Source: Nitrospira sp. (GTDB taxonomy: Bacteria; Nitrospirota; Nitrospiria; Nitrospirales; Nitrospiraceae). Taken from it: 32,679 bases of DNA. Both the position numbers and the translations under genes were made by a program. Each line of letters opens with the position of its first letter. Within the stretch, counting starts at the first letter, position 1. A model generated the notes under the pieces. The model had not been told where the DNA came from and made no database searches. It was given only the letters and a program-made list of their open reading frames with translations. Of the stretch, positions 1 through 32,679 are shown piece by piece. The stretch is from NCBI GenBank assembly GCA_021323395.1, contig JAJONL010000018.1:1-32679 (forward strand), read 5' to 3'.

Positions 1-19
1 GCTGGATGGGTATCCTCTG

Positions 20-40
20 CGCAGTGCTCAATGCACTGCG
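20..40. promoter_or_regulatory. Palindrome upstream of the NirK-like gene
   Basis: Two perfect 8-base arms (CGCAGTGC and GCACTGCG) are separated by a 5-base spacer and end 36 bases before the start codon of the NirK-like gene. This could be a dimeric regulator's operator or a 5' leader hairpin. I could not match it to a known regulator consensus, so the role is inference only. Confidence 0.35.
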
Positions 41-76
41 GACCGATTCATTAATCACATAGAGGAGCCCTAACAA

Positions 77-1069
77 ATGCCAGTACGCAATATCTTGACT
101 CGTCAATCGTTGATTTCAACCATCCTTGGATTGGCTTCTATCTATGGCGTGGGGGTGCAGCAGGTCGATTCAGCCTTCGCAAAGGTCGTCGAGGTGACCA
201 TGACAGCCGTCGAAACCAAACTCGTCATCGACGGCGAAGGCCATACATATGACGCGTGGACCTTCAACGGCCAATTCCCCGGTCCAGTCATTCGTGTGCA
301 GGAGGGAGATGAGGTTCTCTTTTCACTCACGAATCCAGAAACCAATGGCCGGCCCCATTCGATGGACTTTCATGCCGCGAAAGCCAATTTCCTGGAGCAT
401 TACAAGGAGGTTCGCCCGGGCGAATCGCTTCAATATCGATTCAAGGCCCAATGGCCGGGCATTTTCGCCTACCACTGCGGGGCCTCACCCATGATCCAGC
501 ACATTGCGCGTGGGATGATGGGAGCCATCATCGTCGATCCCAAGGATCCGATGGCCATGCCGAAAGCCGATCGTGAGTACGTGCTGGTGCAGAGTGAACT
601 CTTCAAGGATCCGGATGATGTGGATGCCATGTTTGACCGGAAGTATCAGCACGTCGTCTTCAACGGTTCGGTGTTCCGCTACGATCCTGTGCATAGCAAA
701 GCGGGAGGAGAATTTTTAGAGGCTCGACCAGGGGAACGTGTTCGCTTCTATTTCGTCAATGCCGGACCCAACAATGTGTCGGCCGTCCATCCGATTGCCG
801 AAATTTGGAGCGATGTCTGGGAGAGCGGGAATCCTGCGAACCACACGCGGGGAGTTCAAACGCAGTTGATCCCGCCTGCTGGAGCCGCCGTTCTCGATAT
901 GGTGGTGGGAGAGGATGAGGGCGTGTATCCGATCGTCACGCATTCCTTGACTGATGCCCTTCGTGGCGCCATCGCGCTCTTGAAGGTGAGTAATGAAGCC
1001 AAGACGCTGGCGCTCATGCCCTTTGTAGAACCGATCAAGCTGACCGAGCAGCATATAACCGCCAAGTAG
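77..1069 (+). CDS. Exported NirK-like two-domain multicopper oxidase (copper nitrite reductase family)
   Basis: The 330-residue protein starts with a Sec-type signal peptide (hydrophobic segment about residues 11-25, likely cleavage after the AFA at 33-35), so it should act in the periplasm. Two cupredoxin domains follow. In domain 1, H94, C134, H142 and M147 match the type 1 copper ligands, with the C-to-H spacing of 8 seen in AniA-type (class II) nitrite reductases. H99 and H133 match type 2 copper ligands and D97 the catalytic aspartate. In domain 2, H238 in VHPIAEIW and H289 in THSLTDAL align with the catalytic histidine and the third type 2 ligand. All key residues of a nitrite-to-NO reductase are therefore present. 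Other two-domain multicopper oxidases share this fold, so the substrate is inferred. The ATG at 77 has an AGAGGAG ribosome site 10 bases upstream. A palindrome lies in front and a hairpin directly behind. Confidence 0.85.
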   Translation: MPVRNILTRQSLISTILGLASIYGVGVQQVDSAFAKVVEVTMTAVETKLVIDGEGHTYDAWTFNGQFPGPVIRVQEGDEVLFSLTNPETNGRPHSMDFHAAKANFLEHYKEVRPGESLQYRFKAQWPGIFAYHCGASPMIQHIARGMMGAIIVDPKDPMAMPKADREYVLVQSELFKDPDDVDAMFDRKYQHVVFNGSVFRYDPVHSKAGGEFLEARPGERVRFYFVNAGPNNVSAVHPIAEIWSDVWESGNPANHTRGVQTQLIPPAGAAVLDMVVGEDEGVYPIVTHSLTDALRGAIALLKVSNEAKTLALMPFVEPIKLTEQHITAK

Positions 1070-1076
1070 TCTCCCG

Positions 1077-1106
1077 CGGCCGGGCGGCTACACAGCCGCC
1101 CGGCCG
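1077..1106 (+). terminator. Strong hairpin after the NirK-like gene
   Basis: A perfect 12-bp GC-rich stem (1077-1088 with 1095-1106) closes a 6-base loop, 7 bases after the stop codon. No T-run follows, so it may act as a weak or Rho-assisted terminator or as a 3'-end stabiliser. It lies between two convergent genes and could serve both. The remaining bases up to 1257 show nothing else. Confidence 0.6.
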
Positions 1107-1257
1107 GCATCGAGTCCTCCCCAGTCGCCGTATGTCGGGTATAGCAGACAGGCATCGCTTCAGTTGCTCACCATTCACATGCAGGGTGAACCTCGCCCTC
1201 ACCTAGCCTGGCGCCTCTATCCGCTCGATGGCCTGCAACAGAATGCCTGGCGCTCCT

Positions 1258-2304
1258 CTATTTCATCGACGCCATATCGATGACGAAGCGGTAGCGCACA
1301 TCGCCGCGGACGAGCCGGTCGTAGGCATCGTTGATCCGTTGGATGGGAATGACTTCGACGTCCGCCCCGAACTTATGTTTACCGCAGAAGTCGAGCATCT
1401 CCTGCGTCTCCTTAATACCACCGATCAGAGAACCCACCAGCCGCCGCCGCTTGAGGATCAAGGGAAACGCTCCCAGCTGAGCGGGCTTGTCAGGAGCGCC
1501 GACCAATATCATCGTACCGTCGGTCTTGAGCAATTCGAGATAGGCGTCTAAATCATGCGGCGCCGAGACCGTGTCCAGTATGAAATCGAATCGCTTGGCA
1601 AGGGTCGTGAAGGTGTCCGGTTGCGAAGTGGCGTAAAACTCCCGTGCCCCGAGCCGTTTGGCGTCGGCTTGTTTTCTGTCGGAGTGGCTCAGGACCGTGA
1701 CCTGTGCGCCGAGTGCCGCGCCGATCTTGATGGCCATATGACCCAAGCCTCCGAGCCCGACCACGGCGAGTCGGTGTTTCTTTCCCACGCGCCAATGTCG
1801 CAAGGGGGAGTAGGTCGTAATGCCGGCGCACAGGAGCGGCGCCGCTTCCTCCGGACGCAGACGTTTTGGAATTCGGACGACGTAACGCTGATCGACCACG
1901 ATCTTGGTGGAATAGCCGCCATAGGTGGGAGTGAGGCCGTCGCGTTCTGTGCCGTTGTACGTGAAGCTCAGATGGCCCTCGCAATATTGCTCCAGGCCTT
2001 TCTTGCAGGCAGGGCAGGTCCGGCACGAATCGACAAAACAGCCGACTCCTACCATGTGACCGACTTTAAATTGTTTGACCGAGGCGCCGACCTTTTCGAT
2101 CCTGCCGACAATTTCATGTCCCGGCACCATGGGGAAGAGTGAACCACCCCATTCATCCCGCGCCTGATGCACATCGGAATGGCATACGCCGCAATAATGA
2201 ATGTCGATGAGAATATCCTGTCGTCCGACCTCCCGGCGTGAGCAGGTGAATGGGGTGAGCGGAGTCGTGGCGTTCATTGCGGCATAGGCTTGGACGTCGA
2301 TCAT
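1258..2304 (-). CDS. Zinc-dependent NAD(P) alcohol dehydrogenase (YahK/cinnamyl-alcohol dehydrogenase-like)
   Basis: The 348-residue medium-chain dehydrogenase would interconvert alcohols and aldehydes with NAD(P)H in the cytoplasm. Catalytic zinc ligands are visible as C41 (GVCHSD), H63-E64 (PGHEIVG) and C159. The structural zinc site is complete with C94, C97, C100 and C108. The Rossmann motif GLGGLG is at 183-188. Length and motif order are those of the YahK/CAD branch, which usually prefers NADPH and aldehydes. Substrate specificity cannot be read from the sequence. It lies downstream of the PEGA-like lipoprotein gene on the same strand with a gap of about 50 bp, and is convergent with the NirK-like gene. 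No frameshift or missing residue is seen. Confidence 0.9.
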   Translation of the reverse strand: MIDVQAYAAMNATTPLTPFTCSRREVGRQDILIDIHYCGVCHSDVHQARDEWGGSLFPMVPGHEIVGRIEKVGASVKQFKVGHMVGVGCFVDSCRTCPACKKGLEQYCEGHLSFTYNGTERDGLTPTYGGYSTKIVVDQRYVVRIPKRLRPEEAAPLLCAGITTYSPLRHWRVGKKHRLAVVGLGGLGHMAIKIGAALGAQVTVLSHSDRKQADAKRLGAREFYATSQPDTFTTLAKRFDFILDTVSAPHDLDAYLELLKTDGTMILVGAPDKPAQLGAFPLILKRRRLVGSLIGGIKETQEMLDFCGKHKFGADVEVIPIQRINDAYDRLVRGDVRYRFVIDMASMK

Positions 2305-2357
2305 GATGGCTGATCCTTATCGCATTAAGAGGGTCAATTCCCACATCTCCGGCCCGC

Positions 2358-2741
2358 TCACCGTGCGCCGGCAGGCCGGTTCGCCTCTGGTTCGAGTGTC
2401 AGGTTAAAGACCGCAGGGTCCTGTTCCCAGGCGCCTGGGGCGATCAGGCCAAGGAGCGGTAGTAAAAAGATCGCCCCACCGACGACATCGACGATACCGA
2501 GACTGCTGAGTTTTCTGGAGGTCGACCGCACTTGGCTTGTATAGCCTGCTTTGTATACTTCCAGGGTGAGATCGCCTCGGCGAGACACCTGATGCTGCAA
2601 GGGCGTCGTTCCGGTGGAGATGCCATTGATGAGGACGTTGGCGCCCGGAGGATCGGAATTCACCATGAGAGGTTGAGAACTCCCGCCGAAGATCGAGCAA
2701 CCGGTCAGATTGACATAGCAGGCCATTAGGAGCCAGGGCAC
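2358..2741 (-). CDS. Small PEGA-like lipoprotein
   Basis: The protein is about 127 residues, beginning with a short hydrophobic stretch and a lipobox-like LTGC at residues 12-15, which suggests an N-terminally lipidated envelope protein. Residues about 27-60 (SDPPGANVLINGISTGTTPL) match the PEGA pattern, a small beta domain common in surface and envelope proteins. A hydrophobic segment at about 84-101 may be a membrane helix or loop. The first in-frame start is GTG at 2741; an ATG at 2726 would leave a very short signal. I see no strong ribosome site for either, so the start is uncertain. The function of PEGA lipoproteins is unknown. Confidence 0.65.
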   Translation of the reverse strand: MPWLLMACYVNLTGCSIFGGSSQPLMVNSDPPGANVLINGISTGTTPLQHQVSRRGDLTLEVYKAGYTSQVRSTSRKLSSLGIVDVVGGAIFLLPLLGLIAPGAWEQDPAVFNLTLEPEANRPAGAR

Positions 2742-2774
2742 AAGATTGAAGGCAGGATCGATGCTGCGGCGAAG

Positions 2775-2808
2775 AGGCGGGACCGCGGCGCCTTGCCGGG
2801 TCCCGCCT
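2775..2808 (-). terminator. Hairpin behind the 573-residue exported protein gene
   Basis: A perfect 10-bp stem (2775-2784 with 2799-2808) with a 14-base loop begins 8 bases past the stop codon of the minus-strand gene ending at 2817. There is no T-run. It probably marks the end of the sigma/anti-sigma/cytochrome unit. Confidence 0.55.
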
Positions 2809-2816
2809 TCGTCGCT

Positions 2817-4538
2817 TCAGGCGTGAGGCTCTGCAATGGTGGCGAGGATTGGTTTGAACATCGGGTCGGCGTCGAGCACGGCATGGAGCAACTCGGTTTT
2901 TAAGAAATACCGCCACACCTCCTCCGTATTGCCCGGCACTTCATCAAACCAGCGTTTGGCCTCGGTGAGATGTTGCAGCATCTTCGGTTTGTCCCCGTAA
3001 TTCGGTAAGAAGATCATGCTGTAGGCGAGCGTATACTCGGCCAAAAATTTATCGAGGGGGAGTTCGGCGAGAGCCAAGGAGGCCTCGGCATCGGCATAGG
3101 CCTGAGGTGTTTCCGGGTCATGCAAAATCCGGTTCCACGAGACTTTGTTGATGCGCGACCAGGCCAGTTGCAGCAGGGCTTCGGCCTTCGGAGTCTTCCG
3201 GTTGTCCGGGATGTCGTTCACCAACGCTTCAAACGTCTGAACCATGGGGATTTGATCGTTGTTCCAGCGGTACGCCACCCCGAGGCGAAAACGGTTGTCG
3301 AGCTGTTCCGGCCTGATGCTCACGAGGGTTTGAAGGGCCGGGATCAGTCGATAGAGAAAATCGGCGGGCGTCGGTTGTGAAAGGCCGCCCATTTCCATGC
3401 TGTTGGAAAGGTCTATGCGGGCCCCCTGCGCATAGATATTCCAATAGAACTCATCCACCACGATGCCCAGGGATGGGTTCTTGACGTTCAGCTGGTGGCT
3501 ATTGCGTCCCTCGTGCAGGAGCACGCTGTAGAGATGGCGCGTCAACACGGTGAGGGCGTCGGGTTGTTTGGGATCGATGAGCAGCACGCGATTGAGCAAG
3601 GCCACCCGGTCGCGCAGGTCGGGGAAGCTGGCGGCGCGCGCTGCAGCGGCCGTCAAGGTGCCAGGCTGATCGTCGGCCTCCCACCAACGCAATGAGTCGG
3701 GCAGGGCTCGGCTGGTCTCTGTGGCGAAAGGAATTTTGTCCGCGACCATCCCTGGCGCGTCGGGTTGTGGCGTAACGGGCAGATTGAAAACTGCGGCGTC
3801 ACCGGGGAAGCCATGTTGTTTCAGTCCGGTGAAGACGACCCATTGGGTGGTGACGGACTTGAGCGAACGGCGCGGACGTTTGATCGGGTTGGTCCATTTG
3901 ACATTGCCTGCCGCATAGGTGACCGGCGAGGTGAGCGGGTCGTGATACTGGACGGATAGCCGAACCAGCGTCGTAGGAGCGCTCAGCACCTTGCCATTGG
4001 TGGTGAACCTGAAGGAACCGGCTGGAATCGCCCGGCTGTTGACTGCCGTGACCTGAAGGCCGGTGCCGGGAGGAGAGGTCCCCAGGAGATCCATGACGAA
4101 CGCGGAGGCCGGGGCCCTCGGCAGATCATCTCCAAAGAACACCAAGGGTCCGGTGCTCGGCCAGATGATATCCATGACGGTGTCGGTTCGTGTGAGCATC
4201 GGGGCATGCGCCTCGGTCAGCGTCTGCCAGCACGACTCGTAGGACGGATCACCGGCTGGAGCGAATCGTTTGATCTTCGCCGTCGAGGCGGTGATGAAGC
4301 GATACTGGCAGGCAAAGTCCAACTGGCCGGCGGTCACCCGATCGCCGTGGGCGACGGCCTCGGCATAGCGCAGGGCCGTTTGAACGGCCGGGGTGCCTTT
4401 CGGTGCGGCGGCGGCAGATTGTTTCTTCCCGCCGGCAGCCAGCACCGGCTCGCCGGCTCCGGTCCACAAAAACAAAAGGCCGGCCAGGATGACAATAGCA
4501 CTCGTGTGTCGTCGGTGGAGCAGGTTCCCGCGGTTCAT
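2817..4538 (-). CDS. Large exported protein of unknown function with helical repeat-like C-terminal half
   Basis: I do not recognise this family. I place the start at the ATG at 4538, because a GGAGG lies 8 bases upstream; an upstream in-frame codon at 4559 lacks this. The 573-residue product has a basic N-terminus, a hydrophobic segment and an AxA-type cleavage site (PVLAAGG), so it is probably exported. The N-terminal half (to about residue 290) looks beta-rich. From about 300 on it is rich in Leu/Ala helices of TPR-like spacing. The short C-terminal part ends in a helix pair with no anchor. It follows the cytochrome c gene by 87 bp on the same strand, so it is plausibly in the same transcript and under the ECF sigma factor further upstream. 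A possible role is as an envelope assembly or scaffold protein; nothing stronger can be supported. Confidence 0.7.
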   Translation of the reverse strand: MNRGNLLHRRHTSAIVILAGLLFLWTGAGEPVLAAGGKKQSAAAAPKGTPAVQTALRYAEAVAHGDRVTAGQLDFACQYRFITASTAKIKRFAPAGDPSYESCWQTLTEAHAPMLTRTDTVMDIIWPSTGPLVFFGDDLPRAPASAFVMDLLGTSPPGTGLQVTAVNSRAIPAGSFRFTTNGKVLSAPTTLVRLSVQYHDPLTSPVTYAAGNVKWTNPIKRPRRSLKSVTTQWVVFTGLKQHGFPGDAAVFNLPVTPQPDAPGMVADKIPFATETSRALPDSLRWWEADDQPGTLTAAAARAASFPDLRDRVALLNRVLLIDPKQPDALTVLTRHLYSVLLHEGRNSHQLNVKNPSLGIVVDEFYWNIYAQGARIDLSNSMEMGGLSQPTPADFLYRLIPALQTLVSIRPEQLDNRFRLGVAYRWNNDQIPMVQTFEALVNDIPDNRKTPKAEALLQLAWSRINKVSWNRILHDPETPQAYADAEASLALAELPLDKFLAEYTLAYSMIFLPNYGDKPKMLQHLTEAKRWFDEVPGNTEEVWRYFLKTELLHAVLDADPMFKPILATIAEPHA

Positions 4539-4625
4539 GCGAACGACCTCCGGTAACAATAAAAGAAAACCACTGTACCACGGGGCTCTTTTCAGACGAA
4601 AGAGGCGGGAGCGCAGGGAACGAGT

Positions 4626-5102
4626 TTAGGGAGGGCCGACAAGTGGGGCCGGTGGGCGGGTAAACCGAACCAAGGAGCGAATGTATTGGAGCACGGCCAG
4701 TTGCTCTTCGGTGGACAGTACCTCTTGCCAGGCCGGCATGGCCGTATGTGATTTGCCTTGCGCGATGGTGCGCAGCAGTTCTTTGTCCGTCTTGGCCGAG
4801 GTGGCGGCCGAGATCAGATTCCCCGGTCTTGGCGATAGGAACGGCGCTTTGATACCGTCACCCCTGCCGCTCGCGCCGTGGCAGTCCATACAATGTTGGC
4901 GATAGATGCTTTGGCCGCGATCGGGCTCCTCGCTGGTTTGAGCCAAGACGAGTCCAATCCCGCTGCAAACCAGGAAGACGAACAGGAGAGGCGGTCCAGA
5001 GATCGGCGCGTTTCGCGCCGGGTTGGAGGGCCTTCCGACTGGAGAACAACGCTTGTCGGAGATTGGTGAGCGTGTCAGCGCCGGCATCATCGTGTGAGGC
5101 AA
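4626..5102 (-). CDS. Membrane-anchored or exported monohaem cytochrome c
   Basis: The 158-residue protein has a hydrophobic segment at about 37-54 that acts as signal or anchor, then a class I cytochrome c domain. The haem-binding motif CMDCH is at 71-75 and the likely axial methionine is M122 in HTAMPAW. The closing helix with LQYIRSL is typical. It should carry one electron in the periplasm; partners are unknown. The N-terminal stretch before the hydrophobic segment is unusually long. The first start is TTG at 5102; ATG codons at 5093 and 5090 are alternatives, and no clear ribosome site decides between them. The gene sits 10 bp behind the zinc-finger anti-sigma gene, which suggests co-transcription with the ECF sigma factor. 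Confidence 0.85.
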   Translation of the reverse strand: MPHTMMPALTRSPISDKRCSPVGRPSNPARNAPISGPPLLFVFLVCSGIGLVLAQTSEEPDRGQSIYRQHCMDCHGASGRGDGIKAPFLSPRPGNLISAATSAKTDKELLRTIAQGKSHTAMPAWQEVLSTEEQLAVLQYIRSLVRFTRPPAPLVGPP

Positions 5103-5112
5103 GGAGAGACGG

Positions 5113-5412
5113 TTAGACGGACGCCACGACTTTTAAAATCTGGCGCCTGAGAGCCGCCCGGTCTTTGGCGGAGAGTGAGGGTGACGGTCTTTGCCGGCAG
5201 AGCTGCACGGTGTGGCGGAGCGAATCGAGAAAAATTTCGCAGTTCGGGCAGTCACCGAGGTGGGCGCGAATTTCCTGGCACACGTCGCGGGAAAGCTCGT
5301 CATCCAAATAGGCCGACAGCCGTTCCAGAATCTTGACACAATTTCTTTTTCCGTGACCCTGGTGAGGGGTGGGCTTGCGGGTGCCTGGATATGTGCGTAC
5401 TCGATCGGCCAT
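5113..5412 (-). CDS. Zinc-finger (zf-HC2) anti-sigma factor
   Basis: The 99-residue protein carries the anti-sigma zinc-finger signature: C25 and the LSAYLDDELS helix, then H51-x3-C55-x2-C58 (HLGDCPNC). In this family the domain binds and inhibits the ECF sigma factor encoded next to it, often in response to redox or envelope signals. No membrane segment is present, so it is probably a soluble cytoplasmic anti-sigma, as in ZAS/RsrA-type systems. It lies 25 bp behind the sigma gene on the same strand. The ATG at 5412 has an AAGAAG stretch upstream. The first 20 residues are not part of the domain, and a start closer to residue 26 (GTG) is possible. Confidence 0.85.
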   Translation of the reverse strand: MADRVRTYPGTRKPTPHQGHGKRNCVKILERLSAYLDDELSRDVCQEIRAHLGDCPNCEIFLDSLRHTVQLCRQRPSPSLSAKDRAALRRQILKVVASV

Positions 5413-5437
5413 GACGGTTCTTCTTGACTATACCAAA

Positions 5438-6070
5438 CTATTTGAGACGGGTGTGAGTGTTCCGGTTCAAATCTCCCGCAAGCCCTCTGGCGCTGAGTTC
5501 TTTTCTGACGAAGAGCCGGGCTCGATGAAGCCGGGATTTGATGGCCCGTTCATTCAACTCCAAAATGCTGCCCACTTCTTTGGCGCTTAACCCTTCCATA
5601 TCCCGGAGCACCAGCACCATGCGGTATTTGGACGGCAACTTAGCGATGGCGCGATCGAGATCTTGGCGTAGCTCCTTATTCTCCAAGGCTTCTTGAGGGC
5701 TGAGGCCCTCCATCGGAATCTGCAGGGCGAACTCGCCCTCCGACGTCGGCACAAACTCTTCCAAGGATAATTCGCGATCCGGTTCACCCTTTCGTTTCCG
5801 GCGCATGCGAAAACATGCATGGGACGCAATGGCGTAGAGCCAGGTCGACACCTGCGCATCTCCGCGAAAACGGTCATAGGCACGATAGGCGTTCAGGAAC
5901 GTTTCTTGAACCAGGTCTTTGGCCGTTTCAACTTCCCCGCACAGACGATAAGCGAACCGGTACATGATATCGACGTGGTCGCGGTAGAGCTGATCGAACG
6001 ACTCGGGCGTAGAGGTGGAAGGAGAGGGGCCGTCGACGCTCCTTCGACGGCTTTTCTTCTGTGGAATCAT
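5438..6070 (-). CDS. ECF RNA polymerase sigma factor (RpoE-like)
   Basis: The 210-residue protein has the two ECF sigma domains. Region 2 covers about residues 23-92, with the DLVQETFLNAYR helix and the STWLYAIASH stretch that contact core enzyme and the -10 element. Region 4 covers about 127-190, including LPSKYRMVLVLRDMEGLSAKEV and the helix-turn-helix up to IKSRLHRAR. The linker is acidic and somewhat long. It heads a unit with its anti-sigma factor, a cytochrome c and a large exported protein. This suggests the regulon includes an envelope or electron-transfer response, possibly with autoregulation. The target promoter sequence cannot be deduced from this window alone. Confidence 0.92.
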   Translation of the reverse strand: MIPQKKSRRRSVDGPSPSTSTPESFDQLYRDHVDIMYRFAYRLCGEVETAKDLVQETFLNAYRAYDRFRGDAQVSTWLYAIASHACFRMRRKRKGEPDRELSLEEFVPTSEGEFALQIPMEGLSPQEALENKELRQDLDRAIAKLPSKYRMVLVLRDMEGLSAKEVGSILELNERAIKSRLHRARLFVRKELSARGLAGDLNRNTHTRLK

Positions 6071-6146
6071 AGGCGGGGGCGAGTCTACGGGCGACGTCGT
6101 ACTCTGTCAAGCGAAGGGTGCCGGCGGTGGGGCTAAGCCCGAAGCG

Positions 6147-7175
6147 TCAGTTGATACGGCGAATATCGACAACTCCCCCCTGCTGATCGAGCTCAATGGT
6201 AATCGGCCAGCCTTCTTTCAACGCCGCGAGGGCGGCGGGCCGCTGAGTCAAAGCGATGGATTGTTCGCCTTCGGGCGTCTGCATGACGAGCCGATTATGG
6301 TCATCCGACGCGTAGGTCAGGGGCCCCGACAGAAACCGACGCGATGGGGACGAGAGGCCTTCGTGGTAGAGATCGATCGCCACGTGTTGTTCCTGCACCC
6401 ACACCGACATTTCCTGCCCGACCTTGGCGTTCCGCACGCCAGTTTTCCCGCTCACGGTAACGATCCCCAAGGGGGTCTTCAGGAACACATAGTTGGCTTT
6501 CAACTTCGAGACGGTTCCGTTCAACAGCAGGTGAAGTTGGGATGCCGATCGAGGAATTTGATTCACTTGAAGATCAAACTGCACGTCATGGAGGCCGCGG
6601 ATAACGCCCGATCGATCGATTTCCACCGTGAAGGGAAGATGGTCCGGTCGCCCCGCAATTTTGGTTTCAAACGCTCCGAGTGCCAACGCTTGATCGCCGT
6701 CCGGGGTCCAGACGGTCACGGAGTTCTTTTCGGGAGACGTAAAATTGGGCAGCGCGGTGACATAGCGATGAACGAGGGTGCCGGCCCCCTTCTCGCGAAT
6801 ATCAATGACCGTGGTCGATCCGTGGATCCACAGCGTGATCTTTTGAGAGCTGCGGATATCGCGAAGCGTCGTTTTTGAACTGAGCGATAGTGGACCGATG
6901 GGAGTTTGTAAAAACACTATGCCCGGTTTTGATCTCCAGATGGAGCCGGAGAGTTGCACGGAAGGAGACAGAGGGACGGCAATCGGTTCCACTGTTTCCG
7001 GCATGACTGATTCTGGAGGCGCGATCGATTCACTCGGTTCTGGGGCCGAAGCGGGTTCCACAGCCGGAGGGTTGTTCTCTGCCCACGTGGAAGGGGTGAG
7101 AGCGGCCAATGAGAGCAGCAGGCTCCAGATAGCCGGTCGCAAGGGCAACCGATAACACATGGCTATGTTAATCAT
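6147..7175 (-). CDS. Exported protein with an internally duplicated beta-rich domain
   Basis: I place the start at the ATG at 7175. The protein then opens with a clear signal peptide (hydrophobic LLLSLAALTP and cleavage after STWA), whereas longer forms add an unlikely 75-residue tail. After a Pro/Glu-rich linker (about residues 32-72) come two copies of a unit of about 120 residues. Both copies share GIVFLQTPIG/YVFLKTPLG, a TxxxRxxxxxxxxxxxWV/WI block, LVHRYVT/PSRRFLS, VWTPDGDQALAL/MQTPEGEQSIAL and a closing TVEIDRSGVIRGLHD/TIELDQQGGVVDIRR. No catalytic motif is recognisable. The repeats suggest a beta-barrel or beta-sandwich periplasmic binding protein. It is 76 bp upstream of the sigma factor on the same strand. 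It could be part of that transcript, but no overlap or shared signal proves it. Confidence 0.75.
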   Translation of the reverse strand: MINIAMCYRLPLRPAIWSLLLSLAALTPSTWAENNPPAVEPASAPEPSESIAPPESVMPETVEPIAVPLSPSVQLSGSIWRSKPGIVFLQTPIGPLSLSSKTTLRDIRSSQKITLWIHGSTTVIDIREKGAGTLVHRYVTALPNFTSPEKNSVTVWTPDGDQALALGAFETKIAGRPDHLPFTVEIDRSGVIRGLHDVQFDLQVNQIPRSASQLHLLLNGTVSKLKANYVFLKTPLGIVTVSGKTGVRNAKVGQEMSVWVQEQHVAIDLYHEGLSSPSRRFLSGPLTYASDDHNRLVMQTPEGEQSIALTQRPAALAALKEGWPITIELDQQGGVVDIRRIN

Positions 7176-7622
7176 GTCATTCCCAGCGACATCCGGACTG
7201 AGTTCGCGCGACATCGCCCACGTCGTGACGTGGACGGTCTGCTTCGGTCGGGGCGGATCTTGCCGGCCAAGGCGGGTCGCAACATAATCTCCTGTGCGAA
7301 TAACATGCTGACTGGGGTGAGTCAAGTTGAAAGGCCTTCCGAGCTTTAGCTGGACGGCCTTTTTGCGCATCCTGCGCGCTATTCCGATACGGCATGCCAC
7401 GTGAGCTGATACGCGGCGTATTATGCAAAAATCGAGTTTTTCCGCAGCCTGTTAGGAACCACGGCTCATCGGAAAAGAGTTGACTGTGGAAGGACAGCGG
7501 CAAAGAACCAGATCACGGTGAAATATGAGGACTATGCATGACTGCCGGCGTCGAGCCTTGATCGGGAATCTCGAACCGTCCCTGTCGGAACTTGTCGGAC
7601 AGCGCTCTCCGCCGAAACGGCT
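7176..7622. other. Intergenic region between der and the exported repeat protein
   Basis: This stretch of about 450 bp has no gene I can support. Short reading frames here show no recognisable domain or good start. It contains the hairpin at 7330-7362 (separate entry). A T-rich tract and AAAAATCGAGTTTTT near 7434-7448 could be a small inverted repeat. Confidence 0.4.
7330..7362. terminator. Terminator-like stem in the der downstream region
   Basis: AAAGGCC (7330-7336) pairs with GGCCTTT (7356-7362), with three further pairs inside the stem. Both strands read as a hairpin. On the plus strand it continues into two more Ts. It lies about 260 bases behind the der stop and about 155 bases before the next minus-strand gene, so it could insulate the two. 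Confidence 0.4.
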
Positions 7623-9035
7623 TCATTTTTTGCGGACCATGAGCCGGATGGGCGTGCCTGAAAAACGATATTCTTTCCTGATTTGGTTCTCAAGAAAACG
7701 GAGATAAGCTGGGGTCATATCATCGGGATGTCCCACGAAGAGAGCGAAGGCCGGTGGCCTGGTTGCCACCTGCGTGATGAAGGCCGATTTGCTCGCCTTG
7801 GTCGGTTTCCCCTTCCTGACGGGCAAAGGGTGTGCCTCGAGGAGCGATTGGAAGAACTGGTTCAGCGTGCCGGTCGGAATTCGCTTGCAGAATGAAAAAG
7901 AGACCTGGTCGATCAAGGCGAACAAGCCGCGGAGAAAGTCCGGTTCCAGCGCCGAAATGAACAGCACCGGCGCCCAGGCGAGAAAGGGAAATCGACGCTC
8001 CAGATTTTCTTTGTATGCCTCCCGGGCGCCCACATCATCGGTCTTGAGGTCCCATTTGTTGACGACCAGGATGCAGGCGCGTCCCTGCTTGAGGACGAGG
8101 CCGGCGATCTTGGTGTCCTGTTCGGTGACACCCTCTTCTGCGTCCAGCAGAAGAACTGCCACATCCGAACGGCCGATCGCGCGCAAGGACCGGGCAACGC
8201 TGTATCCTTCGATGCCACGCTCGACGCGACCGCGGCGGCGAATCCCGGCCGTATCGGTCAGCACATATTGCCGGTCCTTGAAGGTCGCGACCGAATCCAC
8301 CGGGTCACGGGTTGTGCCAGGCACGTCACTGACTACGACGCGCGCTTCGCCCAGGACGGAATTCACCAACGTTGATTTGCCGACGTTCGGACGCCCGACG
8401 ATGGCGATGCGCGGAATGTCGGCATGGGTTTCTTCGTCCGGCGGCTCAGCCATGTGGGCGAACATGTCGTCCAATAATTCCGCGACGCCGATGCCATGTT
8501 CGGCCGACAGCGGGTAGAGTTGGTCCTGGCCCAGGCGATAGAAATCGGCAATGAGCGGATCGGCCTTCGGCGTGTCGATCTTATTAATCACAAAAAAGAC
8601 CGGTTTGTCGGTACCGCGCAGCGTCCGCACGACCTCTTCATCGGGTGGCGTGAGCCCGGCTCGGCCGTCCAGGACGAGCACGAGGATATCCGCCTCGGCG
8701 ATGGCCAGTTGGGACTGCTGGCGGATCAGGCTCAGCATGCCATCATGAGCCGTGGGGTCGAGTCCACCGGTATCAACCAGTCGGAAGCGGCGGTTGCGAT
8801 AGGACGTATCGGCGTAGTTGCGGTCCCTGGTCACGCCCGGCACATCGTCGACGATTGCGGCCCGGGTTCCGAGAATACGATTGAACAGGGTCGACTTGCC
8901 GACGTTGGGCCGTCCGATGAGGGCGATAACCGGCAGGCGACCGCCTTCAAGCGTGAACAGCGGCGCGACAGGACCATGGGCTGATTTGGCGCGTGACATC
9001 GTGGAAGACGGTAGCATAGGGATTTCAGTGAACAC
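7623..9035 (-). CDS. der: Ribosome-assembly GTPase Der (EngA)
   Basis: Der is a tandem GTPase needed for maturation of the 50S ribosomal subunit. The 470-residue protein shows both G domains. The first P-loop (GRPNVGKST) is at 41-49, followed by DTGG and NKID. The second P-loop carries the same GRPNVGKST motif, followed by DTAGIRRR and NKWD. The C-terminal KH-like domain runs to the end (LMVRKK). Length is in the usual Der range. The first start is GTG at 9035, but ATG codons at 9017 and 8999 are alternatives, and the first 30 residues are not conserved Der sequence. It is divergent from the nucleotidase gene with only about 40 bp between them. Confidence 0.97.
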   Translation of the reverse strand: MFTEIPMLPSSTMSRAKSAHGPVAPLFTLEGGRLPVIALIGRPNVGKSTLFNRILGTRAAIVDDVPGVTRDRNYADTSYRNRRFRLVDTGGLDPTAHDGMLSLIRQQSQLAIAEADILVLVLDGRAGLTPPDEEVVRTLRGTDKPVFFVINKIDTPKADPLIADFYRLGQDQLYPLSAEHGIGVAELLDDMFAHMAEPPDEETHADIPRIAIVGRPNVGKSTLVNSVLGEARVVVSDVPGTTRDPVDSVATFKDRQYVLTDTAGIRRRGRVERGIEGYSVARSLRAIGRSDVAVLLLDAEEGVTEQDTKIAGLVLKQGRACILVVNKWDLKTDDVGAREAYKENLERRFPFLAWAPVLFISALEPDFLRGLFALIDQVSFSFCKRIPTGTLNQFFQSLLEAHPLPVRKGKPTKASKSAFITQVATRPPAFALFVGHPDDMTPAYLRFLENQIRKEYRFSGTPIRLMVRKK

Positions 9036-9064
9036 AATGACTCGTCTTGGCCAAGAGCCTCCGT

Positions 9065-9070
9065 TATACT
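9065..9070 (+). promoter_or_regulatory. Possible -10 element placed for a leaderless nucleotidase transcript
   Basis: TATACT lies 6 bases before the ATG at 9077, where transcription from it would start at or next to the start codon. No good -35 hexamer is seen at the right distance, and no ribosome site precedes the ATG. This is a weak suggestion. Confidence 0.2.
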
Positions 9071-9076
9071 GCCGTC

Positions 9077-9763
9077 ATGATGCAATCTCGCTCAGACTTA
9101 ACCCCTCAGGCCGTCGATTGGAGTCAAATCGACGATGTGTTGCTCGACATGGACGGCACCCTGCTCGATCGCCATTTCGACAATTTTTTTTTCGAGGAAG
9201 AATTACCGAGACGGTATGCGGTGAAGCATGCGTTGCCCTTTGGCGAGGCGCGGGATCGGTTGATGTCGATGTACCGATCGGTGGAAGGGGAGTTGGCCTG
9301 GACCGATCTACATTACTGGACGGAACGAGTGGACATGGACGTGGTGGCGATGCATCGTGAACTGGATCACATGATCGGGTTTTTGCCTGATGCCGAAGAA
9401 TTCTTGCTGGCCCTGCGCCGACTGGGCAAACGGGTCACGATCTTGACGAATGCCCATCGTGCCGGGGTGGAGGTCAAAACGGCGAAGACGGGGTTGGACC
9501 GTCAAGTCGACCGCATCGTAGACGCGTTCGAAGTCGGATGGCTCAAGATGCGATCGGAGTATTGGCCCAGCTGCCGGCAGCTGGTTGGGTTTGACCCGGC
9601 GCGAGCGCTCTATATCGATGACGATGAGCAATGCCTGGCGGCGGCCCACCACTTCGGGATCGGTCGAATATTCCACCGCTCAAAGTCGAGCTCTCAGGCT
9701 TCTGCAATCCCCTCGACGCGATTTGCCTCCATTGAAAATTTCCAGGCCATCCTGCCCCGTTAG
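9077..9763 (+). CDS. yrfG: HAD-family GMP/IMP nucleotidase (YrfG-like)
   Basis: The 228-residue protein belongs to the haloacid dehalogenase superfamily. Motif I, LLDMDGTLLD, has D24 and D26; the aspartate nucleophile forms a phospho-enzyme. Motif II is the ILTNAH stretch, a lysine follows in GWLKMRSEYW, and motif IV is the IDDDEQ segment. Overall order and features (FDNFFF, MDGTLLDRHFDN, YWTERVDMD) match E. coli YrfG, which dephosphorylates GMP and IMP. I chose the ATG at 9077; a TTG at 9047 would add ten residues with no conserved content. The gene is divergent from der. Specificity for purine nucleotides is by family analogy. Confidence 0.8.
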   Translation: MMQSRSDLTPQAVDWSQIDDVLLDMDGTLLDRHFDNFFFEEELPRRYAVKHALPFGEARDRLMSMYRSVEGELAWTDLHYWTERVDMDVVAMHRELDHMIGFLPDAEEFLLALRRLGKRVTILTNAHRAGVEVKTAKTGLDRQVDRIVDAFEVGWLKMRSEYWPSCRQLVGFDPARALYIDDDEQCLAAAHHFGIGRIFHRSKSSSQASAIPSTRFASIENFQAILPR

Positions 9764-9935
9764 CCGAATCCACTGGACGTCTGCTCACTGGACAGGATTG
9801 AGCAGGTCGCGCAATTCCTCGCCACCTCCACGGGCGGGAACGGCTACAGAATGAAGCCGGTTCCCGGCCTGCAAGAACAGTCGGAAAAGCGCGAGCATCG
9901 AAGGAGTCGGCACAAGTGAACGAAAGCGCGGATCG

Positions 9936-10589
9936 TTACGATGAGGCCCAGCCCGCAGGTTTGGAAGGCAGGCCGATTTCGTTGCGGGCGGCCAGACCCC
10001 TGTATATTTCTCCGCCGATTCTCGGTACGCCCGGGAGGACATATCGATCCATAGATTCCAGATACAGGCCGGAGTCCCTCACCAATCGGTCGATGCGTCG
10101 ATTGAGATTGCATCCGCAGCCCAACCAGTTCTGAAAGGGATTGAGTCGGTCCTGCCATCCGGCGATTTTGGAAACATCGCTGCGGCCATGCTCAAGAAAG
10201 AGGAAGTGACCCTCTGGCTTCATGACCCGCCGCACTTCACGGAGCGCCAAGATCGGTTCGGGAATCGTGCAAAGGGTAAAGGTGCTCACGACGTAGTCGA
10301 ACATTGCATTGTCATATGGTAATCGCTCCGCGCTGAGATGCTGGATGTGGACGGGGAACGGCGCTTGTGCCGTCCGACTGGCCACTCTATCCGGCAACAT
10401 AGATGAGGAATCGACCGCGTGGAGTGCCGTGACCGTTCGCGGATAGTGCGGCAGATTGAGTCCGGTCCCGAAGCCGATCTCCAGCACGACCCCTTCGGCC
10501 GGAGTGAGCAGGCGCTGCCGCTCGTGCTGGAAGCGTTCGCCGCGTAGTATCCAATCCATGAGTCGCGGAAAAATATACGTCGCATACAT
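9936..10589 (-). CDS. Class I SAM-dependent methyltransferase
   Basis: The 217-residue protein carries the SAM-binding motif [12 protein letters not shown] at about 35-45, then the acidic residue in AVDSS, the motif [16 protein letters not shown], and a [12 protein letters not shown] stretch. This is a standard class I fold of the UbiE/phospholipid N-methyltransferase-like group. The long C-terminal region ([21 protein letters not shown]) resembles membrane-lipid or quinone methyltransferases, so a lipid-type acceptor is possible but not proven. It is divergent from leuS. The 172 bp between its 3' end and the nucleotidase gene holds no supported feature. Confidence 0.8.
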
Positions 10590-10661
10590 GAGGGAAATTT
10601 GCTCGACTTCGCCGGCCTATCCGGCAGGGTATTTCAACAGGAACGGAGCAGCATGATCAAG

Positions 10662-10699
10662 GGAGCGATGCCCTGTCGGAGGAGCGATGCCCCGTCGGA
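10662..10699 (+). repeat. Tandem 19-base repeat in the leuS leader
   Basis: Two adjacent copies of a 19-base unit starting GGAGCGATGCCC differ at one position (18 of 19 identical). They are followed by a 5-bp stem (GGACC/GGTCC at about 10697-10710). They lie between the methyltransferase gene and leuS, upstream of the start I chose for leuS. Function unknown. Confidence 0.5.
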
Positions 10700-10805
10700 C
10701 CAGTCGGTCCTGTCCGCCGCATCCTTGTCGCTCCGGGCGGCGTATGCTAGAGTCGTCCGTTCTTTAATGACCGCAAACCGTCGCGACGCGTCTTCATACA
10801 GCACC

Positions 10806-13241
10806 ATGAGCAAAAGTTACGATCACCAGGCCCTCGAATCGAAGTGGCAGGCCTATTGGGAAACACACCGTTCGTTTCGGACCATGGACAATCTTTCCAG
10901 GCCGAAGTTCTACTGTCTCGACATGTTTCCCTACCCCTCCGGCTCGGGTCTGCATGTCGGGCATCTGGAAGGGTACACCGCCACGGACATCGTGTCCCGC
11001 TATAAACGCATGCGGGGCTTCAATGTATTGCATCCCATGGGCTGGGACGCATTCGGGTTGCCGGCGGAGCAATATGCAGTAAAGACCGGCGTGCATCCAG
11101 CCCTCACCACCGCCCAAAACATTGCGACTTTCAAACGCCAGATGAAGCGGGTGGGACTGTCCTACGATTGGGATCGAGAGCTCAGCACGACCGATCAGGA
11201 CTATTATCGTTGGACGCAGTGGATTTTTCTCAAGCTCTTCGAGCGAGGCTTGGCCTATGTGGCCGAGGTGCCGGTCAATTGGTGTCCCGCGTTGGGGACG
11301 GTGTTGGCCAACGAGGAGATCGTGGACGGCAAAAGCGAAGTCGGCGGGTTCGATGTCATTCGCAAGCCGATGAAGCAATGGGTGTTGAAGATTACCGCCT
11401 ATGCGGAGCGACTGCTCGAGGACCTGAAATTAGTCGAATGGCCGGCGAGCACCCTGGAGATGCAGAAAAACTGGATCGGCCGATCGATCGGCGCTGAAGT
11501 CGACTTTGTTCTGGCCGACGCGACCGGCAACCTGCGGGTGTTCACGACGCGTCCCGATACGCTGTTCGGCGCCACCTACATGGTCATTGCGCCCGAACAT
11601 CCGCTTGTGGAAGTGGTGACGACTCCGTCGCAGCGGGCGCAAGTATTGGCGTATCGCGACGCGGCCACCCGCAAGAGCGATTTGCAGCGCCAGGAATTGG
11701 ACAAGGTGAAGACCGGCGTCTTCACCGGCGGCTATGTCATCAACCCCGTGAATCAGGAACGCCTGCCGATTTGGATTGCCGATTACGTCCTCATGAGTTA
11801 CGGAACCGGAGCCATTATGGCGGTGCCGGCCCATGACGAGCGCGACTGGGCCTTTGCCCGACAATACCACTTGCCGATTCGCGAAGTGATTCAAGGTGGG
11901 CAGATTGAACAAGCAGCGTTTACGGCGACCGATCGAGGTCGTCTCGTCAATTCCACCACCCTTGATAAGTCGTTTACTCTCGATGGGCTGTTACCCAGCG
12001 AGGCCATTCCTAAAATGACGGTCTGGCTTGAAACCAAGGGCAAGGGCAAAAAGACGATTAACTACAAACTGCGTGACTGGCTCTTTGCGCGGCAACGCTA
12101 TTGGGGCGAACCCTTTCCAATCCTGTGGGTCGATGATGAGCCCCGTCCGCTGCCGGAGGAACAGCTGCCCCTCGTATTGCCGGAGACGAAGAACTTCAAA
12201 CCGTCCGGAAGCGGCGAGAGCCCATTAGCCAATCTAGAGGAATGGTTGGAAACGACTGATCCTGCGAGCGGCAAACCAGCGCGGCGCGAGACCAATACCA
12301 TGCCCCAGTGGGCCGGCTCCTGCTGGTACTATCTGCGATTCATCGATCCAAAGAATGCCCGGCAGATGGTCGATCCGGAAAAGGAACGGTACTGGATGCC
12401 GGTCGATCTCTATATCGGGGGCAGCGAACATGCGGTACTGCATCTGCTTTATAGCCGGTTCTGGCACAAGGTATTGTTCGATGCGGGGGTGGTCAGTACG
12501 CCTGAACCCTTCAAGAAATTGGTGCATCAGGGCATTGTGCTGGGGGAAGACAATCAGAAGATGTCCAAGTCGCGCGGCAATGTCGTGAATCCGGACGAGA
12601 TGATCGATCAGTTCGGCGCCGATGCCGTACGGCTCTATGAAATGTTCATGGGTCCTCTGGAATCGATGAAGCCTTGGAGCAGCCGCGGCGTCGAAGGCAT
12701 TACGCGGTTTCTGGACCGCGTCTGGCGGCTGATGATCAGTGAGGACGGCACGTTGAGCCCGGCGGTGACTGACTCAGAGCCCACGTCGGAACAGCAGCGA
12801 TTGCTTCACTTCACGATCAAGAAGGTCACCGACGATATCGAGGCCCTGCGATTCAATACGGCCATTGCTCAGATGATGGTGTTCACCAACGAGATGACCA
12901 AGTTGGAGCAGCGTCCGCGGCGGATGTTGGAGCCGTTTATCTTGTTGCTCCTGCCGTTTGCGCCACACCTGAGTGAAGAACTATGGGAATATCTTGGGCA
13001 AAAACCAAGCGCCGGCCAGCAGCCCTGGCCGGAGTTCGATCCGGCCTTAGTCGTCAGTGACCGATTGACCATCCCAATTCAGGTGAATGGCAAACTGCGG
13101 GCGAAGGTGGACATCGACGCCGGGACTTCGCGCGATTCCTTGGAGCCCCTGGCCCGGAAGGAAGTTGCGGAATGGCTGCAGGGGAAAGAGCCGAAGAAGG
13201 TCATCTATGTTGAGAAGAAGTTGATCAATTTCGTGGTGTGA
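10806..13241 (+). CDS. leuS: Leucyl-tRNA synthetase
   Basis: This class I synthetase charges tRNA-Leu with leucine and edits mischarged tRNA. I chose the ATG at 10806 because conserved sequence ([12 protein letters not shown]) starts just after it; the in-frame upstream extension (from 10599) has no family similarity. The 811-residue product has the HIGH motif as HVGH at 50-53 and KMSKS at 585-589, with the CP1 editing domain between them ([13 protein letters not shown]). The zinc-ribbon-like insertion, the anticodon-binding domain and the C-terminal domain all read through. Length is as in Bacillus-type LeuRS. It starts the conserved order leuS-lptE-holA, also found in E. coli. Confidence 0.97.
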
Positions 13242-13302
13242 TGCCGTGCGTGCAGGAGCAGGACCTAGGGCCACAGGACAAGTAGCGGGACGGAGGCTCT
13301 CA

Positions 13303-13929
13303 TTGTGCGTGATATCCGTGATGGGGTGCCTGTTGGCGATGAATGCATCCTCGTGCGGGTACCAGTTTCGAGTGCAAGGCGCCGGCCCTACGATCGGCGG
13401 CGCGCCCGAGTCGGAGACTAAGCGGCCCCAGGCGCCGCGTCTGGCGATTCTCCCCATTGCCAATACGACCTATGAAGCGAATCTCGAGATCAAGCTGGCC
13501 AATTACCTGCGGCGTGAGTTTTCGTCCGGCGCGGGCACGGAAATTGTCGGGACCTCAGGGGGGGCCGACCTCTTTTTATCCGGGCAAATCATCCAGATTT
13601 CTCTGCCGACGTTGAGCTTCGATCTGAACACGACGTTTGAAAGTCGAGTGGAAATGCTGGTGAGCGTCAGGATCGAGGAGGCGAAGACAAAAAAAGTCGT
13701 CTGGACCCAGGTTTCCAAAGGCACCTCGGAGTTTTTCCTGACGCAGGATCTGCAGTTTAACCGCGTGTTGCAAAACCGGGCATTGGAACAGGCGGGCCGG
13801 TTCATCGCGGAAGATCTGGCCTCGCGGTTCCTGCTGTTTCAGGATACCGGTGAATTAGACAAGGCTCTCAAGCGCCCCACCAGAACAGATGCCGGTACGA
13901 CCACGGCCCCGCCCGCGACGGCGCGATAG
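13303..13929 (+). CDS. lptE: LPS-assembly lipoprotein LptE
   Basis: LptE is the outer-membrane lipoprotein that plugs the LptD translocon and helps insert lipopolysaccharide. I chose the TTG at 13303, six bases behind a GGAGG. It gives a 208-residue protein with a short signal ending in a lipobox-like NASSC at 14-18, followed by GYQF. An earlier GTG (13246) lacks such a site. Features of the family are the CGYxF start, the PRLAILPIANTTYEANLE segment, a central strand region (FLSGQIIQISL, VEMLVSVRIEEA), and a long C-terminal helix (LEQAGRFIAEDLASRFL). Position between leuS and holA is the classical lptE neighbourhood. A Thr/Pro/Ala-rich tail (about the last 20 residues) is not conserved. Confidence 0.85.
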   Translation: MCVISVMGCLLAMNASSCGYQFRVQGAGPTIGGAPESETKRPQAPRLAILPIANTTYEANLEIKLANYLRREFSSGAGTEIVGTSGGADLFLSGQIIQISLPTLSFDLNTTFESRVEMLVSVRIEEAKTKKVVWTQVSKGTSEFFLTQDLQFNRVLQNRALEQAGRFIAEDLASRFLLFQDTGELDKALKRPTRTDAGTTTAPPATAR

Positions 13930-13950
13930 TGCTTCAATGAGGAGGTACAC

Positions 13951-15060
13951 ATGAGTGCCGCGGTCATGAGTATGGAACTCTCACCGTTACTGGCGCGAGA
14001 CGGGGTATTACCCCTCTATGCCGTCGTCGGGGAAGAAGATTATTTGCGGGATCGATCCATTGCCGTCCTTAAAGAGGCGGCGTTGGGAGAAGTGGTGGAG
14101 AGCGGGTTCAATTATGATGTATTTCACGGCGATGAGTCACAGATAGAGGACGTCCTGGCCTGTGCGGCAGAAATTCCTGTGTTCGCCGCTCGTCGCGTCA
14201 TTGTCTATAAGTCGGTGGAGAAACTGCCGGCGCGCGAGGGCGAGAAGCTCTTGTCCTATCTCTCCGCTCCAAATGATACGACGACGTTGATCGTTGCGGC
14301 CGTGAAGCTAGACGGCCGGCTCAAGTGGACACAAGCTTTGACCAAGCGAGCCATGACTGTGACCTGCGCCCCGTTGCGGGATGTACAGCTCTCGGCCTGG
14401 ATTCGCCAGGAAGCGGCGGTCTTGGGTGTACGCATACATGAGGAAGCGTCGCAGTTGCTCAAAGAGGCGGGGAACGACTCCCTCTATGCCATACGGAGAG
14501 AACTCGAGAAACTCGCCGCCTATGTGCCATCCGACCGGATGGCGCAGTCGGCGGATGTGGAGCTGCTTCGAGGAACCGAGCCCGGCGCATCGGTGTTCGA
14601 TTTGATGAACGCGATCGGTGTACATGACCATGGGCGGGCCTTGCGGATTCTTGCCAGGAATGTCGAAAATGGAGAGGCCCCGTTGCGGATTCTGGGGGCG
14701 TTGGTGTGGCAGTATCGCCGGTTGTGGAAAATAAAGGAGCAGGTCAGGTCAAGCGGTCGGGAAGGCGAAGCCGCTCGAAGTCTTCGGATGGATCTGGCTC
14801 GGGTGCGAGGGTTTCTGAATCAATTTTCCGATGCCCAACTTGTCCAGGCCTTCCAGTGGTTTATGGAGACTGACTCGAAACTCAAAGGAGGCAGTGGCAG
14901 CGCGCCTCTTCGAGTGATGGAAGACCTCTTGTTTCGCCTCTGTGGTCAGCCGGCGACACAAGCGCAGCAGGCGGATCGGACGAGAAGAACGACGTCGGCC
15001 CCGAGCCAAGGAGGTTCGAGGCCGGTATCGAATATCAGGACGGTTACGTGGAAACGGTGA
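13951..15060 (+). CDS. holA: DNA polymerase III delta subunit
   Basis: The delta subunit opens the beta sliding clamp within the clamp loader. The 369-residue protein starts with an AGGAGG ribosome site 5 bases before ATG. The N-terminal PLYAVVGEEDYLRD and the region around residue 70-115 (VIVYKSVEKLPAREGEKLLSYL) are typical, and ILGALVWQYRRLWKIKE lies in the C-terminal collar domain. Length is normal for HolA (around 340). The C-terminal tail past about residue 330 is Gln/Arg/Ser-rich and not conserved. Its stop lies inside the 3' end of the convergent rpsT gene (17-bp overlap). It follows lptE by 21 bp. Confidence 0.93.
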   Translation: MSAAVMSMELSPLLARDGVLPLYAVVGEEDYLRDRSIAVLKEAALGEVVESGFNYDVFHGDESQIEDVLACAAEIPVFAARRVIVYKSVEKLPAREGEKLLSYLSAPNDTTTLIVAAVKLDGRLKWTQALTKRAMTVTCAPLRDVQLSAWIRQEAAVLGVRIHEEASQLLKEAGNDSLYAIRRELEKLAAYVPSDRMAQSADVELLRGTEPGASVFDLMNAIGVHDHGRALRILARNVENGEAPLRILGALVWQYRRLWKIKEQVRSSGREGEAARSLRMDLARVRGFLNQFSDAQLVQAFQWFMETDSKLKGGSGSAPLRVMEDLLFRLCGQPATQAQQADRTRRTTSAPSQGGSRPVSNIRTVTWKR

Positions 15061-15319
15061 TGGCGTTGACTCGCACGGTGAGACGAGACACCCGGCGCGA
15101 GGCGGTATTGGGTTTCAGCACTCCCTTGGTGACCGCTTTGCCCAGCGCAGCAGTGGCTTCCCGCAGTGTGGCTTTCGCATCGTCCGGCTTTTTGGCAGCG
15201 ATCGCTTCCTGCACCTTCCGAAGCACACTTCGGACGGAACTGAGCGTGGCGCGATTGCGCAACCGGCGTTTCTCAGATTGACGGGCACGGCGAATCGTTG
15301 ATTTGTGGACAACAGGCAT
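15044..15319 (-). CDS. rpsT: 30S ribosomal protein S20
   Basis: The 91-residue, very basic, Ala/Arg-rich helical protein matches S20, a primary 16S rRNA binding protein. Recognisable parts are the KSTIRRARQSEKRRLRN start, the RSVLRKVQEAIAAKKPDDA middle and the GVLKPNTASRRVSRLTVRVN end. The ATG at 15319 follows AGGAG with 7-base spacing. Length is in the normal range. It is convergent with holA, with 17 bp of overlap between the coding ends. Confidence 0.96.
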   Translation of the reverse strand: MPVVHKSTIRRARQSEKRRLRNRATLSSVRSVLRKVQEAIAAKKPDDAKATLREATAALGKAVTKGVLKPNTASRRVSRLTVRVNAITVST

Positions 15320-15433
15320 ACGGGTTCTCCTACGTTCAAAGCCTGAGTTTGTAGCATAGGATGAGAAGAGAGGTCAAGGAGGCAGAAGGAGTCAGCTGGG
15401 TCTTCGGGAAAACCAGGCGGCTCTGACATTTGT

Positions 15434-16153
15434 ATGATGACGCAGATTGATGCAAAAGATCGTTTGATCGTGGCGCTGGATGTTCCTTCCGCAGCGGAGG
15501 CGGAAGCGCTGGTCGACCGGATGGGAGATCAGGTTCGATTTGTGAAGGTCGGGTTGGAATTGTATACGGTGGCAGGTCCGGATATGGTACAGAGACTGGT
15601 CGATCGTGGGAAGCGCGTGTTTCTTGATCTTAAGTTTCTCGACATTGAGGAAACCATCCGACGCGCGACAGCGCGCGTTGCCGCCATGGGCGCGACATTT
15701 TTGACCGTCCATGCGAATCGAAAAGCCTTGATCGCAGCAGTGCAGGGGCGTGGCCAATCCGAGCTCAAGCTACTGGCAGTCACCGTCCTCACGAACTTCG
15801 ATGGGCAAGACCTGCGGGAAATGGGGATTCAGCGGACCGTTCAGGATCTGGTCACGGCTCGGGCCGCCTTGGCCGCAGAGGTTGGCTGTGACGGTGTAGT
15901 CGCGTCGGGAGAGGAGCCACAGGCGATTCGTGCCAAGGTGGGGGGCGATCTCATCATCGTCACGCCCGGGGTGAGGCCGGCAGGGAAAGGGACCGATGAC
16001 CATGCGCGGGTCACGACGCCGACCCAAACCATTGCGGCTGGCGCAGATTACCTGGTGATTGGACGACCGATTCGCGATGCCGACGATCCTCCCGTTGCGA
16101 CTGCCGAGATTCTGGCGGAAATGCAGGCCGCTTTCGACAACCGACGCGATTGA
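15434..16153 (+). CDS. pyrF: Orotidine 5'-phosphate decarboxylase
   Basis: PyrF converts OMP to UMP, the last step of pyrimidine synthesis. The 239-residue protein has the catalytic motif FLDLKFLDIEETIRRA with D65, K67 and D70 (normal DxKxxDI tetrad partner order), the D16 region (VALDVPSA), and the phosphate-binding end ITPGVRP / YLVIGRPI. Length matches the bacterial PyrF family. Two Met codons start the frame (15434 and 15437); neither has a good ribosome site. It follows rpsT divergently with about 115 bp between and ends about 105 bp before tRNA-His. Confidence 0.96.
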   Translation: MMTQIDAKDRLIVALDVPSAAEAEALVDRMGDQVRFVKVGLELYTVAGPDMVQRLVDRGKRVFLDLKFLDIEETIRRATARVAAMGATFLTVHANRKALIAAVQGRGQSELKLLAVTVLTNFDGQDLREMGIQRTVQDLVTARAALAAEVGCDGVVASGEEPQAIRAKVGGDLIIVTPGVRPAGKGTDDHARVTTPTQTIAAGADYLVIGRPIRDADDPPVATAEILAEMQAAFDNRRD

Positions 16154-16209
16154 TGGGCGCGTGCCAAGGTTCCGCAGACCTGAGCGAAGCGCCGGGACGG
16201 CTGAGGTGG

Positions 16210-16239
16210 TTGCGGCTGTTCTTCGGGGTTTGCTAAGAT
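16210..16239 (+). promoter_or_regulatory. Promoter of tRNA-His (sigma-70 type)
   Basis: TTGCGG (16210-16215) and TAAGAT (16234-16239) are spaced by 18 bases, with an extended TG one base before the -10. Transcription would start about 16246, just before the tRNA (16261). This would also serve the PilZ gene that follows. Confidence 0.5.
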
Positions 16240-16260
16240 GTCCGTTCGATGCGCCCTTGT

Positions 16261-16338
16261 GGTGGGTGTAGCTCAGTTGGTTAGAGCGCCGGATTGTGGA
16301 TCCGGAGGTCGCGGGTTCGAAACCCGTCACTCACCCCA
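16261..16338 (+). tRNA. tRNA-His (anticodon GTG)
   Basis: The cloverleaf is complete. Acceptor arms 16262-16268 and 16328-16334 pair in all seven positions (one G-T), the anticodon stem 16289-16293/16301-16305 surrounds the loop with GTG at 16296-16298, and the T stem is 16311-16315/16323-16327. G at 16261 pairs with the C at 16335, giving the extra G-1:C73 pair specific for histidine tRNA. CCA (16336-16338) is encoded. A PilZ gene begins 25 bases behind it. Confidence 0.97.
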
Positions 16339-16363
16339 ATGCCCGGCGTCGCAACTTACTGGA

Positions 16364-16744
16364 ATGAATATGGCCAGCGGCGGCAATCAGGCTTCTTCGT
16401 TGATGTCCTATCCTTCAAGCGCACCCGTGAGTACCACGTTTCAGGTGCGGTCTTTTCGTCGTTTCGCCGTTCAATGTTCGGTCTATTATTCGAGCGATGA
16501 GGTCCAGGGAACGGGCATTGCGTGGAATCTCTCGCTCAACGGATGGCGTATCGATGGGACGCAACCAGTTGAACCAGGCACGGTGATCACTCTGTGTGTC
16601 TTTCTTCCAGGGCAGCATCCTACGGTATTCATCGATCGGGCGACTGTGCGCTGGTCGCGCGGGCAAGAGTTCGGTATCACGGTCACTTCCATCAAAGCCG
16701 ACGAGCATGCTCGGCTTGAACAATTCGTGACCGCCCTCATATAG
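16364..16744 (+). CDS. Single-domain PilZ protein (canonical c-di-GMP motifs)
   Basis: The 126-residue protein has a Ser/Ala-rich N-terminus (about 25 residues), then one PilZ domain. R29-SFR-R33 is the RxxxR motif and NLSLNG (N55, S57, G60) the [D/N]xSxxG motif, so c-di-GMP binding is expected. The domain ends in the usual VRWSRGQEFGITV strand and a C-terminal helix. I chose the ATG at 16364 because the open frame otherwise starts inside the tRNA; an ATG at 16370 is a possible alternative. The ribosome site is weak (GGA directly before). It is the first of three PilZ genes on this strand and may be cotranscribed with tRNA-His. Output target unknown. Confidence 0.85.
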   Translation: MNMASGGNQASSLMSYPSSAPVSTTFQVRSFRRFAVQCSVYYSSDEVQGTGIAWNLSLNGWRIDGTQPVEPGTVITLCVFLPGQHPTVFIDRATVRWSRGQEFGITVTSIKADEHARLEQFVTALI

Positions 16745-16903
16745 CCGCGATCTGTTCTTCGGGCCTATTCTCCTACGAGTCTCGACCTGTTCTTCCCGCG
16801 GTGCGGTAGGAAAAAGAATATTCATTGCGATCTCCGTCCCTATGGGTAGACTGGACCCTAGTCAAGGCTGAGCGGTTTGGATCCATTACCCTCGTCGTGA
16901 ACC

Positions 16904-17248
16904 ATGGCCAAGTCACCCACCTCACGTTCCCATTCTCGCGTCCCCGTCAGCTGTTTCCTCTACTATTTGGGAGAGGGTCTGGTTGGGACGGGTAAGGTGT
17001 GCGACCTGTCGGTAAACGGATGGCGAATCGAGGGGGACAAGCCGGTAACGGTGGGTATGAAACTGACATTACGCGTCTTTTTGCCCGATCAGCCCAAGGC
17101 CATTGATATCGAGGGAGTTACCGTGCAATGGACCAAAGATCGCCAGTTCGGTCTTGAAATCGCCAATGTGAATGCCCATGCGATGGCGCGTATTCGAGAA
17201 TTTGTCGAGTCAATGGTCAAGGCTTCGGACTCCTCCCGGGTAGCCTAA
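16904..17248 (+). CDS. Single-domain PilZ protein (canonical c-di-GMP motifs)
   Basis: This 114-residue protein is a near paralogue of its upstream neighbour: shared features include an xLSxNGWRI core, LTLRVFLPDQPK versus ITLCVFLPGQHP, and VQWTKDRQFGLEI versus VRWSRGQEFGITV. R8-SHS-R12 is the RxxxR motif and D34-L-S36-V-N-G39 the DxSxxG motif, so c-di-GMP binding is expected. It begins directly at the domain with almost no N-terminal tail. The gap to the preceding PilZ gene is 159 bp and shows no clear promoter. A tandem duplication of the first gene is likely. Confidence 0.87.
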   Translation: MAKSPTSRSHSRVPVSCFLYYLGEGLVGTGKVCDLSVNGWRIEGDKPVTVGMKLTLRVFLPDQPKAIDIEGVTVQWTKDRQFGLEIANVNAHAMARIREFVESMVKASDSSRVA

Positions 17249-17454
17249 GCTGCGTCTCCATTCAACTGGTCTCCGGCTTTTTTCCTATTAGCCTTTCCCT
17301 CCCCTGTCTCTTGAGGGTGATCGAGGGTTTCGTCACGCTGTCGTGGTGTGCCACAATCCGTATATCTAGCCGGACCTCACGACCCCCACTTTCGTGGACT
17401 ATCGGGCTATCCGATGTTTTTCATATTCTGCCGAGCGTGTGTCTGGAGGAATGG

Positions 17455-17817
17455 ATGGAACAACAGAATCGTCCTCGTTTTATTGTGGAATGCACGGGAT
17501 CGCGATCCGAAGACGGCCTATTGGTGTGGAATGGGCGGATGTTGGATCTTTCAATCCCCGGATGGTCCCGCACGGGGCTCAAGGGGTTGCAAGCCGGTGA
17601 CTCGCTCCAGCTCCATCTGCATATTCCCGGACAACCGAAGCCCCTGTCCGTGAGGCTGGCGACGATCCGCTGGGCGGATGAGTCTCGACTGGGTGTCGAG
17701 CCCATTCTGATGGATGCCGACGACCAGCTTCGACTCAACACTTTCGTCAACGCCGGCACGACCCCCACGTTCAGTACTGACCAGAAGGAACAGATCGTTA
17801 TTTCCGACGGCGGCTAG
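17455..17817 (+). CDS. Degenerate PilZ protein lacking the arginine motif
   Basis: I chose the ATG at 17455, which has GGAGG about 7 bases upstream; the upstream in-frame extension has no domain content. The 120-residue product keeps the domain core (DLSIPG at 31-36 with D31, S33, G36; LQLHLHIPGQPK; TIRWADESRLGVE) but has only R6-P-R8 where RxxxR should be. PilZ proteins without the arginine motif usually do not bind c-di-GMP and may act as partners of other PilZ domains. It shares the core and length with the two preceding PilZ genes and probably arose by the same duplications. It has a non-conserved C-terminal tail of about 20 residues. Confidence 0.75.
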   Translation: MEQQNRPRFIVECTGSRSEDGLLVWNGRMLDLSIPGWSRTGLKGLQAGDSLQLHLHIPGQPKPLSVRLATIRWADESRLGVEPILMDADDQLRLNTFVNAGTTPTFSTDQKEQIVISDGG

Positions 17818-17926
17818 ATCGGATCACTCACTTCCCCTCTCGCTCTCGGCTGAGCTTCTGATCTGCAAATTCGACCATTGCGGCGGGATTCACATCGACG
17901 TCAATGCGACCTCAGGTCGGGATTGC

Positions 17927-17950
17927 TTGACATCATGATGCGAGATGATG
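17927..17950 (+). promoter_or_regulatory. TTGACA box with overlapping CATCAT/ATGATG inverted repeat
   Basis: TTGACA (17927-17932) overlaps a 6-bp inverted repeat CATCAT (17931-17936) and ATGATG (17945-17950). No convincing -10 follows at 17 bases. It lies about 105 bases before the glycosyltransferase and could be a regulated promoter. The rest of the 238-bp gap (17818-18055) shows nothing else. Confidence 0.3.
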
Positions 17951-18055
17951 TTTTCTTACCTTCAGAAATAGTGTGACACACACCAGCCTTTCGCCAATCC
18001 AGTTTGTTCAGGTCATAAACAGGTCACGAGGGCGGAGGCGCACGAGAATGAACTT

Positions 18056-19357
18056 ATGACGCCTGCTCCGAATGTTTCTGACGGTATCCATACCGCCCCG
18101 CTGACGCCTGACACCGAAGCACAAGTCGAACAATTTGCCCATACGGACATTCTGGTCGGTATTCCCAGTTTCAACAATGTTGAAACGATCGGGCATGTCG
18201 TCCGGGCCGTCAGCGCCGGCTTGGCCAAATATTTCCCCCAAGCCCGCGCGGTATTGGTGAATTCCGACGGCGGTTCGACGGATGGCACGCAGGACGTGGT
18301 GGCGCAAGCCGTGGTGGATCTCAAAACACTGTTCATCGGCGATCAGCAGAGTTCTCTCCATAAGATCATCACCCCCTATCACGGGATCCCGGGGAAGGGC
18401 AGCGCGTTTCGAACCATTTTTGAAATCGCTCGCCGTTTGAAAGCGAAAGCCTGCGCGGTGGTGGATTCGGATTTGCGCAGCATTACTCCGGAATGGATTG
18501 AACTGCTGGTGAGCCCGGTGTTCGAGCAGGGGTTCGACTACGTTGCGCCCTATTATTTACGCCACAAGTATGATGGAACCATTACCAATAGTATTGTGTA
18601 TCCCCTGACACGAACACTCTATGGCCATCGAATCAGGCAGCCCATCGGCGGAGATTTCGGCTTTTCCGGTCCCCTGGCCCAACACTATTTGGATAAACAT
18701 GTGTGGGAATCGGAAGTCGCCAAGTTCGGCATCGACATTTGGATGACGACGGAAGCGATCGCGAGCGGGGCCCGCGTCTGTCAAAGTTTTCTGGGGGCAA
18801 AAATCCATAATCCCAAAGATCCCGCAGCCGATCTGTCGGCCATGTTGGTGCAGGTGCTTGGGGCGGTGTTCGCTCTGATGGAAGATCATTATGCCGTGTG
18901 GGCCAAAACGGATGGATCGAATGCTGTACCACTGTTCGGATTTCAGTACGAGGTGGGAGTCGAGCCCGTCAACGTGAACGTCGATCGCATGATCGCCACG
19001 TTTCGGCAAGGCTTGAGCGATTTGGGCGCGATCTGGGACCAGATTTTGGCTCCAGGAACCAGACAAAGCCTGCGGGTCTTGGGAACCTGTTCCTTGCAGG
19101 AGTTCCGAATTCCCGACAGCCTTTGGGCGCGAGTGGTCTATGATGCCGCGGTCGCCTACCGAAATCGTGTGCTGCCTCGCGATCACGTGTTGAAGGCCTT
19201 CACCCCCTTGTATTTGGGGCGGACCGCCTCGTTTGTGCTGGATACGCAGGGACTCACGTCGAGCGAAGCCGAAGGGCGCATCGAAGCCCTGTGCCAGGCC
19301 TTTGAAAAGGATAAGTCCTATTTGGTGGCGCGGTGGAATGAACCCCATGCCGGCTGA
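18056..19357 (+). CDS. GT81-like glucosyl/mannosyl-3-phosphoglycerate synthase
   Basis: The 433-residue protein is a retaining GT-A glycosyltransferase. It shows VGIPSFNNVETI at about 34-45, NSDGGSTDGT at 69-78, PGKG at 112-115, the metal-binding DSD at 137-139, and QPIGGD at 195-200. The order PGKG - DSD - QPxGG matches the GpgS/MpgS (GT81) enzymes that transfer glucose or mannose from a nucleotide sugar to 3-phosphoglycerate, the first step to glucosyl- or mannosylglycerate. The C-terminal third (MTTEAIASGARVCQ and beyond) is longer than in the mycobacterial enzyme. Downstream are an MscS-like protein and, facing it, a mannosyl-3-phosphoglycerate phosphatase-family gene, which supports this reading. 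Donor sugar is unresolved. No strong ribosome site precedes the ATG. Confidence 0.75.
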   Translation: MTPAPNVSDGIHTAPLTPDTEAQVEQFAHTDILVGIPSFNNVETIGHVVRAVSAGLAKYFPQARAVLVNSDGGSTDGTQDVVAQAVVDLKTLFIGDQQSSLHKIITPYHGIPGKGSAFRTIFEIARRLKAKACAVVDSDLRSITPEWIELLVSPVFEQGFDYVAPYYLRHKYDGTITNSIVYPLTRTLYGHRIRQPIGGDFGFSGPLAQHYLDKHVWESEVAKFGIDIWMTTEAIASGARVCQSFLGAKIHNPKDPAADLSAMLVQVLGAVFALMEDHYAVWAKTDGSNAVPLFGFQYEVGVEPVNVNVDRMIATFRQGLSDLGAIWDQILAPGTRQSLRVLGTCSLQEFRIPDSLWARVVYDAAVAYRNRVLPRDHVLKAFTPLYLGRTASFVLDTQGLTSSEAEGRIEALCQAFEKDKSYLVARWNEPHAG

Positions 19358-19411
19358 GGCTCGCGACTCGATCCGTCTGAAGGCAGAAGGGTGGGGTTGG
19401 AGGAGGGAAGC

Positions 19412-20119
19412 ATGAAAGAATTTTTTGAAAAAGGTCTCCTGGACCCTTTGGAGTTGATGGCGAGACAGGTGTTGGCGGTCCTACCCAGCTTGCTCGCGAT
19501 GTCGATCATTTTCTTTGCTGGATTGGTGGTGGCGTGGACGGCCAGCCAGGCGCTGGAGCGGTTGCTGCGGGTGGTCGGATTAGACCGGCTTTTCGACCGC
19601 CTGGGTGTCACGGGTGCCCTGCTCCGCGGAGGCGTCAAAACCGATCCCTCACGGTTGGTCGGACAAGCCGCCTATTGGCTGGTCATGATTTTCGCCACGG
19701 TGGCCGCATTAGGGGCGCTCAATCTCCAGCCGATCAATGACTTTGCCAAATCATTCCTGGCATACGTCCCGCATCTCGTGACGGGCGGGCTCATCCTTAT
19801 TGCGGGATGGTTGCTGTCGAATTTTGTGTCTCAGGCCGTGCTGATCGCGGCAGTGAATGCCGGGCTGCCGCCGGCACGGCTCGTGGCCACCTGCTCCCGT
19901 TGGGGCATTCAGTTGTTGGCAGTCGCCATGGCGCTGGAGCAACTGGGAATCGCTCAGAATATCGTCGTTGTGGGTTTCGGTATCACCCTCGGAGGAATCG
20001 TCTTGGCGGGGGCAATCGCCTTTGGCCTGGGGGCGAAAGATTTGGCTAAAGATTACCTGGAGCGTGGCCTCTCCGTCCGGTCGCGAGACGGGGCGCCCGA
20101 TGATTTACGCCATTTGTAA
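19412..20119 (+). CDS. MscS-like transmembrane-only protein (conserved TM helix repeat)
   Basis: The ATG at 19412 follows GGAGGAGGGAAGC, so I prefer it to an in-frame start 21 bases upstream. The 235-residue product has about five membrane helices (about 20-42, 84-103, 118-138, 160-178, 184-206). The last, ITLGGIVLAGAIAFGLGAKDLAKDYL, resembles the pore-lining helix of small mechanosensitive channels. It lacks the soluble beta and alpha-beta domains of MscS and ends about 29 residues after the last helix. This pattern fits the conserved TM helix group. A channel for osmolyte release is a reasonable guess given its place 54 bp behind the glycosylglycerate synthase, but gating cannot be inferred. 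Confidence 0.7.
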   Translation: MKEFFEKGLLDPLELMARQVLAVLPSLLAMSIIFFAGLVVAWTASQALERLLRVVGLDRLFDRLGVTGALLRGGVKTDPSRLVGQAAYWLVMIFATVAALGALNLQPINDFAKSFLAYVPHLVTGGLILIAGWLLSNFVSQAVLIAAVNAGLPPARLVATCSRWGIQLLAVAMALEQLGIAQNIVVVGFGITLGGIVLAGAIAFGLGAKDLAKDYLERGLSVRSRDGAPDDLRHL

Positions 20120-20162
20120 TGGAACAATGGGGCAGTCGAGAATAGAGGGAAAAGGATGTTGC

Positions 20163-20393
20163 ATGGATGAACATATCTCGGACGTCGAGGCAGAGGCCAA
20201 GGCGCGCCGCTGGTTAGGCGGGGAGGCGTCGGTTCCTCGCTATCCACATCGCCGTCAGTATCCGTTTACGTTCAATGGCTCTTTACTCAGCCTTGTGGCG
20301 CTGGCTGTGGGGGTCGGGCTCGCGGGAGGCATTCTCATCGGCCTTCAGTGTCGTCGACGCCCCAATGTAACTGTAACAAGGGCCGGGGTGTAG
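20163..20393 (+). CDS. Small single-pass membrane protein
   Basis: This 76-residue protein has an acidic N-terminal segment, a basic PRYPHRRQYPFTF stretch, one membrane helix (about residues 42-62, LLSLVALAVGVGLAGGILIGL) and a short basic cytoplasm-like tail. A ribosome site (AAGGAT, 5 bases upstream) supports the ATG at 20163. It is 43 bp behind the MscS-like gene on the same strand, so it belongs to that transcript. I do not recognise the family. It could be a small partner of the channel or an unrelated membrane peptide. Confidence 0.55.
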   Translation: MDEHISDVEAEAKARRWLGGEASVPRYPHRRQYPFTFNGSLLSLVALAVGVGLAGGILIGLQCRRRPNVTVTRAGV

Positions 20394-20448
20394 TGCGTCA
20401 ATCATTGCGCTGGCTCAGGGTGGTGCGGGACTGTCAATCAGCCGTCCG

Positions 20449-21273
20449 TCAGAGAGTCGGCAAGAGATCCGTGAGGCTTCGATTCCATCCGACTGGTCCC
20501 ACTCCGACGGCGCGGATGAGATGGGGAAGCTGCACGTCCGGATCGTAGGAGCGGTCAGGCTTCTGCACGAGAATGGGATGGTCCATCAAGGCCAGCATGG
20601 GGAGATCGTTGAGGCTGTCACCGAGTCCGATCGTCACCACGCCGCCGCCCTCCTCTCGCGCGAGACGTCTGTAGCACTCCATTAACACCAGGCTCGCGAC
20701 CCCCTTATCGTTCGACCCCATCAAGTGGTAGAACCGTCCCCCCCGAGTGCATTGTAGCCCGCGCCCCTGGGCTGCCTTCTGTAGTCGATTCCATTCGATT
20801 TCAGGTCCGTCAACCACAAAAGGTTCGTCATACTCCCGCTCCATCGCCAGCAAAGCCTCAGCGGCCGATAACCCTGTGACCCGCGCCACCTCCTCGACGG
20901 AGAGATCTCCGAACCCCTGCAGGCGATAACCCAGATCCCGGCCGATTTCTTTCAGCGCCGCTCGCAGGAGGAGATAGGGCGTCCCAATGGCGAGGACGTC
21001 ATAGTTTCCGTTGGATATCGAGTCCTTGATGGGAAAGGGGAAATAACCTTTCGGCACGTACAGAGCGCCGCCATTCTCCACAATGAAGGGATGGAGAGGG
21101 CTCAGCCTGACGCGCAGCGGCTCCATCTCCGCTCTCGTCTTGCTTGAAACTAAGACGAGCGCGGCACCGAGTCTGCGAATCATTGACAGGGCCACGTGCG
21201 CTGCCTCGAAGGAGTAACTGGCCGCGTCGAGCAGGCATCCGTCGAGGTCGCTGTAGACGATTATCCGCGACAT
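20449..21273 (-). CDS. Mannosyl-3-phosphoglycerate phosphatase-family HAD protein (YedP-like)
   Basis: The 274-residue protein shows the Cof-type HAD motif YSDLDGCLLD with D9 and D11, the SSKTRAEME stretch, FIVENGGALYVP and the closing GDSLNDLPML. These are the signature segments of mannosyl-3-phosphoglycerate phosphatases (MpgP/YedP), which cleave the phosphate from mannosyl- or glucosyl-3-phosphoglycerate to give the free compatible solute. The cap domain lies between SSKT and GDSLND. Together with the synthase-like gene at 18056 it completes the two-step pathway. It is convergent to that cluster (gap 55 bp to the small membrane protein), so it is expressed separately. No strong ribosome site is visible for the ATG at 21273. 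Confidence 0.83.
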   Translation of the reverse strand: MSRIIVYSDLDGCLLDAASYSFEAAHVALSMIRRLGAALVLVSSKTRAEMEPLRVRLSPLHPFIVENGGALYVPKGYFPFPIKDSISNGNYDVLAIGTPYLLLRAALKEIGRDLGYRLQGFGDLSVEEVARVTGLSAAEALLAMEREYDEPFVVDGPEIEWNRLQKAAQGRGLQCTRGGRFYHLMGSNDKGVASLVLMECYRRLAREEGGGVVTIGLGDSLNDLPMLALMDHPILVQKPDRSYDPDVQLPHLIRAVGVGPVGWNRSLTDLLPTL

Positions 21274-21960
21274 GGTTTGTACATCTGCCTCGCGGCACTA
21301 TACGGAAGTTTCGCTGGTAGGTAAAACAGCCTTCCACAGACGAAACAATGCTGAGACAGGTCCCTCGGGGCTCTTGTCTTATGAATTCTGGCGTTGTCGC
21401 TAGGAGTCTGTCCGAGTAATGCCATTCTACTGCGGCAAATGATCTGCGGCAGTCTGCGTCGTTCTCGGCCCGAAAAAATCCTCAACGTATTTCAGCGAAT
21501 ACGCTTCCGGTTTTTTCGAGCCTGCGGCCTCGCAACGAAGGATTACTCGGACAGACTCCTAGGTCCCATTGTCTCGGCTGCCTCGCCTGTAAAACCTCGT
21601 GCGAGGAGATTCCTACCATTCGACCAGAAATGTGAATGATGTCTCAGTTTGTGTCTGCCCTGACACAGAGGAGTGCCCCATCAAGATCGGACCTCGTCAT
21701 ACCGAAAAAGGATAGGTACAAGGTGATCTCAGATCTGCAGGGCAGTGGCGCTCATGTTCGGATCCTCTTGGGGTCTTAAGTTCGCGCATCCGGCCGAGAA
21801 GCCGGACGGGGAAGCTGGCAGCGTGCAGGCATCTCTTTTGCTTTCATCTCTGATTTTGTTACGCCCTGCACCATTGTTCAAGTCTTGGCAGATCAACGCC
21901 CCCGACATCTGTGTCAAACAGCATCAATGGTAAAAACACAGAAATATTTTAAGGTTATCC
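21274..21960. other. Long intergenic region upstream of the 1533-residue protein
   Basis: This stretch of 687 bp holds no gene I can support. It contains the palindromic element (separate entry) and a 6-bp stem (TCCGGC/GCCGGA, 21789-21806). I found no match to a known riboswitch. The AT-rich last 40 bases before the GTG at 21961, with AAGG as a ribosome site, are probably the promoter region of the large gene. Confidence 0.45.
21400..21562. repeat. Palindromic element with perfect 21-bp terminal inverted repeats
   Basis: The 21 bases at 21400-21420 (CTAGGAGTCTG and on) are the exact reverse complement of 21542-21562. Inside, the centre folds again: CGTATT (21486-21491) pairs with AATACG, and CGAAAAAA pairs with TTTTTTCG, with partial pairing in between. 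No protein gene lies inside. This fits a non-autonomous MITE-like or REP-type dispersed element. No target duplication is clear. Confidence 0.7.
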
Positions 21961-24900
21961 GTGCGATCCGATAAAAAAGCTCCCCTCAAATCGGATAAAA
22001 AATCTCCTCCAAAAATCCAGAAAAAGGGCACCCTCGGCTACAACAAAAAGTCGGCGTTGCTCGAAGACGCGATTACACAAATGAACGCCGGTAAGTACGG
22101 CCGGGCCTCCTCCGCGCTGAAGGATTTGCTTACCCTCGATCCCCTCAATGCCGAAGCCCGGCGTCTCTTTGCGACCCTTCACTTGCGTTTGGGAAGCCTG
22201 ATGAGCGCAAGAACGGCGTTCGAGTCCCTGGCCCGCGAGGCGATGGAACGGCAGGATTATTGGCTGGCAGAATCCCTTTTGCGGGAATATTTGACTGCGG
22301 GACCGCGCTGCGTGCCCTTTTTGGAAATGTTAGGGCATGTCTATGAGGAAAAGGGAGATGTCATGGCGGCGGTGGCAGAGTACGGTAAAGCAGTGGAGGT
22401 ATTGCTGGAAGATCCGGACAAAGACCACCCGCACCGAGCCAGCGAGCTGTTCGGAAGAATTCGTTCCATTGCGCCGGGCAGCCCCGTCGCCTTCCGCTTC
22501 GCGGCCATGTTCGATACCGTCACGGGCCAGGTGGTACAGAGTTTCCCTCAGCCCTCAGAGGGAGATGTGGAAACTGTCACTGCTCCCGCGATCCCTATTT
22601 CAGAATCGACGGTTGACCCCATTGCCGCGGTTGCCATGCCGTGGGAGCAGATGGAGTCCACGCCGGCTGACTCAGTAGCATCAGCGGGGGAAGAAGTTTC
22701 GACCACCGTAGGTCCGAGCGAAACGAAGGATGAGCTAGTGGTGGCACCCGCTTCGGCAGAGTTCGTTACGGAGACCTCAGAAAGAGGTGAGACACCCGAT
22801 TTGGCGTCGTCTGCTCCGGCGAGTGATTCACCTGCCTGGTCGAATAGCCCGCTGCCGGGGAGGGCTTCCCTGGCAGACACCTCAGCCCTTGAGCTGGATC
22901 GGACGGCATTTCAGAACGAGGCGACGGCGCTTGATTCAGCGCTGCCTGCTTCGACAGCGGCCGCGGACGCAAAACCAACATTCGAAGTGCTGGCCGAAGC
23001 AAGCAGCCATCCGATCACTGACAAGCCGGCGAGCCCGGTCCCTATGCCTTGGGATCAGGTTGAAGAGAATGCTTCTGCGCGATCACCTGAAAAGGCCACT
23101 GAATTTACAGACACACATGGGGCGAACCTGACAGAACCAGGAGAAGCCGACGCTCCCGTCCCCACGCTCACCGAAGCCCCAATTGCGCCCTTCACGATGA
23201 CGGATGAAGGCAGCGGCCTCTCCATGCCGGAGAGGATGACCGGTTTGGCCTCACTCCCCCTACAGCAGGATTACGACCTGGCGACTTCACGCTCACCCGA
23301 GGTTGACGGTGCAGGGGCGATCGAAGTTGACCCAGGGTTTTCCGTCGTGCCTGGCGGGGCCGCTCTCACAGTGCCGATGAACCTTGAACCCATGTCTTCA
23401 TCGATTGAGGTGCTTAAGACCGCCAGCGCTCATCCGATTACAGAGCCGCCTGTAAGCCCCGCCTCCATGCCTTGGGACCAGGTTGAGGAGATGTCGGAAA
23501 CCCAGTCTTCAACAGCTGAGCCTGAATCGGTTGACGAAGTGAACGCGGAGGCCCCGGAACCAGCCGCGGAGACTGTGCTGGTGAATACCGGGGCCGCGAC
23601 GGATTCATCTCCAACATCGGAATCCTCATTTATCTCCTCCTTAGGGCTCTCCTGGGAAGATATTCTTGCGGCCGTCACCGCGATGCAATCCTCTCCCGCA
23701 TTCCCTCCGCCCACACCGGCAGCAGAACGCGAACCGACAACCGCGCTCGCCGTGCCGGACGCGAACGATTCGACGGCGACGCCACAACTACCCTCCTCAG
23801 AGCCAGAGTGGAGTTCGCTCGCGCCTCCGGCGTCGGACACCTTGGCGAGCCTGGTTGAGAATTCCTCCCCACTTTCAGCACCAATGCCGTGGGAGCAGAT
23901 CGAAGTCGAGGACGTGGCTATTCTCCGACCGGACCCGGAGCCGGAATTTGGGCCGGTCGCAGCCCATGGTGCCGTCATGGCTCAAGACTCCACTGTCGTC
24001 ATGCCGGTTGCGGAGGCCGGACGTGATTTGCGTGGCATGCTGTCGCCCATCGCGGACGAGGTGATACGTGACGGTGAATCCACTTCGATGCCGGACTTTC
24101 GGAATCTCGTTGCTGATGCGTCTGTCGAACCAGCCGGACAGCCCTCGCCAATTCACATTCCACCGGAGGCTCTTAAACCGGTCGAACCCTTTGAGGTGGA
24201 ACTGGTGGCACCATCCGAGCCGCCGCTAGGATCATCCGCCGTCGATCTCACCATGGAGCAGTCGCTGCGGAGGGACGGGGTCCTTTCGAACTCGTCATTC
24301 CTCCTGGAGCAGCCTCCCTCCCTCCCTATCCCTCTTGAGCTCACCGACCTCATAACTGCCGCGCCTGTTGTCGATGCGGCTGTGCGTTCGGTTGCGCCTT
24401 CTTTGCTCGACAACCAGTCCGTCCCACAGACTGAGCCGATGGCGATAATTTCAGAGGCCGTTCGGATAGCGGAAAGTGATGAGCCGACATCGCATTCTGA
24501 AAACGTGGCGCGGATGACGCAGAGACACGTATCCACAACTGATTTCGCGGGCGGTGCTACCTCGATACATATAGTGAGTGAATCAGATGTTCCGGAGGCA
24601 CAGGTATGGAGTGAGCCGACAGTCCCGCCGTTGGAAGACTGTGAAGTCCAATCCACAGCTGCGTCTGTCGCCCATCATTCAGACGAGTTGAACCTGACTC
24701 CTGTCGAATTCGTGCCGGCTTCTGAAGCGAAGGCGCGGGCGGCCGATTTTGAAATTCCGGTTGCTGTTTCTGCTGATGCACAAGTGGCTGCACCAACGGC
24801 CGGCGCGGAGGCGTCGACAGAGAAGGGTCCTCGCATTCTGTGGGATGACTCCTCGTCAAAGCCTATCTTGAGCGCTTCGACGGGAAATCTGCTGACACGC

Positions 24901-26562
24901 TGGCTGAGAAGGCCGGCAGATGCCGCCTCAACCGAGGCCAGCCCTGCGGCTGCGGTTACTGGTGAATCAGGATCTCCGGTCGCTCCGCCACCGATAGAAC
25001 AACAAGAGGCCGCTCCTTGTCTGGCGGACCGCCCCCTCGATCGGTCGATCAATTCCACACTCTCTCCAGCGGAGCAGTCTGCCCCTCGTCCTACACGGAG
25101 CAAGCCGGTCATAGAACAGGTATGGCGTCATGTCAGTCGAGCAGCAGTCTCCCTCATCGGTGCGGGAGTCTCGACGACGCGCTTGATGATCGCTCTGGTC
25201 GTGGCGATGTCCAGCCTCTCCGTGGCCTTCCTCGCCGGCTGTCTGGGCATCATCGCATTGACGTGGCTGCTTCTTGAAGAGCAGCCCACAGCAGCCTATC
25301 GAAGCATGACCTCGGTGCCCCAACACTCGTTGGAGGACTCTCAAAAAAACGGATATTTTCTCTTGCTTGGCTTCGGGGCCGCACCGGCACAGGACCCGGT
25401 CCAGGCCGGAATCGATCGACGAGCCGAGGAGGCCGATCGGGCCGTCACCCAAACCTGTTTAACGGGTGGCGACCATGGTTCCGGCAGCCAACAGGGGGCG
25501 TCGGCTGAGGCAGCGGGGAAATTTTGGAAATCCCCGGATCCGGCGGCTCAGATGCGGGTGCAGGCGTCCGGGGTGAAGTCCTGGGTTTCTCAGGCCGGGG
25601 TGGCCATGGGTCGGTACCGCCAGTGGCTCTCCAAACCCTTCGAAGACTGGGGCTATGGACAGCCGGTCAGCCCACATTGTGGGGTGATTCTCTATGCTCA
25701 TCGACTCTATGTCGCGGAAGGGTTTGCGCAAGATGTCGAGGCGGGGGTCGCGCGGGTTGAGACCGATCTCACCGCCTGGCGAACTGTCTTGGGGCAAGCC
25801 AAAACCATGCCGGTCAAAATGCTGGCCGCTGACGCTCTCAATGACGACATCGCAGTCGTCAGTGGACTGTTGGTGCGCCCTGATCTGGATGATCGATGGA
25901 TCAGTCGGCTCGCCAAGCTTGCGCGGCCGCTTGATCAAGCCGAGCAGTCCATTCGTTGGCCGATGCAGAGCCAATTCGTGCTGGCCACGAAGACGTTGGA
26001 TGAGGCCTTGAGCCATGATTCGACCGGTGCCCGTCCAATTTATGGGTCGCTTGCCGCGGTCCTGCCGCTGCCGAAGCAACGGCGGTTCAATGGTTATGCA
26101 GAATATTACGAGGTCGTGGCCAAGGCTGAAGCAGAAGGCCGGTATGCCGACCTGCCGAAACCATCTCAATTCGTACGCACCCCGCCCTATGGTTTGGCCG
26201 ATGTCGTCGTGAATCCCATTGAGAGCCTCGTCGGAATCGAGCCGCTCCCGACTTGGGAGATGTTTGCCGGTCGGGTCCTGGAAACCGACGCGCGTCTGCG
26301 CCTGGCATCCTTGCAAGCCTGGCTCCGACGGACCCCGCACGAGCAGAATTTGCTTACCAGAGTCGCCAAGGCCGGACAGGGTCTGTACGACCCTTTTACG
26401 GGCTACCCGATGCTGGTCAATATGAAAAAAGGAGTCTTCTACAGCGTCGGACGGGATCTGAAGGACAATGACGCTCAAGAGCGATTCGATGTAGTTGCGC
26501 AGATCCCCCCGACCGCATTGGCCGGTGGCAAACGGCCGGCCGATACGATTGATAGCAAGTAG
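21961..26562 (+). CDS. Giant TPR - low-complexity - membrane - C-terminal domain protein
   Basis: The 1533-residue protein begins (GTG, AAGG 6 bases upstream) with a Lys-rich stretch of about 25 residues. It continues with TPR-like helices at about 30-195. A very long Pro/Ser/Ala/Glu-rich disordered region follows, about 195-1000. Inside it the motif MPW[DE]Q[VMI]E recurs at residues 226, 362, 503 and 642, about 136-141 apart; the two central copies extend to EVL-AS-HPIT...PMPWDQVEE. Residues 1075-1106 form one membrane helix (LMIALVVAMSSLSVAFLAG). The rest, probably outside the cytoplasm, is a globular region ending with DPFTG (1477) and YSVGRD (1494). Short relatives of that end occur in many uncharacterised exported proteins. 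The function is unknown; a scaffold or envelope assembly protein is conceivable. A long antisense frame (25459-26610) looks like a shadow. Confidence 0.8.
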   Translation: MRSDKKAPLKSDKKSPPKIQKKGTLGYNKKSALLEDAITQMNAGKYGRASSALKDLLTLDPLNAEARRLFATLHLRLGSLMSARTAFESLAREAMERQDYWLAESLLREYLTAGPRCVPFLEMLGHVYEEKGDVMAAVAEYGKAVEVLLEDPDKDHPHRASELFGRIRSIAPGSPVAFRFAAMFDTVTGQVVQSFPQPSEGDVETVTAPAIPISESTVDPIAAVAMPWEQMESTPADSVASAGEEVSTTVGPSETKDELVVAPASAEFVTETSERGETPDLASSAPASDSPAWSNSPLPGRASLADTSALELDRTAFQNEATALDSALPASTAAADAKPTFEVLAEASSHPITDKPASPVPMPWDQVEENASARSPEKATEFTDTHGANLTEPGEADAPVPTLTEAPIAPFTMTDEGSGLSMPERMTGLASLPLQQDYDLATSRSPEVDGAGAIEVDPGFSVVPGGAALTVPMNLEPMSSSIEVLKTASAHPITEPPVSPASMPWDQVEEMSETQSSTAEPESVDEVNAEAPEPAAETVLVNTGAATDSSPTSESSFISSLGLSWEDILAAVTAMQSSPAFPPPTPAAEREPTTALAVPDANDSTATPQLPSSEPEWSSLAPPASDTLASLVENSSPLSAPMPWEQIEVEDVAILRPDPEPEFGPVAAHGAVMAQDSTVVMPVAEAGRDLRGMLSPIADEVIRDGESTSMPDFRNLVADASVEPAGQPSPIHIPPEALKPVEPFEVELVAPSEPPLGSSAVDLTMEQSLRRDGVLSNSSFLLEQPPSLPIPLELTDLITAAPVVDAAVRSVAPSLLDNQSVPQTEPMAIISEAVRIAESDEPTSHSENVARMTQRHVSTTDFAGGATSIHIVSESDVPEAQVWSEPTVPPLEDCEVQSTAASVAHHSDELNLTPVEFVPASEAKARAADFEIPVAVSADAQVAAPTAGAEASTEKGPRILWDDSSSKPILSASTGNLLTRWLRRPADAASTEASPAAAVTGESGSPVAPPPIEQQEAAPCLADRPLDRSINSTLSPAEQSAPRPTRSKPVIEQVWRHVSRAAVSLIGAGVSTTRLMIALVVAMSSLSVAFLAGCLGIIALTWLLLEEQPTAAYRSMTSVPQHSLEDSQKNGYFLLLGFGAAPAQDPVQAGIDRRAEEADRAVTQTCLTGGDHGSGSQQGASAEAAGKFWKSPDPAAQMRVQASGVKSWVSQAGVAMGRYRQWLSKPFEDWGYGQPVSPHCGVILYAHRLYVAEGFAQDVEAGVARVETDLTAWRTVLGQAKTMPVKMLAADALNDDIAVVSGLLVRPDLDDRWISRLAKLARPLDQAEQSIRWPMQSQFVLATKTLDEALSHDSTGARPIYGSLAAVLPLPKQRRFNGYAEYYEVVAKAEAEGRYADLPKPSQFVRTPPYGLADVVVNPIESLVGIEPLPTWEMFAGRVLETDARLRLASLQAWLRRTPHEQNLLTRVAKAGQGLYDPFTGYPMLVNMKKGVFYSVGRDLKDNDAQERFDVVAQIPPTALAGGKRPADTIDSK

Positions 26563-26911
26563 CCTGCCTGTATCGTCCTCCCTGCTCTCTGTGGACCCGT
26601 CTGGAACCATCCGAATTTTTTGTCTTGGCTGACCCTTCGCATCAGCGTCGAAAACGAGCTCGATTGTTCAGTCAACCCACAAAACACCGGTGCGTTTTCC
26701 ATTTGGAGCAAGTTAGATGGATGGCGTCTTCGAATGACCATAGGCCATGATAATCCCTTTCCAGGAAGGCAATCCCGAGCACACTGGATGGCACAGGCAT
26801 CTTGCGCGCAATCGCTTGATTTCAGGGCTGCCGGGATCGAGAATCGGACGAATACCGCTGATTTCAAAGCCCTCTAGCGGTGTCTATCTGAAGCTGACGC
26901 GATAGGCGGCC
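26563..26911. other. Intergenic region upstream of the second sigma factor
   Basis: About 350 bp without a gene I can support. No tRNA-like fold, repeat or strong hairpin is evident. A promoter for the sigma factor must lie here or within the gene before it; I could not pick one out. Confidence 0.4.
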
Positions 26912-27529
26912 ATGAGGAGCGGGCATTCTCATCTCGGTGTAAATGGACAACCCGGCAGCTTTTGCCTGGGTGAGAGGGTGGGATCCCTGGATCGAACCCG
27001 GGCATTGGATCAATTCTTGGCTGGGATTGAGCGGCGAGCATTCCGCATGGCTCAGATTGCCACGGGGAATGAGGACGAGGCGCTGGATATCGTGCAGGAT
27101 GCCATGTTGAAGCTCGTGCAAAAATATGGTGATCGGACGGAAGGGGACTGGGGGCCGCTGTTTCACTGCATCCTGCAGAGTCGCATTCGCGATTGGTACC
27201 GCCGGGCGAAGGTGCGCAATCGTCTGCGGGAATTTTTCCATCGCGCGCACGATGAAGAAGGGCGAGAAGATCCGCTGGAGCAAGTTCCAGACCGAACGGC
27301 GATCGCCCCGGATGAAGATTTGAAACGCAAGCGCGCCTGCGCGGAACTCGATGTCGCATTGCGCTCCCTTCCATTGCGGCAGCAGCAAGCGTTTCTTCTG
27401 CGCATCTGGGAGGAGTTGGATGTGGCGCAAACGGCCCAGGCGATGGGTTGCTCCGAGGGCAGCGTCAAGACACATCTCTTCCGCGCATTACAGGTGCTGA
27501 GAAAACGATTAGGAGAACATTGGCCATGA
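26912..27529 (+). CDS. ECF-type RNA polymerase sigma factor
   Basis: The protein is about 205 residues. Region 2 starts near residue 29 (ALDQFLAGIERRAFRMAQIATGNEDEALDIVQDAMLKLVQKY) and region 4 ends at about 200 (RQQQAFLLRIWEELDVAQTAQAMGCSEGSVKTHLFRALQVLRKRL), including the helix-turn-helix. The linker is charged. The first 27 residues lack family similarity and may not be translated; a GTG or TTG closer to region 2 is an alternative start. It overlaps the next gene by ATGA. Sigma - DUF3619 - DUF3106 is a gene order known from beta-proteobacteria, where it is usually followed by an RDD gene (absent here). Confidence 0.9.
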   Translation: MRSGHSHLGVNGQPGSFCLGERVGSLDRTRALDQFLAGIERRAFRMAQIATGNEDEALDIVQDAMLKLVQKYGDRTEGDWGPLFHCILQSRIRDWYRRAKVRNRLREFFHRAHDEEGREDPLEQVPDRTAIAPDEDLKRKRACAELDVALRSLPLRQQQAFLLRIWEELDVAQTAQAMGCSEGSVKTHLFRALQVLRKRLGEHWP

Positions 27530-27885
27530 GGGAATGGTCGAATTCACAATCGGATCCCTTAGCCGCCGCAGCGAAGCGTCTTCTGGATGAGAGCGTGCAT
27601 GATCTTGATCGCAACGAGACCTTGCTGATACAGCGCGCGCGACTGAATGTTTTGGATTCCGTCTCGTCCCGACGGTCTCGTCTCCGGTGGGCCGCCGGAA
27701 TAGCTCTGGCCTCGGTGGTCGCCATAGCACTCACGCTGTGGATTTGGCCATCCGTCGGAGGGAATCACCCGCATCTCCCGTTGCTTGAGGACCTTGAATT
27801 GATGCAGTCGTCCGAAAACATTGAACTCTCGGAAGATCTCGAATTCTACGACTGGCTGGCCGATGGCCCTGCCGCGACGGGTTAG
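27526..27885 (+). CDS. DUF3619-like single-pass membrane protein, likely anti-sigma partner
   Basis: The 119-residue protein starts with an ATG that overlaps the stop of the sigma gene (ATGA), a sign of coupled translation. A helical, charged N-terminal half (AKRLLDESVHDLDRNETLLIQRARLNVL) is followed by one membrane helix at about 51-69 (AGIALASVVAIALTLWI) and an acidic C-terminal tail. This matches the DUF3619 pattern, and the place directly behind a sigma factor suggests an anti-sigma or sigma-regulator role, with the N-terminal half in the cytoplasm. That role is inferred from position; I cannot name a biochemical function. Confidence 0.75.
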   Translation: MREWSNSQSDPLAAAAKRLLDESVHDLDRNETLLIQRARLNVLDSVSSRRSRLRWAAGIALASVVAIALTLWIWPSVGGNHPHLPLLEDLELMQSSENIELSEDLEFYDWLADGPAATG

Positions 27886-28052
27886 GCGGCGTTGTTGCTT
27901 GGGAGTTTGCGGCGAATCTTCCATTCAGACCGCGCCAGAGTCGAAAGCCGAGCTGCGAAATTCTGAAATGGCGCCGGCAAGCAGGCGAGGACATTAATCC
28001 GAGTGAGAGTTCAGAAATTTCAGCCGAGCCGATGCGGAACACTGATCGGTCC

Positions 28053-28571
28053 ATGAGAGCGTTGAGCCTTTGCATAATCCTGCTGGCATGCGGGGCGCTC
28101 TCCGCCTGGGCGCAAGGTGAAGCCACAGGGGTTCCCTGGAGCCAGCTCAGTCCCGGAGAGCAGCAACTCTTGCAGCGTTTCAGCGAAACCTGGGATCAGG
28201 TGCCGCCGCGCAAGCAGGAGCGATTACGAAACGGCGCTCAGCAATGGGGGACAATGACTCCTGAGGAGCGCCAAGAAGCGAAGCAGCGCTTCAAGCAATG
28301 GCGGACGCTTCCGCCGGAACAACAACAACAATTGCGCGAACGGTTTCAACAATATCGCAACCTCCCGCCCGAACAACGCGAGTCAGTGAAGAATGCGCGG
28401 CAATGGTTCAAGTCCCTCCCGCCGGACCAGCGCAAAGCGTTGCGGGAAAAGTTTCAGAGTATGTCGCCCGAAGAACGGCGGGAATACAGACGTGAGTTTC
28501 GCCGCCAACATGGCGAGACTGGCGCTGCTCAGGCGCCGGCCGAACCGTCGCCTGAGCAGCGGTCTGAGTAG
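28053..28571 (+). CDS. DUF3106 exported helical protein
   Basis: From the ATG at 28053 the protein has about 172 residues with a signal sequence (ALSLCIILLACGALSAWA). An LLAC at about residues 10-13 could also be a lipobox, so cleavage by signal peptidase I or II is open. Another ATG at 28032 adds seven residues. The rest is a tandem of short helical units of the form PPEQ/PPDQ-R-x-x-LRE-x-FQQYRxLPPEQR, the DUF3106 pattern. The units suggest a periplasmic, elongated helical bundle. The 3' end contains a perfect hairpin (separate entry). The gap to the preceding DUF3619-like gene (28031-27886) holds only partial inverted repeats around AAATTCTGAAAT / CAGAAATTTC. Confidence 0.8.
   Translation: MRALSLCIILLACGALSAWAQGEATGVPWSQLSPGEQQLLQRFSETWDQVPPRKQERLRNGAQQWGTMTPEERQEAKQRFKQWRTLPPEQQQQLRERFQQYRNLPPEQRESVKNARQWFKSLPPDQRKALREKFQSMSPEERREYRREFRRQHGETGAAQAPAEPSPEQRSE
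28524..28560 (+). terminator. Perfect 12-bp hairpin inside the DUF3106 3' end
   Basis: GCTGCTCAGGCG (28524-28535) pairs perfectly with 28549-28560, with a 13-base loop, 8 bases before the stop codon. There is no T-run, so it could be a terminator-like or stabilising structure that overlaps the coding end. The next gene is convergent. Confidence 0.5.
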
Positions 28572-28616
28572 AGGCAAGCGGTCTCCCTTCAACCATCACT
28601 CCCATGGACAGGAGCG

Positions 28617-29588
28617 TTAGCCGAGTTCGGATGCTGCTCCCGGCGCGTTCGACCCACGATGATCTTTTACGTAGACGCTGCCTGGCCGGCTCTTGGCGAC
28701 TTTCTTCAGCTCCGAAGCGATCTTGCTGACATCGCCCGGGTGTGAAATGGGGCGATGTTCATTGGTCACCACGGCGATGGACAGGCTCATGATGGGAAAC
28801 CGTTCGCGATTGCCGCGACGATCGACGGAATCGATGAATCCCTTCTGGCGATCTTCCGGATCGTAAAAGTCCGGGATCACCAGATCAAAACGCTTGATAA
28901 GGGTTTGGCAGATGGCCTCAATCGTGGCGGGGGCGCTCATGAAGACAAAATCGTCTCCACCCACATGGCCGACAAATCCGTCGGTGCCGGCCAATTCGCT
29001 GACGACGGTTGTCAGGATCCGGCAGGCGACCACCAAGACCTCATCGCCGCGGGCATAGCCGTAACGGTCATTGAATGACTTGAAGTTGTCGAGGTCGAGA
29101 TATGCCAGGGCAAAGGGTGCTCGGCTGTCTATACGCGCGGTGGTCTCATGAAGAATCGTGCTGTTGCCGGGAAGCCTGGTTAAGGGATTGGCGTCCAACG
29201 ACCGTTCGAGCCGGCTGAGGCAGAGGCGCACTCGCTGGGGGACTTCGTCAGGACGGTAGGGCACTGCGATATAATCGTCCACGCCGAGCATCGCCCAATC
29301 CAAATCATTGATCCGAATATCCCGCACCAGGATGATCAGCGGGAGCCGTCCCAGGAAGGGATCGGCGCGCAACTCTCGCGCGAGGGTGTCTGCCGAGCGT
29401 CCATTCGTCCCCTCTGCGGCCAACACTAAACAGGGTGGATCATGCACCAGCTCGTGCATGGCCAAGCGGTTGGCATCTGCCGCCACCACCGTGAATCCCG
29501 ATCGACTCAGGCCCGCGGTCAACCGCTCGATTTCAACCGGGTCGTTGTGAAGGAGCAGGATGCGTCGGGTGGGAGGAAAGCCGCTCAT
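28617..29588 (-). CDS. Pseudo-receiver - GGDEF protein (probable diguanylate cyclase)
   Basis: The 323-residue protein starts with a receiver-like domain (about 8-125): ILLLHNDP is in the acidic-pocket position, but the phospho-acceptor position reads CLVLAAEGT without aspartate. The domain is therefore probably not phosphorylated. The GGDEF domain spans about 135-305 with LDLDNFKSFND (D165, D167) and the active-site loop GGDDF at 210-214, a common active variant. No RxxD inhibitory site is found five residues upstream of it. It should make c-di-GMP from GTP. It overlaps the HDOD gene by ATGA, so both are translated together. Three PilZ genes 11 kb away could be receivers of the signal; that is only a possibility. 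Confidence 0.87.
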   Translation of the reverse strand: MSGFPPTRRILLLHNDPVEIERLTAGLSRSGFTVVAADANRLAMHELVHDPPCLVLAAEGTNGRSADTLARELRADPFLGRLPLIILVRDIRINDLDWAMLGVDDYIAVPYRPDEVPQRVRLCLSRLERSLDANPLTRLPGNSTILHETTARIDSRAPFALAYLDLDNFKSFNDRYGYARGDEVLVVACRILTTVVSELAGTDGFVGHVGGDDFVFMSAPATIEAICQTLIKRFDLVIPDFYDPEDRQKGFIDSVDRRGNRERFPIMSLSIAVVTNEHRPISHPGDVSKIASELKKVAKSRPGSVYVKDHRGSNAPGAASELG

Positions 29589-30421
29589 AGGTAATCATCG
29601 ATGGTCTGGAATTCTTCCGTGGCCTTCGCGAGGCATGGGGCCAGACTCTGCTCGTCCAGACCAACCAGTTCCCAGGCCTGATGAGAAAGCGGCGGTACCA
29701 ATTCGTCGCCGGGATTGCCGCAGGCGAGGCCCTTTACGAGAATATCGGCCACGTGCACGATCGCCGTTTGCAGCGGCGCATACTGAGCTGCGGCCGGTTT
29801 GTGATGGTAGAGAATCGGTTCACGTAGGCTGGTGGGAAGATGCCAGGCGGTCGCGAGCCAGCCGCCCACATCGGCGTGTGTCACGTCGAACAGGTCCTGT
29901 TCGGTTTCTATCAATGAACGACCGGTCTTGCGAGACGCTGCCGTAATTTGCCGGCCGACATCCGGCCATTTGACGTAGAGCACCACTTTGCCGATGTCGT
30001 GCAGGAGGCCGGCGACAAAGACTTCTTCCGGATTTTTTAACGCCGCTTTCGTACCGAGGATATGGGAGGTGATGGCGACGCCCAGTGAGTGACGCCAGAG
30101 TTCGTTCATGCCGGCGTTTTTCATCATGTCGAACGCGGTGGCGCAGAGGGTCAGGCCCTTGACCACGTTCAATCCCAAGACCACCACGGCATGGGCAACC
30201 GAGGCAATGCGCGAGGGGAATCCGTAAAAGGGCGAATTAGCCAGCCGCAGGACTTTGGCGGACAAGACCTGATCCTTTTCGATCAGGGCGCCGATTTCTT
30301 CCGCCGAGACGTTAGGCAGACCGATCATGGAGGCAAGTTTTTGAACGACATGGGGCAAGGTCGGCAGCTCGCCGACTTGCTCGATCCGTCGATGGAGATC
30401 AACCTTGGCCGAGGAACTCAT
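29585..30421 (-). CDS. HDOD domain protein
   Basis: The 278-residue protein has an HDOD domain from about residue 14 (LPTLPHVVQKLASMI) to about 210, including ALIEKDQVLSAKVLRLANSPFYGF and the partly conserved HD motif in AGLLHDIGKVVLYV. HDOD proteins are found in signalling and often scaffold other proteins; catalysis is usually not shown. It sits between a DUF3391-like gene and a GGDEF gene, overlapping both neighbours by ATGA (30418-30421 and 29585-29588), which shows one transcript with coupled translation. This suggests a c-di-GMP or chemosensory-like signalling unit. Confidence 0.87.
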   Translation of the reverse strand: MSSSAKVDLHRRIEQVGELPTLPHVVQKLASMIGLPNVSAEEIGALIEKDQVLSAKVLRLANSPFYGFPSRIASVAHAVVVLGLNVVKGLTLCATAFDMMKNAGMNELWRHSLGVAITSHILGTKAALKNPEEVFVAGLLHDIGKVVLYVKWPDVGRQITAASRKTGRSLIETEQDLFDVTHADVGGWLATAWHLPTSLREPILYHHKPAAAQYAPLQTAIVHVADILVKGLACGNPGDELVPPLSHQAWELVGLDEQSLAPCLAKATEEFQTIDDYL

Positions 30422-30753
30422 GATACCGGTGTCGGGCCTGGGCTCTCGCCCACCCCATGGGTGGTTCGAAGGTGGAGACGAATGGCTTCAAGGAGTTGCT
30501 GCTGAACCGGATCGTGACTGACCAGACGGAAGCGATGGTCGAGTTCGGCTTCCAGTTCGGCTAGAGTTTTTCCGCCGGCTTCGCCGGCCTCGCCTTCGAT
30601 AAATACGGAGACCAGCTCAAGGCGCTGAAGTCGGGAGAGGGTTGCGTCATCGAGCTCGGCTCCGGCGGGAAGCACCACCAACCCGCCTGCGTTCGTGACG
30701 GGTTTGGCTAAGATCATGCCCGGCGTGAGTTTTTCGATCACGACTCGTCGCAT
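30418..30753 (-). CDS. Small DUF3391-like protein
   Basis: The 111-residue protein from the ATG at 30753 starts with MRRVVIEKLTPGMILAKPV and continues GLVVLPAGAELDDATLSRLQRLELVSVFIEG, the N-terminal pattern found in DUF3391 and HD-GYP-linked proteins. The C-terminal half is helical (LAELEAELDHRFRLVSHDPVQQQLLEAIR). An open frame continues upstream to 31218, but that part runs antisense to the next gene and has no domain, so I start at 30753. A GGGAAAG stretch lies in front. It overlaps the HDOD gene by ATGA. Function is unknown; the context suggests a regulator of the HDOD/GGDEF pair. Confidence 0.7.
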   Translation of the reverse strand: MRRVVIEKLTPGMILAKPVTNAGGLVVLPAGAELDDATLSRLQRLELVSVFIEGEAGEAGGKTLAELEAELDHRFRLVSHDPVQQQLLEAIRLHLRTTHGVGESPGPTPVS

Positions 30754-30997
30754 GGGTCTTTCCCGGTTCGGCGCCTGTGGTAAGGAGGCTCTTGATCTGG
30801 TGATGGACGCCCACAGGCCGTGTTCGTCCTCACGGAGTGAGGCGTTCAGTGAGACTGTATCGGCTGAACGGCGGCCGATCTTGAGAAAGAAAAACATCAT
30901 TGGCGTCGCGCTGCTGTCGCTGGATGGCCGCATGCTCAGCGTGACTTGACAGACGTGGGTACATTCCACAGAATCGGGCCACTCCAGGAGAGGAATC

Positions 30998-32479
30998 ATG
31001 GGTCGACCAACACATATCGATGGTAGGAAGGTCCTCACGCGAGGAGCCGTCTCGCTTTCACCTATTCCCACCCAAGTGGTGTCGAATGAGGAATTTACTC
31101 CACACCTCCAAACAGCGGCGCAGGCTCGCGTCGAGGGACTCGTCATCGCCGCCGCCGATCGTTCAGCGGCTTCCTTAGGCCTCACGAGACGCGACTTTTT
31201 GCGTACGTCAGGAGGCATGGCGGTGGCGCTCTTGGCGATGAATACCGTGTTCGGAAGATTTTTTGACGTGCTGGATGTCGAGGCGATTGAAACGGCGGCA
31301 TTCGCGGAACGTCTCGGAGACCCCTATTTCATTTTTGATGTGCAGACACATTATGTTGGAAGCCATTATGATCCGGCCGGCGCCGAGGCGCATCGCAAGG
31401 GGGCGGTGACCAAGCAGGCTCTGTTATCGCTTCGCCGCCGGACCCGCGAGGCGGGGTTGAATCCAAAACTTTCGGCAGATCGTGGCATGATCGACGATCT
31501 TTCCTGGCAGAACTTCATCAAAGAAATATTCTTGGACAGCGAGACATCCATCGGCTTGATCAGTACCCCACCCGGGCCCTATCCCCAGGAGGCCGTCGTG
31601 CCTCCGAAAGACATGGCGCATATTCGCGATGAGGTCAACCGCGTGGCCGGCTCACAGCGCATGCTGGCACATGGGTTGGCCACGCCGCAGTTGGGGCTCA
31701 AAGATTTGGAATTCATGGCCATGCAGGCCGAGCAGCTCAAGGTGGATGCCTGGAAGTGTTACACGGGCTCCTGCCCGGTGGGGTTCGAGCAGGGCTGGTG
31801 GATGGACGACGAGAAGATCGCCTACCCCATGCTGGAGCAGGCACGGAAACTCAACATCCCGCGCATCTGCGTGCATAAGGGCCTTCCGCTTGGGCCGGTG
31901 CCCGAGTACAACCACCCGCGCGATCTCATCAAGGCGGCCAAGGATTTTCCCGATCTCCAATTCCTGGTCTACCACTCCGGCTTGCTGACGTCGGCCTCGA
32001 TCGATGAGACCTTTGCCAAGACGAGGACCATCCCTTGGACGACCGAGTTCTGCCGGTTGAAGCAAGCAGAACCTGCTATCCACAATATCTACATGGAACT
32101 CGGCTCCACGTTTGGACAGCTCGTGACTACCCATCCGGCGATTTGCGCTCACCTGCTCGGACAGATTATCGGAGCCTTCGGAGTAGAGCATGTCGTGTGG
32201 GGGACGGATTCGATTTGGTCGGGCAGCCCGCAGTGGCAGATCGAGGCCTTTCGCCGGTTTCACATCCCGGATCAATTGATCGAACAGCATGGATACCTGC
32301 CTCTCACACGCGAGGTGAAGGCACAGATTTTTGGCCTGACTGCCGCGAAGGTATTCGGCGTCGATGTCGCCGCCGTCCGCAAGCAGGTGCCATCTGACTA
32401 CGTGGGCCGCATGCGGATGAGTTACTTGGAGGAAGGTCCCGAGCCCAGTCATCGGTTGTATGGATGGATACGCAGTTAG
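30998..32479 (+). CDS. Tat-exported amidohydrolase-2 family metal-dependent hydrolase
   Basis: The 493-residue protein starts at the ATG at 30998 with GGAGAGG 5 bases upstream. The Tat motif TRRDFLR is at 63-69, after an unusually long n-region of 62 residues, followed by a hydrophobic core (GGMAVALLAM). This predicts export of the folded protein. The catalytic domain has DVQTHYV (H118), VHKG, YHSG and WGTDS with the metal-binding aspartate, the features of the amidohydrolase-2 group (ACMSD/decarboxylase-like). Substrate unknown. It is followed after 30 bp by an AIM24-family gene, which suggests one transcript. Divergent from the HDOD unit. Confidence 0.82.
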   Translation: MGRPTHIDGRKVLTRGAVSLSPIPTQVVSNEEFTPHLQTAAQARVEGLVIAAADRSAASLGLTRRDFLRTSGGMAVALLAMNTVFGRFFDVLDVEAIETAAFAERLGDPYFIFDVQTHYVGSHYDPAGAEAHRKGAVTKQALLSLRRRTREAGLNPKLSADRGMIDDLSWQNFIKEIFLDSETSIGLISTPPGPYPQEAVVPPKDMAHIRDEVNRVAGSQRMLAHGLATPQLGLKDLEFMAMQAEQLKVDAWKCYTGSCPVGFEQGWWMDDEKIAYPMLEQARKLNIPRICVHKGLPLGPVPEYNHPRDLIKAAKDFPDLQFLVYHSGLLTSASIDETFAKTRTIPWTTEFCRLKQAEPAIHNIYMELGSTFGQLVTTHPAICAHLLGQIIGAFGVEHVVWGTDSIWSGSPQWQIEAFRRFHIPDQLIEQHGYLPLTREVKAQIFGLTAAKVFGVDVAAVRKQVPSDYVGRMRMSYLEEGPEPSHRLYGWIRS

Positions 32480-32509
32480 GTCCTGTTAGGTGAAGGAGGC
32501 AGTAGCATC

Positions 32510-32679
32510 ATGAAGAGCGAGATTCTGTATCCGGGCGCGTTTCCGATGGTGCGGGTGTATCTGGCGGACGGCGAAACGGTGAAGGCCGAATCCGGCGCCA
32601 TGGTGGCCGCGTCGCCGACGATCGATATCGAAAGTAAAATGGAGGGCGGCTTCCTCGGCGCCTTGTCGCGCAAGATGCT
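32510..32679 (+). CDS. AIM24-family (TIGR00266) protein, 5' part
   Basis: Only the first 56 codons are present; the gene runs off the window. The start has AAGGAGG 12 bases upstream. PMVRVYLADGETVKAESGAMVA followed by IDIESKMEGGFLGALSRK matches the N-terminal of the AIM24/TIGR00266 beta-fold family, whose biochemical role is unknown in bacteria. It follows the Tat amidohydrolase by 30 bp. Confidence 0.85.
   Translation, partial: MKSEILYPGAFPMVRVYLADGETVKAESGAMVAASPTIDIESKMEGGFLGALSRKM

Follow-up and report, generated by a model that had tools for sequence, protein, structure and literature searches.

A predicted glycosylglycerate synthase gene adjoining an MscS-related membrane protein gene in Nitrospira and other bacteria

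The synthesis of compatible solutes and their emergency release are usually viewed apart, with release occurring through general-purpose channels. Among described enzymes, the closest to the glycosyltransferase considered here (GT) is that of Rhodothermus marinus, mannosylglycerate synthase (MGS; GT78; PDB 2bo4, 2y4m), which is its best profile match and shares its fold over the full length. In the alignment the two agree in PGKG and DxD, in the acceptor loop D-x-x-I-T, in GID and in the metal His. However, the two proteins are only 18% identical and the GT gene, unlike that of MGS, has a gene for a membrane protein (MSC) behind it and is linked to the phosphoglycerate synthase GpgS and a phosphatase. 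Persephonella marina reportedly encodes a one-step glucosylglycerate synthase, Ggs (EC 2.4.1.268), in a gpgS-gpgP-ggs operon, for which we know of no partner membrane protein; in relatives of the present genome the GT gene also lies near gpgS and gpgP. The GpgS/MpgS enzymes of GT81 (mycobacterial, Rubrobacter and methanogen types) belong to the same superfamily as GT, share its N-terminal GT-A domain and can even be fused to it, but they differ in the acceptor loop and at position 227, and GT falls far under their curated cut-offs. On the membrane side, Escherichia coli MscS is like MSC in the TM1-TM3 region, whereas it has beta and C-terminal cytosolic domains that MSC lacks, and MSC has two extra N-terminal helices. 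CmpX, other 'msc' proteins (NF033912, PF05552) and MSC presumably belong to a common conserved TM helix family. CmpX of Pseudomonas aeruginosa is predicted to be a small mechanosensitive channel, and cmpX neighbours cmaX and cfrX (PMC7641640), whereas the MSC gene goes with that of a solute synthase. Mannosylglycerate and ectoine are released via mechanosensitive channels upon hypo-osmotic shock (PMC11009771).

The stretch analysed here (the window) is the whole of a 32,679-nucleotide contig (C218) of a 3.5-Mb genome, the closest public relatives of which are Nitrospira defluvii-type genomes (GT protein identity 94-98%). All four open reading frames (ORFs) of a preliminary description, including its 76-residue membrane protein, are present where it placed them (Table 1). 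The longest ORF for MSC begins at GTG 19391 (19391-20119, 242 aa); as read in the sequence, the likely start is ATG 19412, downstream of GGAGGAGGG, which would give 235 aa and is the position from which most of the family aligns. The best explanation of the window is an osmolyte module belonging to a nitrite oxidiser from the N. defluvii clade of Nitrospira.

Table 1. Features of the GT-MSC locus, with positions in the window.
Feature	Position	Strand	Description	Basis
GT	18056..19357	+	433 aa, GT-A fold glycosyltransferase	ORF, PF00535, profile, AF2 model, acceptor-site residues
Shine-Dalgarno-like GGAGGAGGG	19399..19407	+	precedes MSC start 19412	read in sequence
MSC	19412..20119	+	235 aa, TM-only MscS-family membrane protein	NF033912, PF05552, profile, fold
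76-aa protein	20163..20393	+	one predicted membrane helix	ORF
HAD phosphatase, GpgP/MpgP-type	20449..21273	-	274 aa	TIGR01486, PDB matches

GT contains the motifs PGKG, DSD and QPIGG, as noted in its earlier designation as a GT81-like synthase. Curated scores do not place it in GpgS/MpgS: the GpgS/MpgS model NF010496 gives the window GT 48.4 bits against a cut-off of 262 and the GpgS model NF040724 gives it no match. Identity to the GpgS encoded upstream of GT in other Nitrospira is 24% over the aligned part. With the MGS model PF21969 the window GT was absent from the matches up to E 0.1, and the GT part of one fusion protein (L208) was barely over the cut-off (27.3 against 27 bits). A single-sequence search of GT against the PDB gave no match and a profile was required, with which MGS was the best match. 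The AF2 model of GT (mean pLDDT 84) aligns with MGS (2y4m) over the full-length fold (Z 33.1, rmsd 3.6, 358 of 377 residues) and with GpgS over the N-terminal GT-A domain (Z 19.6, 231 residues); since long GpgS may share the C-terminal domain, the fold match alone cannot separate GT from the GpgS family and the residues outweigh it as evidence. Among 116 GT sequences, position 227 is Asp and the acceptor loop is, with very few exceptions, D-G-T-I-T. By comparison, the loop of 48 GpgS sequences is GR(V/A), with Arg replacing the first Thr in 48/48 and Glu at position 227 in 48/48. The window GT has neither the GpgS acceptor loop G-R-V-T nor the Glu of the Lys-Asp-Glu ion pair, having T175 and D227 instead, and the corresponding MGS positions read DAMIT and GID. 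In work on Mycobacterium tuberculosis GpgS, Val186/Thr187 of GpgS and Ile138/Thr139 of MGS bind the acceptor carboxylate, and Asp136 and His258 of the GpgS metal site are equivalent to Asp102 and His217 of MGS (PMC2581804). The absence of the Arg from GT may indicate an unphosphorylated acceptor. Judged by these residues, GT is a family separate from GpgS and not the phosphoglycerate synthase; its probable activity is that of a glycosylglycerate synthase of the one-step MGS/Ggs type, with putative substrate and product.

The phosphatase, earlier placed in the mannosyl-3-phosphoglycerate phosphatase family, does belong there: it scores 217.8 bits with the MPGP subfamily model TIGR01486 (cut-off 164.75), and its PDB matches are the mannosyl-3-phosphoglycerate phosphatases 3ztw and 1wzc. 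With the MpgP equivalog TIGR02461 it stays below the cut-off (208.8 against 244.35 bits), and the family score does not fix its substrate. No other gene in the genome is over the phosphatase cut-off. Its partner is likely to be the GpgS encoded elsewhere in the genome (C131:1682-2908), which is 80% identical to the GpgS upstream of GT in Nitrospira relatives. In many of these the genes run GpgS - GT - MSC - phosphatase, and GpgS immediately precedes the GT ortholog; this upstream GpgS reaches 365 bits with NF040724, under the strict cut-off of 700. GpgS is also present in 62/67 Nitrospirota genomes with GT, and three of the phylum's genomes (L207-L209) encode GpgS-GT fusion proteins of approximately 780-800 aa with a GpgS of mycobacterial type, the GpgS part of L208 being over the curated cut-off (417 against 262 bits). 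In addition, glycerate 2-kinase relatives occur within about 20 GT loci, many directly adjoining GT. These neighbours, GpgS, GpgP/MpgP and glycerate 2-kinase, together with the fusions, make the glycosylglycerate theme proposed in the preliminary description well supported. The GT clusters of some relatives also include a sugar-type ABC importer or a full-length MscS (the latter in L209, L212, L217, L218, L025 and L027), an osmotic setting that speaks for the osmolyte reading; in Desulfobacterota there are GpgS - phosphatase - GT clusters without MSC. A thiamine-diphosphate enzyme upstream of Nitrospira GpgS was considered as a glyoxylate carboligase supplying glycerate and rejected, phenylpyruvate decarboxylase models fitting it better, all below cut-off. 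A search of the open-access literature found no account of glycosylglycerate synthesis in Nitrospira and no description of a GT-MSC pair.

Two other roles for GT have to be weighed against that of a one-step enzyme. The preliminary description had GT and the facing phosphatase carry out a two-step pathway, in which GT would be a GT81 phosphoglycerate synthase (GpgS/MpgS) whose product the phosphatase then dephosphorylates. This is improbable: the PGKG and DSD motifs, the nearby phosphatase and the sub-threshold NF010496 match speak for it, but GT lacks the Arg and Glu that are invariant in the 48 GpgS and resembles a one-step enzyme, and the genome has a separate GpgS. Moreover, GpgS and GT adjoin or are even fused in relatives, which makes it unlikely that both catalyse the same step. 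The fusions would also suit consecutive steps and, with GpgS so often found in genomes that have GT, they lend something to the suggestion that GT adds a second sugar to GpgS-made glucosylglycerate (or its phosphate), giving for example mannosylglucosylglycerate, which MSC would release. Nevertheless, GT keeps the MGS acceptor-loop residues for the glycerate carboxylate, fitting glycerate as the acceptor, and the glycerate 2-kinase neighbours indicate free D-glycerate, so that the addition of a second sugar is regarded as distinctly unlikely.

MSC scores over the cut-off of the NCBIfam 'msc' model (NF033912; 104.6 against 100 bits) and, in Pfam, of PF05552 alone; the beta domain of MscS (PF00924) was absent from MSC in the Pfam search. 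A single-sequence search against the PDB again gave no match, and with a profile the last three of some five helices matched MscS TM1-TM3 at E of approximately 0.05, which is weak on its own. The fold aligns with TM1-TM3 of E. coli MscS with Z 10.9 and rmsd 1.7 over 73 residues; Foldseek placed unrelated helical proteins on top and MscS at rank 50, and a second aligner placed MscS first. Members of the MSC family are approximately 235 aa long and stop soon after the third MscS-like helix. Because the whole family ends there, MSC is by its sequence a TM-only MscS relative without a cytosolic domain, and of the truncated, MscS-like protein of the preliminary description the MscS likeness is retained (NF033912, PF05552, TM1-TM3) and the truncation is not. 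MSC may form a pore, channel activity being predicted for TM-only relatives. MSC also occurs directly behind GpgS (L109, L110) and behind a trehalose-synthase/maltokinase fusion (L102). Weaker relatives (about 170 bits) have other neighbourhoods, for example a molybdopterin dehydrogenase cluster (L100), and a cell-wall amidase gene precedes two relatives of approximately 250 bits (L105, L106); these unrelated settings imply that the link to solute synthesis is confined to the strong MSC subfamily.

The adjacency of a synthesis gene and a channel-like gene, claimed earlier for the window, was confirmed in 148 Nitrospirota genomes, where MSC comes next on the same strand after 77/82 GT matches (median spacing 20 nt between profile ends) and 77/83 strong MSC matches have GT upstream. 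Of the five exceptions among GT matches, G125 (L113) has its MSC at a distance of 0.7 kb beyond GT, G080 is split over two contigs, G063 is a partial match, and G140 and G007 are apparently truly without an MSC partner. In a sample of 297 genomes of Desulfobacterota, the phylum of G150 (Deltaproteobacteria/Syntrophaceae type), MSC was next in 23/23 of the 23 best GT matches, and most more distant GT were without MSC. A full-length MscS was rejected as a general replacement in the latter, being found only in L096 (same strand) and L132 (opposite strand). The pair is present in Acidobacteria and Methylomirabilis too, and on the Nitrospirota counts the arrangement is far beyond chance. The other genes of the locus are kept less strictly, and the co-occurrence check of the four genes that was proposed earlier clearly favours GT and MSC, partly the phosphatase and not the 76-aa gene. 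The phosphatase faces the GT-MSC pair in the N. defluvii clade; in other Nitrospira it comes directly after MSC in the same orientation or flanks the pair on the opposite side, and it is sometimes absent; the 76-aa gene was found, among the compared loci, in the N. defluvii clade only (L001, L003-L019).

In a quick tree of 97 GT rows, made without bootstraps and with MSC status partly guiding the choice of rows, MSC-paired GT form one clade of 56 rows with SH-aLRT 99. Two rows of this clade have no MSC label: in L191 the contig ends with only the first part of an MSC, and L113 is the case with MSC at 0.7 kb. MSC is broken in two further rows (L078 and the second copy in L069). GT distances correlate with those of MSC over 52 pairs (r 0.54, Mantel p approximately 0.0005), for which shared ancestry alone could suffice, and start/stop overlap of the two genes in 28/52 pairs is an overstated count as ORFs were taken at their longest. 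Intact GT and MSC have dN/dS of 0.01-0.12, a sign of purifying selection. The near-constant pairing suggests that solute synthesis and release are coupled, and GT and MSC may be in physical contact.

A further GT-MSC pair is encoded in the same genome (C22:92438-94391), in a cluster with the order DUF5752 - GH13 - TreT - GT - MSC - GlgE - maltokinase - GH13. Together with twelve other Nitrospirota second copies it forms a degenerate set of 13, in which the second Asp of DxD is gone from 12/13 GT, Lys114 from 13/13 and the metal His from 11/13. Twelve of the second copies are one clade nested within the MSC-paired clade; L200 lies elsewhere on a long branch. Their dN/dS is 0.09-0.21 for GT and 0.04-0.11 for MSC, as compared with 0.03-0.09 for intact GT, ratios that are rough because most synonymous distances are large. 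From the lost residues, the degenerate GT are probably catalytically inactive; they are still under purifying selection and have kept their MSC partner. A conserved but probably inactive GT with MSC kept implies that the partnership is not solely about solute supply, and favours one that extends beyond catalysis.

The joint reading to which we lean, by a little, is that of a one-step GT acting on D-glycerate with MSC as its dedicated partner, most likely a solute or ion pore. GT would use a nucleotide sugar as donor, with glucose as the initial guess for the sugar, and D-glycerate as acceptor in a single step; a two-step route of the C131 GpgS and the window phosphatase would also be kept; and MSC would most likely release solute or ions on hypo-osmotic shock. 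The presence of one-step and two-step routes in one genome is counted against this explanation, as are the missing beta and C-terminal domains of MSC and the weaker MSC relatives elsewhere. MSC could instead be a membrane anchor or scaffold for the synthase and not a channel. The lack of the MscS beta and cytosolic domains would fit an anchor, as would the survival of the pairing in catalytically degenerate GT, where contact and not solute supply may be selected; but the last three helices of MSC match MscS TM1-TM3, and with MSC also behind GpgS and the trehalose-synthase/maltokinase fusion, and the L096 GT having a full-length MscS instead, a shared role in solute release is the simpler view. 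We therefore consider an anchor unlikely. It is tentatively proposed, as a rather unlikely extension, that GT and MSC form a single complex acting as a channel that senses the solute or is gated by it, with the GT fold standing in, in trans, for the missing cytosolic domain of MSC; catalysis would then be dispensable, as in the paralogs at the trehalose locus.

Nitrospira is a main nitrite oxidiser in natural habitats and in wastewater plants, and a glycosylglycerate is put forward here as an osmolyte for it. Annotation of GT as GpgS is to be avoided. The degenerate copies offer a clean route to asking whether an enzyme fold became a sensing or gating subunit. A synthase accompanied in several phyla by a channel-like protein of its own would amount to a dedicated unit for making and releasing solute.

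A second pair of the glycosyltransferase (GT, probable one-step glycosylglycerate synthase) and the MscS-family membrane protein (MSC) is present in the genome on contig C22. Its GT has EGQ in place of DSD and PGRD in place of PGKG and lacks the metal His, and is kept in relatives despite these alterations. Relatives of MSC also occur with a partner other than GT: in locus L106 an AmiC-like cell-wall amidase gene lies directly in front of the MSC relative, and in L105 a gene of similar size occupies this position. In three natural fusions a mycobacterial-type GpgS (phosphoglycerate-type synthase) is joined to a one-step-type GT in a single protein, and the genomes carrying them have no separate long GpgS.

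Coordinates of the features
Feature	Position	Remarks
Second GT-MSC pair	G000:C22:92438-94391 (L083:9378-11394)	within TreT/GlgE/maltokinase/GH13 cluster
MSC relatives behind other partner gene	L105:2465-4853; L106:3326-5723	score ~250 bits
GpgS-GT fusions	L207:2751-5144; L208:4032-6365; L209:3273-5663	Nitrospirota
163-bp element	window 21400-21562	perfect 21-bp terminal inverted repeats, CTAGGAGTCTGTCCGAGTAAT
1533-aa protein	window 21961-26562	N-terminal TPR
PilZ-domain genes, three in a row	window 16238-17817	upstream of GT

Within the window, the 163-bp element looks like a MITE-type element, and the rest of the genome holds over 20 further long copies of it. The 1533-aa protein has a long middle part rich in Pro/Ser/Glu, with repeated PMPWDQVEE-like motifs. 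The PilZ trio is retained across the N. defluvii clade, and a link of the locus to c-di-GMP through these genes is possible.
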